Of a stretch of DNA of 64,000 nucleotides, positions 1 to 64,000 are shown one piece after another; the first letter of the stretch is position 1; every line of letters begins with the position of its first letter. Made by a program: the position numbers and the translations under genes. The notes beneath the pieces are model-generated. The model was not told where the DNA came from and made no database searches. It saw only the letters and a list, made by a program, of their open reading frames with translations. The DNA comes from Paludibacteraceae bacterium. GTDB lineage: Bacteria; Bacteroidota; Bacteroidia; Bacteroidales; Paludibacteraceae. The stretch covers positions 20,398 through 84,397 of the forward strand of contig JAFUWV010000009.1 in assembly GCA_017477325.1 (NCBI GenBank), read 5' to 3'.

Positions 1-1
1 T

Positions 2-1255
2 GGCATGACTGCCACGATGCTTCAGCAGTGCTTCGGACTGGCTGATTCAACGACAATATCCACAGCCTGTTCGTCTGCTCTGAATGCGATAGTGACGGGT
101 GTGATGCTTATCAGAGCAGGAATAGCAAAGCGTGTCATTGCCGGCGGAACAGAAGCCCTGACCCGTTTCCATTTGAATGGTTTCGGTGCTTTAGGTATTC
201 TTTCAAAGAGTGTCTGCAGACCGTTTGACGCTGAGCGCGACGGAATAAACCTCGGCGAAGGTGCAGCGTATGTTGTGCTGGAAGATGCAGAAGAGGCCAA
301 GAAGCGCGGAGCAAAGATATATGCATACGTGGCAGGATATGGTAACCGCTGCGATGCGTATCATGCCACTGCCTCATCACCTGAAGGCGATGGTGCATAC
401 GAGGCAATGGCTCAGGCTATAAGAATGAGCGGTCTGGATTATTCTCTGATAAAATATCTTAATGCACACGGCACAGCAACACCAAACAACGATGCAAGCG
501 AGATGCGTGCCATAGAGCGTTTGTACGGTGAAAACATGCCTCTGACCGAGTCCACCAAACCTTTGACAGGCCATACTACCTCTGCCAGCGGAAGCATAGA
601 ATTATGCTTTACTATGTGGCGAATGGCGGCGAACGGCTATAGTTACGCCATGAGCAATGCGTTCGGCTTCGGAGGTAACGACACAAGCATCATTCTCAGT
701 GCTGACGAGCACGATTTGCCACCGCTTGACAAGATACAGCAAATAGGTATGACAGAGTCAGTCGCAGCTGAAGAGCAGGATGACTACAAGACCTATATTC
801 CTGCAATGCAGGCACGCAGAATGACACCTATGCTAAGGCAACTGGTTGTTGCAGCCAAGAAGGCATTGCAGAAGGCAGGTATAGAAATGCCTGATGCAAT
901 AGTAGTCGGCACAGAGTGGGGTGGCATGATTCCCACAATAGAACTATTGAAGCAGCTGACTGATGCCGGAGAAGAAGGATTGAGTCCGATGCAGTTCATG
1001 TCGTCCACCCATAACAATGCAGCAGGCACTTTGGCAAGGTTGTTGTCGTGCAAGGGTTACAACACCACTTTCTCGCACGGCAAGGGCAGTATGGCCGAAG
1101 CAGAAGCACATGCAGCATTGCTGCTGATGTCGGGAGAAGCAAAGTCGGTGTTGGTATGCGGATTCGACGAGGTGGCAGAGGGCTGGCAAGAGTATCTGGA
1201 GAAAGCCGGAATGGCTGCTGAGAATATTGCAATAGCAAAAGTGATGGCATGCTGA
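2..1255 (+). CDS. beta-ketoacyl synthase with fused C-terminal KS-like domain (5' partial)
   Basis: Condensing enzyme of a polyene or fatty-acyl pathway; the reading frame is open to the window edge, so roughly the first 130-140 residues are missing. Counted from the first internal Met (base 5), the nucleophile is Cys22 (STACSSA). The catalytic histidines are His155 (NAHGTATP) and His190 (LTGHTTSASG), and the closing FGFGGND motif is at 220-226. Only about 28 residues separate His190 from that motif, whereas FabF-type enzymes have about 56, so a surface segment is missing. Residues ~265-400 form a second domain resembling the N-terminal KS-like domain (Ketoacyl-synt_2 type) of aryl-polyene clusters. 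The stop overlaps the next ATG, so the downstream genes are translationally coupled. KS identity is sure; the exact product class is inferred from neighbours. Confidence 0.85.
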   Translation, partial: GMTATMLQQCFGLADSTTISTACSSALNAIVTGVMLIRAGIAKRVIAGGTEALTRFHLNGFGALGILSKSVCRPFDAERDGINLGEGAAYVVLEDAEEAKKRGAKIYAYVAGYGNRCDAYHATASSPEGDGAYEAMAQAIRMSGLDYSLIKYLNAHGTATPNNDASEMRAIERLYGENMPLTESTKPLTGHTTSASGSIELCFTMWRMAANGYSYAMSNAFGFGGNDTSIILSADEHDLPPLDKIQQIGMTESVAAEEQDDYKTYIPAMQARRMTPMLRQLVVAAKKALQKAGIEMPDAIVVGTEWGGMIPTIELLKQLTDAGEEGLSPMQFMSSTHNNAAGTLARLLSCKGYNTTFSHGKGSMAEAEAHAALLLMSGEAKSVLVCGFDEVAEGWQEYLEKAGMAAENIAIAKVMAC

Positions 1256-1605
1256 AACTTGTATTGTTGTCGATATTACAGAGTGCACTGTTGTGCGGAG
1301 GTCAGGTTATGCTCAAGCTGGCAGTGCTGAGTATGGACAAGACACAGAGCAAATGGGATTTCTTTGTCCACTCTCTGCTTCTGAATTGGCAGCTGGCGTG
1401 CTGCGGAGTGCTTTTTACCGGTGCAGGTCTGCTGTGGATGTATATCTTGCGGCATTTCCCGCTCTCCAATGCTTATCCGCTGACAGCGTTGAGTTTCGTG
1501 TTCGGTATGCTGGCGGCAATGTGGGTGTTTCATGAGAGTATCAACTATTGGCAGTGGGCAGGGATAGCACTGATTCTTGCCGGTTGCTATTTCCTTACGA
1601 AATGA
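1249..1605 (+). CDS. small EamA/SMR-type membrane transporter (ArnE-like)
   Basis: A 118-residue, four-helix membrane protein of the drug/metabolite transporter superfamily. Hydrophobic segments lie at about 1-20, 42-64, 72-92 and 98-116. The pattern resembles EmrE and the ArnE/ArnF half-flippases that move undecaprenyl-linked sugars. The start lies seven bases inside the preceding ketosynthase gene and the stop overlaps the next ATG, so it belongs to the same operon. In this setting it probably helps move a lipid intermediate across the inner membrane; that role is inferred from position only. Such small proteins usually work as dimers. Confidence 0.7.
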   Translation: MLKLVLLSILQSALLCGGQVMLKLAVLSMDKTQSKWDFFVHSLLLNWQLACCGVLFTGAGLLWMYILRHFPLSNAYPLTALSFVFGMLAAMWVFHESINYWQWAGIALILAGCYFLTK

Positions 1606-1997
1606 AGACTTTGATAATCATATTGTTTGTGAGTCTTTTTGACGCTGATTTTGTACAGACACGTACATCGGACTTGCTTGTGGAGCCGCAAGTGATGACA
1701 GGCCATATGAGGTTTGAGGCGCCGCAGAATATACAGTGGCAGTACGAAGGAAAGACAGAAGCGAGACTGCCGGCACAGATGCTTAACTACATACGCGACC
1801 TGATTGTGTCGGAGCAAGTTGCAGAAGACGGATGGCAGACAGTCAGTCCGCTACCCAAGCAACTGAGGAAGATGTTCAGCGAGATACGGATTCTGTTCGA
1901 GAACAAGGTGGCGAAACAGGTAGTACTGACCGAGCCTACAGGAGACAAAACAGAGATAGTGTTCAGAAATGCGAAAGTGGAACACGGCTGCTTATGA
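1602..1997 (+). CDS. LolA-like outer-membrane lipoprotein carrier family protein
   Basis: A 131-residue exported protein with a short N-terminal hydrophobic segment (MKTLIIILFVSLF) and the LolA-like pattern FVQTRTSDLLVEP ... GHMRFEAPQNIQWQY, where LolA proteins have the ..P..l+W.Y strand. LolA-like genes are regular members of aryl-polyene and flexirubin clusters, where they are thought to carry the lipid product through the periplasm. The ATG at 1602 is preferred over an upstream in-frame ATG at 1548 because it overlaps the previous stop as ATGA and gives a signal peptide at the very N-terminus. The protein is shorter than typical LolA (about 180-200 residues), so the C-terminal part of the fold is reduced. 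Confidence 0.7.
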   Translation: MKTLIIILFVSLFDADFVQTRTSDLLVEPQVMTGHMRFEAPQNIQWQYEGKTEARLPAQMLNYIRDLIVSEQVAEDGWQTVSPLPKQLRKMFSEIRILFENKVAKQVVLTEPTGDKTEIVFRNAKVEHGCL

Positions 1998-3436
1998 CCA
2001 TAATGAAGTATTGTGCCCTCATACCGACCTACAACAATGTGGCAACTGCTGCAGATGTTGTCAGGAAAACACTGGAATATCTACCGGTGATAGTGGTGGT
2101 TGACGGTGCTACAGACGGAACTCTTGAGAGCCTTGAGCTGATAAAGGATGAGCGACTAACGATAGTACACTACGAGAAAAACAGAGGCAAGGGCTATGCT
2201 CTGAAGACCGGTTTCAGGAAAGCGAGAGAGATGGGTTATACTCACGTGGTGACGCTTGATTCCGATGGTCAGCATTACACTGAAGATCTTCCGAAGATGA
2301 TAAGAGCCTCAAAGATCCGCCCTGAGGCATTGATAGTGGGCAGTCGTGAACTGAGGCAGGAGAATATGCCGGGCAAGAACACGTTTGCCAACAAGTTCTC
2401 CAACTTCTGGTATTGCATACAGACAGGAACATACCTGCCCGACACGCAGACCGGTTTCCGCGTGTATCCTCTTGACAGACTACATGGCGAATGGTTGATG
2501 ACCAACCGGTATGAAGCTGAGTTGCTGTTGCTTGTTTTCACTACTTGGGCCAATGTGTCATTGGTTTCAGTGCCGATACGCGTGTATTATCCTCCCAAGG
2601 AAGAGCGTGTCAGCTATTTCCGCCCTGCCCGCGACTTTGGCAGGATATCCGTTTTGAATACTATTCTCTGCGTGCTGGCTGTTATATATGGCTTGCCTCG
2701 CCGCTGGTTCAATACCGTATTCTTCTCTATCTTGTTTGCTTTTCTGTGCCTGTATCTGAATCTGGCCCTGTTAGTACTTACATTGTTTGAAGGCAGAAAA
2801 CCCAGTTTCCCGAAGAAGCTGAGGCGCGTGTTGGGTAGTGCCACAGGTTGGTTCATGAGAGTGTTTGCATTCTCCGACTACAAGGTGAAACTGGCAAAAG
2901 GTGCAACACCTATAGATTTCAGTAAGCCTGCCATTTATATCGCCAATCACTCATCTGTGCTTGACGTGCTGAGTCTGCTGTCGATGCATGAGAATCTGGT
3001 GCTGGTGGGCAAACGCTGGGTGGCAAACAACATTCTGTTCGGTACTCTGGCACGGGCTATGGGAATAATACGTATGGAGGAAGGAATGGACAACTTCGTT
3101 CCTGATGTGCGCCGCAGAGTGGAAGAGGGCTATTCGGTGGCTATCTTTCCGGAAGGAACAAGAAGCCTGACAGGTGAGTTGGGGAGATTCCATAAAGGAG
3201 CATTCTTCCTTGCAGAAGAACTCAATCTCCCGATAAGGCCTCTGCTTATGCGGGGACATATAGATGCTCTGCAGAAGAGTCCGTATATAATAGGTTCGCC
3301 AAGTGAAATCACTGTGACGATACTTCCGGAGATACTGCCTGACGATACAACGTACGGTGTCGGATACAGAGAACGGACCAAGAATATACGCAAGTACTAT
3401 TACAACCTGATTGAAACCGATGATCTGGCTGAATGA
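1994..3436 (+). CDS. fused GT2 glycosyltransferase / lysophospholipid-type acyltransferase
   Basis: A 480-residue two-domain enzyme. Residues 5-215 are a GT2 glycosyltransferase resembling polyprenyl-phosphate sugar transferases (PTYNN, VVVDGATDGT, DSDGQH at 89-94, TQTGFRVYPL). Residues 240-265 are membrane-spanning. Residues ~310-470 are a PlsC-like acyltransferase with the H(x)4D motif NHSSVLD at 318-324 and FPEGTRS at 385-391. GT/AT fusions of this order occur in aryl-polyene clusters, where they are thought to attach the polyene chain to a glycan or lipid headgroup. The start at 1994 overlaps the LolA-like stop (ATGA); an in-frame ATG at 1832 would run through that gene and is rejected. 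Confidence 0.85.
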   Translation: MTIMKYCALIPTYNNVATAADVVRKTLEYLPVIVVVDGATDGTLESLELIKDERLTIVHYEKNRGKGYALKTGFRKAREMGYTHVVTLDSDGQHYTEDLPKMIRASKIRPEALIVGSRELRQENMPGKNTFANKFSNFWYCIQTGTYLPDTQTGFRVYPLDRLHGEWLMTNRYEAELLLLVFTTWANVSLVSVPIRVYYPPKEERVSYFRPARDFGRISVLNTILCVLAVIYGLPRRWFNTVFFSILFAFLCLYLNLALLVLTLFEGRKPSFPKKLRRVLGSATGWFMRVFAFSDYKVKLAKGATPIDFSKPAIYIANHSSVLDVLSLLSMHENLVLVGKRWVANNILFGTLARAMGIIRMEEGMDNFVPDVRRRVEEGYSVAIFPEGTRSLTGELGRFHKGAFFLAEELNLPIRPLLMRGHIDALQKSPYIIGSPSEITVTILPEILPDDTTYGVGYRERTKNIRKYYYNLIETDDLAE

Positions 3437-4305
3437 GAAAACTATCGCTCATAGTGTTTTTACTGCTGATGGCGCTTGTTCCGCTGAATGCAAAGAGAGA
3501 GTATGCTCTGCGTGACGGTGCAAGAGGTGCAAAGGGTAGGGTGACACTGCAACCATATCTTGCCGATTCGGCTAAGAACACGGGTATTGCCATTATTGTC
3601 TGCCCGGGGGGAAGTTACTCGTGGCACGATATGAAAACCGAGGGAACAGGTGTATGCGAGTGGCTGAACGGCATGGGGATAAATGCGTATCTGCTGAAGT
3701 ACAGGGTGGCTACGGTGGCTGCATATATTACAGGTTTCCGTGTGCTCGGTTTGGGAAACAAGTATCCTGACATGCTTGAAGATGTGGAAGACGCACTGCA
3801 ATTTGTATATTCCCGCTCAGCAGCCGACCGGCTGGATACAGCGATGATAGGAGTGATGGGATTCTCTGCCGGAGGGCATCTTGCAATGTCATCGTACGTA
3901 TATAACAGAACCTGCCATAAACCTAAGTTCGTATGCAGCATCTATCCTGTGGTGAGCATGAGCAGCAAGCAATATACACACACGCGCAGCCGGCGTGGGG
4001 CATTGGGAGTGTGGGGGCAGTGGAACAAACAGATGCGCGACTCGCTGTCGCTTGAGAAACATATAACCAAGGATTGCCCGCCGGTACTACTCGTCAATTG
4101 CAAGGACGACCCTATAGTGAAATATCAGAACAGTGAACTGCTTGACTCGGCCTTGACAGCACAAGGTGTGGAACACAGATATATACAGTATAACACAGGC
4201 GGACATGGCTTCGGAGCCTCTGAAGAGAAAGGCACAGAGGAGAGCCGCCAATGGAAAAAAGAATTTGAGACATGGATATCGAATTTGCTTCAAGAGAAGA
4301 AATAG
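3433..4305 (+). CDS. exported alpha/beta-hydrolase (acetylesterase-like)
   Basis: A 290-residue secreted or periplasmic esterase. An N-terminal signal peptide ends near residue 20 (LVPLNA). The oxyanion strand VCPGGSYSW is at 56-64. Nucleophile Ser145 sits in GFSAGG, an acid in NCKDDP (about 225-226), and His258 in GGHGFG. The fold matches acetyl-xylan-esterase-like hydrolases common in Bacteroidota. It overlaps both neighbours (ATGA with the GT/AT fusion, 34 bases with the ligase), so it is part of the lipid-pigment operon. It may trim or transfer an acyl group of the product; an unrelated polysaccharide esterase role is possible. Confidence 0.75.
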   Translation: MRKLSLIVFLLLMALVPLNAKREYALRDGARGAKGRVTLQPYLADSAKNTGIAIIVCPGGSYSWHDMKTEGTGVCEWLNGMGINAYLLKYRVATVAAYITGFRVLGLGNKYPDMLEDVEDALQFVYSRSAADRLDTAMIGVMGFSAGGHLAMSSYVYNRTCHKPKFVCSIYPVVSMSSKQYTHTRSRRGALGVWGQWNKQMRDSLSLEKHITKDCPPVLLVNCKDDPIVKYQNSELLDSALTAQGVEHRYIQYNTGGHGFGASEEKGTEESRQWKKEFETWISNLLQEKK

Positions 4306-5564
4306 TAAGACTGCAAGAAGACTTGTTGCAGAAGCAGATGCATTATCTTGCTACTCATTCGCCCTACTATCAGCGAATGTTCAAGGAGAAGAATATCAAT
4401 CTTGATTCAATCAGGTGTATTGCAGACTTGCAACAACTGCCTTTCACCGAGAAAGAGCAGCTGCATAAGTACAATCGTGATTTTCTTTGCTGCCCTGAGA
4501 GCAAGGTGATTGACTATGTGACCACATCGGGAACAATGGGTGACCCGGTCACATTCGCATGCACCGAGAAGGACTTGCAGAGACTTGCCTACAATGAGCA
4601 CAAGTCGTTTGCATGTGCAGGCATAACGGAAGAGTCGGTAGTACAACTGATGACTACTCTCGACAAGCGCTTCATGGCAGGCATGGCTTATTTCCTCGGG
4701 TTGAGAAAACTTGGTGCAGGAGTGATTCGTGTGGGCAACGGAATACCAGAACTGCAATGGGATACTATCCAGCGGCTTCATCCTACGGCCATTATGTGCG
4801 TGCCGAGTTTTATATTGAGACTGGTGGAATATGCCAAACAGCATGGCATAGACTACAGAAACTGCTCTGTGAAGAAAATAATAGGCATAGGCGAAGGATT
4901 GCGCGACCAGCAGTTCAATCTCAACCTGCTTGGCAAGCGTATACACGAACAATGGCCCGAAGTGGAACTGTATGCAACATATTCCTCAACGGAGATGAGT
5001 GCAACATTCTCAGAGTGCGAGTATGGCTGTGGCGGACATGTCCATCCTGAATTGATCATTGTAGAGATAGTTGATGAGAAGGGCAATGTGGTGCCCGACG
5101 GAGAGCAGGGTGAAGTGGTGGTGACAACTCTGGGCGTGGAAGGAATGCCGCTACTCCGATTTAAGACAGGTGATATAGCAGCAAAGATTGTACAGCCATG
5201 CCTATGCGGCAGAAACTCATATCGTCTGACACCTCTGGTAGGCAGAAAGAACAACATGATAAAACTGAAAGGCACCACACTGTATCCCCCTGCTATCAAC
5301 GATGTGCTTGACAACACCGACTACGTGCAAAACTATGTGGTAGTAGTACGCACTTCTGCTGCAGGCACTGACGAGGTGCTGGTGCGTATCGGATTGAGAG
5401 ACAACAGCCTGCAGCATGATGAAGTGATAAAGAATCTGAAAGACCGTTTCCGTGCACGACTGCGTGTCGCTCCCGATATTGAGATTCTTCCCGCAGACGT
5501 CATACAGGCAATTAACTTCCCTGCCAAGAGCCGCAAGCCTGTGAAGTTCATAGACGAGAGATAG
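4272..5564 (+). CDS. PaaK-like acyl/aryl-CoA or AMP ligase
   Basis: A 430-residue adenylate-forming enzyme of the phenylacetate-CoA ligase family. Visible motifs are the P-loop-like TSGTMGDP (about 77-84), YSSTEMSA (ATP/substrate loop), FKTGDIA, the zinc-type cluster CLCGRNSYR and the C-terminal GRKNNMIKLKGTTLYPP hinge. It activates a carboxylic acid as the acyl-adenylate or CoA ester. In aryl-polyene and flexirubin clusters such ligases load the aromatic starter, which is the likely role here. It starts 34 bases inside the esterase gene in another frame; this is the first ATG that keeps the whole family N-terminus. Confidence 0.82.
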   Translation: MDIEFASREEIVRLQEDLLQKQMHYLATHSPYYQRMFKEKNINLDSIRCIADLQQLPFTEKEQLHKYNRDFLCCPESKVIDYVTTSGTMGDPVTFACTEKDLQRLAYNEHKSFACAGITEESVVQLMTTLDKRFMAGMAYFLGLRKLGAGVIRVGNGIPELQWDTIQRLHPTAIMCVPSFILRLVEYAKQHGIDYRNCSVKKIIGIGEGLRDQQFNLNLLGKRIHEQWPEVELYATYSSTEMSATFSECEYGCGGHVHPELIIVEIVDEKGNVVPDGEQGEVVVTTLGVEGMPLLRFKTGDIAAKIVQPCLCGRNSYRLTPLVGRKNNMIKLKGTTLYPPAINDVLDNTDYVQNYVVVVRTSAAGTDEVLVRIGLRDNSLQHDEVIKNLKDRFRARLRVAPDIEILPADVIQAINFPAKSRKPVKFIDER

Positions 5565-5632
5565 ATATATCTGCCCTTAGTTCATCCAAACCTCACCCTA
5601 AGCTCAAGCAAACTCTTTAAAACAGAAGTCCC

Positions 5633-7813
5633 GTGTCGTTTCTGCTAAGAACATACGATTGGCTGACCACCCACAAAGCTGTTTTGTGGTCAGTGCTGGC
5701 AGTGGTTGTCATACTGCTCTCAGTCCTGGCGTCTCGCCTTCGTTTCAATGAGGACATAATGGACTTTCTGCCCGTGACAGACGAGTACAAGGAGTCGGCA
5801 GAGGTGTATTCACTGATGAGTGATGCGGACAAGATTGTGGTGATATTCCAGGGGCAGGACATTGACAGCATCTGCAGTGCGATTGACATGTTCTCAGAGC
5901 AGGTGCCTCAAGCAGTATCGGAGGTTGACCTGACAGCATATCTCGACCGACTTGACTTTGTCTATTCCCATTTGCCTTATTTTCTTCAAGATGCGGACTA
6001 TCAGCGTCTTGACAGTATAATCGGCAGCAATGGCGTTCATGACCGGCTGCTGCTTGACAAACAGATGCTCTCAATGCCCGGCATGAGTATTATGCGCAGG
6101 TCGGTGATGTGTGACCCCTTGCGTCTTGTTCCGCTTTCCAAAGGTGCGAGCGGACAGTATGCTGGAGCACAGACTGCCTTTATGTCGCACGACGGATATA
6201 TGATGACACGTGATGGAAACATGGGCTTTGCTTTTGTCACTTCCCCATACGGCAGCACCGAGTCGAATAGGAATGCCGGTCTTGTAGATTCGCTTCAGAC
6301 TCAGTGCGGGAGTGTGATGCAGAACTTCTCCACGGTCGATGTGCGTCTGTTGGGTGCGCCTGTTGTGGCTGCAGGCAATGCACAGCGTATAAAGAAAGAC
6401 ACCTTCATGGTGCTGTCCCTTACATTCCTGCTTCTTGTCCTTCTGCTTCTGTATTCCTTCCCCAGAAAGACAGACATACTGCTTATTCTTCTGTCAGTAG
6501 GTTTCGGCTGGTTGATGGGAATGGCGGCTCTTGCACTGATGAGCAAGAGTGTTAGCGCGATAGTGTTTGGTATAGGAGGAATACTGATAGGAATAGCAGT
6601 CAATTATCCGTTGCACCTGCTTGTCCACCGTCGCTATACCGGCTCTGTGCGCCGGACACTGGAGGAGGTGCTTTCACCACTCATCGTGGGAAACATCACC
6701 ACTGTCGGTGCATTCCTTACTTTGCTTCCGCTTGACGCTGTTGCTCTGCGTCAGTTAGGTCTGTTCGCATCGGTAATGCTGGTAGGCACCATTCTGTTCT
6801 GTGTGCTGGTATTGCCGCATCTGATGAGTAAAACAAATACAAGAGTCAGAGAGTTGCCTCTGCCACGGATAAAGACTGATGCAGTCAGCCGGTATGCTAT
6901 ATGGATAGTGTTACCGGTTCTCGCGCTTGCACTTGTCGTGCCATTCATAAAACAGCAGCCGTTGTTCGACAGTAACCTCTCGCATATCAACTATATGACA
7001 GAGCAGCAGCGTGCAGACTTCAGCATGTTTGAGTCGATGGCACAGGACGATGACGAGCCTGCATACCTGGTAAGCAGTGCAAGGGAAGAACTCCGCAGAA
7101 GGGTAGAGCTGTGGAACATGTTCTGGAATGAGCACGATGCAGATGCTCTTGCCAGGACTATCAGCCGGGAGGCAGAACTTGCCGGATTCCGTGATGATGC
7201 TTTTCAGCCTTTCTGCACAATCATTACCGAGCCTTTCCGTGTTGCCGATCTTGAGGACCCTGCCACTCTCGCGGCACTATGGCCGGGGCGTTTCGACTCG
7301 CCTGCACTCAACTCTATGATTGCTTCGTCACTCAACGACAACTTCGACTATATCGGACTTGTCTGCTCGCTGATAGTGCTGCTGTTCCTATGCTTCAGTT
7401 TCAAGAGCGTGAAGACAGGCTTGGTGGCATTCTTGCCAATGCTGGTCAGTTGGATATTGATAGTGGCAGTGATGCAACTGACGGGCATTCAGTTCAACAT
7501 AGTGAACGTGATTCTTGCCACCTTTATCTTTGGTCAAGGCGATGATTACACAATATTTATTGTAGAAGGTCTGCAGTATGAACACCGGACAGGCAAACCA
7601 ATATTGCCTCAGTACAAGCAGTCTATCATACTCTCCGCTCTGCTGATGCTGATTGCTATGGGAGTGCTCGTGTTTGCCAAGCACCCTGCAATGCATTCGC
7701 TTGGCACGGTGACCTTCATCGGCATGTTTTCAGTTGTGCTGATGGCGTTTGTCTTGCCTCCGCTACTGATGCGGTTAGTGTGGAAAACAGATAGCCGGAG
7801 AGGAAAAGAGTAG
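5633..7813 (+). CDS. MMPL/RND-family lipid exporter
   Basis: A 726-residue inner-membrane protein with the MMPL plan. TM1 lies at about 15-33. A large periplasmic domain beginning NEDIMDFLP follows, then TM bundles at about 250-400 and a second periplasmic domain with the paired motif DSNLSHINYMT. A second TM bundle (about 560-715) contains ATFIFGQGDDYTIFIVEG. MMPL proteins in aryl-polyene clusters are thought to export the finished lipid. The start is GTG, since no ATG gives a full TM1, and lies 68 bases after the ligase stop. It closes the visible cluster. Confidence 0.85.
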   Translation: MSFLLRTYDWLTTHKAVLWSVLAVVVILLSVLASRLRFNEDIMDFLPVTDEYKESAEVYSLMSDADKIVVIFQGQDIDSICSAIDMFSEQVPQAVSEVDLTAYLDRLDFVYSHLPYFLQDADYQRLDSIIGSNGVHDRLLLDKQMLSMPGMSIMRRSVMCDPLRLVPLSKGASGQYAGAQTAFMSHDGYMMTRDGNMGFAFVTSPYGSTESNRNAGLVDSLQTQCGSVMQNFSTVDVRLLGAPVVAAGNAQRIKKDTFMVLSLTFLLLVLLLLYSFPRKTDILLILLSVGFGWLMGMAALALMSKSVSAIVFGIGGILIGIAVNYPLHLLVHRRYTGSVRRTLEEVLSPLIVGNITTVGAFLTLLPLDAVALRQLGLFASVMLVGTILFCVLVLPHLMSKTNTRVRELPLPRIKTDAVSRYAIWIVLPVLALALVVPFIKQQPLFDSNLSHINYMTEQQRADFSMFESMAQDDDEPAYLVSSAREELRRRVELWNMFWNEHDADALARTISREAELAGFRDDAFQPFCTIITEPFRVADLEDPATLAALWPGRFDSPALNSMIASSLNDNFDYIGLVCSLIVLLFLCFSFKSVKTGLVAFLPMLVSWILIVAVMQLTGIQFNIVNVILATFIFGQGDDYTIFIVEGLQYEHRTGKPILPQYKQSIILSALLMLIAMGVLVFAKHPAMHSLGTVTFIGMFSVVLMAFVLPPLLMRLVWKTDSRRGKE

Positions 7814-7843
7814 GGACTGTCAAGCGGTCAGGCAGAGTATAAT

Positions 7844-9109
7844 CTAAAGTCTCTTCACACCTATAAGACGGTCGGCACGCGAGCCGAAAGGATGATAGTA
7901 CACATATACGGTGTACTCGTTTTGTGTCTGCCAGTAGCTGCCTTCAACGGTGAAGGTGGTGGCATGAGTCTTGCCTTTCTCCAGCAGCAGATACTGATAG
8001 TCGTAGGCTCCTTGCTTGAGATAGAGCGAGAGCACGTAGGCCTTGTGCTCGTTGTCATACTGCATGCGGTTGTCGGACATGAAGCAGTTGTAGGTAAGGT
8101 CGCCCGAAACAAACACACCGCCCGTAAACCACGGATTCTGAACCGGCAGGAAGAAATGCACCCACATGTAGTCCGCCTCGGTGTCGTCGTCTTCCACCTT
8201 CTCGGCATGCACTACGTATTGTCCGTTGGCATCGTATTCCGTGAGATAAGGCGACTCGGCACGCACTTCGTCAGGGAAAAGGAAGGCGTGGTAGTAGTTG
8301 CGGTCGAAGTGTATCTTGTCCACATTATAGCCTTTGAAATACTGTGAGGCAATGTCAAAGTGACGGAACTCATTGCCTGCCTCGAAGATCAGCTGCTTCT
8401 GGTTGATGTAGCGCAAGCGGTGATTCTCCACATAGGTAGGCTTGGGGTTGAACACTTCGTTGTCCGTTCTGCCGTTTTGCCGGACGAGCAGGGTGATGTC
8501 GCCTGCAGGATTGACGATATTCACGTCCTTGAAGCTGACATCGATGTCGAGTTGCTGGTAACGGCCGGAGAGCTCGATGTCGGTGTTGCCACGCACATTG
8601 ATGTCGATATTCACCATTGGTTCTACCACGGAGAAACACACGTATGCAACTACATTGTCCCGGTCGCCATCCTCATATATCTTCAGAGCATAGTTGCCGC
8701 TTACGGTGGGCTGCATGTCATCGTTGGGGAAGAGAAAAGAGTAGTGCGTGTAGAGTTGCTGAGTGTTGAGCGAGGTCATGTAGTCAGTGATGTCCTGCGT
8801 AGTGAATCCGCGGAGAAATTCACCGGAAGAGAGGCTGCTCTCAGTGCCGTCGGCATTGAGGTGCAGCACTGTGTAGGTGTAGTTACGCGTGTCGTGACTC
8901 AGTTCGTCGAACGATATCTCCAACTGTTCGTCGCTGCCGAGAGTGAGAACAGGCCGCTCGGGTTGAGTGGTGCCGGCATAGCGTATGCGCAGCGTTTTGA
9001 CCTCGTCTTTCATCACACAGGTCTCATATCGCAGTTTCTGCTCGGCGAAAGAACGAACTGCAAATGCAGAACAAATAAACAGCAGTATAAGTCTCAGCGT
9101 ATTTCTCAT
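7844..9109 (-). CDS. type IX secretion system plug protein (DUF5103)
   Basis: A 421-residue exported protein of the DUF5103 family, which includes the Plug protein that binds SprA in the type IX secretion translocon of Bacteroidota. The start MRNTLRLILLFICSAF gives a clear signal peptide ending near SFA; an ORF extension of 44 codons upstream would cross the promoter and is rejected. The N-terminal beta-sandwich (RYAGTTQPERPVLTLGSDEQLEISFDEL region) and the C-terminal pattern TGGVFVSGDLTYN and VEGSYWQTQNEYTVYVYYHPFGSRADRLIG are typical. It is transcribed alone, divergently from recR. Confidence 0.82.
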   Translation of the reverse strand: MRNTLRLILLFICSAFAVRSFAEQKLRYETCVMKDEVKTLRIRYAGTTQPERPVLTLGSDEQLEISFDELSHDTRNYTYTVLHLNADGTESSLSSGEFLRGFTTQDITDYMTSLNTQQLYTHYSFLFPNDDMQPTVSGNYALKIYEDGDRDNVVAYVCFSVVEPMVNIDINVRGNTDIELSGRYQQLDIDVSFKDVNIVNPAGDITLLVRQNGRTDNEVFNPKPTYVENHRLRYINQKQLIFEAGNEFRHFDIASQYFKGYNVDKIHFDRNYYHAFLFPDEVRAESPYLTEYDANGQYVVHAEKVEDDDTEADYMWVHFFLPVQNPWFTGGVFVSGDLTYNCFMSDNRMQYDNEHKAYVLSLYLKQGAYDYQYLLLEKGKTHATTFTVEGSYWQTQNEYTVYVYYHPFGSRADRLIGVKRL

Positions 9110-9135
9110 ATTCTGTTGCAAGTGTATTTCATTTG

Positions 9136-9143
9136 CAAAATTA
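9136..9143 (-). promoter_or_regulatory. Bacteroidales -7 box for the T9SS plug gene
   Basis: Read on the minus strand this is TAATTTTG, fitting TAnnTTTG, with a TTTG at 9165-9162 about 18 bases upstream. It lies 27 bases before the plug gene start. Confidence 0.5.
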
Positions 9144-9195
9144 CAAAAAAAATGCCAAATGCAAACTATTCTGTGTATATGTCGAAATATTTTCG

Positions 9196-9203
9196 TATCT
9201 TTG
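9196..9203 (+). promoter_or_regulatory. Bacteroidales -7 box upstream of recR
   Basis: TATCTTTG matches TAnnTTTG. It is 185 bases before the recR start, which would give a long leader. The leader holds the word CCGATAGCAT twice (near 9279 and 9348) and no other gene. Confidence 0.5.
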
Positions 9204-9387
9204 CGCGAAAAATATGCAGATAGATACGCAACAGTGTGCAAGGAGTGGGCAGAATGGTATTACACCGTGAGCTTACCGATAGCATGAAGGCAGCATGGGG
9301 CTTGCTTGCGAATATCTGCAAAACAGTACATATTTTAATAGTAAATTGCCGATAGCATAATCGTCAATTATTAAATAGCAAACAGTT

Positions 9388-9996
9388 TTGTCCGATTATC
9401 CATCTATATTACTTGAGAATGCTGTCAATCAGTTCTCAACTCTTCCGGGTCTTGGCAGAAAAACAGCCTTGAGGCTTGTGCTTCATCTGCTTCGTCAGCC
9501 GGAGAGGGAGGTGGAAGCGTTTTCCGATTCGCTGACCCGCCTGAAGAAAGAAGTGCATTATTGCAGAATATGTCACAACATATCTGACACGGAGGTATGT
9601 CCTATATGTCAGTCCACCCGCCGGGACCGTCAGACGGTGTGTGTGGTGGAGAATATTCAGGACGTGATGTCGGTAGAGAAAACCGGTCAGTACAACGGAC
9701 TGTATCACGTACTTGGCGGAATCATCTCGCCGATGGATGGCATCGGACCGAAAGATATAGAGATAGACTCGCTTGTCGCCCGCATAGAGCCGGAGCAAAT
9801 ACGTGAGGTGATACTGGCTTTGCCGACCACCATGGAGGGTGACACCACCAATTTCTACATCTATCGCCGCCTGGCGCAGACGGGAGTGCGTGTGTCGCAG
9901 ATAGCACGCGGTATGGCTATCGGCAACGAACTGGAATATACCGATGAGATAACGCTCGGTCGCTCAATACTGAACCGGACGGAGTTTAGAGGTTAA
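9388..9996 (+). CDS. recR: recombination mediator protein RecR
   Basis: A 202-residue RecR, acting with RecF/RecO to load RecA at gapped DNA. The helix-hairpin-helix [10 protein letters not shown] is at 21-30. The zinc finger is C59-x2-C62-x8-C71-x2-C74, and the Toprim domain ([13 protein letters not shown], about 85-97) includes the typical LGG..SP.DGIGP loop at 109-121. Length and order are those of the family. The start appears to be TTG: the translated [13 protein letters not shown] matches the usual RecR N-terminus and no ATG lies nearby in frame. A rare start codon may keep expression low. Confidence 0.95.
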
Positions 9997-9998
9997 TA

Positions 9999-10019
9999 TA
10001 ATGCATAATTCATAATTGA
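9999..10019. repeat. ATTATGCAT-family intergenic repeat
   Basis: A short AT-rich word (ATGCATAATTCATAATT) of a family also seen at 25866, 27363, 27562, 48356, 49357, 55674 and 60690. It fills the gap between recR and the next gene. Confidence 0.7.
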
Positions 10020-10023
10020 TATC

Positions 10024-10488
10024 ATGGAAAAGAAAATCAATCTTACGATCAATTGCGTGTATTACGGGTTTTATGTGCTTGTTGCAGCAGCGGCAGGACT
10101 GATGTGGTATATGGTGAAAAACCAATTGATAGATGTCGTTCTGCCTCAGACAACGGCAGGTCAAGCAATTCAGTACGTAGTAATCTGCTATGTGATAGCC
10201 TCAGTTGCAGGCGGATTGTATGGTTTCAAGAAGATAATAGACAAGGCCAAGACAACGCTAACCGACAAAGATATGCTTCTGCAGAAGTATCGGAACTGGG
10301 GCATTGCGCGAATAAGCGTGATAGGAGTAGGGGCAGTGATAGGTATAATTGCCTTCTACCTGATGGGAGGCTACACCTCAATGCTCTGGTGCGCAGGCAT
10401 TTCGCTGATAGGTCTATACTTCTGCAAACCCACCATGAGAAAGATGGAGATAGAACTATCCACTGAAGGCGAGCAACCAATGATATAA
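10024..10488 (+). CDS. four-helix membrane protein of unknown function
   Basis: A 154-residue inner-membrane protein not recognised as a named family. Hydrophobic segments lie at about 10-28, 46-64, 96-114 and 117-135. A charged cytoplasmic loop (KKIIDKAKTTLTDKDMLLQKYRNW) lies between the second and third. It follows recR by 28 bases, so it is likely cotranscribed. No catalytic motif is visible. Codon use is like the housekeeping neighbours, which argues for a resident gene. Confidence 0.65.
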   Translation: MEKKINLTINCVYYGFYVLVAAAAGLMWYMVKNQLIDVVLPQTTAGQAIQYVVICYVIASVAGGLYGFKKIIDKAKTTLTDKDMLLQKYRNWGIARISVIGVGAVIGIIAFYLMGGYTSMLWCAGISLIGLYFCKPTMRKMEIELSTEGEQPMI

Positions 10489-10500
10489 ACTAAAATGCGT

Positions 10501-10600
10501 AAGCTCTTAACTTATAACTCTTAACTTATAACTTCTCTCCACGGCTATGCCGATCGTTCCGAGCATAGCGAGGATAAGAACTCTCAACTCTCAACTAAAT
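10501..10600. repeat. mixed phrase-like repeats (CTTAACTTATAA, GATCGTTC..GATAAG)
   Basis: Contains tandem CTTAACTTATAACT words, then one copy of the GATCGTTC element (10539-10580: cacggctatgccgatcgttc and gaggataagaac), then CTCTCAACTCTCAAC. The same element recurs at 24424, 24480, 50801, 55760 and 62518. Confidence 0.7.
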
Positions 10601-10601
10601 A

Positions 10602-11018
10602 ATGATTATCGCAGTAGATTTCGACGGAACAATAGTAACTCACGAGTATCCCCGCATTGGCAAACCGATACCTTTTGCCATAGAGACCCTCAGGAAACTT
10701 CAGCAGGAAGACCATCATCAGATTATCCTCTGGTCGGTGCGTGAAGGAGAACTGCTGCAAGAGGCAGTGGAGTATTGCAAGTCGCGCGGACTGGAGTTTT
10801 ATGCAGTAAACAGCAACTATCCGGAGGAAACAGACGAGCACAATGCTCCCCGCAAGATAAATGCAGACTTGTGGATTGACGACAAGAACCTGGGCGGTCT
10901 GCCCGACTGGGGAGTCATCTATCAGATGGTACACTCCGGCAATCCACACAGACCATTCTCCGCAGAGAGTGTTGCTGCAGGTCAGAAAAAAGGGTTCTTC
11001 TCAATATTCAGAAAATAA
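10602..11018 (+). CDS. HAD-superfamily hydrolase (BT0820-like)
   Basis: A 138-residue single-domain HAD protein. The nucleophile motif DFDGT is at 6-10, motif II is IILWSVREGE (42-51, with Ser45), and the acidic motif ADLWIDDKNLGG is near the C-terminus. The length and the DDKNLGG ending resemble the short Bacteroidota HAD proteins typified by BT0820, presumed phosphatases of unknown substrate. The GNAT gene begins immediately after its stop, so the two are cotranscribed. Being small, it lacks a cap domain. Confidence 0.75.
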   Translation: MIIAVDFDGTIVTHEYPRIGKPIPFAIETLRKLQQEDHHQIILWSVREGELLQEAVEYCKSRGLEFYAVNSNYPEETDEHNAPRKINADLWIDDKNLGGLPDWGVIYQMVHSGNPHRPFSAESVAAGQKKGFFSIFRK

Positions 11019-11019
11019 G

Positions 11020-11523
11020 GTGCTTCAGACTGACGACATATCACTACGTAAGGTAGAGCCGCAGGACTTGCCGTATCTTTATCAATGGGAGAACGACTCA
11101 TTGTCGTGGGCAGACTCTGACACGCATAATCCGCTCTCGCAGAAAGACTTGCGCGACTACATAGAGTCCTCTACCGGCGATATATACAAAGACGGGCAAC
11201 TGAGGCTGATAATTGAAGCAAAGCAGGGCTTAACGCTGGGTTGTATAGATTTGTTCGACCTTGATATTCATAACCGCAAGGCAGCAGTAGGCATGTATCT
11301 TGCCAAGGATGCACGCGGCAAAGGAGTAGGGAAGACAGCGGTAAGACTGCTGGAGGAATATGCATTCCGGTTTCTCAATCTGAGAATGTTGTATATCTTT
11401 GTCGCGGAAAACAACATTGCCTGCATACGCTTGTTCAGCAGTCTTGGTTGGAAACAGACAGCCCATCTGCGGGAATGGCTCAATACGGGCGACGTGATAG
11501 TGCTGCAACGTATGAGACCATAA
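11020..11523 (+). CDS. GNAT-family N-acetyltransferase (SpeG/RimJ-like)
   Basis: A 167-residue acetyl-CoA-dependent acyltransferase. It has the RimJ/SpeG N-terminal pattern ISLRKVEPQDLPYLYQWEND, the acetyl-CoA loop ARGKGVGKTA, and the C-terminal ENNIACIRLFSSLGWKQTA typical of the fold. The start is taken as GTG at 11020, one base after the HAD stop. An ATG at 10861 would overlap the HAD gene for over 150 bases and encode an unrelated sequence. The substrate cannot be read; spermidine- or protein-N-terminal acetylation are family possibilities. Confidence 0.8.
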   Translation: MLQTDDISLRKVEPQDLPYLYQWENDSLSWADSDTHNPLSQKDLRDYIESSTGDIYKDGQLRLIIEAKQGLTLGCIDLFDLDIHNRKAAVGMYLAKDARGKGVGKTAVRLLEEYAFRFLNLRMLYIFVAENNIACIRLFSSLGWKQTAHLREWLNTGDVIVLQRMRP

Positions 11524-11925
11524 AATTCCGAGTGAATGTATCTGTATTCCGGCAGAACAAATGCAGCCGGTCTTCGCGGTCTGGCTACAGTGAATAATGT
11601 TCATGGATGCATATTCTTGCCGGATGACTGGTCACTTCCTGCCGGCCTCAGTTTTACAGCAGATGCAAAAAATTGGGCTAATACGTACTCAACTTCAGAT
11701 TGGGCTAAGATGGAGCAGAATGGTGCGGTATTCTTGCCTGCTGCAGGCATGCGTACGGATAAGACTGTGAATAATGTGGATGCATTCGGCCACTATTGGA
11801 GCTCTACGCTGAAATCCTCTACGGATGTACCTTACATCTTGAATTTCAATACGAGTGGCATCTATCCTGATGACACCAGTTTTCAATACAATGGTAATAG
11901 TGTGCGTGTCGTGAAAGATTTATAG
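11524..11925 (+). pseudogene. C-terminal remnant of a Bacteroidota FISUMP-type surface protein
   Basis: From 11536 the frame encodes about 129 residues (YLYSGRTNA, LRGLATVNNVHGCIFLPDDW, GAVFLPAAGMR, GHYWSST) matching the C-terminal half of exported Bacteroidota proteins of the FISUMP/major-paralogous-domain type. The same frame reads one codon further back through a TGA at 11533-11535, where homologues have Trp (..SEW.YLYSGRTNA). The N-terminal half is absent because the GNAT stop is at 11521-11523. There is no signal peptide or ribosome site. It is therefore a decayed fragment; translation from the ATG at 11536 as a free domain is unlikely. Confidence 0.65.
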
Positions 11926-11946
11926 TGCTTTGTAGCATCATAAACA

Positions 11947-11978
11947 CAGGGTGGCAGTCCGATGAGACTGCCACCCTG
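11947..11978 (+). terminator. strong intrinsic terminator, probably shared by convergent operons
   Basis: A perfect 13-base-pair stem (CAGGGTGGCAGTC with GACTGCCACCCTG) and a six-base loop are followed by TTTGTTTG on the plus strand. It lies between the GNAT/remnant end and the convergent end of gcvT, so it may stop transcription from both sides. Confidence 0.85.
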
Positions 11979-12012
11979 TTTGTTTGGGTTGCGATACCTG
12001 CAAGTTGTTTTG

Positions 12013-13086
12013 TCAGACAATCTTTGCCGGTATCAGTTTCTCGCGTATCTTTATGTAGATGACGGTCTCTTTCTTTGAATACTCGGTCTTTACGTATCCC
12101 ATACCGATACCTGTGCGGGTGCCCGGGAGCATGATGCCCGAGGTGACATTGCCGATCATCACGCCTTCTGCATCGCAAATCTCATAGCCATGACGGGGAA
12201 TACCGCGCTCTGTCAGGCAGAAATGCACTAATTTGCGCTTTACGCCTTCCTGCTTCTGCTTCATGAGATACTCTTTGTCGATGAAGTCTTTGCCATCCAC
12301 AAACTTGGTTATCCAGCCGAGTCCTGCCTCCAGAGGCGAGGTGGTGTCGTCGATGTCGTTGCCATAGAGGCAATACCACTTCTCCAAGCGCAGAGAGTCG
12401 CGTGCTCCGAGACCTATAGGCTGCAGTCCGTAGTCTTTTCCTACTTCGAACAGTGCGTCCCAGATCTGCTTTGCATGCTCGGGGTAGAAATACAACTCGA
12501 ACCCGCCTGCACCCGTGTAACCTGTGTTGCTGATGATGACCGGTTGCACTCCTGCAAAACTCCACTCCCTGAACGAGTAGTAAGGGATGGAACTCAGGTC
12601 GAGGTCAGTCAGTTTCTGCAGCATCTCTGTCGCCTTTGGTCCTTGCACGGCAAGTTGTGCCATGCGGTCGGAGGCATTCTCGAGTTTGCAGCCGAACTGT
12701 TCGTTCTGAAGGTTGACCCATGCCCAGTCCTTGTCGATATTCGATGCGTTGACTACAAGCAGATATTTGGTAGTGCTGTATTTGTACACTATCAGGTCGT
12801 CCACAATACCGCCTTTGCCGTTTGGGAAACAGTTGTATTGTGCCTTGCCTGCTTCCAGTTTTGAGATGTCGTTGGAGCAGATGTACTGCAGCAGGTCGAG
12901 AGCACGCTCGCCCTTCACCCAGAACTCGCCCATGTGGCTGACGTCGAACACTCCCACGCCCTGGCGCACGCAGAGGTGCTCCTGAGTGATTCCTGTGGGG
13001 TACTCGATAGGCATGTTATAGCCTGCAAACTCGTGCATCTTTGCACCGAGTGCTATATGTGTCGCTGTAAACGGAGTCTCTTTCAT
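12013..13086 (-). CDS. gcvT: glycine cleavage system aminomethyltransferase (T-protein)
   Basis: A 357-residue T-protein that moves the methylene group from the aminomethyl-lipoyl H-protein to tetrahydrofolate, releasing ammonia. Family signatures are [11 protein letters not shown] near residue 20, [12 protein letters not shown] at 44-55, the [18 protein letters not shown] segment (about 82-99), and [33 protein letters not shown] and the ending [17 protein letters not shown] follow. It is the last gene of a leftward operon, 12 bases after pepT, and ends before the 11947 terminator. No P or H protein gene is in the window. Confidence 0.95.
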
Positions 13087-13098
13087 GATGTTTAACGT

Positions 13099-14313
13099 TT
13101 AAACAAGAGTAATTATTTTGAGAATTACATTCATTGCAGCCTCCATAGACTGAATTGGTACATACTCAAATCTGCTATGGAAATTCTCGCCACCGGCGAA
13201 GATGTTGGGGCAGGGCAGTCCTTCGAAACTCAGCCGTGCGCCGTCGGTGCCACCGCGTATAGGCTGCACCTTGGGTTTCACACCTGCTTCTGTCATTGCT
13301 TTCTTTGCCAGTTCCACCACGTGCATCACGGGCTGAATCTTCTCAAGCATGTTGTAGTATTGGTCGCGAAGCTGTACCTCTACCGTACCCTCGCCGTATT
13401 CGCGGTTCATTTTCTCGGCAAGACACTCAATCTCACGCTTGCGGCTCTCGAAGCGGGTGCGGTCGTGGTCACGGATGATATAGCTCAGAGTGGCCTCCTC
13501 CACGGTGCCTTGCATGCCTACCAGATGATAGAATCCCTCATAGCCCTGAGTGTGCGCAGGCGTCTCCCACAGGGGCAGAGTCTGGGCAAACTCGGTAGCC
13601 ATAAGCATGGCATTCTTCATCTTCCGGTATGCTGAGCCGGGATGGACATTCACGCCTTTGAAGATCAGTTTGCATCCGGCAGCATTGAAGTTTTCGTACT
13701 CCAGTTCGCCAATGGTGCCTCCGTCCATGGTGTAAGCCCAGTCGGCACCGAACTTCTTGACATCGAAGTGGTCGGCACCACACCCTATCTCTTCGTCAGG
13801 AGTGAAGCCGATGCGAATCTTGCCGTGCTTTATCTCCGGGTGCTCTAGCAGATACTCCATGGCGGTGATAATCTCTGCCACACCTGCTTTGTCGTCAGCA
13901 CCAAGCAAGGTGGTGCCGTCGGTGAAGATGATGTCGTTGCCGATATATCGCTTTATCTCAGGATATTTCTCCACCTCAAGCACGATGTTCTTCTCGGCAT
14001 TGAGCATCACGTCGCCCCCCTGGTAGTTGCTCACGATGAACGGACGTATGTCTTTGCCGGAAGCATCGGGCGATGTGTCCATGTGCGCAATGAAGCCGAT
14101 GACAGGTTTCTGCTCCGTAGTGTTGGCGGGCAGAGTAGCCATCAGGTAGCCGTTCTCGTCGAGCGACACATCCTCCATACCCATCGCAGCCAACTCGTCA
14201 CGCAGAGCACGCGCCAGCACCATCTGCCCGGGGGTGGATGGTGTGGTGCCTGTGTTCTCGTCGGATGTTGTGTGGAACGACACGTATCTGAGAAATCGTT
14301 CTGTAATGTTCAT
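13099..14313 (-). CDS. pepT: peptidase T (tripeptide aminopeptidase)
   Basis: A 404-residue M20B di-zinc aminopeptidase. Zinc and catalytic motifs are [13 protein letters not shown] (about 74-86), [15 protein letters not shown] with the bridging Asp, [13 protein letters not shown] with the general-base Glu-Glu pair, the [17 protein letters not shown] region and the closing [27 protein letters not shown]. Length is normal. It removes N-terminal residues from tripeptides in the cytoplasm. It sits between the lipoprotein and gcvT with short gaps, so it is cotranscribed with them. Confidence 0.95.
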
Positions 14314-14328
14314 AGCGGTTGACTCGGC

Positions 14329-14841
14329 TTACTTCTTGAACATGCTGATGATGTTGGTAACGCTGTTTGCAACGTTCTGTACTTCGGTTGCAGTAGCCTG
14401 GCCTTTCTGCATAGCGCTCTGCAGTTCGTTAACCTTGGTCTCTTCCATCATGTCTGACAGACTGTCGGTGATGGTGCCGGCATTCACTTCATCGATATTG
14501 ATAGAGTTGGCAATCATACCTTTGATGAAGCTCTGACGATACTCTTTGTTCGACTTGTTGTTGTAAACCTGCTGTGCTGCACCTACGAGGTTGAGCATCT
14601 GGGCAATGTTCATGATGTTGGTCATGTCCAGTTTGCCGTCTGCCTTGTACTGGGCAGCGAGGTTCTCAAGTGCCATACCTGCGTTTTTACCCATCTGTAC
14701 GCCGTCAGCCGTAGTTGCTGTGGCGGTTGTGGTGGTAGCGGTTGTTGACGTTGTGTTGTTAGTTGTTGCGCTCTTGCCGAATCCGCAAGATGTGAGCACC
14801 AGAGCTGCTACAGCCGATGCCAGGATGATAGTTTTTTTCAT
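14329..14841 (-). CDS. lipoprotein of unknown function with Thr-rich linker
   Basis: A 170-residue lipoprotein. The signal peptide ends in the lipobox LTSC at 18-21, so it is lipid-anchored. A low-complexity Thr/Ala linker spans about 26-49, followed by a helical domain containing LDMTNIMNIAQMLNLVGAAQQVYNNKSNKEYRQ, with no recognised family. The start at 14841 overlaps the stop of the dehydrogenase as ATGA; the longer frame to 14931 lies inside that gene and is rejected. The position after the Cys lacks the acidic residues often used for surface export in Bacteroidota, so it probably faces the periplasm. Confidence 0.75.
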   Translation of the reverse strand: MKKTIILASAVAALVLTSCGFGKSATTNNTTSTTATTTTATATTADGVQMGKNAGMALENLAAQYKADGKLDMTNIMNIAQMLNLVGAAQQVYNNKSNKEYRQSFIKGMIANSINIDEVNAGTITDSLSDMMEETKVNELQSAMQKGQATATEVQNVANSVTNIISMFKK

Positions 14842-15800
14842 AAAACTGAATTTAATAAGTGAATATTGTTGTTTATAAAGTTCTGTATGTTTTCGCTGAC
14901 ACACCTGCACATGCTTATTCTGCCTTCCCATGTGCCGGTGCCGATATGCGGCGAGAGTACTACATTGTCCATTTCCAGCAGTCCATGCGATATATGCGGT
15001 TCGTTTTCGTATACATCGAGCGCTGCTCCGGCTATCTGCTTTGTCCGCAGTGCCTCAATCAATGCCGTTTCGTCAACATGCGCACCGCGGGCAGTGTTCA
15101 GCAGAAGTGCCGATGGGCGCATCATTGCCAGTGTCTCTTTATTAATAAGGTGATGTACTTGAGGAGTGTAGGGCAGGTTGAGCGACACCACGTCGGCAGT
15201 ACTGAGCAGTTCTTCAAGACTGACATATCTGGCGTTGTACAGATGCTCTGTCTCGTCAGGCAGGCGGTGGCGGTTGTGATAGATTATCTTCATTCCTCCT
15301 GCCACGGCACGCCGGGCCAGTGCCTGACCGATGTTTCCCATGCCTACTATTCCCAGAGTCTTGCCGTAGAGCTGTGTTCCGAGGTTCTGCATCACTCCGA
15401 ATCGTATCCCGTCATACTCAGGCATACGCAGGCGCCGGTCAAGTTCGGCAGTGCGGTGGGCAAGCGCATTGAGCAGTGCCCATGCGTGCTCCGCCGTAGG
15501 CTCTATCACGGGTTCGGGCGTATTGGTCACCATGATGCCGTGCTCGCGGCAGTAGTCTGTCGGCAGGTTGTTGTACCCGCTGCCGAAATTGGCAATCAGC
15601 CTGAGCCGCTGAGCCTTCAGAAGCAGGTCTTGGGGCACAGCATAGTCGAAAGTGGATACTAAGATATCCGCTTCCGGAAGCAACCGCGCCAGTTCCTCAT
15701 GCGTGAAATATGACTGACTTGCTTTAGGAATCACCAGCCGGTGAGCCTGCAAATCATCAAAGCCCTTTTCGGGAAGATATGTAGTAAACAGAATATTCAT
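14838..15800 (-). CDS. D-isomer-specific 2-hydroxyacid dehydrogenase
   Basis: A 320-residue NAD-dependent dehydrogenase of the glycerate/phosphoglycerate family. The dinucleotide loop is LGIVGMGNIGQALARR (about 149-164). The catalytic Arg lies in NTARGAHVDE, and the Glu and His in DVYENEP and SPHIGTGT. The ligand site is ANFGSGYNNLP. Having no ACT domain, it is not a regulated SerA; glycerate/hydroxypyruvate reductase or a similar 2-ketoacid reductase is more likely. It is the first gene of the leftward operon ending with gcvT, and its promoter is in the divergent region 15801-15885. Confidence 0.85.
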   Translation of the reverse strand: MNILFTTYLPEKGFDDLQAHRLVIPKASQSYFTHEELARLLPEADILVSTFDYAVPQDLLLKAQRLRLIANFGSGYNNLPTDYCREHGIMVTNTPEPVIEPTAEHAWALLNALAHRTAELDRRLRMPEYDGIRFGVMQNLGTQLYGKTLGIVGMGNIGQALARRAVAGGMKIIYHNRHRLPDETEHLYNARYVSLEELLSTADVVSLNLPYTPQVHHLINKETLAMMRPSALLLNTARGAHVDETALIEALRTKQIAGAALDVYENEPHISHGLLEMDNVVLSPHIGTGTWEGRISMCRCVSENIQNFINNNIHLLNSVL

Positions 15801-15811
15801 AAAAATCCATG

Positions 15812-15819
15812 CAAAGTTA
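15812..15819 (-). promoter_or_regulatory. -7 box of the dehydrogenase-lipoprotein-pepT-gcvT operon
   Basis: Minus-strand TAACTTTG (TAnnTTTG), 11 bases before the dehydrogenase start, with a TTTG about 18 bases further upstream at 15841-15838. The very short leader is notable. Confidence 0.5.
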
Positions 15820-15851
15820 CAACTTTTTTCGCATATTCAAAATAAAAACCG

Positions 15852-15859
15852 TATCTTTG
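15852..15859 (+). promoter_or_regulatory. -7 box upstream of the C_GCAxxG_C_C gene and lpdA
   Basis: TATCTTTG (TAnnTTTG) 27 bases before the ATG at 15886. It is divergent with the -7 box at 15812-15819, so one short region drives two operons. Confidence 0.55.
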
Positions 15860-15885
15860 CACAGATTTTCAGAAAACGTATATTT

Positions 15886-16326
15886 ATGCAAATCTCGGAA
15901 GCGGAAATACAGAAGCGCGTAGAACGGGCAGCACTGCTGCGTGAGCAGGGGTTCAACTGCTCTCAGGCGGTGTTTGCCTCGTGTGCCGACCTGTACGGAA
16001 TCGACGAGCGGACAGCACTCAGAGTGTCGGCCTCGTTTGGCGGCGGCATAGGTCAGATGCGCCAGACATGCGGAGCCGCATGCGGCATGTTCATGTTGGC
16101 AGGAATGGAGAACGGCAATGCGGAGCCTGGCCAACCTCAGGCCAAACAAGCCAACTACCGCCTTGTGCAGCGTCTGGCGGCAGACTTCTCAGAGCACAAC
16201 GGAGGCATAATCTGTGCCGACCTGCTCGGGCTCAATACTGCAGATGGCCCTCGTCAGAAACGTCCCTGCAAGGAGATGATAAAAGACGCTGTCCGTCAGT
16301 ATCTGACGAAAGTGAACGGCGAATAG
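15886..16326 (+). CDS. C_GCAxxG_C_C family protein (probable redox protein)
   Basis: A 146-residue cytoplasmic protein with the family's Cys pattern: GFNCSQAVFASC, then TCGAACGMFMLAG (the GCAxxG core), and a late Cys in IICADLLG and PCKEM. The family has conserved cysteines suggesting metal or redox function, but no defined reaction. It is followed 33 bases later by lpdA, also a thiol-redox enzyme, so cotranscription is likely. Translation starts 27 bases after a -7 box. Confidence 0.8.
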   Translation: MQISEAEIQKRVERAALLREQGFNCSQAVFASCADLYGIDERTALRVSASFGGGIGQMRQTCGAACGMFMLAGMENGNAEPGQPQAKQANYRLVQRLAADFSEHNGGIICADLLGLNTADGPRQKRPCKEMIKDAVRQYLTKVNGE

Positions 16327-16359
16327 TTAACAGTTGAATCATTTTAATCATTATATATC

Positions 16360-17748
16360 ATGTACAATCTCGCGATAATAGGCGGAGGACCTGCCGGCTA
16401 TACTGCTGCAGCGGAAGCCTCGGAGGCAGGCATGCAGGTGGTTCTGTTTGAGAAAGACACGCTCGGTGGCACGTGCCTCAACATAGGCTGTATCCCGACC
16501 AAGACACTCCTGTATAGTGCCAAACAATACTACAATGCAAAGAACTCCTTGAAGTATGGTGTTGCCGCGGAAAATGTCAGTTTCGACTATCAGAAGATGC
16601 AGCAGCGCAAGCAGAAGGTGGTGCGCAAACTGGTGGCAGGAGTCCGGCAGAAGTTGCAGAACGGCAACTGCACCGTTGTCAGCGGTAGTGCCGAGATTGT
16701 TTCCCGCACCGACCTGAAGGTGGTTGTTGCCTGCAATGGCGGGCAATATGAGGCGGAGAACCTGCTGATATGCACAGGTTCGCAGAATTTCACTCCTCCC
16801 ATTCCCGGATTGAAAGACAATCCTGATGTGTGGGATTCTACCGATGCTCTCAATGCCAAAGAACTGCCCGGTAGCATACTGATTGTTGGCGGCGGAGTCA
16901 TCGGAATGGAGTTTGCAACACTCTATCATGAGCTGGGAGTCAGTGTCACCGTGGTTGAGGCTATGCCCCGCATTCTGCCTCTGCTCGACGGGGATTGCGT
17001 CAATATTCTGCTTGAGAAATACCGCAAACAAGGCATCAGCATATTAACTTCTACCAAGGTCAAGTCCGTTGAAGGCAATATTGTTACCATTGAGCCGCTT
17101 CAAACTGAGCAGACCTCTCAAACTTGTCAGACTGTGCAAGCTGATAAAATCCTTGTCTGTGTGGGGCGACGTGCCAACTTGCAAGGCCTTGAGGCACTGG
17201 CTGATTTGGAGTTGGAGCGCGGTGCGGTGAAGGTGAATGATTTCATGCAGACCAACCTCAGGAACGTCTATGCAGCCGGCGATGTCACAGGTAAGATTAT
17301 GCTTGCCCATGTGGCTTCCCGTCAGGCGGAAGTGGCAGTAGGCAGAATGCTCAAGCGCATACCGCTCCAGCGCATTGCATATAACGCTGTTCCCTCGGTT
17401 GTTTACACCAACCCTGAGATTGCTTCCGTAGGTCTTACCGAGGCCGACCTGACCGGCAAAGATTGTGTTCTGCCTATAGAATATGTGGCGAAGACTCTGC
17501 CAATGGCGTTCTCCGGCAGATTCGTAGCGGAAAACGAGGGCGAGAACGGACTTTGCAAAGTGATAATCGACAAGAAGAACCGCACTCTGCTTGGTGTCCA
17601 CATGATAGGCAATCCGTGTTCCGAATTCGTAGCTGCAGCCTCGTTTGCAGTGCGTATGGGCTACACTGTTGATGAGTTCAAGCAGGTCGTCTTCCCTCAT
17701 CCGACAGTGAGCGAGATACTCCGCGAAACAGTCACCAGTCACCCGTAA
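16360..17748 (+). CDS. lpdA: dihydrolipoyl dehydrogenase (E3 / L-protein)
   Basis: A 462-residue flavoprotein disulfide reductase that reoxidises lipoyl groups of 2-oxoacid dehydrogenases and the glycine cleavage system with NAD. The FAD loop is IIGGGPAGYTAA (7-18), and the redox pair Cys39/Cys44 sits in GGTCLNIGCIPTK. The NAD loop is VGGGVIGMEFA. YAAGDVTG and the C-terminal His-Glu active-site motif FPHPTVSEI follow. The protein ends VTSHP, where the last codons and the TAA stop are made of the GTAACC-type repeat that continues downstream. The E3 substrate complex is not in the window; gcvT lies about 3 kb to the left. Confidence 0.93.
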   Translation: MYNLAIIGGGPAGYTAAAEASEAGMQVVLFEKDTLGGTCLNIGCIPTKTLLYSAKQYYNAKNSLKYGVAAENVSFDYQKMQQRKQKVVRKLVAGVRQKLQNGNCTVVSGSAEIVSRTDLKVVVACNGGQYEAENLLICTGSQNFTPPIPGLKDNPDVWDSTDALNAKELPGSILIVGGGVIGMEFATLYHELGVSVTVVEAMPRILPLLDGDCVNILLEKYRKQGISILTSTKVKSVEGNIVTIEPLQTEQTSQTCQTVQADKILVCVGRRANLQGLEALADLELERGAVKVNDFMQTNLRNVYAAGDVTGKIMLAHVASRQAEVAVGRMLKRIPLQRIAYNAVPSVVYTNPEIASVGLTEADLTGKDCVLPIEYVAKTLPMAFSGRFVAENEGENGLCKVIIDKKNRTLLGVHMIGNPCSEFVAAASFAVRMGYTVDEFKQVVFPHPTVSEILRETVTSHP

Positions 17749-17909
17749 CCCATTTATCGTCCGGTGGACAAATCGCGGTGGAGTTACTCCACATCAAAGA
17801 GCGATTTAAGTGATGGTTGCGGCACAATTGCGAGGCTCCCGTAACCAGTAACCACTCACCAGTAACCAGTAACCAGTAACCATTCACCAGTAACCACTCA
17901 CCCATAACC
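17738..17909. repeat. GTAACC-family repeat block with ~60-base core element
   Basis: Alternating ACCAGTAACC, CACTCACC and CCCGTAACCC words surround a core reading catttatcgtccggtgg ... gatggttgcggcac, aattgcgaggctcccg. Relative to the copy at 20345 the core carries an extra stretch inside its ATCGTCC/GGACGAT palindrome (about 17770-17812). The block begins inside the lpdA stop region and ends at the mnmA start. Confidence 0.85.
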
Positions 17910-17910
17910 C

Positions 17911-18984
17911 ATGCAAATGCGCGTCCTGATGGCCATGTCCGGCGGTATCGACTCCTCCGTCGCAGCTCTGCTTCTCCTGGAGCAGGGCTACGAACTTGTC
18001 GGAGTCACTTTCCGTACGTTCGACTCCATAAAAGAGTCGTGCCTGGCGCGTGAGAAAGGCTGTTGCTCGGTGGAGAGCATCATGGAGGCAAAGCACCTGG
18101 CAGAGCAACTGGGCTTTGAGCATCATATACTCGACTACCGCCGGATATTCCGGGACACGGTAATCCGGAATTTTGTCGATGAGTATATGCACGGCCGCAC
18201 TCCCAATCCCTGCGTGCTCTGCAATTCACATATCAAGTGGGGCGAACTGGTCCGTGCTGCCGATGAGTACGGGTGTGACTATATAGCCACCGGCCACTAT
18301 GCGCGGATAGCGGAGCACCGCGGGCATCTGTACCTGAAGAATGCTGTTGACAACAGAAAAGACCAGACCTACTTCCTCTGGATGCTGACCGAGCAGAACC
18401 TCAGGCGGACTCTATTTCCCTTGGGCTCGCTCACCAAGCCTGAGGTAAGAGAGATAGCTGCCCGGCATGGGTATGAGAAACTGTCAAAGAAGACTGAGTC
18501 GCAGGAGATATGCTTCGTTCCCAATAACGACTATCGCTCTTTCCTCATGGAGCAAGGCTGCAAAGTTGAGGCGGGCAATTATATAAATAAGGTGGGGGAG
18601 GTTCTCGGTACCCACGAGGGTTTTTGCAACTATACCATAGGCCAGCGCAAAGGTCTGGGTATAGCACTCGGCGAACCGCGGTTCGTCACTCGTATCAATG
18701 TCCTGACTAACGAGGTTACGCTCGGCGGCCACGATGACCTGCTGACAACCGCTATCTCAGCCTCAAGTGTGCGCATACGCGATATAGACTGGCTCAGGGA
18801 CGATCCTGCTGTGGAAGTCCGTATCCGCTATCGTTCGCAACCTGTGAGTGCCAGGCTGACCGAGATCACCCCTGACACCCTGACACTGGTCACCGATACC
18901 CCCGTTTGGGGGGTGACACCGGGGCAGTCGCTTGTGCTGTATAAAGACGGCCTGCTTGTAGGCGGAGGAATCATAAATGTTTAA
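17911..18984 (+). CDS. mnmA: tRNA-specific 2-thiouridylase MnmA
   Basis: A 357-residue enzyme that thiolates U34 of tRNA(Lys/Glu/Gln). The PP-loop SGGIDSS is at 10-16 (the family usually has SGGVDSS). The catalytic cysteines are Cys104 in NPCVLCN and Cys201 in SQEICFV. ATGHYARI at 127-134 and DQTYFLW at 151-157 are typical. The start could be 17911 or the in-frame ATG at 17917. The stop codon TAA and the last codon are formed by the TTTAATGTTTAA repeat downstream. Bacteroidota often encode more than one MnmA-like protein, so this may be one of two. Confidence 0.92.
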   Translation: MQMRVLMAMSGGIDSSVAALLLLEQGYELVGVTFRTFDSIKESCLAREKGCCSVESIMEAKHLAEQLGFEHHILDYRRIFRDTVIRNFVDEYMHGRTPNPCVLCNSHIKWGELVRAADEYGCDYIATGHYARIAEHRGHLYLKNAVDNRKDQTYFLWMLTEQNLRRTLFPLGSLTKPEVREIAARHGYEKLSKKTESQEICFVPNNDYRSFLMEQGCKVEAGNYINKVGEVLGTHEGFCNYTIGQRKGLGIALGEPRFVTRINVLTNEVTLGGHDDLLTTAISASSVRIRDIDWLRDDPAVEVRIRYRSQPVSARLTEITPDTLTLVTDTPVWGVTPGQSLVLYKDGLLVGGGIINV

Positions 18985-19007
18985 TGTTTAATGTTTAAAG
19001 TTTAAAG
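18976..19007. repeat. TTTAAACATTAAAC-family repeat
   Basis: Tandem TTTAATG and TTTAAAG words directly after, and including, the mnmA stop. The same family is seen at 47886, 51521, 52010 and 52880. Confidence 0.7.
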
Positions 19008-19031
19008 ACGTAATATTGTATTATTAAAGAT

Positions 19032-20330
19032 ATGCGTAAGTTTCTGACTATGATAATGCTGTGTGGCGTGGCTGTGCTGTCTGCGGCACAGAATCCCTTG
19101 CAGCAGCAACTCTCTGCGCTCCCGGGTGTGGAATCGGTGGAGCAGATAGCGGGTGGCAAGTTCCTTGAGAAATATGTTCTTCAGTTCCGCCAACTCAGAA
19201 ATCCCATAGGCGCCCCCGGCGATACTGCCACTTTCCTTCAGCGGGTCATAGTCGGACATATCAGTCAGGACAGCATGGTGGTGCTTCATACGCACGGCTA
19301 CAATGCCGCCAATCATCGTGAGCGCATTCAGGTGCGCGACGAGTTGTCCGAAATATTCAACTCGAACAATATCTTTGTAGAGCACCGCTATTTCGGCACA
19401 TCCTGTCCGCAGGACACCAACTGGAACGAAGTCACTACGGCCAATGCGGCATACGACATGCATCAGATAGTCAGTGCGCTCAAGCAGGTCTATCCCGGCA
19501 AATGGATTTCTACCGGCGGAAGCAAAGACGGCATCACCTCTGCTCTCTATAGCATGTATTACCCTCACGATGTGGATGTTGCAGTGCCATACGTGGCACC
19601 TTTCTGCCTCACTCCTGCCGACCCTCGGGGCTACCGGTTCCTGCGTCAGGTGGGCAAGGCCGACAAGCGTGCCCGCATACTCAACTGGCAACGTGAGGCT
19701 TTCCGTCGCAGAGCTGTGCTGCAGCCCATGGTGGAGCACTATGCCGACTCCATGAAGATGCGCTTCTCTGTGCCGTTCGAGATGATTTACGACTATTGCA
19801 TTCTCGACTACGACTTCGGCATCTGGATGCGCGGCATCAGTGAGGACGAGATTCCTCTGCCTTATGCTTCCGACAAACAGATGTATGAGCATTTTCTCAA
19901 GTATGCCAATCCTGACATGTTCGACCGCAATAACATGCCTCATCAGACCTACTATGTGCAGTCGCAGAAAGAACTGGGCAACTATGCATACGATCTGTCG
20001 CTTTTCGACGAGTATCTTTCCGAGACCACCAAGTCTCACGACGGCTATCTGACGGACTTGTATCTGCCGGAGGGCGATTGGGACTTCACGTACTCCGACG
20101 AGGCATACCGCCGTCTGTTCCGCTTCCTTGACGAGACCGACTGCCACCTGCTTTTCATCTATGGTGAGACCGATGCATGGACGGCCTTCCCGTATCCTGA
20201 CACCAATAATCCTAATGTGAAGAAATATATCCTCCCCGGAGGCTGTCACTATAGTAAGATTCGTGAATTTGACGAGTCCACTCAGAACCGTATTCTCGAT
20301 ATTCTCCGCTCCTGGCTCACTAACCCGTAA
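19032..20330 (+). CDS. secreted S37-type (PS-10) serine aminopeptidase
   Basis: A 432-residue exported peptidase. The signal peptide ends near SAAQ (residue 20). Family signatures are FVEHRYFGTSCP (115-125), WNEVTTANAAYDMHQI and GKWISTGGSKDGITS with presumed nucleophile Ser164. DVDVAVPYVAPF follows, and the C-terminal LFIYGETDAWTAF and GGCHYSKIREF carry the acid and His. Most relatives have SKGG; this one has SKDG next to the nucleophile. It probably removes di- or tripeptides in the periplasm or outside the cell. The protein ends LTNP with the TAA stop supplied by the GTAACC repeat. Confidence 0.8.
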   Translation: MRKFLTMIMLCGVAVLSAAQNPLQQQLSALPGVESVEQIAGGKFLEKYVLQFRQLRNPIGAPGDTATFLQRVIVGHISQDSMVVLHTHGYNAANHRERIQVRDELSEIFNSNNIFVEHRYFGTSCPQDTNWNEVTTANAAYDMHQIVSALKQVYPGKWISTGGSKDGITSALYSMYYPHDVDVAVPYVAPFCLTPADPRGYRFLRQVGKADKRARILNWQREAFRRRAVLQPMVEHYADSMKMRFSVPFEMIYDYCILDYDFGIWMRGISEDEIPLPYASDKQMYEHFLKYANPDMFDRNNMPHQTYYVQSQKELGNYAYDLSLFDEYLSETTKSHDGYLTDLYLPEGDWDFTYSDEAYRRLFRFLDETDCHLLFIYGETDAWTAFPYPDTNNPNVKKYILPGGCHYSKIREFDESTQNRILDILRSWLTNP

Positions 20331-20469
20331 CCAGTAACCCGTAACCCATTTATCGTCCGGTGGACGATGATGGTTGCGGCACAATTGCGAGGCTCCCGTA
20401 ACCAGTAACCATTAACCAGTAACCCGTAACCACTCACCCGTAACCAGTCACCATTAACCCGTAACCAAT
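20320..20469. repeat. GTAACC-family repeat block with core element
   Basis: A second copy of the core, here uninterrupted: catttatcgtccggtggac (20347-20365), then gatgatggttgcggcac and aattgcgaggctcccg. The words CCAGTAACC, CCATTAACC and CACTCACCCGTAACC flank it. ATCGTCC and GGACGAT make a palindrome within the core. Confidence 0.85.
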
Positions 20470-20479
20470 AAAATTATTC

Positions 20480-20556
20480 TTGCTTATTCGGAAAATTCTT
20501 TGTAACTTTGCAAGCGGAATAGAATGCGGTACTCTGCGCACTGTTCCGCTTGCAAA
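20480..20556 (+). promoter_or_regulatory. V-ATPase operon promoter with an inverted repeat anchored on the -7 box
   Basis: TTG (20480) and TAACTTTG (20503-20510) are 20 bases apart, a good Bacteroidales promoter. A 13-base perfect inverted repeat, TTTGCAAGCGGAA (20507-20519) and TTCCGCTTGCAAA (20544-20556), begins exactly on the TTTG of the -7 box. It could be an operator or form a 5' hairpin in the transcript. Confidence 0.75.
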
Positions 20557-20596
20557 TATTAATGCTTTATGTTGAAATAATAAACACATTAACAAT

Positions 20597-21184
20597 ATGA
20601 ATACACTTCAAGAACTAACCGACAAGATCTATGCTGAGGGCGTAGAAAAGGGTAAAGAACAAGCTGCCGCTATCATTGCCGAAGCTGAGCAGAAAGCGGC
20701 TGCCATAGTGGCTGAGGCCGAGAAGAAAGCTGCCGACATTACCGCTGCAGCCGAGAAGAAGGCGCAGGAACTCGACAAAAACACACGCTCTGAACTCCGT
20801 TTGTTTGCCGACCAGTCTGTCAACGCTATCAAGACAGAGGTCACCAATCTGATTTCCGACAAGATCACATCCGACTCCGTCAAGGCTGCCACTGCCGATC
20901 CCAAGTTCATGCAGAAGCTGATTACCGATCTCGCAGGCCAGCTTGCCAAGGGTGGGGAAGTGCAGATCGAGGCAAAAGATGCCGAGGCACTGAAGAAATA
21001 TTTCGCACAGAATGCCAAAGACCTTCTCGACAAAGGTGTGGAGATAACAGAAGTGAAGGGCATCAAGACGCAGTTTACCATTGCCCCCAAGGCCGGCGGA
21101 TACAAACTGGCATTCGGTGACGACGAGTTCATCGCATATTTCAAGGAGTTCCTCCGTCCCCAACTCATAGAACTTTTGTTTTAA
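20597..21184 (+). CDS. V-type ATP synthase subunit E
   Basis: A 195-residue peripheral-stalk subunit of the V/A-type ATPase. Residues 1-65 are an Ala/Glu/Lys-rich coiled coil (IIAEAEQKAAAIVAEAEKKAAD), the usual N-terminal helix of subunit E. Residues 90-195 form the globular C-terminal domain. It is the first gene after the promoter at 20503, with a leader of about 80 bases. In Bacteroidota V-ATPase operons, E is followed by DUF2764 and then A, as here. Confidence 0.82.
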   Translation: MNTLQELTDKIYAEGVEKGKEQAAAIIAEAEQKAAAIVAEAEKKAADITAAAEKKAQELDKNTRSELRLFADQSVNAIKTEVTNLISDKITSDSVKAATADPKFMQKLITDLAGQLAKGGEVQIEAKDAEALKKYFAQNAKDLLDKGVEITEVKGIKTQFTIAPKAGGYKLAFGDDEFIAYFKEFLRPQLIELLF

Positions 21185-21189
21185 GTGAA

Positions 21190-21286
21190 TTAATCACTTA
21201 AGTCACTTAAGTCACTTAAGTAACTTGTCAAACTTATCGAACTTATCAAACTTATCGAACTTATCAAACTTGTCAAACCCGATAAA
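21190..21286. repeat. AAACTTATCGAACTT-family repeat inside an operon
   Basis: CACTTAAGT words, then tandem AACTTATCGAACTTATCAA words between subunit E and DUF2764. The repeat is therefore transcribed as part of the V-ATPase messenger. Confidence 0.8.
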
Positions 21287-21291
21287 AGATC

Positions 21292-22008
21292 ATGACATAC
21301 GAATGTTTAATAGCCGGTCTTGACGATTTGCAGGTTGGGCAGAAGTCCAAGTTGCCTTTCGACGAACTCCTTCTCTTGCTTGAGGAGCAGATGACGCCTC
21401 ACGACTTCGACCTGATTCGCCAGCTTCAGAAGCGCAACGATGCCCCTGACATCCTTGCCCTTATGGAGGACGATGCCGTGCTCGACCGCTTCCATGAGAC
21501 TTCACTCACTGAAGACGACTTCCGTACCCAGCAGCTCTATGAGCAGGGCATGCACAGCCGGAGCAGATTCCTCAGAGCATGGTATGAGTTCAATCTCAAC
21601 CTCAACAACGTGATGGCAGCCGCTGTGTGCCAGAAGCACGGCTACGACCCTGAGCGTGTGATAGTCGGCGACAACGAGGTGGCTCAAATCCTGCGCAAAG
21701 GCAACTTGACCAAGAATGCTAATCTTGCTGCGGCATTGCCCGAACTCAAAGAGATAATCGCTATTTCCGAGATTCAGAATCTGCTTGAGCGCGAGCGTCA
21801 TATAGATGCTCTGCGGTGGCAGTGGCTTGACGACTACACCCTGTTCAAGTATTTTGCTGTGGACAACGTGCTGGCATACTATCTGCAGTCCGAGATCCTG
21901 CATCGTTGGGACGACCTGACCCGCGAACAGGGCGAGCGTATCTTCCGCGAACTGCTGCAGGACATGAAGAAAAATATCAACTTTGATAATCAAACAACAA
22001 CAATATAA
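21292..22008 (+). CDS. DUF2764 family V-ATPase-associated subunit
   Basis: A 238-residue, mainly helical cytoplasmic protein of the DUF2764 family. The family is found between subunits E and A in Bacteroidota V-ATPase operons and is thought to take the place of subunit C/F-type stalk parts. Visible features are the N-terminal YECLIAGLDDLQVG, the conserved SRFLRAWYEFNLNLNN and the LRWQWLDDYTLFKYF segment. It ends two bases before subunit A. Its exact place in the complex is not known; the assignment rests on family and gene order. Confidence 0.8.
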   Translation: MTYECLIAGLDDLQVGQKSKLPFDELLLLLEEQMTPHDFDLIRQLQKRNDAPDILALMEDDAVLDRFHETSLTEDDFRTQQLYEQGMHSRSRFLRAWYEFNLNLNNVMAAAVCQKHGYDPERVIVGDNEVAQILRKGNLTKNANLAAALPELKEIIAISEIQNLLERERHIDALRWQWLDDYTLFKYFAVDNVLAYYLQSEILHRWDDLTREQGERIFRELLQDMKKNINFDNQTTTI

Positions 22009-22010
22009 TC

Positions 22011-23765
22011 ATGACTAATGGAAAAGTAAAAGGTATCATCGCTAACCTCGTGACTGTAGGTGTCGATGGACCTGTATCACAAAACGAAATCTGCTACATT
22101 AACCTCGGGGGTACCCGGCTGATGGCAGAGGTAATCAAGGTAACCGGCGACAACGTGTTCGTGCAGGTGTTCGAGTCCACCCGCGGTCTGCGTGTGGGCG
22201 ATACTGTCGAGTTCACCGGTCACATGCTCGAGGTAACACTCGGTCCCGGACTGCTCTCGCGCAACTACGACGGTCTGCAGAACGACCTCGACCGCCTCAC
22301 GGGCGTCTTCCTCAAACGCGGTGAATACAATTTCCCTCTCGACGAGGATAAACTCTGGCACTTCAAACCTCTGGCTCAGGTGGGCGACAAGGTGGAGGCC
22401 GCATCGTGGCTCGGCGAGGTGGACGAGAACCATCAGCCGCACAAAATCATGGTCCCCTTTGTCTTCAAAGGCGAATATACCGTCAAGTCGGTCGCTCCTG
22501 AAGGCGACTACAAGATCAACGACACCATGGCTGTGCTCACCGATGCTGAGGGCAACGACCACAATGTCACCATGGTGCAGCGCTGGCCCGTGAAGAAAGC
22601 TATCACCGCCTACCGTTCCAAACCGCGTCCGTTCAAACTGCTTGAGACCGGTGTCCGCACTATCGATACCGCCAACCCCATCGTCGAAGGTGGCACAGGC
22701 TTTATCCCCGGACCTTTCGGTACAGGCAAGACTGTCCTCCAGCACGCTATCTCCAAGCAGGCTGAGGCTGACATCGTCATCATCGCTGCCTGCGGCGAGC
22801 GTGCCAACGAGGTCGTTGAGACCTTCACCGAGTTCCCCGAACTGGACGACCCGCACACCGGACGCAAGCTGATGGAGCGTACCATCATCATCGCCAACAC
22901 CAGTAATATGCCTGTGGCAAGCCGTGAGGCTTCGGTTTATACGTCGATGACTATCGCCGAATACTATCGTTCTATGGGACTGCGTGTCCTTCTCATGGCA
23001 GACTCCACCTCACGTTGGGCACAGGCTCTGCGTGAGATGTCCAACCGTATGGAGGAACTTCCCGGTCAGGACGCTTTCCCGATGGACCTCTCGGCTATCA
23101 TCGGTGCTTTCTATGCACGTGCAGGATATGTCTATCTCAACAATGGTCAGACCGGTTCTGTCACTTTCCTCGGAACAGTGTCGCCTGCCGGTGGTAACCT
23201 CAAGGAACCCGTTACTGAGGGCACGAAGAAGGCTGCCCGCTGCTTCTATGCACTGGAGCAGGCTCGTGCCGACCGCAAGCGCTATCCCGCTGTCAATCCT
23301 ATAGACTCCTATTCGAAGTATATCGAGTATCCTGAGTTTGAAGAGTATATCACCAAGCGTATCAATGCCGAGTGGATACCTAAGGTCAACGAGATGAAGA
23401 CCTTGTTGCAGCGCGGAAAGGAGATTCAGGAGCAAATCAATATTCTTGGTGACGACGGTGTGCCTGTTGACTATCACGAGCAGTTCTGGAAGTCGGAAGT
23501 CATCGACTTCGTTATTCTGCAGCAGGATGCTTTCGACAAGATCGATGCTGTTTGTCCGCTTGAGCGTCAGGAGTATATGCTTGACCTCGTGATGGATATC
23601 TGCCGTCACGACTATAGCTTCGACACTTTTGTCACTGTCAGCGACTATTTCAAGCGTGTCATCAACCTCTGCAAGCAGATGAACTACTCTGAGTTCCGGT
23701 CCGAGCAGTTCCGTGACTACGAGCAGAAACTCCATGCCCTCCTCGCCGAGAAACAGATAGCATAA
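22011..23765 (+). CDS. atpA: V-type ATP synthase subunit A (catalytic)
   Basis: A 584-residue catalytic subunit. The Walker A loop GPFGTGKT is at 234-241. Walker B is in LRVLLMADSTSRWAQALREMSNRMEELPGQDAFP, and the non-homologous A-subunit insert lies at about 110-200 (LWHFKPLAQVGDKVEAASWLG). Length is normal. Subunit B (non-catalytic partner), D, I and K should follow in this type of operon but do not; a repeat block and unrelated genes come next. The enzyme therefore cannot be assembled from this locus alone. Confidence 0.95.
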   Translation: MTNGKVKGIIANLVTVGVDGPVSQNEICYINLGGTRLMAEVIKVTGDNVFVQVFESTRGLRVGDTVEFTGHMLEVTLGPGLLSRNYDGLQNDLDRLTGVFLKRGEYNFPLDEDKLWHFKPLAQVGDKVEAASWLGEVDENHQPHKIMVPFVFKGEYTVKSVAPEGDYKINDTMAVLTDAEGNDHNVTMVQRWPVKKAITAYRSKPRPFKLLETGVRTIDTANPIVEGGTGFIPGPFGTGKTVLQHAISKQAEADIVIIAACGERANEVVETFTEFPELDDPHTGRKLMERTIIIANTSNMPVASREASVYTSMTIAEYYRSMGLRVLLMADSTSRWAQALREMSNRMEELPGQDAFPMDLSAIIGAFYARAGYVYLNNGQTGSVTFLGTVSPAGGNLKEPVTEGTKKAARCFYALEQARADRKRYPAVNPIDSYSKYIEYPEFEEYITKRINAEWIPKVNEMKTLLQRGKEIQEQINILGDDGVPVDYHEQFWKSEVIDFVILQQDAFDKIDAVCPLERQEYMLDLVMDICRHDYSFDTFVTVSDYFKRVINLCKQMNYSEFRSEQFRDYEQKLHALLAEKQIA

Positions 23766-23863
23766 ATATCAACTTATCGAACTTATCGAACTTATCAAAC
23801 TTTACAAACTTTACGAACTTTACAAACTTTACGAACTTCTCGAACTTTCCAAACTCCCCCTTT
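23766..23863. repeat. AAACTTTACAAACTT-family repeat block
   Basis: Starts directly after the subunit A stop with AACTTATCGAACTT words passing into TTACAAACTTTACGAACTT words, ending at the next ATG. It replaces the place where subunit B would be expected. Confidence 0.85.
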
Positions 23864-24316
23864 ATGACTCAGGCAGAACGAAATAGTTTGATGGCGGACA
23901 TGAAGTCGTATGACGAGCCAATGCCATCTATCGGTATCTTCTGGTACGACCCGGAAGAGCAGCGGTTCTTTGGTGTGTATAAGAAAGAACTGACGCCCAA
24001 GATGGTGGAAGAGGCTGCAGAGAAAGGCTTGCCGTTTATCAACTATCCCAAGTTGCATCGTCAGATATGGAAAGAGCAATATTTCCGTGCGATGGCAAAG
24101 CATGAGCCGACAAAGTTTGTAGGTGATTACACACAGATTCCTCGCGGTCGTGTGTCGTGGAATATTGATAAGTTTATTGTTTTGGTGGGTTCGTGGGCGC
24201 ACGATATAGAGGAACATCTCACAGAACTTGTTGAAGAAGAGTTCGCTCTTCCGTATTTTGAATTCGTCTATGATTCGCATTGGGATTTGGGTCACGGTTG
24301 GTCCGGAGACTTGTAG
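23864..24316 (+). CDS. hypothetical protein, 150 residues
   Basis: Not recognised as a named family. It is soluble, with no signal peptide or membrane helix. It is rich in aromatic and acidic residues and contains IGIFWYDPEEQRFFGVYKKEL, IWKEQYFRAM, VGDYTQIPRGRV and a C-terminal DSHWDLGHGWSGDL. Composition and codon use match resident genes. It is flanked on both sides by AAACTT repeats, and might be cotranscribed with the truncated V-ATPase operon. No function is proposed. Confidence 0.6.
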   Translation: MTQAERNSLMADMKSYDEPMPSIGIFWYDPEEQRFFGVYKKELTPKMVEEAAEKGLPFINYPKLHRQIWKEQYFRAMAKHEPTKFVGDYTQIPRGRVSWNIDKFIVLVGSWAHDIEEHLTELVEEEFALPYFEFVYDSHWDLGHGWSGDL

Positions 24317-24343
24317 ATTGTGGCAAATAAATTTTCCGGCTAA

Positions 24344-24561
24344 ATAATTTAAGCAACTTCTCGAACTTAACAAACTTTACAAACTTTACGAACTTTACAA
24401 ACTTTCCGAACTTTACGAACTTTACCACGGCTCTGCCGATCGTGAGAGCGTAGCGAACAAAGAAACTTATCGAACTTTACCACGGCTCCGCCGATCGTGA
24501 GAGCGTAGCGAACAAAGAAACTTTACAAACTTAACAAACTTCTCGAACTTTACGAACTTTA
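24344..24561. repeat. AAACTT repeats with two copies of the GCCGATCG element
   Basis: AACTTTACAAACTTTACGAACTT words enclose two near-identical copies of an element at 24424-24466 and 24480-24521 (ccacggctctgccgatcg, tgagagcgtagcgaacaa). It ends immediately at the aminotransferase ATG. Confidence 0.85.
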
Positions 24562-25851
24562 ATGAAACCCTTTCTTTCCAATCGTGTTCAGTCTCTGTCG
24601 GAGTCGCAGAGCCTCAAGATGTCTCAGTTGTGCGCACAGTTGCGTGCTGAGGGACATGATGTCATAGGTCTTACTCTTGGCGAACCCGATGCCACACCTC
24701 CTCCTGTGGTGAGTGAGGCTGTTGCTAAGGCTCTGTCTGACTACGCTTCGTCTCACTATGGTCCGGTGGCAGGCATGCTGTCGCTCCGTAAGGCTGTCTG
24801 CCGTAAGTTGCAAAACGAGAACTCTCTGACTTATGCTCCTGAGGAGATAGTGGTCACCGTTGGTGCCAAGCAGGCTATCTTCAATGCTATACTCGCCCTC
24901 ATCAATCCCGGCGACGAGGTCATTCTGCCCACGCCCTGTTGGGTCAGCTACAGCGAGATGGTGAAGCTGGCGGAAGGCAAGTGCGTCTTCGTGAAGACCA
25001 CTCCCGAGAGCCGTTATAAGATGTCCGCAGAGCAACTCCGTCAGGCCGTCACCGGCAAGACCAAGCTGTTGCTGCTCTGCTCGCCCAACAATCCCACCGG
25101 TAGCGTCTATAGCAAGGACGAGTTCAGGGCTATTGCCGAGGTGCTGCGCGACTATCCCGATGTTTTCGTCATCGCTGACGAGATCTACGAGCATATCAAC
25201 TATGTGGGCGAGCATTGCTCTCTGGCATCTTTCCCTGAGATTGCTGACCGTGTTGTGATTATCAATGGCGTCAGCAAGGCTTATGCTATGACCGGCTATC
25301 GTCTCGGTTGGATGGCATGCCACTCTCTGCCTCTTGTGAAGGCTTGCCTTAAGTTGCAGGGGCAGTCGGTCACTCATGCCACCATGCTGGCGCAGTGTGC
25401 TGCCGAGGCTGCCTATCTCGATACGCCCGACTATGTGGCTCAGCTCCGTCAGGGTTTTGCCGAGCGTAAGGCAGTGGTGATGCAGATGCTGAGCGAGATA
25501 CCGGGTGTCAAGTGCGTGGAGCCCGATGGCGCTTTCTATGCCTTCCCCGACGTGTCATCTTATTATGGAAAGAAATACCGATCTGCCTCCTCAGACTCTA
25601 CCAACTCTACAGACTTAACAAACTTTACAAACTTTACAAACTTATCGAACTTAACAAACTTATCAAACCTTACCACTATCTCTTCCTCGTCCGACATGGT
25701 CAACTATCTGCTTACGGAGGCTCATGTGGCGTGTGTGGCAGGTTCGGCGTTTGGTGAGGACAAGTGTATCCGTCTGTCTTTTGCCACCGATATCCCGTCC
25801 ATCCGCGAAGGCATCCGCCGCATTGCTGCAGCTCTTTCTAAACTTGTGTAA
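24562..25851 (+). CDS. PLP-dependent aspartate-type aminotransferase with repeat-derived insertion
   Basis: A 429-residue class I aminotransferase of the aspartate aminotransferase 1-beta type. Substrate and cofactor motifs are EPDATPP (41-47), AKQAIFNA, SPNNPTGSVYS (174-184), VIADEIYEHINY and GVSKAYAMTGYRLGW, with PLP-binding Lys239. It converts aspartate and 2-oxoglutarate to oxaloacetate and glutamate, or acts on a related pair. Relatives run straight from SSYYGK to ..YLLEEAHVACV. Here about 35 extra residues (341-376), a Thr/Asn/Leu string, are encoded by the AAACTT intergenic repeat in frame. The insert lies in a surface loop near the C-terminal small domain, so activity may remain. Confidence 0.9.
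   Translation: MKPFLSNRVQSLSESQSLKMSQLCAQLRAEGHDVIGLTLGEPDATPPPVVSEAVAKALSDYASSHYGPVAGMLSLRKAVCRKLQNENSLTYAPEEIVVTVGAKQAIFNAILALINPGDEVILPTPCWVSYSEMVKLAEGKCVFVKTTPESRYKMSAEQLRQAVTGKTKLLLLCSPNNPTGSVYSKDEFRAIAEVLRDYPDVFVIADEIYEHINYVGEHCSLASFPEIADRVVIINGVSKAYAMTGYRLGWMACHSLPLVKACLKLQGQSVTHATMLAQCAAEAAYLDTPDYVAQLRQGFAERKAVVMQMLSEIPGVKCVEPDGAFYAFPDVSSYYGKKYRSASSDSTNSTDLTNFTNFTNLSNLTNLSNLTTISSSSDMVNYLLTEAHVACVAGSAFGEDKCIRLSFATDIPSIREGIRRIAAALSKLV
25590..25676 (+). repeat. AAACTT-family repeat inside the aminotransferase coding sequence
   Basis: About nine tandem words of the AACTTTAC and AACTTATCG type, the same as in the flanking intergenic blocks. They are translated as LTNFTNFTNLSNLTNLSNL. The frame is kept on both sides. 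Confidence 0.9.
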
Positions 25852-25858
25852 AATGAAC

Positions 25859-25930
25859 CAAGAATAATTAATTATGCATTATGCATTATGCATTATGAAT
25901 TATCTTACCTCTTTCAGCGCAGCGGTCAAA
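25859..25930. repeat. left direct repeat flanking the DUF4143 ATPase gene
   Basis: ATTATGCATT words (25866-25903) followed by CTCTTTCAGCGCAGCGGTCA. The same composite occurs at 27363-27420 on the other side of the ATPase gene. Confidence 0.85.
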
Positions 25931-25967
25931 AAATCAAGAATTAATTGTAAAATTCAAAAATATGTAG

Positions 25968-25975
25968 TATCTTTG
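25968..25975 (+). promoter_or_regulatory. -7 box of the DUF4143 ATPase gene
   Basis: TATCTTTG (TAnnTTTG), 62 bases before the ATG at 26038 and inside the segment bounded by the direct repeats. Confidence 0.55.
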
Positions 25976-26037
25976 TGGCGAGTTTCCTGACGAAACGGAA
26001 AGATTTTGTAAATTTTTCTGCTCTTATAGGATAAAAC

Positions 26038-27351
26038 ATGATGATTATGGCAAAAAAAGAACTATTCAAATCATTGATTGCTCTCACGCAGGCTGAACTT
26101 CCATTCAATCGAATGGAACGTGATATTGTCATTCCCGAGAATCCTGATGCTATAATCACTATTCCTGGAGTGCGTCGCGCCGGAAAATCATCGCTGTTGA
26201 TGCTGATAGCTAATAAGTTATTGGCTAAAGGAGTAAGGCGCGAGCAGATACTATGGATAAATTTTGATGATGAGCGTTTGACAGGGATGCTAACGGAAGA
26301 ATTGGATGAAGTTCTAACTGCGTATCGTGAGATGTTTCCCAATTTTGACCTCAAGAATGTTTATATGTTCTTTGATGAAATTCAAAATGTGACGGATTGG
26401 GATATGTTTGTGCTTCGTGTTTTTAAGTCCTATTGTCCAAATGTGTTTGTCACAGGAAGTAATGCCAAGATGCTTTCATCTGAGATATCTACTGCTCTCC
26501 GTGGGTGGACTTTGGATTATGAGATGTTACCACTCAATTTTTCAGAATATTGTCGATTTACCGGTGTAGATGCATATAGTTATTTGGAGAGTGAACGAGC
26601 CAAAAGATATATGGCTATGGAGAGTTACTTGCATGGCGGAGCTTTCCCTCAAGTGGTTCTTTCTCCTGACAAAACCACAAAACTCAAGCGGCTACAAGCA
26701 TATTTTAATACGATGTTGTTGCGCGACTTGGTGGAACGGCATAAGATAAAGAATATTGAAGGATTGCGCTATTTTTTAAAGCGTATCATGATTAATATAA
26801 CGAAAACTACATCTATCAATAACATCTATAATGATATGCGTTCCAATGGGTCAAATGTGAATAAGGACGACTTGTATGATTGGGCTGATTGGGCTGTGGA
26901 GTCATATATGTTTATTCGTTTCCCTAAGTACTATACATCGTTTGTTAAAGAGAATCAATCGCTCAGAAAGTATTACGTTATAGATACTGGTATGCGTCAA
27001 GCGGTGTTGATGCCGCAATCAACTGACTGCGGAAAACTTTTGGAAAACGTGGTGGCGTTGGAGTTGTTTCGTCGTCGGGGTGAGGAACGAAAGATATTTT
27101 ATTGGCAGGATAAGCACGAATGTGATTTTGTGGTACAACGTGACGAGCAAGTGGAAGAGTTGATACAAGTATGTTGGGAGATGTCGGATGATGAGACGCG
27201 TAAGCGGGAGACGGCGGGATTAATAGAAGCTGCAAAGGGCACAAAGTGCGATAAACTGACTATTGTAACGCGCTACCAGAACGAGTCAATAGAGATAAAT
27301 GGCTACACAATACAGATGGTGGGTATTGAAGATTGGTTACAGAGAAGATAG
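26038..27351 (+). CDS. AAA-family ATPase with C-terminal DUF4143
   Basis: A 437-residue ATP-binding protein. The Walker A motif GVRRAGKSS is at about 43-51, and Walker B is YMFFDEIQNVTDWDMF. A sensor TGSNAKMLSSEISTALRGW follows, and then DUF4143, whose last part has the nuclease-like pattern IFYWQDKHECDFVVQ. Such proteins are frequent single-gene cargo in Bacteroidota; their function is unknown, though a nuclease-linked or toxin-like role has been suggested from the fold. The start could also be 26047 (MAKKEL). The gene is AT-rich compared with its neighbours and lies between ~60-base direct repeats. Confidence 0.85.
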   Translation: MMIMAKKELFKSLIALTQAELPFNRMERDIVIPENPDAIITIPGVRRAGKSSLLMLIANKLLAKGVRREQILWINFDDERLTGMLTEELDEVLTAYREMFPNFDLKNVYMFFDEIQNVTDWDMFVLRVFKSYCPNVFVTGSNAKMLSSEISTALRGWTLDYEMLPLNFSEYCRFTGVDAYSYLESERAKRYMAMESYLHGGAFPQVVLSPDKTTKLKRLQAYFNTMLLRDLVERHKIKNIEGLRYFLKRIMINITKTTSINNIYNDMRSNGSNVNKDDLYDWADWAVESYMFIRFPKYYTSFVKENQSLRKYYVIDTGMRQAVLMPQSTDCGKLLENVVALELFRRRGEERKIFYWQDKHECDFVVQRDEQVEELIQVCWEMSDDETRKRETAGLIEAAKGTKCDKLTIVTRYQNESIEINGYTIQMVGIEDWLQRR

Positions 27352-27362
27352 TTCCTTTGATG

Positions 27363-27597
27363 TATGAATTATGCATTATGAATTATGAATTATCTTTGCT
27401 CTTTCAGCGCAGCGGTCAAATTCTGAATTATGAATTATGCATTATGAATTAACTAAATCTGCGCGAGAATTACACCCAACGCAAGCACAAAGCAAAAGAA
27501 TAACAAGATAAAAATCTGCGAACATCTGCGCGCCAAAAACACAACTAAGCCGCATAACAAATTATGAATTATGCATTATGCATTATGAATTAACTAA
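27363..27597. repeat. right direct repeat of the ATPase cassette and further AT-rich repeats
   Basis: 27363-27420 repeats the left flank (ATTATGAATT words plus CTCTTTCAGCGCAGCGGTCA). Then come ATTATGCATT words, two CTGCGCG words (about 27460 and 27530) of the family seen at 60605, and another ATTATGCATT run to the next ATG. Confidence 0.85.
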
Positions 27598-28866
27598 ATG
27601 ACCTCTATAGAATTTGAAAATATCAGCAAGCAGTACCGCCTCGGGCTGGTCTCCACCCGCACCTTGAGTCACGACCTCAACCGTTGGTGGCAGACTGCTG
27701 TCTTGCGCCGTGAGGACCCGTACCTGAAGATCGGCGATACCAACGACCGCTCCACGCACGGCACGTCCGACTACGTGTGGGCGCTGCGCGATATCTCTTT
27801 CAAGGTGGAGCAAGGCGATGTTGTCGGCATCATCGGCAAGAACGGGGCGGGGAAGTCCACGCTCCTCAAGCTGCTCAGCAAGGTCACCTCTCCCACCACC
27901 GGTACTATCCGTGCCCGTGGTCGCATCGCCTCGCTTTTGGAGGTCGGCACGGGTTTCCATGGTGAGATGACGGGCCGCGAGAATATCTATCTCAACGGTG
28001 CCATCATGGGCATGACCAAGCAGGAGATCGACCGCAAGCTGGATGAGATTGTTGACTTCTCGGGTTGCGAACGCTATATCGACACGCCTGTCAAGCGCTA
28101 TTCGAGCGGTATGACGGTGCGTCTTGGTTTTGCCGTGGCAGCGCATCTCGACCCTGAGATTCTTGTCGTTGACGAGGTCCTTGCCGTCGGCGATGCCGAG
28201 TTCCAGAAGAAAGCCATCGGCAAGATGCAGGACATCTCCCACGGCGAAGGCCGCACCGTCCTCTTCGTCAGCCATAATATGAATTCTATACAACAATTAT
28301 GTCGCACTGGAGTTGTTCTTAAAAATGGTCATTTGGACTTTTGGGATACAGCATCAAATGCAGTCGATTATTACATTGGTCGTTACCACCAGAATGATAC
28401 TGCAATGTATTATGAAGATTTAAACTCTGCTCCAGGCAATGATAAAATCCGCATCCGTTCTATGGAGGTATCCGATTCTAATGGAGGTCATATTACCATA
28501 GATAGTGAAATTGATGTTAAATTGCAATTCTATAATTATGTTGCTAATAGTATGATAGATTGCACATTTGAATTGCGTACAGCTGATGATATAGTCGTTT
28601 TTCATCGTTGGCTTAATTTTTCACCTAACCATGATTCAATAGTTGGAGAACAACAAATCTCTTTTAGCATTCCTGCTCATCTTCTTAATGCTGGTAAATA
28701 TTACTTTAAAATTCACTTTGGTGAAAATGAAGCTCATTTGTTATGGGGTGAATTGATATATAATTTTGAAGTAGAATTTACAAAAGAAGTAGTAGGTAAT
28801 TTAATTTTAGGCCAAAAACCTGGCATTGTACGTCCTGAACTTAAAATGAAACATGAAATGTTATAA
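27598..28866 (+). CDS. polysaccharide ABC transporter ATP-binding protein (Wzt type)
   Basis: A 422-residue ATPase that powers export of an undecaprenyl-linked O-antigen or capsule chain. Residues 1-240 are the nucleotide-binding domain: Walker A GKNGAGKST at 80-88, signature YSSGM near 168, Walker B EILVVDEVLAVGDAEFQ and H-loop VSHNM. Residues ~260-422 are a beta-sandwich like the Wzt C-terminal domain, which recognises the chain end. Base composition and codon use change abruptly near base 28275, from GC-rich to AT-rich, exactly after the H-loop. No Wzm permease is in the window. It heads the AT-rich glycan locus. Confidence 0.88.
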   Translation: MTSIEFENISKQYRLGLVSTRTLSHDLNRWWQTAVLRREDPYLKIGDTNDRSTHGTSDYVWALRDISFKVEQGDVVGIIGKNGAGKSTLLKLLSKVTSPTTGTIRARGRIASLLEVGTGFHGEMTGRENIYLNGAIMGMTKQEIDRKLDEIVDFSGCERYIDTPVKRYSSGMTVRLGFAVAAHLDPEILVVDEVLAVGDAEFQKKAIGKMQDISHGEGRTVLFVSHNMNSIQQLCRTGVVLKNGHLDFWDTASNAVDYYIGRYHQNDTAMYYEDLNSAPGNDKIRIRSMEVSDSNGGHITIDSEIDVKLQFYNYVANSMIDCTFELRTADDIVVFHRWLNFSPNHDSIVGEQQISFSIPAHLLNAGKYYFKIHFGENEAHLLWGELIYNFEVEFTKEVVGNLILGQKPGIVRPELKMKHEML

Positions 28867-28875
28867 GTATAAATT

Positions 28876-29283
28876 ATGAATATACAAGAACCAAAAATTA
28901 TCGAACTACCAAAAATTCTAGATGAACGAGGCAATTTGTCATTTATTGAACAAAATAACCATGTGCCATTTAAGATAAAGCGTGTTTATTGGATTTACGA
29001 TGTCCCTGGAGGAGAATCTAGAGGAGCACATGGATATCGCGAAAACGAAGAATTTGTGGTTGCATTGAGTGGTAGTTTTGATGTATTAATAGATAATGGA
29101 AAAGAAAAAAAGTCCTTTCATTTGAATCGATCCTATTATGGATTATATGTGCCGAAAAACACTTGGCGCATGATGGATAACTTTTCCACAAATTCGTTGG
29201 CATTAGTACTATCTTCCACTGACTATGATATTAATGATTACATATTTGATTATGATAATTTTATAAAAGGAGTAGATAGATGA
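28876..29283 (+). CDS. FdtA/WxcM-like sugar 3,4-ketoisomerase paralogue 1 (altered His motif)
   Basis: A 135-residue cupin of the FdtA/QdtA family, which isomerises dTDP-4-keto-6-deoxyglucose to the 3-keto sugar. The fold motifs DERGNLSFIE, KRVYWIYDVPGGESRGAH, GSFDVLIDNGKEKK and SYYGLYVPKNTWRMMDNFS are present. The usual HAHK motif is changed: His52 is kept but the second His is Tyr54 (AHGYREN). It may have another specificity or be inactive. It overlaps the next gene by four bases (ATGA). Confidence 0.8.
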   Translation: MNIQEPKIIELPKILDERGNLSFIEQNNHVPFKIKRVYWIYDVPGGESRGAHGYRENEEFVVALSGSFDVLIDNGKEKKSFHLNRSYYGLYVPKNTWRMMDNFSTNSLALVLSSTDYDINDYIFDYDNFIKGVDR

Positions 29284-29696
29284 AGAAACCAACTGTATAT
29301 GATTGTAGCGTTGTAGAACTACCCAGGTATCATGATCCTGAAGGGAATCTTACTCCAGTTTATTCCAATTTCCATGTGTCATTTGATATTAAACGAGTTT
29401 TCTATTTATATGATATTCCTGGAGGAGAATCAAGAGGAGCTCACGCACATAAAATTTGTCATCAGTTCCTTGTCGCTGCTAGTGGCGCATTTGAGGTAGT
29501 ACTAGACGATGGAGTTAACAAACGTACTATAACGTTAAATCGTCCGTTCTATGGTTTGCATATTCCTCCAGGCATTTGGGCTGCGGAACAAGGTTTCTCC
29601 TCAGGTTCTGTATGTTTAGTATTAGCAAGTGAACCATATGAGCCTGATGAATACATTCGTGATTATAATACTTTTATAGAATTTAGGAATTTATAG
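29280..29696 (+). CDS. FdtA/WxcM-like sugar 3,4-ketoisomerase paralogue 2
   Basis: A 138-residue cupin with the complete catalytic motif SRGAHAHK (His55, His57) and the family core DPEGNLTPVYS, FDIKRVFYLYDIPGGE and RPFYGLHIPPGIWA. It should convert dTDP-4-keto-6-deoxyglucose to the dTDP-3-keto form on the way to Fuc3NAc or Qui3NAc. It is translationally coupled to paralogue 1; the pair may act as a mixed dimer. Confidence 0.85.
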   Translation: MKKPTVYDCSVVELPRYHDPEGNLTPVYSNFHVSFDIKRVFYLYDIPGGESRGAHAHKICHQFLVAASGAFEVVLDDGVNKRTITLNRPFYGLHIPPGIWAAEQGFSSGSVCLVLASEPYEPDEYIRDYNTFIEFRNL

Positions 29697-29708
29697 AAAC
29701 TATAAAGG

Positions 29709-31244
29709 ATGACATATAAACTGACGATACAAGATGTGAAGCAGATTTATTCTTTATTGAAGCAGAAAGCTCTAGAGTTATATTCTCTAGGACAATATGT
29801 TTCAACATGGGATGTCATAGACAAAGCTGTATTTATTATTCAAGAGTTTAACTGGGAATATACTGATGACGACCTTGAGTCCTTATTACAACAACTCGCC
29901 TGTCAATGGATTCCCGATATACCTCAGAAGAATAATCCAAATGATAATAGAGTTGTTGTTATAGATGATTGGTGCACTTCTTATGTATTGGTCTTGCAAT
30001 ATATTGAAGCACTTGTTGAAGCAGGGAAGGAGATTTTATACATTACATCGAATGATATTGAAACTAGCAGACATAAGAACATCATATCACGTTTAGAAAC
30101 ATATCCTAGATTGAAGTATTGGGTGATACCCTCAAATAAACAGCCAATAGACGGATGGTGTAAGATTGTGCACACAACTATATATAATTTCAATCCATCA
30201 AAGATTATTGCCCACATTTTGCCATGTTCTGCTTTTTTGCCAGTTATTGCGCGTTTACCTGAAGGTGTAAAAATTTATCGTAGTAATTTAGATGATCAGG
30301 TATTTTGGTTAGGTCGGACGGTGGTGAATTATGTGATGGAGTTTCGTGCATTTGGTACAGCAGTATCACGTGAGAAACGAAAACTCAGATCAGAACAGCA
30401 ACTCTATGTGCCATATTATCCGATTAAAGATGGGAATCCATTTGAAGGGTTCCCAGAATTGCCTCAAGATAGTGTAATTATCTTCTCTGGTGGTGACTTC
30501 TATAAAACGCTTGATCCCAACTATACGTATTGGAATTTGGTGAAACGCATACTACAAGAGAATTCAAAAGCCATATTGTTGTTTGCTACAAAGAACGGTC
30601 TCCGTACACAGCAAGATTTCATGGAGCGGTTTGTGAAAGAGAACCATTTGGAGAAACAATTTTTCTTCATTGGTTTTCGACCGGATATAAATGAGGTGTT
30701 TGCCCATGCAGATATCTTTATGGGAACATGTCCAATATGTGGCGCTTTAACAACGCAGTTGGCTGCATTTAACCGTACGCCTATTTTGCAGTATTATCTA
30801 CCGGGGTCATATGATGATGAGACGGAACAGGCGTTGAACTTCAATAATCGAGATATTCAGATATCATCACAGGATATAGAGTCCTTTATGGCTGAGGCAA
30901 AACGTCTCATCAATGATAAGGAATATCGCAAAATGAAGGCCGATTTAGCATATCAATCAACGATTAAGCCTGAGCAGTTTAATGAAGTGTTCATGGAGGC
31001 AATCACTACGAATATTGCGCCATGTCCAATGAAATATGTAGATTATGCATCAGTAGCTCATCGTTGGTGGTGGCCCGAGCAGATGGGTTTTGACGATCAC
31101 ATGAGTTATTTGGTGGCATTGATAAAACGTTATGGCTTATTAAATAAAATGCCTGCATTATGGTTTAAATACAACTATCGTCGTTTCTTTATTCAGAAAC
31201 TATTTAGTTGGAATTGGTATAAAAATAAAATACATATAGGATGA
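29709..31244 (+). CDS. putative GT-B type glycosyltransferase
   Basis: A 511-residue cytoplasmic protein in the glycan locus. The family is not securely recognised. The middle part (RVVVIDDWCTSYVLVLQY, VKIYRSNLDDQVFWLG) and the C-terminal half (SVIIFSGGDFYKTLDPNYTYWNLV, KQFFFIGFRPDINEVFAHADIFMGTCP, LTTQLAAFNRTPIL) have the two-Rossmann arrangement of GT-B enzymes. They also have a GT4-like donor-site pattern, but no clear E(x)7E. It overlaps the next gene by four bases. A role in adding one sugar of the repeat unit is inferred. Confidence 0.6.
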   Translation: MTYKLTIQDVKQIYSLLKQKALELYSLGQYVSTWDVIDKAVFIIQEFNWEYTDDDLESLLQQLACQWIPDIPQKNNPNDNRVVVIDDWCTSYVLVLQYIEALVEAGKEILYITSNDIETSRHKNIISRLETYPRLKYWVIPSNKQPIDGWCKIVHTTIYNFNPSKIIAHILPCSAFLPVIARLPEGVKIYRSNLDDQVFWLGRTVVNYVMEFRAFGTAVSREKRKLRSEQQLYVPYYPIKDGNPFEGFPELPQDSVIIFSGGDFYKTLDPNYTYWNLVKRILQENSKAILLFATKNGLRTQQDFMERFVKENHLEKQFFFIGFRPDINEVFAHADIFMGTCPICGALTTQLAAFNRTPILQYYLPGSYDDETEQALNFNNRDIQISSQDIESFMAEAKRLINDKEYRKMKADLAYQSTIKPEQFNEVFMEAITTNIAPCPMKYVDYASVAHRWWWPEQMGFDDHMSYLVALIKRYGLLNKMPALWFKYNYRRFFIQKLFSWNWYKNKIHIG

Positions 31245-32308
31245 ATACGAAACTTGTATATGTCCTTACATGTGCTCCAGAGGCCACTTATATAGAGCAA
31301 GCTTTGATGGCGGTGTTCTCAGCTCGTCATTGGAATCCGGCTGCGCATATTGTACTTATAGTTGATGATCTGACTGATACGCTATTTGTCGGGAAACGTG
31401 CTGAAATCCTTGATTATATAACTGAAAAAATAGTTATTCCTTTTGATGATGCCACATTGTCTCCTATGTATCGTTCGCGGTGGATAAAAACATCTGTCCG
31501 ACGACTTATAACAGGTGATTTTTTATTCATTGATTGCGATACAATTTGTTGTGCAGATTTATCAGATGTAGACGATTTTCAGTTCGAGATAGGCGCTGTT
31601 GGTGATAATAATACATCTTTCCAGAATGATTTGTTTAAGAATGATACTATTAAACAAGTTTCACCATTGTGTGACATTTCCAATGAAGAATATTATTTTT
31701 CTTCAGGAGTAATGTTTTGTAAAGATACATCAAGTGTGTACAAGTTGTATGACCTTTGGCATAAATATTGGGAATTGGGCTTGAAAGAAAATATTAATAT
31801 AGATCAACCTTCTTTGGCAAAAGCAAATATTGAGTTAGAACACATAATTGATTTAATTGATGATAAATATAATTGTGTATTATATACTCAAACTTCAAAG
31901 TTGCCAAACGCTGTTATACTTCATATTTCAAATTTTCCGCAAACGTCGTTTTTGTTTAAATATAATGTATTAAAAATAATTCGTGAAAGCGGCTTAAAAC
32001 CTTGGGTAAAAGAGCTAATTCTACAAATACATACCACATATCTTCCATTTGATTATCATATAAGGAATTCATCTTTAAAACAAAGATTTCGTTGGATAGA
32101 AATGAATTCTTTTTCTGCAAAAATATACCACAATAATGTAAATAATAAATTTAGTGACTGGTGTTTTCGCGTTTCTATAGAACCTATAGTAAAGCTTGCG
32201 CTAAATATGAGGTTTTATAAGTTAGGCTTATCATTGTGGATGATTTGGAAACGATTGAGTTTGTTAAAAAAGAACTATCTTCGTTCAAACATTTGCTCAT
32301 CTAAATAG
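31241..32308 (+). CDS. putative GT-A glycosyltransferase (GT8-like)
   Basis: A 355-residue protein beginning KLVYVLTCAPEATYIEQAL, with a metal-binding DxD motif in DFLFIDCDTICC (about 95-100) and EYYFSSGVMFCKD and DQPSLAKAN later. This is the arrangement of GT8-like nucleotide-sugar transferases. It has no membrane helix. It is coupled to the preceding gene by ATGA. Its donor and acceptor cannot be told from sequence. Confidence 0.6.
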   Translation: MNTKLVYVLTCAPEATYIEQALMAVFSARHWNPAAHIVLIVDDLTDTLFVGKRAEILDYITEKIVIPFDDATLSPMYRSRWIKTSVRRLITGDFLFIDCDTICCADLSDVDDFQFEIGAVGDNNTSFQNDLFKNDTIKQVSPLCDISNEEYYFSSGVMFCKDTSSVYKLYDLWHKYWELGLKENINIDQPSLAKANIELEHIIDLIDDKYNCVLYTQTSKLPNAVILHISNFPQTSFLFKYNVLKIIRESGLKPWVKELILQIHTTYLPFDYHIRNSSLKQRFRWIEMNSFSAKIYHNNVNNKFSDWCFRVSIEPIVKLALNMRFYKLGLSLWMIWKRLSLLKKNYLRSNICSSK

Positions 32309-32309
32309 T

Positions 32310-33002
32310 ATGGACTTTCGACAATTATTTCATAAGATTCGCAATAGAATTACTAAAATACGTTTAGAGCCTATACGCGTCTTTTGTTTCCATCAAGTTA
32401 GTGATAAATTTGATGAAAGTACGATGTGGAAATGTGATTGGATGTCTATAGTTGATTTCAAGGAGAAGATAATTGCTTTACAAGAAAAGTATATGTTTAT
32501 ATCGCTCTCCGAAGCAAACCAGAAATTAGAGAATGACACATTTCGAAGTAAAAAATATGCCGTGTTAACGATGGATGATGCAGGAAACTGCATAGTGGAT
32601 TTGATGCCATGGCTTGCTGAACGGAATATTCCTATTACGTTATTTTTACCTTATTCTTTTATAACGCGAGAAAAAACAGAGCATAAGTGCGGAATCTCAT
32701 TAACAGAAGTTCAGTTAAATGATTTACTACAAAGATATCCAGAATTGGTAACTATAGCCAATCATGGATTCAATCATAATAGTGCGTATGAGGTATCCAT
32801 TGAAGAATTAGTATCGGATATAGAAAGGAATGAGAAGGCTTTGAAAAAATACGTTTCAAAGATACCTTTTTATGCTTATCCGGGAGGACATCATACTTCC
32901 AAGACTGATGCCGTGGTATATAAGATGGGATTCACTCCGGTTTATTGCGATGGAGGAGTCAATTATAATGATTGTAACTTCATACATCGTGAATTGTTAT
33001 AG
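32310..33002 (+). CDS. polysaccharide deacetylase (NodB-type)
   Basis: A 230-residue carbohydrate esterase family 4 protein. Motif 1 is TMDDAG (87-92; usual TFDDG), motif 2 is NHGFNHN with His152 and His156, and motif 3 is YAYPGGHHT. The N-terminal CFHQVSD also fits the family. It probably removes an N-acetyl group from a sugar of the chain or of a lipid-linked intermediate. It has no signal peptide, so it acts inside the cell. It is close to both neighbours in the same operon. Confidence 0.75.
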   Translation: MDFRQLFHKIRNRITKIRLEPIRVFCFHQVSDKFDESTMWKCDWMSIVDFKEKIIALQEKYMFISLSEANQKLENDTFRSKKYAVLTMDDAGNCIVDLMPWLAERNIPITLFLPYSFITREKTEHKCGISLTEVQLNDLLQRYPELVTIANHGFNHNSAYEVSIEELVSDIERNEKALKKYVSKIPFYAYPGGHHTSKTDAVVYKMGFTPVYCDGGVNYNDCNFIHRELL

Positions 33003-33010
33003 TAGCGCAA

Positions 33011-34012
33011 ATGAAGGGAATGAGTATAATAGTACCTATATATAATGCAGAGAAATATTTAGCAGATACGCTAAATAGTCTGCTATCTCAAACTTATAAA
33101 GATTGGGAATGTATTCTTGTTAATGATGGGAGTACGGATGATAGTCTAGCGATATGTGAGCAATATAAGGAAAAAGATAATCGCTTCGTAGTTATGACGA
33201 AGCCCAATGAAAAATCGGCTGATTTAGCAAGGTCATATGGTATAGAAAGAGCTCGGACCGCATGGATTATGTATCTTGATGCTGACGATATAATAGAACC
33301 CGAATATATAGAAAAGATGGTCGCTCGCCAACAAGAAACAGGAGCGGATATTGTTTCTCCTACGATGGTATATTGTAAGCATCAATTGGAGGGAGAAATA
33401 TGGAGACTGCCTTGTGAACCGATACAATATGAAGACGTGCTATCCGGTCCGGATGCTTGTGCTTATACTATAGGGGGGTGGCATTTGACCACGAATGGTA
33501 TGCTATATCGCACAGAATTAAATGTAGGGCTTACTCGTGGTCGCTATATGAACTCTGACGAATTCTCATCTCGCCAAATATTATTCAAAGCAAATAAAGT
33601 GGCATTCTCTGACGCACAATATATTTATCGTCAGTATACTAATTCTATTTCTCGTAATTTGTCTACTCGGTTGTGGGAACGCATGTTCGTAGATTTAGAG
33701 ATAGTGAATTTTGTAATATCACACTACACAGATATGAAGGTAAGGAAAAAAGCAATCACAACGCAATTTTTTAACCTTGTTCATTTAGCAGCCTCTGCAT
33801 ACCTTGATGTGTCGAAAATTAATTACGAAGATAGAAAATTTATTCAGGGGGGGGTATTCGCAGCAATCGAAAAGACAAACAAAGATGCATTGCATAAATA
33901 TTTACCATCGCATAGAATGATGTATACGTATGGTAAAAGGTGGTTTGTATTCACATCAATTTTATATGTGCTGATTTATAGAATCAAAGGTAGGAAATAC
34001 GAGTATAAATGA
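33011..34012 (+). CDS. GT2-family glycosyltransferase
   Basis: A 333-residue GT-A enzyme with SIIVPIYNAEKYLADTLNSLL at the N-terminus, NDGSTDDS (about 34-41), and the DxD-type motif YLDADDIIEP. The C-terminal basic and hydrophobic end (VFTSILYVLIYRIKGRK) may touch the membrane. The stop TGA overlaps an ATG (34009) that starts a 21-codon remnant of another GT2 gene. Confidence 0.85.
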   Translation: MKGMSIIVPIYNAEKYLADTLNSLLSQTYKDWECILVNDGSTDDSLAICEQYKEKDNRFVVMTKPNEKSADLARSYGIERARTAWIMYLDADDIIEPEYIEKMVARQQETGADIVSPTMVYCKHQLEGEIWRLPCEPIQYEDVLSGPDACAYTIGGWHLTTNGMLYRTELNVGLTRGRYMNSDEFSSRQILFKANKVAFSDAQYIYRQYTNSISRNLSTRLWERMFVDLEIVNFVISHYTDMKVRKKAITTQFFNLVHLAASAYLDVSKINYEDRKFIQGGVFAAIEKTNKDALHKYLPSHRMMYTYGKRWFVFTSILYVLIYRIKGRKYEYK

Positions 34013-34392
34013 GCATAATACTATTTAATATTATTCCCATCTATAATGGCGAGAATCCTTGTGCCGATGCTTAGATAGTTTATGGCATCAGGGATTGGCA
34101 TAAGAAGATTTAGTAGTCCTTTACCTAGATTGATTCTCGCCGATGCCTACTGTATCCCATTTATATGGTGTAGATCTAGATATAACTTCTATGATATGTG
34201 TGTTAAGTTTATGACTATTTTTTTAATTTGAGAAGAAATGTCGATACGCAATAAGAAATATTAGATTCTTAAAATCCTCGAATAACAAGTAAGATTGTTG
34301 TTTTGCCTTTAAGATAGGCATGCCAATTACCAAAAGACTTGAAAGATATGCTGATTTTATAGATGTTAATAGAATAAAGGAGTAATATATAA
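34013..34392 (+). pseudogene. decayed intergenic stretch with a GT2 N-terminal remnant
   Basis: No intact gene. The ATG at 34009 opens a frame reading MSIILFNIIPIYNGENPCAD before a TAG at 34072, which looks like the first residues of a GT2 enzyme. Near the right end a short frame (34321-34386) reads RLERYADFIDVNRIKE and stops. Base composition is that of the locus. It is probably what is left of one lost gene. Confidence 0.5.
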
Positions 34393-35439
34393 ATGGTAAA
34401 GTTGTCTTTTATATTGCCGGTTTATAACGTTGATAGATATCTTAGCGAATGCTTAGATAGCATTTTTATACAAGACTTAGATGAAAAAGAGTATGAAGTA
34501 ATTTGTGTTGATGATTGTTCGCTGGACCAGAGTGTTGATATAATTATTAAGTATCAACTAAAACATTCTAACTTGCGTCTTATCCGGCATGACAGAAATA
34601 AAAAAGCCGGTGGAGCTCGTAATACTGGCATAGAAAATGCAGTAGGACAGTATATATGGTTTGTTGACCCCGATGATTATATAAGTCCTAAAGCTGCCTC
34701 GGCAATTATAAAGTATTGTGAAGATTACGATTTAGATGTCTTTTGTTTTAATTTGGTTATCACAGAGCCTGGTAGGGAATATGTTGACAAGGCATTCTAT
34801 TCTATATCACTCCCCGAAAAAGGCTCTGCATTTTTATTCCATCAATTCAGATCTTGTATCGTACACAACTTAGGTTATCCGTGGCGGGCTGTTTATAAAC
34901 GCAGTATAATTGAAAGGGATAATATTAAATTCATTGAAGATATATTGTTTGGCGAAGAAACTACTTTTATGGCAGAAGCAATACTTGCATCCGAAAGAGT
35001 ACTTTGCGTGCCGGATGCTTTATATTATTATCGGCAAAATAGTTCTTCTGCCTCAGCTCAATTATTTGAACAAATGCGAGGTGAATTAATATATCAGTCG
35101 ATATTTGTTGCAGGAACATTGGTCCTTCGCCTGCAAAAAATGGCGGATAAACAGTCAAGAGAGTTATCTGCCAGTATTATTTCTGGGTTGCCGTGGTTCG
35201 TCAACCGATTGTTTATGAGATTAGTCAAGACTTCTTCAAGAGAGAGAAAAACTTTCTATCTGACGCTAAAAAATGCTGATAATGTAATTTATAATGTCAA
35301 TTCCCCTCAATCGAAAGAGTTATTAAGTTTTATGGACAAAAAAAATAAATTCATAATATTACATCCTTTTCTTGGCAACTTGTTATTATCCACTCTTTCA
35401 ATTTTATATAGAATTAAACATATATTTATGTTTGGTTGA
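34393..35439 (+). CDS. GT2-family glycosyltransferase
   Basis: A 348-residue GT-A enzyme. KLSFILPVYNVDRYLSECLDSI and CVDDCSLDQS open the protein. KKAGGARNTGIENAVGQYIWFVDPDDYISP carries the acidic metal motif (DPDD), and EDILFGEETTFMAEAIL the catalytic-base region. It has a hydrophobic C-terminus. It is AT-rich like its neighbours, and separated from the next gene by about 150 bases without features. Confidence 0.85.
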   Translation: MVKLSFILPVYNVDRYLSECLDSIFIQDLDEKEYEVICVDDCSLDQSVDIIIKYQLKHSNLRLIRHDRNKKAGGARNTGIENAVGQYIWFVDPDDYISPKAASAIIKYCEDYDLDVFCFNLVITEPGREYVDKAFYSISLPEKGSAFLFHQFRSCIVHNLGYPWRAVYKRSIIERDNIKFIEDILFGEETTFMAEAILASERVLCVPDALYYYRQNSSSASAQLFEQMRGELIYQSIFVAGTLVLRLQKMADKQSRELSASIISGLPWFVNRLFMRLVKTSSRERKTFYLTLKNADNVIYNVNSPQSKELLSFMDKKNKFIILHPFLGNLLLSTLSILYRIKHIFMFG

Positions 35440-35592
35440 TTTTTGTTATTTTATAAATTTTAGACGATATTTTTTAGCCGATATATATGCGTTTAAATCT
35501 GATTAATTGTTATTATAAGTTTTCTTTTGTTCTGAAAGTTTTTTATGCGTAATAGGATATCTGTTTAAAGATTGATAAACAGAAAAATATTT

Positions 35593-36522
35593 ATGATATC
35601 AGTAGTAATACCTTTATATAACAAGGAGCAAGCTATCCTAAAAACTATTGAGTCTGTACTCAATCAGACTTATTCTGATTTTGAGATCGTAGTTGTTGAT
35701 GATGGCTCTAAAGATACTAGTTTGAAAGTTGTGCAGTCGATTGACGACTCTAGACTTCGGGTAATACATAAAGAAAATGGTGGTGTGTCGTCGGCACGAA
35801 ATAGGGGAATCAGAGAAGCGAAAGGCGACTATATTGCATTACTTGACGGAGATGATATTTGGGAACCAACATTCTTAGAAGAACAAATAAAGCTGATTTG
35901 CGATTTTCCACAAGCCGGCATGTGGGGAGTCAATACTGCATTCATTAAGCATGGTAAGCAGCAGAAATGGGAGCAAGGAATGGGTAATGGTTTTCGTGGA
36001 TATGTGGAAGACTATTTTGGAACTACACATAACGACTTGTATTGCTCTTCATCGGTCATAATAAAGAAAGAAGTGTTCTCCGTATCAGGATACTTCGACG
36101 AACGCATCAGTTCATCTGAAGACCTCGATATGTGGTTCCGTATTATTCTGCATTTTCCAGTTGTCTTTTATGACAAAGTGCTCGTTTATTATAACCAGGA
36201 TGCCGAAAATCGTGTAGCTTACGATACCGACATGCGCTTCCCACTCACAAAAGACATTAAATTCTATTTTGATAAATTCTTACCCTACTGCGAATCTAAT
36301 CCCATCTTCTCACATTTTATAAATAACTATGTTGCTGCCGGCTTGCTAAAGGATGGCTATTATTTTGGGACCAAACAAGAACAACACGATTCGGATATCG
36401 TGGTTAGGAAATTACGTTATAAAGATATTCATCCCAAGTATCGCTGGATTTTCAAGTCTCCACGTTGGTTTGGAAGGTTGGTTTATAAAGTTGTAACATT
36501 GAAGAAAAAAATTTTAGTTTAA
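35593..36522 (+). CDS. GT2-family glycosyltransferase
   Basis: A 309-residue GT-A enzyme with ISVVIPLYNKEQAILKTIESVL, VVDDGSKDTS, GGVSSARNRGIREAKGDYIALLDGDDIWEP (DGDD metal site) and SSSEDLDMWFRI. The ATG at 35593 puts the family's ISVVIP strand at the N-terminus; a TTG frame to 35572 adds seven unlike residues and is not preferred. It is likely one of the repeat-unit transferases. Confidence 0.85.
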   Translation: MISVVIPLYNKEQAILKTIESVLNQTYSDFEIVVVDDGSKDTSLKVVQSIDDSRLRVIHKENGGVSSARNRGIREAKGDYIALLDGDDIWEPTFLEEQIKLICDFPQAGMWGVNTAFIKHGKQQKWEQGMGNGFRGYVEDYFGTTHNDLYCSSSVIIKKEVFSVSGYFDERISSSEDLDMWFRIILHFPVVFYDKVLVYYNQDAENRVAYDTDMRFPLTKDIKFYFDKFLPYCESNPIFSHFINNYVAAGLLKDGYYFGTKQEQHDSDIVVRKLRYKDIHPKYRWIFKSPRWFGRLVYKVVTLKKKILV

Positions 36523-36542
36523 AGTGGGAGAACTTAAAAGAT

Positions 36543-37544
36543 ATGCCAACAAAAACAAAAATATCTGTAGCTGTCATTACTTACAATCAAGAAGATACTA
36601 TTGCTCAAACACTTGATAGTATCCTCTGTCAGCAAGGTGATTTCGAGCTTGAACTTGTCATAGGGGAGGACTGCTCAACCGACAGAACCCTTACTATCTG
36701 TCGACAATTTGCAGATAAATATCCCGGTCAGGTTAAGTTGCTTAGCGGTCCTGTTAATCTCGGTATCACTGCCAACTATTTCCGTACTCTCAAAGCATGC
36801 ACGGGAGATTTCATTGGAGATATCGCAGGCGATGACTTCTATTGTGATGATAGTGCGCTTAACAAGCAGTTAAATTATATGTTAGAGCATCCGGAGGTTG
36901 GAGTGATGGGTTCTAATGGCTATCGTTATTATGTCCGTCAAGACCGCAAAGAACCAGGTCTTAATCCCGCCATAACTATAGAATCTGACAAGGCTCGTGA
37001 ATTCTATTTTTCGGCAAACTACTCTGGCGGGGTGTATTTCAAACCTGTTGGTATGATGATTCGTCACAATATGCTTGACTTTATCGATTTCGACGAGATT
37101 GTGCGTCGCCAACTGCCAGTAGAAGATTATCCTATACAAGCCATCTGGTCGCAGCACACACATTTTGCATGCCTCCCCGACCTGCTCGTCACCTATCGTA
37201 TATATAAAGAGTCTGCTACTTTCGTGTCTTTCGAGCATCCCAAGTACCTCAGTTATCATCATGGACTTGCCGATACTCGGCGCTATCTGAACGAGCTGTT
37301 TCCTGAGGATGCTTGTTTTACCGAGCAGCAGCTTCAAGATTACGAGTTTTATAAAGAGTTTCTGCTATATCTGCATCGGCTGCAATACCGCGAGGCCAAG
37401 CAGCTGATGAAACGCTACGAGTACCTTGCTGCCGAACCGCACTATCGACAGGCACGTCGTTTTATGTGCTCATGGCTACATTTCATAGCGTTCCATTTCT
37501 ACAAAGAACAAGTATATCACAAACATGGGATAGATGAGTTATAG
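36543..37544 (+). CDS. GT2-family glycosyltransferase
   Basis: A 333-residue GT-A enzyme: ISVAVITYNQEDTIAQTLDSIL, IGEDCSTDRT, NLGITANYFRTLKACTGDFIGDIAGDDFYCDD (the AGDDF metal motif), then a long helical tail (DYEFYKEFLLYLHRLQYREAKQLMKRYEYL). The first half is AT-rich and the second half more GC-rich, a mosaic look shared with the wzt-like gene. It ends the first GT block; a new promoter follows. Confidence 0.83.
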   Translation: MPTKTKISVAVITYNQEDTIAQTLDSILCQQGDFELELVIGEDCSTDRTLTICRQFADKYPGQVKLLSGPVNLGITANYFRTLKACTGDFIGDIAGDDFYCDDSALNKQLNYMLEHPEVGVMGSNGYRYYVRQDRKEPGLNPAITIESDKAREFYFSANYSGGVYFKPVGMMIRHNMLDFIDFDEIVRRQLPVEDYPIQAIWSQHTHFACLPDLLVTYRIYKESATFVSFEHPKYLSYHHGLADTRRYLNELFPEDACFTEQQLQDYEFYKEFLLYLHRLQYREAKQLMKRYEYLAAEPHYRQARRFMCSWLHFIAFHFYKEQVYHKHGIDEL

Positions 37545-37623
37545 GCATAGAGTTTATGGGAGTGTGCCTGCTATTTAGAATGCAAGTGAGCATGGTTATA
37601 AATCAGCATATCCACATGTAGTG

Positions 37624-37655
37624 TTTGCAAATATTAGAAAAAAGTACTACCTTTG
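37624..37655 (+). promoter_or_regulatory. promoter for the third FdtA-like gene
   Basis: TTTG (37624-37627), 20 bases, TACCTTTG (37648-37655): a full Bacteroidales promoter in the middle of the glycan locus, 87 bases before the start codon. Confidence 0.7.
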
Positions 37656-37742
37656 TGCTGTGAAAATAATTGTTATACTATAATTGTGAGATAAGAGAGG
37701 TCTTTTCTTCGAAGCATATCTCAACTCTAATAATTCTTGGTA

Positions 37743-38180
37743 ATGAAACGCACCACCATAGACGATTGCCATCTCATTGATCTACGCAAAATCTCCGACC
37801 CGCGTGGTAATCTCACCCCAATTGAGGGTGGAAAAGATATTCCCTTCGATATCAAACGTGTATATTATCTTTATGATGTACCGGGAGGAGAAAGTCGTGG
37901 AGCACATGCACATAAGCAGTTATATCAACTCATTATTGCTGCGAGTGGTTCTTTCACGGTGACGCTTGATGACGGAACAAATAAGAAATCTTTCAATCTC
38001 AATCGTTCCTATTATGGTTTGCTTGTTGTGCCTGGTATATGGCGCGACTTGGACGACTTCTCGTCAGGAGCTGTCCTTTTTTGCCTGGCAAGCGAACATT
38101 ATGATGCCTCCGACTATATCCGCGATTATGATGAGTTTTTGAAGTATAAAGGAGTGAAGGCTGAGCGAATTATTGAGTGA
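37743..38180 (+). CDS. FdtA/WxcM-like sugar 3,4-ketoisomerase paralogue 3
   Basis: A 145-residue cupin with the full motif SRGAHAHK (His55, His57), SDPRGNLTPIEGG, FDIKRVYYLYDVPGGE and RSYYGLLVVPGIWRDL. It is closer to paralogue 2 than to paralogue 1. The ATG at 37743 is preferred over an in-frame TTG six bases upstream. It has its own promoter and is more GC-rich than paralogues 1 and 2, which suggests a separate arrival. It is separated from the FdtC- and FdtB-like genes by the 6-kb defence-like island. Confidence 0.85.
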   Translation: MKRTTIDDCHLIDLRKISDPRGNLTPIEGGKDIPFDIKRVYYLYDVPGGESRGAHAHKQLYQLIIAASGSFTVTLDDGTNKKSFNLNRSYYGLLVVPGIWRDLDDFSSGAVLFCLASEHYDASDYIRDYDEFLKYKGVKAERIIE

Positions 38181-38436
38181 TGAAGGTTTAATAAATGAAT
38201 TTGCATTATATACTTAAACCGACTCACCACCGACTGTGAAGCGAAATAGCCGCACCGAGAATATCCAGTGGACATTCGAAGGTGAAAGAGTGCCTCGGAT
38301 GGCACTCCGAGTGTCGGTCCCGACGAGTCCCCATTCGGAGGGTTAGAACGGCACATAGAATTTTGCAGCGCGCGAGTTTCGGAGAAACATAGAAGACCTT
38401 ATAGCGGGAGATGACCGAGAGACAAATAATTAGAAA
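38181..38436. other. structured non-coding gap before the DUF1016 gene
   Basis: No gene. Two overlapping helices at 38289-38311 (AGTGCC with GGCACT, and CTCGGA with TCCGAG) have the order of a pseudoknot. A GTCGG/CCGAC hairpin at 38313-38324 follows, and then the left 20-base direct repeat at 38403-38422. Confidence 0.4.
38403..38422 (+). repeat. left 20-base direct repeat flanking the DUF1016 gene
   Basis: AGCGGGAGATGACCGAGAGA, identical to 39686-39705, bracketing the nuclease gene. Confidence 0.85.
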
Positions 38437-39672
38437 ATGAAAGAAGAAAACGATTTATCAGAGCAGCCGCGTATAGTGAAATCTCACGACATACGTATTG
38501 ATACGGACTACGCGGAATGGATAGCCGAGTTAAAGCATCGGTACCGTTCGGCGCAAGTGAAAGCCTCTGTGCGCGTGAATGCGGAGAAGTTGCTCTTCAA
38601 TTGGGAATTGGGATGTGACTTGGTGCAAAAGAAAGCAGAAGAACGTTGGGGCACAGGAGTAGTGGAGCAAGTCAGCCTTGATCTCCAACGCGAGTTTCCG
38701 AATGCGGAAGGATTCTCTGCCAAGAACCTTTGGTTCATGAAGAAATGGTATCTGTTTTATTCATCTCCAGAGGCTCAAGAAAGACTCTACCAACTTGGTG
38801 GAGAAATAGAGACGGGAAAACTCTTACAGCCTGTTAGAGAATTACCCAACTCAAAACTCTACCAGCCTGGTAGAGAAATTCCAAATACAAAACTGCACCA
38901 GACTGGTGCAGAATTTCCTGCTCCATTTGCATTAGTCCCTTGGAGACATCATGTAGAGATTATCTCCAAATGCAAATCCGTTGATGAAGCGTTGTTCTAT
39001 ATAGGTAAGACGATAGAGCAGGGGATGAGTCGTGCGGCATTGGTAAATTGCATCAAGGTAAACTTGTACGAACATCAAGGAAAGATACTCAATAACTTTG
39101 CAGAGCACATGCCTGCTTTGCAGAGTAAGCTGGTGCAAGAGGTGCTCAAGGAGAACTATGACTTCGGCTTCGCAACCGTGAAGCATGAGATTTACGATGA
39201 GCAGGAGTTAGAAGAAGCATTGAGCAAAAGTGTAACGGATCTTTTGTTGGAACTCGGAACCGGCTTTGCGTTCATTGGAAGACAGAAGGAACTGATAGCC
39301 GGGGATACGACGCGCAAGATTGATTTACTCTTCTATCATATCCGCTTGCGCTGCTATGTGGTGTGCGAACTGAAAGCTAAAGCTTTTGAACCGGAGTTCG
39401 CCGGGAAACTGAATTTTTACGTCAATGCAGTGGATGACTTGTTGAAAGCAGAGGAAGACAATCCAACGATAGGCTTGCTTATCTGTTCGGATATGAATAA
39501 GGCAGATGTTCAATGGTCATTTCGAGGCATCAGCACACCAATGGGAGTGGCAACATATAATAATGTACGCATCAAGGACATGCTTCCGACGCAAGAGCAA
39601 CTGAAGGAACGCATGGAACTCCTGCAAAAAGAAATGCGTGAAACTAAACGATTAATGAAAGCAAATAAGTAA
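38437..39672 (+). CDS. PDDEXK nuclease family protein (DUF1016/YhcG)
   Basis: A 411-residue protein. The N-terminal DUF1016 domain (about 25-115; VRVNAEKLLFNWELGCDLV, WGTGVVEQVSLDLQREFP) is followed by a variable linker (about 117-160). The C-terminal PDDEXK domain has GDTTRKIDLLFYH and YVVCELKAK supplying the acidic and Lys residues. Family members occur beside restriction systems and in defence islands; a role in DNA cleavage or repair of foreign DNA is inferred. The linker is built from four 36-base units, each holding a 19-base palindrome. Identical 20-base direct repeats flank the gene. Confidence 0.85.
   Translation: MKEENDLSEQPRIVKSHDIRIDTDYAEWIAELKHRYRSAQVKASVRVNAEKLLFNWELGCDLVQKKAEERWGTGVVEQVSLDLQREFPNAEGFSAKNLWFMKKWYLFYSSPEAQERLYQLGGEIETGKLLQPVRELPNSKLYQPGREIPNTKLHQTGAEFPAPFALVPWRHHVEIISKCKSVDEALFYIGKTIEQGMSRAALVNCIKVNLYEHQGKILNNFAEHMPALQSKLVQEVLKENYDFGFATVKHEIYDEQELEEALSKSVTDLLLELGTGFAFIGRQKELIAGDTTRKIDLLFYHIRLRCYVVCELKAKAFEPEFAGKLNFYVNAVDDLLKAEEDNPTIGLLICSDMNKADVQWSFRGISTPMGVATYNNVRIKDMLPTQEQLKERMELLQKEMRETKRLMKANK
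38785..38911 (+). repeat. four in-frame 36-base units with covarying palindromes
   Basis: Palindromes start at 38785, 38821, 38857 and 38893, exactly 36 bases apart. The third (CTCTACCAGcCTGGTAGAG) and fourth (CTGCACCAGaCTGGTGCAG) are perfect 9-base arms with different sequence, so the arms changed together. They encode KLYQPGREIPNT-like 12-residue repeats. Confidence 0.9.
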
Positions 39673-39685
39673 TCACTGAGCGACG

Positions 39686-39705
39686 AGCGGGAGATGACCG
39701 AGAGA
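39686..39705 (+). repeat. right 20-base direct repeat flanking the DUF1016 gene
   Basis: Identical to 38403-38422; the copies are 1,283 bases apart. The rest of the gap to 39850 shows no gene. Confidence 0.85.
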
Positions 39706-39850
39706 AGACCGAGACAAAAATGCGTAAGAGGATGTGACTAAACCTGAAAAAGGTTAAGAGAGAAAATAGTATAAAACAAAAATAATGTTGATAATACATG
39801 ATATGAATATCATTTAAAAATTTACAAACTGCTAAAAAAATAATGGATTT

Positions 39851-41578
39851 ATGCAATACTACGAAAAATTTGAAACAGAAACAGGTCTTATAAGCAGATA
39901 TTCTGCTGACAAGGCTTTTTTGATATGGGCAATGGGGCTTTATCTTGATATACAGGATTTAGAATCAATGGCCGATGATAATCTTACAGACAATGGGGAT
40001 GACCACGGCATTGATTTTCTTCGATATGATGAGGATGCTGGAGTATTATATTTGGCACAAGGCTACCATACAAACAAGGTTAAGCAGAGTGCACCAGCAT
40101 CAAAAGCCGCCGACTTAAATGCCGCTTGTGCTTGGCTGATGAATGGAGAAATAGAAAGATTCAACCCTGAAATCCGCGAAAATATTATTGAAGCACGAAC
40201 CGCAATATTAAATGATGATGTTCAGAAGATTACTCTTGTCTATGCACATAACTGCGGTGAGTCTGTTGAAGTCCATCAAGAACTTGAGATGGCTAAACAA
40301 ACGCTTATCTCCTTGTTAGGCGAGAGGCAGATAGAAGTGATCTATATTGAGCTGGGTAATGAATCATTAGAAAGGATATTTCAAAATCAAGCAGCGAACA
40401 TCATTGTGACCGAGGATATTGAGTGCCCATTTCAAGTAAAATACACCGAGGAGGCAGGTATCTGGAAAGCGGCAATACTTTCTATTACAGGGCAATGGTT
40501 GCGAGAATTATACAATAGGTATGCAGGTGATCTGTTTTCCGCTAACTATCGCGGTTTTTTAGGTAATTCAAGACAGAGAATCAATAATGGCATCAAGGCA
40601 ACTGCTGAAAGAGCTCCTAAGAATTTTTGGGCTTTCAACAATGGTATTACAATACTTACTACTCATATACAACAAAAGCCCGAAAAAACTACGCTTTCAG
40701 GGATGGCAATCATCAATGGAGCACAAACAACCGGATCTATTGGTGCAATTCCGTTGTCTGTTGATTTGTCCGAGGTTAATATCCTTGCTCGCGTGATTGA
40801 ATGTTCTGATCCCGAAACTATTAATTCAATTGTAAAGTTTAATAACACTCAGAACAAGATAACTGCATGGGATTCGTTCAGCAATGATCCTATTCAGATT
40901 CAACTACAGGATGAGTTTAAACAACTCGGACATGAATATAATATTAAGCGTGGATTTAGCAACCGTGAAAGTATGCTTTCTGTAGAAGCGGCGTTGCAAC
41001 CGTTATTAGCTATCTCAGGAAAATACAAGGATGCCAATCGAAGTAAAACCTATCTATTTGAGTCAAGGTCTCTTTATACTGAAGCATTCGAACATCGCGG
41101 TGCTCGCAATTTGTTATTTGCATGCTGCTTAAACACTTGCTTGCAAGTTATCAAATCAGAAAACAAAGAATTAGTAGAATTAGGTAGTTCTGAGGTTAGT
41201 GAAACAGACAAGCAAACACGTAATGTACTTGCAGTTATTAAATTCAAATATTACATTATTAGTATTATTGCAGAGTCACTACATAAATTATTCAGTTCTC
41301 TTATCGAGACTAAAAGGATTAGTTTTACGCCAGATTATGCAAAGTCAGTTGCTTATGATTATAACACTCTTGTCAACTTGCTAAAACCGATCGTTAATCT
41401 TATGCTCCCTATTGTCGTAAAAGAACTGGGCGATGACTTCTATTCCAAGTATAATGATGCAACAACTGTGGATGCTATAGCGAGTAATGTTGAAACATCA
41501 CTTAATTCGCTTAAGGCCATTTCTTCCGAAGTCCAGACAAAGTTATTAGAAATGGCCAATATGGTTTGCAATGGTTAA
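39851..41578 (+). CDS. AIPR family protein (abortive infection phage resistance)
   Basis: A 575-residue protein of the AIPR family (Pfam AIPR, named for abortive-infection phage resistance). Hallmarks are GIDFLRYDEDAGVLYLAQGY near residue 55-75, RGFLGNSRQRINNGIKATAERAPKNFWAFNNGITIL (about 235-270) and GMAIINGAQTTGSI (about 280-293). Then come SIVKFNNTQNKITAWD and a helical C-terminal half. The N-terminal segment resembles a PDDEXK-like restriction fold in some relatives. Members occur alone or beside restriction and other defence genes. It starts the probable AIPR-MBL-TM-MBL operon. Activity against phage is inferred from the family. Confidence 0.85.
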   Translation: MQYYEKFETETGLISRYSADKAFLIWAMGLYLDIQDLESMADDNLTDNGDDHGIDFLRYDEDAGVLYLAQGYHTNKVKQSAPASKAADLNAACAWLMNGEIERFNPEIRENIIEARTAILNDDVQKITLVYAHNCGESVEVHQELEMAKQTLISLLGERQIEVIYIELGNESLERIFQNQAANIIVTEDIECPFQVKYTEEAGIWKAAILSITGQWLRELYNRYAGDLFSANYRGFLGNSRQRINNGIKATAERAPKNFWAFNNGITILTTHIQQKPEKTTLSGMAIINGAQTTGSIGAIPLSVDLSEVNILARVIECSDPETINSIVKFNNTQNKITAWDSFSNDPIQIQLQDEFKQLGHEYNIKRGFSNRESMLSVEAALQPLLAISGKYKDANRSKTYLFESRSLYTEAFEHRGARNLLFACCLNTCLQVIKSENKELVELGSSEVSETDKQTRNVLAVIKFKYYIISIIAESLHKLFSSLIETKRISFTPDYAKSVAYDYNTLVNLLKPIVNLMLPIVVKELGDDFYSKYNDATTVDAIASNVETSLNSLKAISSEVQTKLLEMANMVCNG

Positions 41579-41644
41579 TATTACTAAAGGTAGCTATAGC
41601 TATTATTGAAATGGATAATAATTATAGTTTATAATCATATTAAT

Positions 41645-42661
41645 ATGGCAAGAATTCACTTCCTAAATGTTAAAGAAGGAGATTGTTCAATCATCCAACA
41701 TGAGAATGGTCCTGTAACTATGATTGATGTAAGTAATGCATTTATACCTCAAGTGGAAGATGCAGAATCTGCTGAAGTTATAGAGAAAGCATTTGCAGTT
41801 GAAGCACTAAAGGGTAATTATAATCAAAAAGCTAATCCTACTAATCCGATAGAATATTTAAATACCATTGGCGTAACAGAAATTTTTAGGTATATCCAAA
41901 CGCATCCGGATATGGATCATATGGATGGTTTAGCTGCTCTCCGGCGAAGTTTCCAAATTTATAATTTCTGGGATACAAAGAATAATAAACAAATTGAATG
42001 GCATGCACCATTTGAAGGTGGGTATAAAAAAGAAGATTGGGATTGCTACCAGCAATTAAGAGTAAGCACTGCAAATCCCAAATCCTTATTTTTTGAAGAT
42101 GGTGCTTGTGAAAAGTACTTTGCTAAAGATGATCATGATAATTTAAAACAAGATGATTATCTTGAAATCTTATCACCAACCTCTCAACTCATAACTTCAG
42201 CAAATAATAATGGTGAATGGAATGATAGTTCCTATGTGATTTTATACCATATTCATGGGAGAAAGGTCTTGTTTTGCGGAGATGCAGGAGACCGCACAAT
42301 TGCACACTTACTGGAATTACACTCTGAAGCGATCAAAAATATAGATGTTTTAATTGCTCCTCACCACGGAAGAGATAGCGATAAAGATTTTGGTTTTTTA
42401 GATATAATGAAGCCAAAGATAACCTTGTTTGGAAACGCTGATTCTAAAGATATGGCTTACCAGCCATGGATTGACCGGAATTTGATAAAATTCACGAACA
42501 ACCAAATTGGTGATGCTGTATTGGAAGTGTCGTTAAATAAATTTGCTATATATGTATCCAATAAATCATTTGTAGATGCATTTAGGTCAAAAAATAAATT
42601 TCAAGAAACTCAACCACATGTACTACTAAATGGAATGTGGTTATTATGGAAAATACAATGA
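41645..42661 (+). CDS. ComEC/Rec2-like metallo-beta-lactamase-fold protein 1
   Basis: A 338-residue soluble MBL-fold hydrolase. FLNVKEGDCSII (6-17) matches the ComEC-type opening FLDVGQGD. The metal motif THPDMDHMDGL gives His87, Asp89, Asp91 and His92 (the HxDxDH form typical of ComEC-like domains). FCGDAGD (about 210) and PHHGRDSD (about 239) complete the site. The start at 41645 is preferred because a 13-codon extension upstream is unlike the family. The stop overlaps the next ATG. It may cleave nucleic acid or a nucleotide signal; this is inference. Confidence 0.78.
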   Translation: MARIHFLNVKEGDCSIIQHENGPVTMIDVSNAFIPQVEDAESAEVIEKAFAVEALKGNYNQKANPTNPIEYLNTIGVTEIFRYIQTHPDMDHMDGLAALRRSFQIYNFWDTKNNKQIEWHAPFEGGYKKEDWDCYQQLRVSTANPKSLFFEDGACEKYFAKDDHDNLKQDDYLEILSPTSQLITSANNNGEWNDSSYVILYHIHGRKVLFCGDAGDRTIAHLLELHSEAIKNIDVLIAPHHGRDSDKDFGFLDIMKPKITLFGNADSKDMAYQPWIDRNLIKFTNNQIGDAVLEVSLNKFAIYVSNKSFVDAFRSKNKFQETQPHVLLNGMWLLWKIQ

Positions 42662-43365
42662 AAAATAATTATTATTTATATGCTCGATTATTTCCGACAA
42701 TATTAACAGCAATCCCAATGATTGTGTTTTATGCGAATGTTATACATCCGATTGTGGAAAAGAATCTATCTGTTGTATGGGAATATCTGCCGATGTTGAC
42801 TGATATTTCGGTAAATGCTGCATTTATCTTCCTTTTAGTTATGGTAAATCGTTACTTGTCTAAGGTTATTTTTCAAAAATGTTATTTTGAAGACGAATTG
42901 AAAATGCCAACAACAGAATGGTTACTTCCAAACTCAACAATATGCGATAAATCTACACGCAATAGGATATATCAATTGATACAAAAGGATTTGAATATAG
43001 ATTTACGAAAAGACCTCAAATCGTTTCTTAATGAGAATGATAAGCGTAAACATGTTGCGCAAGTTGTAGGAATTATACGAAATGGGTTAAGAGACAATAC
43101 TATGTTACTGCAGCACAACATAGAGTACGGCTTTTTTAGGAATTTGATAGGAGGCTCAGTATTAGCTGTGTTGTTTTCGATTGGAATTATAGTAGTATCT
43201 ACCTGTGATAATGATAATGGATTGTTATGGACAGGCATTGTGATGTTAGTCTTTTATATATTACCGATAGTTTTATCTAAACGTATCATTCGGGCTCATG
43301 GGGAAAACTATGCAAGTGTGTTTTTTAAAGAATACGAGAGTTCTAAAAAATCACAAACTTTATGA
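42658..43365 (+). CDS. four-helix membrane protein between two MBL genes
   Basis: A 235-residue membrane protein, family not recognised. It has helices at about 11-30, 48-66, 163-182 and 189-206, with a charged cytoplasmic domain (about 67-160; NRIYQLIQKDLNIDLRKDLKSFLNENDKRKH). The arrangement, a pair of helices at each end around a soluble core, is reminiscent of membrane effectors in signalling-type phage defence, but no homology can be claimed. The start at 42658 overlaps the MBL1 stop as ATGA; in-frame starts at 42646 and 42637 are alternatives. It overlaps MBL2 by four bases, so all three genes are tightly coupled. Confidence 0.7.
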   Translation: MKNNYYLYARLFPTILTAIPMIVFYANVIHPIVEKNLSVVWEYLPMLTDISVNAAFIFLLVMVNRYLSKVIFQKCYFEDELKMPTTEWLLPNSTICDKSTRNRIYQLIQKDLNIDLRKDLKSFLNENDKRKHVAQVVGIIRNGLRDNTMLLQHNIEYGFFRNLIGGSVLAVLFSIGIIVVSTCDNDNGLLWTGIVMLVFYILPIVLSKRIIRAHGENYASVFFKEYESSKKSQTL

Positions 43366-44384
43366 TTACAAAATACGAAATAGATTTTTTGAGTGTCAAA
43401 GATGCAGATGCTATCTTAATTCATTTCGTTGATGATGTGTATGGAGAGAGGATTATAGCTATTGACGCTGGCAGATATAGTGACGGTGATATCGTGTCTT
43501 CTTTTGTTGAGAAGTATTATAAACGCAATTATATTGATATCGCAGTATGTACACACTGCGACGATGATCATTATGGTGGATTTGTAAAAATAATAGAAGA
43601 GCAAATTAAATATCCAGTAACAGGATTCAAAATTAACTCTCTATGGGTAAATGATCCAGGTGCATTTGTTGAGGCTTCTGATGTGAAATATTACCGAAGT
43701 AACGCAAATGTTAAAATAGAAGCACGTTCCGTATACACTTTGTATGACGGAAAAAATTTGTTGGAGTTGGCTAAACAAGCAAAAGTGCCGATGAGAGATG
43801 TGTTCTCTTTTGGTGGCGCACCTTGGAGCGTATACAATGGGGCTGTAGAAATACTAGGTCCGACTCTGTCTTATTATAAAACGTTAGTTCCTAATTTACG
43901 TCATGCCTTAGAGCCATATAAATCTGATGAAGATATTTCCGATGACACAAGTATGGAATATGGTAATTGTATAAGTCCCAAATTAGATGCTGTAGGAGAC
44001 GATACTTCTACGCATAATCAATCAAGTGCGATAATTATGTTCAGTCCTGGAGATGGTAATAAGTTTATCTTTATGGGGGATGCTGGGCGTGATGCATTTA
44101 ATAATATGTTAGGAAGTGATAGAAATAAAATGCAGAATGCTCTTGTGTTAAAGGTTCCGCATCACGGAAGTAAGTATAATATGGATAGCACAATGATTAA
44201 CTTTATCAATCCAACAATTGCGGTAGTTTCTGCAGAGAGTACAGAAAAGTACTTTAGCCCACTTGTGAAAAATGCTTTAAAGCGCAAAGGGGTTTTTGTA
44301 TACTCAACAATGAATAGTGGGCATCTTTGGTATAATCATGGCTTTGAAGAGCGCGTGGGGTATACTTCAGCCGATATTATGTAA
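43362..44384 (+). CDS. ComEC/Rec2-like metallo-beta-lactamase-fold protein 2
   Basis: A 340-residue soluble MBL-fold protein. EIDFLSVKDADAIL (6-19) is the ComEC-type opening, THCDDDHYGG gives His65, Asp67, Asp69 and His70 (HxDxDH again), and FMGDAGRD and VPHHGSKYNMD follow. NSGHLWYNHGFEERVG is at the end. It shares the plan of MBL protein 1 but has a different middle (about 75-190), so the two are diverged paralogues. Its start overlaps the membrane-protein stop. The pairing of two such enzymes around one membrane protein is unusual. Confidence 0.78.
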   Translation: MITKYEIDFLSVKDADAILIHFVDDVYGERIIAIDAGRYSDGDIVSSFVEKYYKRNYIDIAVCTHCDDDHYGGFVKIIEEQIKYPVTGFKINSLWVNDPGAFVEASDVKYYRSNANVKIEARSVYTLYDGKNLLELAKQAKVPMRDVFSFGGAPWSVYNGAVEILGPTLSYYKTLVPNLRHALEPYKSDEDISDDTSMEYGNCISPKLDAVGDDTSTHNQSSAIIMFSPGDGNKFIFMGDAGRDAFNNMLGSDRNKMQNALVLKVPHHGSKYNMDSTMINFINPTIAVVSAESTEKYFSPLVKNALKRKGVFVYSTMNSGHLWYNHGFEERVGYTSADIM

Positions 44385-44635
44385 GAGCCCATTTGAATAA
44401 GTTGATTAAAATGTTAATAATATCAAATAACTTCGTATCTATCCCATATCTCTCTCGTAGATGAGTAGTAAAAAGAAAAATTTTACACTATACACCAGAC
44501 ACCAAAACAATAAAACAAATGAAACTCCCTTCCTATTTTGAATTAGATAGATACGGTCTACACGTGCGATGAGTGTGTAAAGAAGGGGCAAAAACGAAAT
44601 GGTAAATTGTAAATGATTAAATAGTAAATAGAAAC
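44385..44635. other. AT-rich gap closing the defence-like island
   Basis: No gene is seen. A 10-base inverted repeat, CGTATCTATC (44434-44443) and GATAGATACG (44546-44555), brackets about 100 bases. Short AAATAGTAAATAG words precede the acetyltransferase start. Confidence 0.4.
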
Positions 44636-45091
44636 ATGATACATCCATTATCCGATTGTCAGGCTCATGTGCCTGAATCAACCAACATATGGCAATTTTG
44701 CGTGGTGCTTCCAGAAGCAAAGATTGGTGAGAACTGCAATATCTGTTCTCATTGCTTCATTGAGAATGGTGCTGTCATTGGCAATAACGTTACCATCAAG
44801 AATGGCGTGCAGATTTGGGATGGCATCGTCATTGAAGACAACGTACAAGTAGGTGCCAACGTGACATTTACCAACGACCGCTATCCGCGAGCAAAAAATA
44901 AAGATTGGATATTAGAAAAGACAATTGTAAAACATGGTGCTAGTATCGGTGCCGGCAGCTCGATAGTTTGTGGCATCACGATAGGCGAGAACGCCATGAT
45001 AGGCATGGGTAGTGTGGTCACACATGACGTTCCTGCTGGTGAGTTATGGTTGGGTAATCCTGCAAAGTTTATAAAAAAAGTATACTTTTGA
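44636..45091 (+). CDS. hexapeptide-repeat sugar N-acetyltransferase (FdtC/QdtC/WbbJ-like)
   Basis: A 151-residue left-handed beta-helix acetyltransferase. Hexapeptide repeats run from about 20 to 135 ([28 protein letters not shown] and later [26 protein letters not shown]). The segment [16 protein letters not shown] is typical of dTDP-3-amino-sugar N-acetyltransferases. It probably acetylates the 3-amino group made by the FdtB-like aminotransferase at 46009. It ends [13 protein letters not shown], the normal family end. Confidence 0.8.
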
Positions 45092-45112
45092 GCTTGCTTT
45101 TGTGTATAATGT

Positions 45113-46012
45113 ATGTCAATATATTTGAAGAGGATAAAATATTTCTTAATAAGAATCATCTCATGTATTTTTCAAAATATTGAGACTCTTTTAGTATACC
45201 TCCATATTTGTAAACCTAAGGTAATAATTTACATGGATGGGGGAATTTGCTCTCAAATGTTAATGTACTTGCAAGGTCAATGGTATGCGGAATATGGGCT
45301 AAAAGTATACTACGATACAAGATGGTTCGAAGTATGTGGCCTGGATCAATTTGGACAATTCACTAGAGATCTTGAATTTCATGAAATGTGGCCTACTTTA
45401 CCATTCCATGTTATTAAAGGTTGGCGCAGGTGGTTCTACAAAGAGTTTTTTAATATCGGGAATTTTATGAACGGAACTTTGCTGGAACCATCAACATTGA
45501 GACACTCTGTATATTTGTACGGATATTGGGATTTGCCGAGTGGAGTATATGATAGACTCTTTCGGGAAAAATTTGATATAAGTCGTGCTCAAACTGTTCA
45601 TAATATTCATCTTAATATTAATAATGAAGACCTAATTGTGGGTGTGCATGTTAGACGTGGTGACTTGGCTAAAGGCAATAACCCAATATATGGTGGAGTA
45701 ACAGATGGATATTTTTTGCATGCTGTTGATTTCTGTAAGAAAAAATTTATGCCTCAGAAGTTTTATTTCTTTAGTGATGAACCTGATTGGGTGGAAACAA
45801 ATATTTGTTCTCAAATAGATGTTCCCAATGAGATTGTTCGTGGAAATAAGGCATGGGAAGATTTGCGATTACTCGCATCATGTGATGTAATAGTGGCAAG
45901 TCAAGGATCTTTCGGTAGATGTGCAGCCAGATTGAATCCCCAAGCAAAATTAATAATATGTGATAATAAACCTATAAATAAACAGCAACCTAACACATTC
46001 TATATTAAATGA
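45113..46012 (+). CDS. GT11-like fucosyltransferase (alpha-1,2-type)
   Basis: A 299-residue protein resembling GT11 alpha-1,2-fucosyltransferases: an N-terminal [17 protein letters not shown] (the G(x)GNQ(x)FQY-like opening), GVHVRRGD at 177-184 (motif I, HxRRxD) and [29 protein letters not shown] is motif III-like. It would add fucose, or a related deoxy sugar such as Fuc3NAc, to the growing unit. Linkage is not certain. It overlaps the FdtB-like gene by four bases. Confidence 0.72.
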
Positions 46013-47127
46013 TACCCTTCCTTTCATTAAAAGATATTACAGCAAAGTATGCTGATGAGATACATGAGGCTGTCCTCCGGGTAGTTGATAGCGGTTGGTA
46101 TCTGCAGGGCAGAGAAAACGAACAGTTTGAGCAACACTATGCCGACTATATCGGTACGCAATACTGCATAGGTTGCGCTAATGGACTCGATGCCTTGATA
46201 TGGATATTCCGCGCATACATCGAGTTAGGCATAATGCAACCGGGCGATGAAATTATCGTGCCGGCAAACACCTATATCGCTACTATCCTTGCTATCACAG
46301 AGAATGGTCTCAAACCCGTTCTCATCGAACCGAAGCACGAGACGCTGGAGATTGATGATTCCCTCATTGAGGCTGCCATCACTCCACGTACGAAAGCCAT
46401 TTGCATCGTCCATCTCTATGGACGCTGTGCGATGACGGATAAGATTGCCGACCTTTGCAAGAAATATAACCTCAAACTCATCGAAGATAATGCGCAGGCG
46501 CATGGGTGCCGATGGAATGGCAAGCGAACTGGTTCGTTGGGCGATGCTGCAGGTCATAGCTTCTATCCGGGCAAGAACTTGGGAGCACTGGGTGATGGCG
46601 GAGCCGTAACGACCAATGATGAGGAACTGGCTGCAGCCATCCGCGCATTGGCTAACTATGGTAGTCAGAAGAAATATGTCTTCAAATACTGCGGCCGTAA
46701 CAGTCGTCTGGATGAGATACAGGCAGCGATTTTGGATGTCAAACTCAAATATCTCGATGAGGACATCAAGAAACGCCAACAAGTCGCCGCATATTACTAC
46801 GACCACATCTCTAATCCGTTGGTTGAGCTTCCAACTCGTTTGCCGGATGAGAATAATGTGTATCATTTGTTCCCTATATTATGTGAGCAACGTGATGAGT
46901 TGCAGGAATATCTGAAAAATAAAGGAGTACAAACATTGATACATTATCCGATTCCTCCTCATTTGCAAGAATGCTATAAGAGTTACCATTTCTTTGAGGG
47001 AGGGGATTTGGTAGATTTGCATATAACTGAATGTCTCGCAAAACAGGAGTTGAGTTTACCTATAAGTCAGGTGATGACAAATGGAGATGTGCAATATGTT
47101 GTACGTTGCTTAAATGAGTTTAAGTAG
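46009..47127 (+). CDS. DegT/DnrJ/EryC1-type sugar aminotransferase (FdtB/QdtB-like)
   Basis: A 372-residue PLP enzyme of the sugar aminotransferase family. The internal aldimine is Lys189 in [17 protein letters not shown]. Other motifs are [15 protein letters not shown] (56-70), [35 protein letters not shown] and [12 protein letters not shown]. With FdtA- and FdtC-like enzymes in the same locus it should form the 3-amino group of dTDP-Fuc3N or dTDP-Qui3N. The 3' quarter of the gene (from about 46850) is visibly more AT-rich than the rest. It is the last gene of the locus, followed by a strong hairpin. Confidence 0.85.
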
Positions 47128-47151
47128 AGTAGTATTCCAAATTATCTTGCT

Positions 47152-47193
47152 ATTACAGAAAACAGCAGTCATCTAAATGCTGTTTTCTGTAAT
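47152..47193 (+). terminator. long hairpin terminator at the end of the glycan locus
   Basis: A perfect 16-base-pair stem (ATTACAGAAAACAGCA with TGCTGTTTTCTGTAAT) and a ten-base loop sit 24 bases after the aminotransferase stop. The T-run after it is weak. The next gene is convergent, so it may serve both sides. Confidence 0.75.
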
Positions 47194-47249
47194 ATATGTG
47201 TAAAAAGGACCATGATATTATCCAATATTTTGTGATATACTTGGTTCGT

Positions 47250-47519
47250 TTAACAAACTGTGAGCAATCGCTTCAACAGTTGATACTCGGAGGGGGTGAA
47301 GCTGAGCGAGGATGACATCTGTTTCAGTGCTTCGTAGTATTCCGACTTCTCACACTTCAGATCCAGACACGCGTCCATCCAATACTCGTCGGGATGGCTG
47401 GCGTGAAAACATGCAATACGGAAAAACTTGTAGTCACGCGCCGACAGTACTCCGCTTTTTGCCAGCAGATTGAGTATGCCTAAACGCTGCAGGGCAAGAA
47501 ATAAATCCATCTTTTTCAT
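47250..47519 (-). CDS. hypothetical protein, 89 residues
   Basis: A small soluble helical protein (MKKMDLFLALQRLGIL ... GVLSARDYKFFRIACFHASHPDEYWMDACLDLK ... SFTPSEYQLLKRLLTVC), not recognised. The start at 47519 follows a minus-strand TATCTTCG box (47562-47555) by 35 bases; an extension to 47591 would run over that box. It is the only leftward gene between the glycan locus and the replication module. A DNA-linked role is possible but not shown. Confidence 0.5.
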   Translation of the reverse strand: MKKMDLFLALQRLGILNLLAKSGVLSARDYKFFRIACFHASHPDEYWMDACLDLKCEKSEYYEALKQMSSSLSFTPSEYQLLKRLLTVC

Positions 47520-47630
47520 GATACTATGGTATTTTTGCGGTTGGTTTCCGGCTGCGAAGATACATCTGCTTCGCCATACGCTATTCCGCAATTCTACGGA
47601 ATGAAATATGGCACTTATGCTTTATCTTTG

Positions 47631-47725
47631 CATCGCGTTCGAATCCGAGATCGCACGGACTGACTTGTCGTCAGTAAAGCGACTCGGTTCTCCGCTCTCC
47701 CTCGCAAGGTAACTTGCTCGGGGAT
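47631..47725 (+). ncRNA. candidate structured RNA after a TATCTTTG promoter box
   Basis: CCGAGATCGC (47645-47654) can pair with GCGACTCGG (47679-47687) around an inner ACTGAC/GTCAGT hairpin (47659-47664 with 47670-47675). A second hairpin has GCAAG/CTTGC arms (about 47704-47716). It starts about 15 bases after the -7 box. No known RNA family is recognised. Confidence 0.3.
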
Positions 47726-47727
47726 TA

Positions 47728-48036
47728 GAAGGGTGACGGGTTAATGGTTACAGGTGACGGGTTACTGGTTACTGGTTACTGGTGACGGGTGACGGGTTAT
47801 GGGTTACAGGATAATGGTTACTGGTGACGGAAATCCATTATACCCTCATTATACCATCAGGCCAACCTACGGCAACCCATAACCCATAAACATTAAACAT
47901 CAAACTTTAAACTTTAAACAGCCTCCTTAGAGGCGTTAAACTTTAAACTTTAAACATCAAACATCGATTTAAGTGATGGTTGCGGCAAATAGCGAGAATC
48001 CAGTAACCAGTAACCAGTAACCATTAACCAGTACCC
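47728..48036. repeat. GGTTACTGG and TTTAAAC repeat blocks
   Basis: 47728-47840 is made of GGTTACTGG and GGTGACGGG words (the reverse form of GTAACC). 47886-47965 has TTTAAACATTAAAC words with one GCCTCCTTAGAGGC hairpin. 47966-48036 holds part of the core (gatttaagtgatggttgcgg) and CCAGTAACC words. Confidence 0.85.
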
Positions 48037-48045
48037 ACTATAACA

Positions 48046-48360
48046 ATGGCCGAAATAGAATACGCATGTGAGATTAGGGCGATACATGGAAAACTCAGAA
48101 AGGGTGATAACTTCTATTGTCGCACAATGGTGAACGGAAAGAACTACATAGTGGCGCAACGTTCACAGAAAAACCATATACCCACCCGGAAGCAAAGGCA
48201 GGCACAACTGAACCTGAAAAGGCTGAGACAGCGTGTGTCGGATGAGCTGCGTGAGAGACGGCAGATGTGGAACGAACGGTGGCAAACCGACCCGGAAGGA
48301 CTGAGATACAAGCGGCTGTGCGACTATGTGGCACATAGCGTTCGGCATCTTAATGCATAA
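48046..48360 (+). CDS. ~100-residue protein of the replication/lysis module, member 1
   Basis: A 104-residue very basic protein, no named family. It shares a plan with the genes at 50909, 51619 and 52156: an N-terminal strand region (IHGKLRKGDNFYCRTMVNGKNYIV), a PT..KQ.QAQ hinge, a long Arg/Gln-rich helix, then an aromatic end (RYKRLCDYVAHSV). This suggests a compact nucleic-acid-binding or phage-type structural protein; function is not known. It follows repeats directly. Confidence 0.6.
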   Translation: MAEIEYACEIRAIHGKLRKGDNFYCRTMVNGKNYIVAQRSQKNHIPTRKQRQAQLNLKRLRQRVSDELRERRQMWNERWQTDPEGLRYKRLCDYVAHSVRHLNA

Positions 48361-48553
48361 TTAGTTTAATTCATAATTCATAATTATGTTTCTAGTTTCA
48401 CGCCTCTATGAGGCTGTTTCTGGTTCCCAACAGAAGAGACAGTTAGTCAACTGTCTCTACAAGCGGACAAAACTTTACAAACCATGAGACGTTCCGATGC
48501 AACGTCTCTACGAAATTTACAAACATCTACGAACTTATCTGAAGGAATTCATA
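48361..48553. repeat. AT-rich and AAACTTTAC repeat words before the initiator-like gene
   Basis: ATTCATAATT words (48366-48386), a cgcctctatgaggctg hairpin (about 48403) and CAAAACTTTACAAACC words. No gene is seen. An AAGGA ribosome site lies just before the ATG at 48554. Confidence 0.6.
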
Positions 48554-49024
48554 ATGACCGAGGAAAAGCAGCACATATTGCTATTAGGCTGGATGGAGAC
48601 AGTGTTCCATCTGAGCGGACTGGAAGAGAAACTGTTTGCCGTGATTTATGGTTTCTGCAGGTATGACCAAGGACTGTTCATCGGCACTACAGAAGACCTG
48701 GCAGGGTGGTGCAACTGCTCGATACGGCAGATAGTCAGGTGTCTGTCTTATCTGAGAGACAGAGGACTTGTAAGCACTCGGGATGGAGTATATGGCATAG
48801 GACAGATAGTGAAAGACTACGAAAATGGACTGAAGAACACAGGACAAAATGTCACTTTAAAAGGACAAAATGTCACTTCAACAGGACAAAATGTCAGTGA
48901 CAAAATGTCACCACACCTTAATAATATAATAAATAATAATATATATAATAATACTGACGAAAATGGAAACGGAGGAAGTAAAAAGATTGCTGTCGGAACG
49001 GACATCCTTGCGGACCTACTATAA
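48554..49024 (+). CDS. winged-helix replication-initiator-like protein with iteron-encoded repeats
   Basis: A 156-residue protein. Residues ~5-85 look like a winged helix-turn-helix (EKLFAVIYGFCRYDQGLFIGTTEDLAGWCNCSIRQIVRCLSYLRDRGLV), as in phage and plasmid replication proteins. Residues ~95-120 are the repeat GQNVTLKGQNVTSTGQNVSDKM, encoded by four GACAAAATGTC palindromes. A poly-Asn stretch follows. The start at 48554 has an AAGGA site eight bases upstream; an ORF to 48497 would run into repeats. With the DnaB-type helicase 370 bases on, it looks like an initiator or loader. Confidence 0.65.
   Translation: MTEEKQHILLLGWMETVFHLSGLEEKLFAVIYGFCRYDQGLFIGTTEDLAGWCNCSIRQIVRCLSYLRDRGLVSTRDGVYGIGQIVKDYENGLKNTGQNVTLKGQNVTSTGQNVSDKMSPHLNNIINNNIYNNTDENGNGGSKKIAVGTDILADLL
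48843..48909 (+). repeat. iteron-like array of four GACAAAATGTC palindromes
   Basis: Exact GACAAAATGTC at 48843, 48864, 48885 and 48899 (spacing 21, 21 and 14) inside the initiator-like gene, followed by an AT-rich stretch (48917-48954). This is the layout of an origin within an initiator gene. Confidence 0.75.
48917..48954. other. AT-rich tract after the iterons, possible origin unwinding region
   Basis: Nearly pure A/T with AATAATATA words, immediately downstream of the four palindromes. Together with them it could form a replication origin; this is inference. Confidence 0.4.
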
Positions 49025-49358
49025 GGGCATATCTGTAACAAGCATACAAGAGGCGGTGCGCTCTGAGACGCCCCTTTTGCGCGAGGTGGGTGACCAAGGT
49101 GTGAATTTCCTGAAGTGCGCCCTGCAGGACGTAGTCAACAACGTCTCGTTCACAGGCGACATAAACTATCTGACACGCGTCATCATCTCCCGCTACTCGC
49201 ACCTCAGACTCGCAGAGATAAAATACTGCTTCGAGTGCGGCATTGCCGGCGAATATGACAAGATCTACGGGACAGTGTACACCCACACCGTGCTCTACTG
49301 GCTGCAGGAATACAATGCGCTGAGCAGCGAGATACGATACTGGATGATGGTTAAATAA
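48963..49358 (+). CDS. hypothetical protein, 131 residues, possible helicase loader
   Basis: A soluble helical protein (VKRLLSERTSLRTYYKGISVTSIQEAVRS ... VNFLKCALQDVVNNVSFTGDINYLTRVIISRYSHLRLAEIKYCFECGIAGEYDKIYG). No named family. It overlaps the initiator-like gene by 62 bases in another frame and is followed by the DnaB-type helicase, a place often held by loader proteins in phage modules. No Walker motif is present, so it is not a DnaC-type ATPase. Confidence 0.6.
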   Translation: METEEVKRLLSERTSLRTYYKGISVTSIQEAVRSETPLLREVGDQGVNFLKCALQDVVNNVSFTGDINYLTRVIISRYSHLRLAEIKYCFECGIAGEYDKIYGTVYTHTVLYWLQEYNALSSEIRYWMMVK

Positions 49359-49390
49359 TTCATAATGCATAATGCATTAAATAAAAGAAT

Positions 49391-50749
49391 ATGGAATATG
49401 AGATAACGATACCGGAAGTGGAGAAGCATGTGCTCGGTATCATGCTTACTTTTCCTGACATGGCGGCCGGCATGATGGAGCGCCTGACCGCCGACTGCTT
49501 CTACGACAACAAGCACCGACTCATCTTCGAGGCCATGTGCGCACAGGAAGAGCAGTCCGAACCGTGTTCGGTGATAGGCGTGATGATGCGCCTCCGCGAA
49601 CAGGGAAAACTGGAAGAGGCAGGCAACGTGCTCTATCTGCAGGCGCTGAGCAACGACTGCGCGAGTTCGGCATACACCGACTACTATGTCGCCCTGCTCG
49701 TCAACGAGTGTCACCGGCGTCGGCTCTATCAGTTGGGAGTGCAACTCAGCGAAGATGCCAAGAGTCCCTTCAAGCCCAACGACGAGATGATAGCGCAGAC
49801 CGAAGAGGCGCTGCTCGACATAGGTCTCAGAAACCATGCAACCGACATGGTTCAGGCACGGCAGGTGCTGCAGGAGGTGGCGAGAGAGGTGGAACAGCGC
49901 CGCAATGGCGGGCAACAGCTGAGCGGGGTGGCAAGCGGATTCAGGCAACTGGACAGCCTCACGGGTGGTTGGCAACCTTCGGACCTGATAGTGATAGCGG
50001 CTCGTCCCGGACAGGGCAAGACGGCTTTCGCTATCTCGATGATGATGCAGACAGAGGTGCCGGTGGGCTTCTTCTCTCTGGAGATGTCACGACAGCAAGT
50101 GGGATACCGCATGCTCTCGCAGCTGTCCGGCATCCCCTCCGACAAGTTGCGCCGCGGCAGATGGGTAGAGGACACCCTGTTTGAGAAAGAGATGGCAGAC
50201 TATGCCTCCGACGCAGTGCTCGGCCGCATCTATGTTGACGACACACCCTCGCTCACACTCTCCGCACTCAGGCTGAAAGCACAGACGCTGGTTCGTGAAC
50301 ACAACGTGAAGATGCTCGTGGTGGACTATCTGCAACTGATGCGGGCAACGGGCATGAGCCGCACTGCAACACGCGAACAAGAGGTGAGCAGCATATCCAG
50401 AGGGTTGAAAGCACTGGCCAAGCAGCTGCAGATTCCCATAGTGGCATTGGCGCAACTGAACCGTCGCATAGAGCAGCGCTCGGCGGAAAGCAACAGACCG
50501 CTGCTGAGCGACCTGCGCGAATCGGGCGCCATAGAACAGGATGCCGACATAGTGTGTTTTCTGCACAGGCCGTCGTTTGCATTGTTTGAGGACTGCAGCC
50601 CGGTCACAGTGGACGCTGCAGCTGCTCCTGTCACAAGAGGGCAGGGCATACAGACCTCTCCCGCACAACTGATCATCGCCAAACACAGAAACGGACCCGT
50701 AGGCGAGGTCAACCTTGTATGGAATGCATCGCTTGCAAAGTACTGCTAA
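49391..50749 (+). CDS. DnaB-type replicative helicase
   Basis: A 452-residue hexameric helicase. The N-terminal primase-interaction domain spans 1-110. The RecA-like domain has Walker A ARPGQGKT (204-211), GFFSLEMSRQQVGYRML, and Walker B MLVVDYLQLM. The arginine-finger region (ALAQLNRRIEQR) and ESGAIEQDADIVCFLHRP follow. Sequence and setting suggest a module-encoded paralogue and not the chromosomal DnaB, which cannot be seen here. Near the C-terminus SPVTVDAAAAPVTRG looks like an extra low-complexity loop, perhaps another repeat-derived insert. Confidence 0.9.
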   Translation: MEYEITIPEVEKHVLGIMLTFPDMAAGMMERLTADCFYDNKHRLIFEAMCAQEEQSEPCSVIGVMMRLREQGKLEEAGNVLYLQALSNDCASSAYTDYYVALLVNECHRRRLYQLGVQLSEDAKSPFKPNDEMIAQTEEALLDIGLRNHATDMVQARQVLQEVAREVEQRRNGGQQLSGVASGFRQLDSLTGGWQPSDLIVIAARPGQGKTAFAISMMMQTEVPVGFFSLEMSRQQVGYRMLSQLSGIPSDKLRRGRWVEDTLFEKEMADYASDAVLGRIYVDDTPSLTLSALRLKAQTLVREHNVKMLVVDYLQLMRATGMSRTATREQEVSSISRGLKALAKQLQIPIVALAQLNRRIEQRSAESNRPLLSDLRESGAIEQDADIVCFLHRPSFALFEDCSPVTVDAAAAPVTRGQGIQTSPAQLIIAKHRNGPVGEVNLVWNASLAKYC

Positions 50750-50905
50750 TAATTCATAATTGGGGGTTAAGAGGTTCGACAAGTTATCTTTACAAACCTA
50801 ACCACGGCTCCGCCGATCGTGAGAGCGCAGCGCTCAATAAATAGATCGTTCGAGCAAAAGCGAGATAAGAACAAAGAAAATCTATAAACTATACAAACTT
50901 TACAA
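50750..50905. repeat. mixed repeat block with GATCG element
   Basis: An ATTCATAATT word, then the GATCGTTC element (50801-50874: accacggctccgccgatcgt, then atagatcgttcgagc and cgagataagaac), then a CAAACTTTACAAA word ending at the next ATG. Confidence 0.8.
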
Positions 50906-50908
50906 ATC

Positions 50909-51211
50909 ATGAAAATCTCATTTTTGTATCCTGTCAGAGCTATTAGAGGCTCTGTGTCGAAAGGTAGCGGAGTGTATTTCCGCACAATGCGTGACGGCAG
51001 CATAGTGGTGTGCCGCCGGCCGGTAAGAAAGTGCATGGTCAGCGAGCGGCAGCATGTTCAGCAAGACCGGTTCCGCCAGGCAAGCGAGTTCGCAGTGCGC
51101 ATAATGCGTGACCCGCTGCTCCGTCAGTTTTTTCAAAGCGAGTTCGCGCGCGACAGCGAAGGCTGCCATACCATGCGCGGCTATCTGTTTCGCAGATTCT
51201 ATAAAAGATAA
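50909..51211 (+). CDS. ~100-residue protein of the replication/lysis module, member 2
   Basis: A 100-residue strongly basic protein: IRGSVSKGSGVYFRTMRDGSIVVCRRP, a helix with QHVQQDRFRQASEFAVRIMRDPLLRQFF, and the aromatic end HTMRGYLFRRFYK. It has the same plan as the genes at 48046, 51619 and 52156, but with low identity, so it is a diverged paralogue. The ending GYLFRRFYK is like NYIFAQVF and NYAFSVIY in the others. Function is unknown. Confidence 0.6.
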   Translation: MKISFLYPVRAIRGSVSKGSGVYFRTMRDGSIVVCRRPVRKCMVSERQHVQQDRFRQASEFAVRIMRDPLLRQFFQSEFARDSEGCHTMRGYLFRRFYKR

Positions 51212-51267
51212 AAGGTTACCGGTTACTGGAACCTGGAACTTGAAACTTGAAACTTGAAACTCCACTT

Positions 51268-51444
51268 ATGGCTTATAGACGAAACAAAACTCTCAATGCG
51301 CGGGATAATTGTATCATGACACTGTTCCTCGATTGTATTGGCAATCGGAAAATGAAAGTGATGGACGCCTACTCCTATTGCGGTGAATACTATGACCTCT
51401 CCGAAGAAAGCATAAAAAAGATTGTTCATAGACGTAATAGGTAA
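51268..51444 (+). CDS. small basic protein, 58 residues
   Basis: AYRRNKTLNARDNCIMTLF opens the protein and YDLSEESIKKIVHRRNR closes it, suggesting a small helix-turn-helix-like protein, perhaps regulatory. The ATG at 51268 is preferred over one at 51247, which lies in the GAAACTT repeat. It is followed by a promoter with inverted repeats. No named family. Confidence 0.5.
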   Translation: MAYRRNKTLNARDNCIMTLFLDCIGNRKMKVMDAYSYCGEYYDLSEESIKKIVHRRNR

Positions 51445-51452
51445 ACCTTGAC

Positions 51453-51524
51453 CAACAGACAGCTTTCATCTGTTGTAACTTTGCACTGTGATTCAGAACA
51501 CCGGTAACTGAATTGCAGTGCAAA
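51453..51524 (+). promoter_or_regulatory. promoter overlapped by two inverted repeats
   Basis: TAACTTTG at 51476-51483. CAACAGA (51453-51459) and TCTGTTG (51469-51475) end just before the box. A second repeat of 17-base arms (51480-51496 and 51508-51524, 15 of 17 matching) begins on its TTTG and ends in CAAA. Confidence 0.7.
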
Positions 51525-51618
51525 CTTTAAACATTAAACAGCCTCCTAATAGGCTTTAAACATTAAACATTAAACATTAAACTTTAAAAGCCTCCTTAGA
51601 GGCGTTAAACATTAATCT
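51521..51618. repeat. TTTAAAC repeats with GCCTC hairpins
   Basis: TTTAAACATTAAAC words containing cagcctcctaataggc (about 51539) and gcctccttagaggcg (about 51590), reaching the ATG at 51619. Confidence 0.8.
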
Positions 51619-51930
51619 ATGGCAGTTATTAATCCTTCAACACCGTTCGACAGTCTGAAGCGCAAGTTCTCAAAGTCGGATCAGATCTATTTCAAGAATC
51701 GCAGTGCGGACAACGCCACCATAGGCGTACGTATGAAGCATCCGTCAACAAGCAACAGCACTTTGCAACAGGCTTACAGAACGGCTTTCGCAGCGGCTAC
51801 GGCACAAGTGAGAACCATCATGGCTGATGCCGAACAACGCGCTACCTATGCACAACAGTTCCGTAATCAAAAAAAGTACATGTATCTCCGTAACTACATC
51901 TTTGCGCAGGTGTTTGTCAAACCGGAGTAA
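51619..51930 (+). CDS. ~100-residue protein of the replication/lysis module, member 3
   Basis: A 103-residue basic protein (PFDSLKRKFSKSDQIYFKNRSADNATIGVRMKHPS, QQAYRTAFAAATAQVRTIMADAEQRATYAQQF, KYMYLRNYIFAQVFVKPE). Its layout equals members 1, 2 and 4; the IMADAEQRATYAQQF helix and NYIFAQVF end are the clearest version of the shared pattern. It is preceded by the promoter at 51476 and a leader of about 130 bases. Function is unknown. Confidence 0.6.
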   Translation: MAVINPSTPFDSLKRKFSKSDQIYFKNRSADNATIGVRMKHPSTSNSTLQQAYRTAFAAATAQVRTIMADAEQRATYAQQFRNQKKYMYLRNYIFAQVFVKPE

Positions 51931-51936
51931 AGCGTG

Positions 51937-52135
51937 GGAGTGGTTACTGGATACGGGTTACTGGATACGGGTTACTGGTTACTGGATTCTCGCAATTGTG
52001 CCGCCCACGTTAAACTTTAAACTTTAAACAGCCTTCTTATAGGCTTTAAACATTAAACTTTAAACATTAAACAGCCTCTATAGAGGCTTTAAACATTAAA
52101 CATTAACCAGCCTCTCTAGAGGCGTCAAACCGGAG
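51937..52135. repeat. GGTTACTGG words, then TTTAAAC words with three GCC hairpins
   Basis: GGATACGGGTTACT words (51937-51985), a core fragment gattctcgcaattgtgccgc, then TTTAAAC words with GCCTTCTTATAGGC, GCCTCTATAGAGGC and GCCTCTCTAGAGGC hairpins. Confidence 0.85.
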
Positions 52136-52155
52136 CATGCGCTCCGACAGACATT

Positions 52156-52476
52156 ATGAAAGTAGTACCTAATGAAATGTTTTCCGAACTTCACGGAAAA
52201 ATGTGCAAACGCAAAACAAGCCCCATATTGGGCTTCAACTCAAAACTGGATGTGCAATATGGCTATCATATCCACAGAGTAAACCCGCGCAACGCTGACC
52301 CGAGCGAGCAGCAAGTGGCACGCAGGCAAAAGTTTGCCGCCACAGTAGCCGCTATCAAGCAGAAGAAAGCGAACCCTACGGAGTGGGAGGCGATAAAAGA
52401 GGGCTTCAAGAATCAGAGCAAGTACAAACTGCTTTGGAACTATGCGTTCTCGGTTATCTATCCGACGATAAGTTAA
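52156..52476 (+). CDS. ~100-residue protein of the replication/lysis module, member 4
   Basis: A 106-residue basic protein: LHGKMCKRKTSPILGFNSKLDVQYGYHIHRVNPRNADPSEQQVARRQKF, AATVAAIKQKKANPTEWEAIKEGF and KYKLLWNYAFSVIYPTIS. The DPSEQQVARRQKF hinge and the aromatic end match the plan of members 1-3. It has a leader of repeats. Four such genes in 4.5 kb suggest related subunits or decoys; no function is known. Confidence 0.6.
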   Translation: MKVVPNEMFSELHGKMCKRKTSPILGFNSKLDVQYGYHIHRVNPRNADPSEQQVARRQKFAATVAAIKQKKANPTEWEAIKEGFKNQSKYKLLWNYAFSVIYPTIS

Positions 52477-52581
52477 CTGCGCGAGTAAAGAGCAAAGACC
52501 GTTTCACTGAAAGACTCCTTAGCAAAGCGGTCTTTGTTCCTTGTTCCTTCAGCGTAGCGGTCTTTTTTCAATTTGAAGATT

Positions 52582-52791
52582 ATGAAAAAATTCATCGAGA
52601 TATGGAGTATAGTGTTCGGGAGTCTGATAGTGATAGCAGGCTTCGTGGTTGACCCGACGGGTGTTGTGCACTCGAGCGTGCTGTATGTGTTTGCGATATG
52701 CATAGTCAACGCTGCCGCTTTAGAGGGTATCGACCTGCTTCGGGTGCTGGACTTTTTCAAGTACAGAAAGGTTACGGGAGCCTCGCAATAG
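52582..52791 (+). CDS. holin-like small membrane protein
   Basis: A 69-residue protein with two hydrophobic segments (IWSIVFGSLIVIAGFVV and VLYVFAICIVNAAALEGIDLL) and a short basic tail, as in small holins. It is followed by a DUF5675 gene and a spanin-like gene, an order found in lysis cassettes. The start ATG at 52582 is preferred to a TTG at 52573. The last residues VTGASQ and the TAG stop are made of the GGTTAC core repeat. Confidence 0.6.
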   Translation: MKKFIEIWSIVFGSLIVIAGFVVDPTGVVHSSVLYVFAICIVNAAALEGIDLLRVLDFFKYRKVTGASQ

Positions 52792-52925
52792 TGCCGCAAC
52801 CATCATCGTCCACCGGACGATAATGGGTTACGGGCTACTGACAACCATGCGGATGAAGATGAAGCGAAACAACCGCAACTGCAACTTTAAACAGCCTCCT
52901 TAGAGGCGTTAAACTTTAAACAATA
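52763..52925. repeat. core repeat element and TTTAAAC words
   Basis: A forward copy of the core (gggagcctcgcaatag, tgccgcaaccatcatcgtcc, accggacgataatgg), overlapping the end of the holin-like gene, then a GCCTCCTTAGAGGC hairpin among TTTAAAC words. Confidence 0.85.
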
Positions 52926-52930
52926 CTATT

Positions 52931-53398
52931 ATGTTGCTGAAAGTGATTAGGAATTTAGAGTGTTCAAACGAGCGCGAGACACGCGGCAACCTGTATATTG
53001 ACGGCCGTCTCTTTTGCAACACCATCGAGCCGCCTTACGGCTATGCCTCAGGTCCTGTAACCTGTAACCAGTCACCTGTAACCGGCAACAAAGGTCACAT
53101 ACCTTGCGGCTGGTACAGGGTGCGTGTGACGTACTCACCACGTTTCAAGCGTCAGATGCCGCTGCTGTACATGGTGCCGGGCTTTGAGGGCATCAGGATA
53201 CACGCAGGGTTGAGCGTGAAGAACACGCAAGGCTGTATCTGTGTGGGAGAAAGGTGGAAGGAAGAGCATCTGACGAAATTATTAACTGAAGCCCAAAACA
53301 GACGAGAGGAGATATACATATGCGTAACAGACAAAGATCATGTGGATTCGGAACTCCCCAATCGCCCGGATCCTTATAAGAATTGTATTGGATATTAA
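52931..53398 (+). CDS. DUF5675 family protein with repeat-derived loop
   Basis: A 155-residue protein of the DUF5675 family, common next to lysis genes in Bacteroidota. Core motifs are TRGNLYIDGRLFCNTIEPPYG, KGHIPCGWYRVRVTYSPRFKRQMPLLY, VPGFEGIRIHAG and TQGCICVGER, with Cys and His residues like an L,D-transpeptidase or YkuD-type site, though the activity is not proved. Between EPPYG and KGHIPCG, where relatives have only a few residues, lies GPVTCNQSPVTGN, encoded by CCTGTAACCTGTAACC-type repeat words (about 53055-53090). Confidence 0.75.
   Translation: MLLKVIRNLECSNERETRGNLYIDGRLFCNTIEPPYGYASGPVTCNQSPVTGNKGHIPCGWYRVRVTYSPRFKRQMPLLYMVPGFEGIRIHAGLSVKNTQGCICVGERWKEEHLTKLLTEAQNRREEIYICVTDKDHVDSELPNRPDPYKNCIGY
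53052..53090 (+). repeat. GTAACC words inside the DUF5675 coding sequence
   Basis: CCTGTAACCTGTAACCAGTC followed by ACCTGTAACCGGC, in frame, giving PVTCNQSPVTG. Confidence 0.85.
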
Positions 53399-53571
53399 CC
53401 ATGACGCTGCATAGTGTTTTTTATGTTTTTGGATCTATGATGATAACTATCGGAGTGTAGTGTTTGTATTTAATAGGGCAATGGGGAGTTTACTCACAAA
53501 TTGACAGATAAAAGACAAACGTCAAGTGTGAAACGCAAAATCATCATAGATCTATTTTCTTTGTTTTTGTT
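53399..53571. other. gap before the spanin-like gene
   Basis: Contains a TTTACTCACAAATTGAC stretch and T-rich sequence. No repeat block and no clear promoter box are seen. Confidence 0.4.
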
Positions 53572-53973
53572 ATGAAAAAAATATTAATAATAGCATTGGT
53601 GCTGGCGATGGCTGGTTGCAAAACCTACCAAGCAAGTTCAGAAAGCAATAAAACAGACATAGAAAGGAGCAGAGACTATGAAAGAGACAGCATTATTGTG
53701 CGTGATAGCGTTATTGTGTTTGCTCGCGCTGACACTGTATATAAAGAGCGTTGGCGGACGGAGTACAAAGACCGAGTGGTCACAAAGACTGACACGTTGG
53801 TTAGGGAAGTTGAGCGATTGGTGGAGAAAGTGGTGACAGATGACGGGTTACGGGTTACCGGCCGGAAGCGGGGAATAGGCTATTGGATACGGGTGACCGG
53901 TTACGGGATACTGGTAATACTGATACTTGCCGCCATAGCGGCAACCATAATAAGAGTGAGGCGGCTGTTTTAA
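53572..53973 (+). CDS. spanin-like lipoprotein with repeat-derived insertion
   Basis: A 133-residue protein: signal peptide with lipobox AMAGC at 12-16 (lipid on Cys16), then a coiled coil rich in Arg/Glu/Asp/Val (DIERSRDYERDSIIVRDSVIV, VYKERWRTEYKDRVVTKTDTLVREVERLVEKVV). A C-terminal membrane helix (GILVILILAAIAATII) follows, so it could bridge the two membranes like a unimolecular spanin. Between coil and helix lies TDDGLRVTGRKRGIGYWIRV, which is the GGTTACGGG repeat translated. Lysis role is inferred from layout and neighbours. Confidence 0.65.
   Translation: MKKILIIALVLAMAGCKTYQASSESNKTDIERSRDYERDSIIVRDSVIVFARADTVYKERWRTEYKDRVVTKTDTLVREVERLVEKVVTDDGLRVTGRKRGIGYWIRVTGYGILVILILAAIAATIIRVRRLF
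53838..53915 (+). repeat. GGTTACGGG words inside the spanin-like coding sequence
   Basis: gatgacgggttacgggttac, then ttggatacgggtgacc and ggttacgggatactgg, read in frame without a stop. Confidence 0.85.
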
Positions 53974-53983
53974 GCCGCTTCAC
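53956..53983 (+). terminator. intrinsic terminator overlapping the spanin-like stop
   Basis: GTGAGGCGGCT (53956-53966) pairs with AGCCGCTTCAC (53973-53983) with one G-U pair, followed by TTTCTTG. The TAA stop is in the loop. Confidence 0.75.
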
Positions 53984-54027
53984 TTTCTTGCATTTCTGCA
54001 TTCTTGCACATCAGAGAATACTGATAC

Positions 54028-54053
54028 ACTCTTCATTCTTCATTCTTCATTAG
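54028..54053. repeat. TTCATTC tandem repeat
   Basis: Three CTTCATT units (acactcttcattcttcattc). A further low-complexity word family resembles the one at the right end of the window. Confidence 0.7.
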
Positions 54054-54116
54054 CTGCTGGTGTCACACTGATAATCCGGGAAATATATCAGAATAGCGGA
54101 TTAAACAAAAATAATA

Positions 54117-54148
54117 TTTGCACAAATGGGCAAAAAGCAGTACTTTTG
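54117..54148 (+). promoter_or_regulatory. promoter of the AbiE pair
   Basis: TTTG (54117-54120), 20 bases, TACTTTTG (54141-54148), about 70 bases before the antitoxin ATG. Confidence 0.75.
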
Positions 54149-54219
54149 CAGCGAAATTTGGAATAGCAATACGACATTTTATCGTTTTACTATGGAAAAT
54201 TCAGCTAAAATAAGCGAAA

Positions 54220-54849
54220 ATGAAAACGCCATTAGACATATTAGGCTGTGCACCATTTACACTTTCGGAATTATCAACCGTTTACCCGCATCTGTCTGCA
54301 CTTACCGATAAGGCGCGTATGTTGATGGAGCAGGGACGCATTATACGTCTCAAGCAGGGGTTATATATTTGTTCAGAAGAAGAGACAGGTCAATCCGTTC
54401 CGACATATTTGGTTGCCAATCATTTATGCGGACCATCCTATGTGTCCTTTCATTCTGCTCTCCGCTACTACGGATTGACTCCGGAAGGAGTGTATGTAGT
54501 ACAATCTATGACCACTCGTCCGAATAATTCTTTTACGACTCCGATAGGCACATATACTTATCGCCATTGCAAACCCGCTTATTTCTCACTTGGTGTGTCT
54601 ATTATCCGTCACAATGAACTCTCATTTATGATGGCCACGCCCGAAAAGGCACTCTGTGATCTGATGGCAGCAACCCCACGACTGTCTCTGCGTTATAGAA
54701 AAGATATGATGCACTATTTGGAGGAAGACATCCGATTTGAGATTGATGAATTATCCAGTTTCAATATTTCATTATTAAAAGATATTGCTGCCGTCTCTCC
54801 CAAGCCGGTCACGGTACGAACACTTATCAATTTTCTGACTCATGAATAA
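54220..54849 (+). CDS. AbiEi-family antitoxin
   Basis: A 209-residue antitoxin of the type IV AbiE family. An N-terminal winged helix (about 1-60; FTLSELSTVYP, ARMLMEQGRIIRLKQGLYIC) would bind its own promoter. The C-terminal domain has GPSYVSFHSALRYYGLTPE and MATPEKALCDLM, typical of AbiEi. It overlaps the toxin by eight bases. AbiE systems give abortive infection in other bacteria; autoregulation by the antitoxin is known for the family and expected here. Confidence 0.85.
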   Translation: MKTPLDILGCAPFTLSELSTVYPHLSALTDKARMLMEQGRIIRLKQGLYICSEEETGQSVPTYLVANHLCGPSYVSFHSALRYYGLTPEGVYVVQSMTTRPNNSFTTPIGTYTYRHCKPAYFSLGVSIIRHNELSFMMATPEKALCDLMAATPRLSLRYRKDMMHYLEEDIRFEIDELSSFNISLLKDIAAVSPKPVTVRTLINFLTHE

Positions 54850-55672
54850 CGATATTTTTTCACTAATGTTGTCGCAGCATGCCATTCACGATGAATTAGG
54901 CAAGCGCAATGCTCTATATGAGACTATGCAGCAAGTTGCACTGGCAGGACTATATAGAGGTGGATTTTTTAAGCAAGCAGCTTTCTATGGGGGTACTTGT
55001 TTGAGATTGTTCCATAATTTAGGCCGATATTCCGAAGATATGGATTTCACCATGATACGCAAAACTCAGGATTTCCACTTTGAAGATTATTTCCCTTATA
55101 TAGTTGCGGAAGCTGAAGCTTTGGGGCGTATGGTGGAGATCAAAAAGAAGGATAAGGTTAATTTCGGGCGTGTAGAGTCCGCGTTTCTAAAGGATACAAC
55201 TGATGTCTATAATCTGAAGTTCACAACGGAAAAGACGCTGAAGATAAAAATAGAAATTGATACTAATCCACCGCTTGGTTTTGATACGGAGGAACTGTTG
55301 GTAACACTGCCGTTTTCATTCCGGGTTCGCTGTCTGACTCTTCCAAATCTCTTTGCCGGGAAAATGCATGCATTGGTTTTCCGTCAATGGAAGACACGGG
55401 TTAAGGGTAGGGATTGGTATGACTTTGAGTGGTATGTGCGCCGAAATGTTCCTCTCAATTGGAATCATCTGCATCAGCGCATTTATGAGTTCACAGGGCA
55501 AGACATATCACGTGATGAGTTTCAAGAAGCATTAAGGCAACGACTTGCTACCACTAATATCGATGATGTCAAGCGTGATGTATTACCATTCATAGCCAAT
55601 CCTCGTGAACTGGACTTCTGGTCCAACGAGTATTTTCTGGAACTGGCGTCAAGAATTCAGTGGAAAGATTAA
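54842..55672 (+). CDS. AbiEii/AbiGii nucleotidyltransferase toxin
   Basis: A 276-residue nucleotidyltransferase-fold toxin. The active-site motif is FYGGTCLRLFHNLGRYSEDMDF (about 49-70), with the GG..R.SEDMDF signature, followed by KIKIEID (third acidic residue) and the closing Lys/Asp motif AGKMHALVFRQWKTRVKGRDWYDFEWY. Family members modify tRNA or otherwise stop growth when not balanced by AbiEi. It ends before a large repeat block. Confidence 0.88.
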   Translation: MNNDIFSLMLSQHAIHDELGKRNALYETMQQVALAGLYRGGFFKQAAFYGGTCLRLFHNLGRYSEDMDFTMIRKTQDFHFEDYFPYIVAEAEALGRMVEIKKKDKVNFGRVESAFLKDTTDVYNLKFTTEKTLKIKIEIDTNPPLGFDTEELLVTLPFSFRVRCLTLPNLFAGKMHALVFRQWKTRVKGRDWYDFEWYVRRNVPLNWNHLHQRIYEFTGQDISRDEFQEALRQRLATTNIDDVKRDVLPFIANPRELDFWSNEYFLELASRIQWKD

Positions 55673-55673
55673 T

Positions 55674-55854
55674 TTTATGCATAATTCATAATGCATAATT
55701 CATAATTCATAATTGTTGGTGAACTGGTGAATCGAAATCCCGATAACTTGAAACCTGCACAGCGCAGCAGATCGTTCCGAAGGATAAGTACAGCTCAGCA
55801 GATCGTTCCGTAAGGATAAGTACAGCGCAGCAGATCGTTCCGTAAGGATAAGAC
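55674..55854. repeat. ATTCATAATT words and three tandem GATCGTTCCG units
   Basis: 55674-55713 are ATGCATAATTC words. 55760-55790, 55791-55822 and 55823-55854 are three tandem units (cagcgcagcagatcgttccg, taaggataagta). Confidence 0.9.
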
Positions 55855-55864
55855 ACTTGAAACT

Positions 55865-55895
55865 TTTGTAAATCCGTTTATTTGTTGTAACTTTG
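55865..55895 (+). promoter_or_regulatory. promoter upstream of the GT2 gene at 56046
   Basis: TTTG (55865-55868) and TAACTTTG (55888-55895), 19 bases apart. A 7-base inverted repeat TTTGTCG (55892) / CGACAAA (55979) starts on the box. The ~150-base leader shows no gene. Confidence 0.55.
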
Positions 55896-56045
55896 TCGGC
55901 GGAAATGTGACTTCTGCTTTCTTGCTAAATAAGCCTGATATGCATAGCCTGCATATATGTTGATAGACGGGCGGAATACGACAAATAAAACAATTTTCAC
56001 CAGTCTATTCACTTTATATTGTTAAAATGTTTTTTTTTGTTGACG

Positions 56046-57026
56046 ATGTCAGAGTCAAGTAAAATACAACTGAGTATAATCGTTCCGGTTTACAATGTGG
56101 AAAAGTATCTGCGCAAGTGCGTGGATAGCCTGCTCTGTCAGGATATAAAACCGGAAGATTATGAGATTATACTTGTGGATGACGGCAGTACTGATGCATG
56201 TCCGAAAATATGTGATGAATATGCAGCGACTAATGAGAATATCCGAGTCATACATCAAGAGAATAGAGGCTTGAGCGAAGCACGTAATACCGGAATAAAG
56301 TTGGCCCAAGGCAAATACATACAATTTGTAGATTCGGATGACTGGCTGCAACCTAATGTGCTTGGTTCTCTTGTTTGTAAGATGGAGCAGGACAATCTGG
56401 ATGTTCTTCGATTCAACTATCAGAATGTAAGCGAGCAAGGCGAAGTTTTTGAGCCGAACAAGTCAGGAAAGCTTTTCATGGACTACCGCGATACGGTATG
56501 TACTGGCGAGACGTTCTTAAGAGAACGTCTAGGCAGTGCATGTTATGCCTGTCAGTTCCTGCTAAAGCATGAACTGACAGGCACATTTACGCCTGGCATC
56601 TACTTCGAAGATACCGATTGGGCGCCGGGAATGCTGCTAAAAGCATCAAGAGTAACTTCTGTTGATACCATAGTTTATAACTATTTGTTGCGCTCAGGGA
56701 GCATCACACAAAGTGTAAGTGAAGAAAAACGTAAGAAAATATTGAACGACAAACTGCAACTAATAACATCGCTGCAAAAACAGGCATCTTTAGTTGAGCG
56801 TGACGACTGGTTTAGAGGTATGATTGCATCGACAGTTTTGAGTATCCTGACTACGGTAGCGATTGAACATTATGGAGAAACCAGACATTATATACATCTT
56901 TTAAAGCAACTCGGGGTTTTCCCACTTTCAAAGTATCATCTTACTCCGGCAGCCCAACGAAAACGGTTGCTTGCCAATCTCTCACCACGTCTGCTGTGCC
57001 TTCTCGTGCATCTGAAGAATGGGTGA
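56046..57026 (+). CDS. GT2-family glycosyltransferase
   Basis: A 326-residue GT-A enzyme. LSIIVPVYNVEKYLRKCVDSLL, LVDDGSTDACPKICDEYA, GLSEARNTGIKLAQGKYIQFVDSDDWLQP (DSDD metal motif) and GIYFEDTDWAPGMLLKA are typical of capsule and LPS GT2 enzymes. The ATG at 56046 is preferred over 56019 because the extra nine residues are hydrophobic and unlike the family. The stop TGA sits inside a GGTGACCGGTTACGGG repeat word. It stands alone between cargo-like genes, so it is a satellite of the glycan loci. Confidence 0.85.
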   Translation: MSESSKIQLSIIVPVYNVEKYLRKCVDSLLCQDIKPEDYEIILVDDGSTDACPKICDEYAATNENIRVIHQENRGLSEARNTGIKLAQGKYIQFVDSDDWLQPNVLGSLVCKMEQDNLDVLRFNYQNVSEQGEVFEPNKSGKLFMDYRDTVCTGETFLRERLGSACYACQFLLKHELTGTFTPGIYFEDTDWAPGMLLKASRVTSVDTIVYNYLLRSGSITQSVSEEKRKKILNDKLQLITSLQKQASLVERDDWFRGMIASTVLSILTTVAIEHYGETRHYIHLLKQLGVFPLSKYHLTPAAQRKRLLANLSPRLLCLLVHLKNG

Positions 57027-57094
57027 CCGGTTACGGGTGACAGGATTGCCAGTATGAATATTTGAAGTGAAAATGACGTGATTTTATATAAGTG

Positions 57095-57152
57095 CTTGCG
57101 CATGTGAATATAAATCAGTACCTTTGCAACGACAAATGTAAATGTACATTTA
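57095..57152 (+). promoter_or_regulatory. promoter and palindrome of the second ATPase gene
   Basis: CTTG (57095) and TACCTTTG (57119-57126) are 20 bases apart. The spacer shares CATGTGAATATAA with the Fic promoter at 62814. TAAATGTACATTTA (57139-57152) is a perfect 14-base palindrome just after the start site, a possible operator. Confidence 0.6.
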
Positions 57153-57171
57153 TATAAATACACATTAACAT

Positions 57172-58485
57172 ATGAAATTCTACGATAGGGACGCTGAACT
57201 CAATATACTGCGTCAGACATATCAACAATCCTTTACCAGTGCAACTTTCACTGTGTTAATGGGACGTCGCCGAGTAGGTAAAACATCGTTAGTTACACGT
57301 TGTTTTCAGGGAACGGAATATGCGTATCTCTTTGTCTCAAATGATAGTGAACCTATTTTATGCCGCAAACTGCAAGAGGCAATCGAGCAACAACTCAATA
57401 TATCTATATACGGGTCAATACGTACATTCCGCGATTTGTTTGAGATTATAATGAAGGAATCGCTGAAGCGACAGTTTACGGTAGTGTTTGATGAATTTCA
57501 GAATTTATATAAAATCAATTCGTCCATTTTCAGCGAGATACAAGATTTGTGGGACAGATATCACACTCAATCTCATATAAATTTAATAGTGTCCGGTAGC
57601 ATTGTTTCTCTTATGAAAAGAATTTTTGAAGACAAAAACGAACCGCTATATGGTCGTCCAACTTCAAAATTCATGTTACGCCAGTTCACAATATCAGTTT
57701 TAAAGCAGATTTTTGCTGATCATAATAGTAACTATACAAACGAAGATTTGCTGTGTCTGTATATGATAACCGGCGGAGTGGCAAAATATGTTGAACTGCT
57801 GATGGATGCAGATTGTTTTACTAAAGAGAAAATGCTAAATTATGTATGTCGTCCGGATTCATATTTCCTTACCGAAGGACGTGATCTCATAAATAACGAA
57901 TTTGGCTCTGATTATAACACATATTATTCAGTTCTTCAACTGATAGCAGCAGGAGCAAACCGTCGTGGTGATGTTGATGGCGCAATGCAGAAAGATATGG
58001 GAGTATATTTATCCAATCTGGAGCAGAACTTCGGTATGATTGCACGGATAAAGCCTATTCTCTCGTCTGTCAATTCGAAGACTTCATCATATGAAATCGT
58101 TGACCCTTTTCTCAGGTTTTGGTTCAGATTTATTTGTCCATATCAGTCCTTAATAGAAAGTGGCCAACTGAAACTATTGCGAACAAATATCGCTATGCAC
58201 TATGAACAATTTTCAGGCAGGACGCTGGAGAGATATTTTCAGACAAAACTGATGGAAAGCGGCAGATATACTCAAGTCGGTAATTGGTGGAATAGAAAGG
58301 GTGGAAACGAGATAGATTTGATAGCGATAAATGAGTTTGACAATACGGCAGTTGCAGCAGAAATAAAGCGTAATGAGCGAAAAATAAGTCTTCAGGAACT
58401 TGAAAAAAAAGTAATCGAGTTGCCTCGCTCTCAATTTGGCAAATATGATTTCTCTTTGACAAAATTGTCAATCAGTGATATGTGA
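57172..58485 (+). CDS. archaeal-type AAA ATPase with C-terminal DUF234-like domain
   Basis: A 437-residue ATPase. FYDRDAELNILRQTY opens the domain, Walker A is GRRRVGKTS (about 31-39), and Walker B is FTVVFDEFQNLY. The SGSIVSLMKRIF sensor and a winged-helix segment follow. The DUF234-like end (YEIVDPFLRFWFRFICPY, GGNEIDLIAINEFDNTAVAAEIKRNERKI) has the acidic and Lys pattern of a PDDEXK-type nuclease. Such ATPases are common solitary cargo genes in Bacteroidota; function is not settled. It is AT-rich against its neighbours and has its own promoter. Confidence 0.83.
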   Translation: MKFYDRDAELNILRQTYQQSFTSATFTVLMGRRRVGKTSLVTRCFQGTEYAYLFVSNDSEPILCRKLQEAIEQQLNISIYGSIRTFRDLFEIIMKESLKRQFTVVFDEFQNLYKINSSIFSEIQDLWDRYHTQSHINLIVSGSIVSLMKRIFEDKNEPLYGRPTSKFMLRQFTISVLKQIFADHNSNYTNEDLLCLYMITGGVAKYVELLMDADCFTKEKMLNYVCRPDSYFLTEGRDLINNEFGSDYNTYYSVLQLIAAGANRRGDVDGAMQKDMGVYLSNLEQNFGMIARIKPILSSVNSKTSSYEIVDPFLRFWFRFICPYQSLIESGQLKLLRTNIAMHYEQFSGRTLERYFQTKLMESGRYTQVGNWWNRKGGNEIDLIAINEFDNTAVAAEIKRNERKISLQELEKKVIELPRSQFGKYDFSLTKLSISDM

Positions 58486-58572
58486 TTCTTGATTCATCTT
58501 TTGTATGACTATTGCTTACATGCTCGGAGGTCTGAACCGCGGTGAAAAGGGAATGTATAATTTTAAGATGAA

Positions 58573-59718
58573 ATGAAAACAATATTATTGGTATTTGGTA
58601 CTCGTCCGGAGGCAATAAAGATGTCACCGTTGGTAATAGAGCTCAAAAGGCATCCTGATTGTTTCCGCACCCTTGTCTGTGTTACCGGTCAACATCGCGA
58701 GATGCTCGACCAGGTGCTGGACGTGTTCGGCATCAAACCCGACTACGACCTTAACATTATGAAACCTAATCAGGACCTGTATGATATATCAAGTCGCATC
58801 TTGCTCGGTATGCGCGATGTGTTGCTGCAGTCAAAGCCTGACATGGTGCTTGTGCATGGCGATACCACCACATCCACTGCGGCAGCTCTGGCTGCGTTCT
58901 ATCAGCAGATACCGGTGGGACACGTGGAAGCAGGTTTGCGCACGGGAAACATATACAGTCCGTGGCCGGAGGAGATGAACCGCCGACTGACAGGACGCAT
59001 AGCTACCTATCATTTTGCTCCCACACCGCTTGCAAAACAGAATCTGCTGGCTGAATCGGTGCCGGAAAACAACATAACAGTAACCGGCAACACCGTGATA
59101 GACGCGTTGCTGATGGTAACCGAACGGATGGCATCCGATGAAGAGCTGCGCATCAGAGTGGAGCAGACTCTGCTCGATTCAGGATATGATGTACAGAGAC
59201 TGGCAAACGAGAAACGCCTGGTGCTTATCACCGGGCATCGGCGCGAGAACTTCGGTGAGGGATTCCTGCATATATGCAATGCTATACGCCGATTGGCAGA
59301 GCGTTATCCAAACGTGGATTTCGTGTATCCGGTGCATCTGAACCCCAATGTGCGCAAGCCGGTGGGTGAGATACTGGGCAAGGGAAGCGAGAATATCTTC
59401 CTCATAGAGCCGCTTCAATATACGGAGTTTGTGCGCATGATGGAACTCAGCACGTTGCTGCTGACCGACTCGGGTGGGGTGCAGGAAGAGGCACCGGGGT
59501 TAGGCAAACCGGTACTGGTGATGCGTGATACCACCGAGCGCCCGGAGGCAGTCAGTGCCGGAACGGTGCTGCTGGTCGGCACTGATGAGGAGAAGATTGT
59601 CACTACTGTCGGTCAACTGATGGAAGACACCGTATTATATGAGAAAATGTCTAAAGCGGTCAATCCTTACGGCGATGGACATGCATGCGGAAGAATCGTG
59701 GAATATCTCACTGTATAG
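58573..59718 (+). CDS. wecB: UDP-N-acetylglucosamine 2-epimerase (non-hydrolysing)
   Basis: A 381-residue GT-B-fold epimerase that makes UDP-ManNAc from UDP-GlcNAc. Motifs are [14 protein letters not shown] (8-21), [63 protein letters not shown] and [30 protein letters not shown]. Length and all catalytic residues visible are normal. It feeds ManNAc or ManNAcA into a surface glycan. It is followed ten bases later by the GT32-type gene. Confidence 0.95.
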
Positions 59719-59728
59719 TTGATAAACT

Positions 59729-60475
59729 ATGATACCTAAGATTATACATTATTGTTGGTTCGGAAGAGGGCAGATGCCTGAGTTGGCGCTGCGTTGCATA
59801 GAGAGTTGGAAGCACTATTTGCCTGACTACGAACTGCGCCTTTGGAACGAGGATACTTTCGACCTTGATATGTATCAATACGCACGCGAGGCATACGACA
59901 ACCGCAAGTTCGCTTTTGTAACCGATGTGGTGCGTTTGTGGGCACTCAACGAGTATGGAGGCATCTATATGGACACCGATGTGGAGGTGCTGCGCTCGTT
60001 GGACGACTTACTTGAACTGCCGGCATTTACAGGATATGAGGCGAGCATGTCCAATGCTCCTGTCACGGGAATCATGGCAAGCGAGGCACACGGCATCTGG
60101 GTGAGAGAACAGTTGGCTTATTATGAAGGCAGACACTTCCTGAAGCCGGACGGAACACTTGATATGACAACCAACACACAGACTATCTCGCGCATAATGC
60201 AGGAAAACGGATTCATAATCGATGGTAAGTATGGCATCTATAAGGACAATATGCATATCTTCCCTGTTGATTGGTTCTGTCCGCTTACAAGTACCCGTGT
60301 GTTGAAACTGACAAAAAACACGCGTTGCATACATCATTTTGCTGGTTCATGGCGTGAACGCACACGAAAAGACATTCTGAAAGATTTTGTTGCCGACGAA
60401 GTGTTGGGACGAAAACTGACGAACCTGTTAGTCTCGCTGAAAAGGAAGTTGGTTGGATTATTCCGGCATCCCTGA
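59729..60475 (+). CDS. GT32-type glycosyltransferase (DXD sugar-binding)
   Basis: A 248-residue protein of the capsular GT32 type: IPKIIHYCWFGRGQMPELALRCIESWK, YELRLWNEDTFDLD, FAFVTDVVRLWALNEYGGIYMDTDVEVL with the DxD metal motif DTD, and a C-terminal RCIHHFAGSW. It uses a nucleotide sugar in the cytoplasm to extend a lipid-linked glycan. It is in one operon with wecB. Its GC content is that of the core genome and not of the AT-rich locus. Confidence 0.82.
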   Translation: MIPKIIHYCWFGRGQMPELALRCIESWKHYLPDYELRLWNEDTFDLDMYQYAREAYDNRKFAFVTDVVRLWALNEYGGIYMDTDVEVLRSLDDLLELPAFTGYEASMSNAPVTGIMASEAHGIWVREQLAYYEGRHFLKPDGTLDMTTNTQTISRIMQENGFIIDGKYGIYKDNMHIFPVDWFCPLTSTRVLKLTKNTRCIHHFAGSWRERTRKDILKDFVADEVLGRKLTNLLVSLKRKLVGLFRHP

Positions 60476-60730
60476 CTCATATCGCCCTAATGCACGCACT
60501 GCACGGACAAGTAACACTATAACTGACAAAACATGGATAGTTATTGGCGAAAAATCGGATGACTGATAATCTTTTGTTAGTCAGAGTTGCGTAGTATAAA
60601 GAAGACATCTGCGTAATCTGCGCGAGGATAATAAGATCCGAAAAGAATCCCAGTAACATCTGCGTCATCTGCGCGAGGATAAAAGAACTATGCATTATGA
60701 ATTAATTTAACTGCGCGAGGAAGAAGGAAG
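60476..60730. repeat. CATCTGCG and ATGCATT repeats between operons
   Basis: Two copies of a CATCTGCG(T/C)..ATCTGCGCGAGGATAA element (60605-60631 and 60657-60683), an ATTATGAATTAA word, and one more CTGCGCGAGG. No gene is seen. Confidence 0.8.
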
Positions 60731-60762
60731 TTTGCTTGTTTCGACAATTTATTGTAACTTTG
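60731..60762 (+). promoter_or_regulatory. promoter of the GT-C type gene
   Basis: TTTG (60731-60734), 20 bases, TAACTTTG (60755-60762): a consensus-like Bacteroidales promoter feeding into the tandem-repeat leader. Confidence 0.8.
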
Positions 60763-60770
60763 CAGCGAAA

Positions 60771-60889
60771 AGTCGCCCGAAAAAGTGTATACTTATGCTA
60801 AAAGTCGCCCGAAAAAGTGTATACTTATGCTAAAAAGTCGCCCGAAAAAGTGTGTGCTTACGCTAAAAAGTCGCCCGAAAAAGTGTTAA
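60771..60889 (+). repeat. four tandem 32-33-base leader repeats encoding short peptides
   Basis: Units start at 60771, 60803, 60836 and 60869 (AGTCGCCCGAAAAAGTGT, then ATACTTATGCTAAA; the third has GTGCTTACGCT). The ATG at 60795 gives a 12-codon peptide. The ATG at 60827 gives MLKSRPKKCVLTLKSRPKKC, stopping at 60887-60889, six bases before the main start. Confidence 0.85.
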
Positions 60890-60895
60890 TAAGCT

Positions 60896-62359
60896 TTGAA
60901 TCAGTTTATACCTAAATATATCACGCAGAACGCACTGGTGCTCTATCTGTTTATACTCGCTCTGGTGAGTCTGGTGTTTATGAACTATGCCCTGCGCTGG
61001 TATTTCATGCTGTTCGGCATAGTGGAGGTGGTCAGTTTCTTCTATTTCAGCAACTATCTGACCAAAGCCTGGGGCAACTACTCCCCGCGCCGTTTCGCTC
61101 GCGACCTTTTCGGTTGGGCACTCGCTCTGCGCGTAGCTTTCGTCATCTTCAGCTATTTCTTCTATGAGGCAGAGACCGGCATCCCGTTCGACTACGGAGC
61201 AGCCGATGCCCTCTTCTACGACGACATGGGCAAGTACGGGGCGTCGCTGCTTAGCAATGGCGAACTGGACCTCTATCCCAAGATGCAGAAATACTCGGGC
61301 GGTGCAGGTTTCTCAGATATGGGTTACCCTATATATCTCTCTGTCATATATTATCTTACTGGCGACAGCATCATCCTGACTCGTATCATCAAGGCTGTCT
61401 GGGGCGCTTGGACTGTGCTGCTGGTCTATCGCCTGGCGCAGCGCAACTTCGGGGAGCATACGGCGCGTATGGCTGCCATCTTGTGCATGCTCATGCCTAA
61501 CCTCATATACTACTGCGGCTCCCACCTGAAAGAGACGGAGATGGTGTTCATGGAGATACTCTTCATCGAGCGTGCCGACCACGTGATGCGGCAGGGTAAG
61601 TTCATCTTTAGCGAAGTGCTGACAGTGGTGCTGGTGGGTATGTACCTGTTCATGTTCCGCACAGTGCTTGCCGCAGTGCTCTTCATCGCCTTCTTCATGG
61701 CGCTCACCATGAGCAGCACGCGCATCGTGAACTGGGGTAGGAGGCTGCTGGTCATCCTGCTCGGGCTAACGCTCATAGGAGTGGTGTTCGGCAACCGTAT
61801 CGACGAAGAAGTCCGGCAAGTGACAGATGTTAACGTAATCGAGCAGCAGCAGCGCAACATGCAATGGCGCTCCACGCGTGGAGAGAAAGAAGGCACCAAC
61901 AACCGTTTTATCCGATATGCCAGTGCCTCCGTCTTTGCTCCTATGATATTCACGCTGCCTTTCCCCACTATGGTGGAGACTCCCGGCCAGGAGAACCAGA
62001 AGATGATTCACGGAGGCAACTATTGCAAGAACATAACCTCGTTTTTCACCATTATTGCCGTTGTTATGCTCATCTGGCCGTACAACTGGCGCAAGCGGCT
62101 TCTGGACGGAGAGTGGCGCAAGCACTTGCTGCCGTTGGCGGTGCTCGGGGGCTATCTGGTGGTGCTGGTTTTCAGCAGCTTCGCTCATTCCGAGCGTTTT
62201 CACCTGCCTTCCGTACCACTGGCAATGATGTTTGCTGCATACGGTATCAGTCGCTTCAACCCCAAGTGGAAACGTTGGTACTGGCTCTGGCTGGCAGTCA
62301 TCTTCGTTGCCTGTGTAGGCTGGGCATGGTTAAAACTCGCCGGACGCGGTATGGTGTGA
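60896..62359 (+). CDS. polytopic membrane glycosyltransferase-like protein (GT-C/PMT type)
   Basis: A 487-residue membrane protein with about 10-11 helices. The first periplasmic loop has acidic DALFYDDMGKYGASLL, as in GT-C enzymes such as the PMT/ArnT group, and SGGAGFSDMGYPIYLSVIYYLTGDS follows. A later periplasmic region is soluble (about 305-365; GNRIDEEVRQVTDVNVIEQQQRN). It would use a polyprenyl-phosphate sugar outside the membrane. The start is TTG at 60896; no ATG gives the first helix. Translation may be tied to the short peptides in the leader. Confidence 0.65.
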   Translation: MNQFIPKYITQNALVLYLFILALVSLVFMNYALRWYFMLFGIVEVVSFFYFSNYLTKAWGNYSPRRFARDLFGWALALRVAFVIFSYFFYEAETGIPFDYGAADALFYDDMGKYGASLLSNGELDLYPKMQKYSGGAGFSDMGYPIYLSVIYYLTGDSIILTRIIKAVWGAWTVLLVYRLAQRNFGEHTARMAAILCMLMPNLIYYCGSHLKETEMVFMEILFIERADHVMRQGKFIFSEVLTVVLVGMYLFMFRTVLAAVLFIAFFMALTMSSTRIVNWGRRLLVILLGLTLIGVVFGNRIDEEVRQVTDVNVIEQQQRNMQWRSTRGEKEGTNNRFIRYASASVFAPMIFTLPFPTMVETPGQENQKMIHGGNYCKNITSFFTIIAVVMLIWPYNWRKRLLDGEWRKHLLPLAVLGGYLVVLVFSSFAHSERFHLPSVPLAMMFAAYGISRFNPKWKRWYWLWLAVIFVACVGWAWLKLAGRGMV

Positions 62360-62362
62360 TGG

Positions 62363-62764
62363 GGGGAGTGGTTACTGGTGCCTCGCAATTGTGCCGCAAC
62401 CATCATCGTCCACCGGACGATAAATGGGTGACGGGTTACTGGTTACTGGACTGATAATCCTTTGGATTATCCTAAAAATAAAGCGTATTATTTAATCGCA
62501 TTATCCCCCATCAAGCACAGCAAAGCAGATCGTTCGAGGCAATGCCGAGATAAGAACTATGCTCGAAGATGGAGAGCGGAAGCCCTAGTCACTTTAATGA
62601 GCGCGGAGCGTTCAGTCCGTGTGACCTTGGTGCTGTACAGTTTACAGATCGTACCCCTTGCGGGTAAAGCACATTTATGATCGTACCCCCTAGTGGGGGT
62701 TAAGAACGCGAGGGCGTGGTGGGTGTGTTTCTTAAGATAAAGCGAGTGGTTTGAGCCGCTCGCT
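62363..62764. repeat. core element, GATCGTTC element and GATCGTACCCC hairpins
   Basis: 62368-62452 is a forward core copy (gtgcctcgcaattgtgccgc, aaccatcatcgtccaccgga) with GGTTACTGG words. 62518-62557 is a GATCGTTC..GATAAGAAC copy. At 62647-62700 GATCGTACCCC occurs twice, with TACCCcttgcGGGTA and ACCCCCtagtGGGGGT hairpins. No gene is supported in this ~500-base stretch. Confidence 0.8.
62741..62764 (+). terminator. terminator-like hairpin before the Fic gene
   Basis: AGCGAGTGG (62741-62749) pairs with CCGCTCGCT (62756-62764) with one G-U pair, followed by TATTCAATTATATTATTTG. Confidence 0.5.
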
Positions 62765-62813
62765 TATTCAATTATATTATTTGCATTTTTTTAAAAAAAA
62801 CTGTGGCAAATAC

Positions 62814-62887
62814 TTGCATGTGAATATAATTATTTGTAACTTTGCACCCGATTTGGTGGTAAGCATACCACTAAATATGGTGGTAAG
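62814..62887 (+). promoter_or_regulatory. Fic promoter with GTGGTA operator-like repeats
   Basis: TTG (62814) and TAACTTTG (62837-62844), 20 bases apart. Then ATTTGGTGGTA (62851-62861) and TACCACTAAAT (62866-62876) form an inverted repeat, followed by another ATGGTGGTAAG (62877-62887). Confidence 0.65.
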
Positions 62888-62888
62888 T

Positions 62889-63959
62889 ATGGAAAATAAG
62901 AAACTAGAAACAGCATTTGAGAGGTGGCAAAGTATCCAGCCCCTGTCAGAGAACGACCGCGAACGATTGAGTCGGCGGTTTACCGTTGATTTTAACTATA
63001 ATAGCAACCATATTGAGGGCAACACGCTTACGTATGGTCAGACGGAATTATTGTTGCTATTTGGCAAAGTTGCCGGCGAAGCCGATTTTCGGGACTACGA
63101 GGAGATGAAAGCGAGCAACGTGGGCTTAAAAATGATGTTACAGGAAGCGACAGAAAGTAAGTTGCCGCTTACACAAAACTTCATCCGTACGCTCCATCGC
63201 ACGCTCTTGCGCGAAGATTTTACGGTATACCGTACGCTGCCGGGAGGAGTGCAAACTTCTTACACGATACATGCGGGACAATATAAGACGCGTCCTAATT
63301 CTGTCATCACGCGCTACGGGAATCGCTTTGAATACGCATCACCGGAAGAAACTCCGGCATTGATGACCGACCTGGTGGACTGGTATAATAAGGCAGAGGA
63401 AGAAGGCAAACTTACACCGATAGAATTAGCCATCCTTTTCCACTATCGGTATATCCGTATTCACCCATTTGAAGATGGTAATGGACGTATAGCTCGACTG
63501 ATGTTAAACTACATCCTATCTCGGCATAATTTGCCCATGATAGTAGTTCGCAGCCGCCTTAAACAAGCGTATCTTGAAGCTTTGCACCAAGCAGACCTAA
63601 TAGTAGGTGCCACGCCGGCTGATGGAGCACACGCATCGTTAAAACAAATACGTCCGTTCCACAAGCACATGGTAAATCTTATTACAAAGGAAGTGGAGAA
63701 TGACGTGCTGTTTGTGACAGAGAAAGATGAGAACGTGTGGTGGTATGACGGAGAACGAATCGCCTTCCGAACTCCCACGTACGCTAAGATCCTTCGTGAA
63801 TTGCAAATAGAGTCCAATGCTACTCTGGCGTACTTGCAACAAGAAATAGGTATCAATCGTTCTGCGCTGCAAAAAATGCTGCAATTCTTGCAAGAGAAAG
63901 GCTACGTGCAGAAAGATGATAATGGTGCATGGAGAGTGTTTATTACTCCTTCTAATTAA
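62889..63959 (+). CDS. Fic-family AMP-transferase-type protein (class II, self-inhibited)
   Basis: A 356-residue Fic protein. The inhibitory helix motif SNHIEGN is at 39-45 (S/TxxxEG/N, N-terminal to the core, hence class II). The catalytic loop HPFEDGNGRIAR is at 192-203 (HPFx(D/E)GNGR complete). A C-terminal winged helix (AYLQQEIGINRSALQKMLQFLQEKGYV) may bind DNA. It would transfer AMP from ATP to a protein hydroxyl when inhibition is released. The ATG at 62889 is preferred (alternative 62877); a frame to 62751 runs through the promoter and is rejected. Confidence 0.9.
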   Translation: MENKKLETAFERWQSIQPLSENDRERLSRRFTVDFNYNSNHIEGNTLTYGQTELLLLFGKVAGEADFRDYEEMKASNVGLKMMLQEATESKLPLTQNFIRTLHRTLLREDFTVYRTLPGGVQTSYTIHAGQYKTRPNSVITRYGNRFEYASPEETPALMTDLVDWYNKAEEEGKLTPIELAILFHYRYIRIHPFEDGNGRIARLMLNYILSRHNLPMIVVRSRLKQAYLEALHQADLIVGATPADGAHASLKQIRPFHKHMVNLITKEVENDVLFVTEKDENVWWYDGERIAFRTPTYAKILRELQIESNATLAYLQQEIGINRSALQKMLQFLQEKGYVQKDDNGAWRVFITPSN

Positions 63960-64000
63960 TCTCACTCCCTAATTCCCTCATTCACTCACTCACTCATTCA
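63960..64000. repeat. TCACTCAT tandem repeat at the window edge
   Basis: CTCATTCACTCACTCACTC words start directly after the Fic stop and run off the window. Confidence 0.7.

Follow-up and report, generated by a model that had tools for sequence, protein, structure and literature searches.

The evidence supports a defence-type locus in a Paludibacteraceae bacterium that combines two ComEC-like metallo-beta-lactamase (MBL) enzymes with one membrane protein (TM) and is conserved outside this genome. The locus lies in a window of 64,000 nucleotides, the whole stretch of DNA that was analysed (contig JAFUWV010000009.1, positions 20,398 to 84,397). On a slight balance of probability, MBL1-TM-MBL2 would be an anti-phage module complete in itself and probably abortive, related to 6A-MBL but reduced to a minimal form in which the MBLs act as trigger and TM as effector. 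The features of the locus, in window coordinates, are:

38154..44635, no strand: stretch present here and absent from the same-genus relative L085 (blastn of the window against L085)
38403..38422, plus strand: 20-bp direct repeat, left of DUF1016 (from the sequence)
38437..39672, plus strand: DUF1016, a YhcG-type PDDEXK protein (Pfam DUF1016_N/YhcG_C; PADLOC PDC-S02); neighbour, probably independent
39686..39705, plus strand: 20-bp direct repeat, right of DUF1016 (from the sequence)
39851..41578, plus strand: AIPR/AbiU-like protein (Pfam AIPR 104.5 bits; PADLOC AbiU E 2.4e-29); neighbouring, probably independent defence gene
41645..42661, plus strand: MBL1, 338 aa, ComEC-like MBL fold, metal ligands intact (PADLOC PDC-M48B 110 bits)
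42658..43365, plus strand: TM, 235-aa membrane protein with four hydrophobic segments; probable effector
43362..44384, plus strand: MBL2, 340 aa, ComEC-like MBL fold of a second lineage, metal ligands intact (PADLOC PDC-M48B 117 bits, whole length)

The MBL1-TM-MBL2 trio is preceded by AIPR on the same strand. The earlier note had described four-base overlaps among the last three genes with AIPR 66 bases ahead, and the ORF listing and the sequence agree: the MBL1/TM and TM/MBL2 overlaps are each ATGA, and the gap from AIPR to MBL1 is 66 bases. Position 38437, given in that note as the start of an AIPR-led unit, is the start of DUF1016. MBL1 starts at ATG 41645, with TTG at 41606 likewise open, and TM at ATG 42658, with in-frame alternatives upstream at ATG 42646 and GTG 42637. 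The cassette is an insertion, wholly absent from L085 by blastn, in a stretch bounded by FdtA and acetyltransferase genes.

MBL1 carries the metal motifs HPDMDH from residue 87, GD from 212 and HHG from 240; MBL2 carries HCDDDH from residue 65, GD from 239 and HHG from 267, which bears out the HxDxDH sites previously read in both proteins. Residues H87, D91, H92, D213, H240 and H241 of MBL1 are invariant in an alignment with 16 relatives, and MBL1 is 41 to 44% identical to nine close TM-paired relatives. The Pfam MBL match is weak (24.2 bits for MBL2 at a cut-off of 22.7, with MBL1 under the cut-off); among solved structures, both proteins match ComEC MBL domains best. In a tree restricted to MBLs near TM genes, MBL1 joins ten MBLs from other TM loci (support 100/100) and MBL2 with 17 other MBLs on a long branch (support 98/97). 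The window enzymes are two different lineages sharing one TM, as the earlier reading of two diverged MBLs had it. Both types are also found without TM, paired with M48A or, in Vibrio, with another short gene.

The hydrophobic segments of TM, at about residues 15-25, 49-59, 166-181 and 193-206, correspond to the paired helices already noticed at both ends of the middle protein. Between the pairs lies a central stretch of ~105 residues, which ends in the motif LxQHNIEYGxxRNxxGG. Searches of Pfam, PADLOC, NCBIfam and the PDB gave no significant match to TM, which represents a membrane protein family new to these searches. Kinship with CBASS S-4TM was rejected, since neither the window TM nor six relatives gave a significant Pfam match. 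For a chimera of the two TM lineages the signal is mixed: the first third is nearer the MBL1-TM group (50% vs 38%) and the rest is even or slightly opposite.

Linkage of TM to MBL genes extends well beyond this genome. An MBL gene shares the operon in 45 of 46 TM relatives, and TM-MBL loci span Bacteroidota, Pseudomonadota, candidate phyla and others; on a Staphylococcus plasmid, the TM gene is convergent with an MBL gene. Two real MBLs occur in the operon at 5/46 TM loci, a count that, like the tail counts below, excludes L021, whose two MBL pieces belong to a single broken gene. As to the trio's conservation outside this genome, which the earlier note had raised, the operon pairing recurs and the exact order MBL1-TM-MBL2 does not (0/46 TM loci). 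One paper reports the Tenacibaculum genome of L027 (PMC10013915), and the passages available from it contain no description of the TM-MBL operon.

Some of these operons also encode an E2-E1-JAB ubiquitin-type enzyme, which a blastp search using the Emticicia protein located in 13/46 TM relatives. Five of the eight tested exceed the NCBIfam 6A-MBL cut-off (L013, L035, L047, L053 and L055), while those of L023, L029 and L033 score 153-174 bits against a cut-off of 320, and MBLs of that branch score 44 and 52 bits against 220, so that neither protein is 6A-MBL by NCBIfam. Both enzymes of an Emticicia plasmid operon with the order MBL - E2-E1-JAB - TM pass the 6A-MBL cut-offs; its MBL gene was considered as a nucleotide cyclase and rejected, NCBIfam identifying a 6A-MBL enzyme. 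TM and patatin genes exchange in the slot after E2-E1-JAB. A patatin gene directly follows all six over-cut-off 6A E2-E1-JAB matches in 395 genomes of the phylum, TM takes that slot at 10/46 TM loci, and one genome (L055) has both. The next 6A E2-E1-JAB matches, under the cut-off, have patatin on the opposite strand (L133, L135) or lack it (L134), and both patatin and TM are missing from two operons on Hymenobacter plasmids. E1/E2-linked TMs do not all cluster together in the TM tree.

The MBL tail differs with operon content. A C-terminal glycine ends 11/21 MBLs that have an E1/E2 gene after them vs 3/43 others (p = 1e-4, with related sequences counted as independent), or 11/22 with the left-out sequence L054 added; 6A-MBL relatives of the L025 and L055 type have such a glycine-ended MBL. 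Type II CBASS CD-NTases also end in glycine. The window MBLs have no C-terminal glycine tail, and their operon has no E1/E2.

In the favoured reading, the MBL enzymes would be the sensing or triggering part, and TM, once triggered, would damage or depolarise the inner membrane. The family layout would be CBASS-like, with an MBL in place of the CD-NTase and an exchangeable membrane-attacking effector, either TM or a patatin phospholipase; an optional E2 or E2-E1-JAB module might link the MBL to a target through the C-terminal tail of the enzyme. The window has the form without either module, in which two MBL lineages surround one TM. Since a patatin phospholipase occupies the TM position in other 6A-MBL operons, TM is probably a membrane-attacking effector.

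The roles might also be reversed. The MBLs of LmuA and Avs1a are effector parts, and MBL1 and MBL2 show weak-to-moderate HMM similarity to LmuA, Avs1a and RTasMBL; killing could accordingly be the task of the MBLs, with TM serving just to anchor them. This reading of ComEC-like MBL nucleases held at the membrane by TM to cut incoming phage DNA, possible but doubtful, draws on the ComEC structural matches and on the resemblance to a split ComEC of an MBL part combined with a membrane part. However, the patatin that replaces TM in other 6A-MBL operons would make an unlikely anchor, and profile comparison of TM gave no match to ComEC. The MBL1 profile also resembles phosphorylcholine esterases, including a teichoic-acid phosphorylcholine esterase, and the fold alone therefore does not give nuclease activity.

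That teichoic-acid similarity would suit a role outside defence, as a pair of membrane enzymes working on lipids, the cell wall or DNA uptake. Such a role is unlikely, given that the pair is rare (four real matches in 395 genomes of the phylum, its own included, a fifth in G029 having arisen by chance within a long gene of no relation), occurs on plasmids typed as conjugative and on two viral contigs, and shares operons with proteins of 6A-MBL, a named anti-phage system. Against the anti-phage reading, TM has no match in 50,697 phage records. Neighbouring genes are suggestive of defence enrichment. Among 168 eligible neighbour proteins (at most the four nearest per locus, core genes excluded), a random 117 were scanned alongside 117 control proteins from 20 regions, taken at one fixed position in genomes of the phylum chosen for a long first contig. 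PADLOC models matched numbered 65 among the neighbours (25 of them listed individually) vs 7 in the control, a tally of models rather than proteins, and the control matches are generic judging by their names. CapP-like peptidases occur at 7/52 compared loci; Pfam bears out the family in one case and PADLOC in three.

Very improbable is a single AIPR-MBL-TM-MBL system with AIPR as the nuclease arm, a partnership put forward in the earlier note and consistent with the shared strand and short gap, but no MBL or TM adjoins any of 21 AIPR relatives (most loci viewed 1.5 kb each side), a 64% identical AIPR in the same family has neither (L122, 15.5-kb contig), and AIPR is in the operon of 0/46 TM relatives, the sole AIPR gene lying ~5 kb beyond the TM-MBL pair at L034. 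Conservation applies to MBL-TM, which is the real unit, and not to AIPR-MBL-TM-MBL. AIPR and DUF1016 are probably separate neighbouring defence genes.

The earlier note knew of no named system with this gene set, which holds in that TM is unnamed in the searched libraries and the gene order is found nowhere else among TM loci, and fails in that the MBLs match PDC-M48B and the TM family sits in 6A-MBL operons. The window MBLs share the same kind of fold with Lamassu LmuA, Avs1a and DRT RTasMBL; unlike in those systems, none of the five genes of the locus encodes an SMC, STAND or reverse transcriptase partner. MBL2 matches LmuA in PADLOC (112.6 bits), and the SMC-type LmuB is not among the PADLOC matches listed for the five genes. 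Scores for AVAST type 1 Avs1a (MBL1 21.8 and MBL2 53.4 bits; cut-off 420) and for full-length ComEC/Rec2 (18.8 and 42.2 bits, over the MBL region; cut-off 190) fall below threshold.

PDC-M48 is a PADLOC candidate composed of a small membrane protein, M48A, and an MBL, M48B. Both window MBLs match M48B, at scores (110 bits for MBL1, 117 for MBL2) for which no curated cut-off was available; the TM-linked MBL of L026 matches it at E 5e-103, and MBL1 relatives pair with M48A in the same gene order. In contrast, the window TM matches no M48A, and kinship was rejected by profile comparison (hhalign probability 0.2%; no PADLOC match at E 1).

6A-MBL (NCBIfam NF058524 and NF058523) corresponds to the operons classed as type 6a by Iyer, Burroughs and Aravind (2006; PMC1779556). 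The window shares with it a ComEC-like MBL enzyme and, by a criterion of this analysis rather than a published one, the effector-slot gene TM, whose family also occurs in operons with E2-E1-JAB. Unlike 6A-MBL, the window operon has two tailless MBLs far under the NF058524 cut-off of 220 bits (MBL1 23.7, MBL2 42.8) and no E2-E1-JAB; no NF058523 match exceeds its cut-off in the genome, which is 71% complete. No paper naming 6A-MBL or PDC-M48 was found in the open-licence literature searched, and 6A-MBL, named but undescribed there, gains an apparent effector slot.

The closest parallel in layout is CBASS types I/II, which combine an enzyme, an exchangeable membrane-attacking effector and optional E2/E1/JAB, with a glycine tail on the enzyme where E1/E2 are present. 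The difference is that an MBL replaces the nucleotide cyclase; no CD-NTase match was found in Pfam or PADLOC among the five genes of the locus. Tentatively, MBL-effector operons may form an entire class of immune systems in which each part has its counterpart in CBASS, with MBL for cyclase, membrane killers that can be exchanged (4-TM protein or patatin) and minimal, E2-only (Runella plasmid) and E2-E1-JAB forms, the last with the MBL ligated by its glycine tail; the window would be a two-enzyme minimal form, each MBL gating the shared 4-TM effector. The comparison opens to direct test whether the glycine-ended MBL tail is the substrate that the E2-E1 enzyme ligates, and whether the place of the nucleotide cyclase in CBASS can be taken by an MBL enzyme.

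Five forward-strand genes make up the locus, as listed from open reading frames in the raw sequence:

38437-39672, +, DUF1016 protein, Pfam match well over cut-off
39851-41578, +, AIPR protein, Pfam match well over cut-off, AbiU-like by PADLOC
41645-42661, +, MBL1, ComEC-like metallo-beta-lactamase fold enzyme (MBL), under the Pfam Lactamase_B cut-off
42658-43365, +, TM, four-segment membrane protein
43362-44384, +, MBL2, second such enzyme, narrowly over the Pfam Lactamase_B cut-off

The raw sequence bears out the layout given in the earlier note: the last three genes overlap by four bases (ATGA at the MBL1/TM and TM/MBL2 joints), AIPR lies 66 bases before MBL1, and both MBLs carry the HxDxDH metal site, with GD and HHG motifs besides. 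Across MBL1 and 16 aligned relatives, the metal ligands are invariant except the second of HxDxDH (D or H).

The same note proposed AIPR as a possible nuclease partner of the MBLs in one system. AIPR relatives occur in 20 of 200 family genomes, the window's own included; the relative nearest in sequence (64% identity across the full length) sits among other genes. This four-gene system is rejected because none of 21 AIPR loci in other genomes (flanks mostly 1.5 kb, more for three) has an MBL or TM gene beside it. Two exact copies of a 20-bp direct repeat (38403-38422 and 39686-39705) bracket the DUF1016 gene, which has a relative with 83% identity in another genome of the genus (L125:14600-15886), located 7.7 kb behind an FdtA gene. 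The best reading of AIPR and DUF1016 is that each is a separate defence gene. Contig C5 of the window's own genome holds another exact copy, the third, of the repeat's 16-bp core, with no DUF1016 gene within 1.5 kb; the middle of the DUF1016 protein contains what look by eye like several imperfect repeats, each about 15 residues long (38788-38920).

The defence genes are inserted in a sugar biosynthesis cluster, between FdtA and an acetyltransferase gene (37743-45082) that are adjacent in L085, a genome of the same genus with the glycosyltransferase, FdtA and acetyltransferase in the window's order. Only 2 bases separate the L085 counterparts of window positions 37743-38153 and 44636-45082; the five-gene stretch between them in the window spans 6,482 bases. 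Downstream of the cluster are four short proteins that look alike by eye (100-106 aa; 48046-48360, 50909-51211, 51619-51930 and 52156-52476). TM with an MBL2-type MBL is also found on two viral contigs (L185 and L186), in L185 among genes of opposite direction that appear virion-like by eye. On a third (L058:1953-3436), a 157-aa membrane-type protein adjoins an MBL1 relative (38%); the flanking genes are, by eye, UmuC-type and tail-type. TM had no match among 50,697 phage records.

TM is rare, matching at E 0.001 in 5 of 395 phylum genomes, the window's own included; one of the five, in G029, matches by chance. Across 84,980 species genomes, a scan yielded 46 TM loci. With operons defined by same strand and gaps <250 bases, the TM operon holds an MBL gene at 45 of these; at the exception, L054, an operon of an MBL and the ubiquitin-type enzyme E2-E1-JAB lies ~3 kb off on the opposite strand. 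E2-E1-JAB is within the TM operon at 13 loci, and two MBLs at five (L013, L035, L047, L048 and L052); L021 was discarded as a sixth, its second MBL being a fragment of a broken gene. The exact order of the earlier note's trio, MBL1-TM-MBL2, is found at none of the 46.

Two plasmids extend the picture beyond the scan. A Runella plasmid (L006:6257-11535) carries in a row an MBL, an E2-like protein, a TM sharing 37% identity with that of the window, an MBL1-type MBL (43%), a short piece resembling M48A and a third MBL, and is an E2-only form; on a Staphylococcus epidermidis plasmid, a distant TM relative is convergent with an MBL. MBL-TM is a real, conserved defence-type module. CapP-like M78 peptidases, also found beside CBASS, occur near the TM-MBL operons of L024, L029, L035, L036, L037, L039 and L047; Pfam confirms one, and among the neighbours scanned three have PADLOC capP hits.

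These MBLs have small membrane partners of more than one kind, since the partners of their relatives differ. MBL1 relatives, several of them weak, occur in 13 of 393 genomes of the window's order, its own included. Among the six best other matches with flanks, the partner is TM in one (L074), and M48A in four (PADLOC-named in L075 and L079, with which L076 and L077 align); L078 has a 199-aa protein as neighbour. MBL2 matches 44 plasmid records; of three examined, Rhodococcus adjoins a TM relative, Citrobacter an M48A relative and Vibrio another 207-aa protein. In an MBL tree of 55 rows, picked for nearness to TM genes and so no gauge of MBL frequency without TM, MBL1 clusters with ten others (support 100/100) and the long-branched MBL2 with 17 (98/97); on this tree, they are two different lineages. 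In the TM tree, the window's TM belongs with the MBL1-TM set plus several TMs linked to E1/E2 (100/99); TMs linked in this way fall in more than one place. Sampled loci mostly have an own TM per MBL lineage, whereas the window has both lineages around one TM.

The four hydrophobic segments of TM form two hairpins; its ends carry positive charge, and its centre, ~105 residues long, is charged as well. The positive-inside rule would place both ends and the centre in the cytoplasm. LxQHNIEYGxxRNxxGG is invariant or almost so across 44 aligned sequences, the window's included. TM matched nothing significantly in Pfam (best E 0.054), nothing in PADLOC at E 1 or NCBIfam at 0.1, and its profile nothing significant among solved structures (best E 0.43).

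Several TM operons carry proteins of 6A-MBL, the NCBIfam-named anti-phage system of an MBL enzyme and E2-E1-JAB. In Emticicia (MBL - E2-E1-JAB - TM), both enzymes exceed the NCBIfam cut-offs ('6A-MBL enzyme' and '6A-MBL cap2_3'). Eight of the 13 TM-operon E2-E1-JAB proteins were tested: L013, L035, L047, L053 and L055 are over the cut-off, and L023, L029 and L033 under it (153-174 bits vs 320), with E1 and JAB parts recognised by PADLOC. The latter three, L021 and the Runella plasmid form a sister branch of TM-containing MBL operons linked to E1/E2; the two MBLs tested from it also fall under the 6A-MBL cut-off (52 and 44 bits).

The 6A-MBL operon was described, as table row 6a, as usually having two genes (Iyer, Burroughs and Aravind 2006; PMC1779556), and the part of that account describing it mentions no four-helix partner. 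E2-E1-JAB of the 6A family exceeds the cut-off in 6 of 395 phylum genomes, in all six followed directly by a patatin-like phospholipase gene (Pfam-confirmed in L127, L128, L129, L130, L132 and L055, the last the same gene as in L131). These six loci stop within or just past patatin, so TM behind it could be missed; in the longer L055, TM comes after patatin. The next matches, under the cut-off, are less clear-cut: patatin is on the opposite strand in L133 and L135 and absent from L134. Plasmid 6A-type operons include one with patatin (Fibrella) and two without patatin or TM (Hymenobacter); behind one of the latter (L157:7998-9041), a DUF2235 protein lies on the other strand. TM directly follows E2-E1-JAB, in patatin's stead, at 10 of 46 TM loci. 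In CBASS, a patatin phospholipase or a membrane protein can serve as the effector, so TM is most economically read as the effector here.

MBLs preceding an E2 or E2-E1-JAB gene mostly have a flexible-looking tail, often with glycine last. C-terminal glycine ends 11 of 21 MBLs so followed (11 of 22 with L054, which the count left out) vs 3 of 43 others, both window MBLs among them (Fisher p = 1e-4, shared descent uncorrected); the 13 followed MBLs in the MBL tree fall into two separate groups. Type II CBASS uses the C-terminus of its CD-NTase as the ligation substrate, and by analogy the MBL tail may play this part. The window MBLs, ending in IQ and IM, would not be ligated; no E2-E1-JAB over the cut-off was found in their genome (71% complete).

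The earlier note knew of no named system with this gene set. In membership tests, the window module belongs neither to 6A-MBL nor to PDC-M48 (the PADLOC candidate of M48A, a small membrane protein, and M48B, an MBL) as defined, but TM shares operons with 6A-MBL proteins (L013, L035, L047, L053, L055 and Emticicia). On sequence grounds, the module is a variant of the 6A-MBL/PDC-M48 kind, minimal and with two MBLs; its putative membrane effector is unnamed, and it probably works like those systems.
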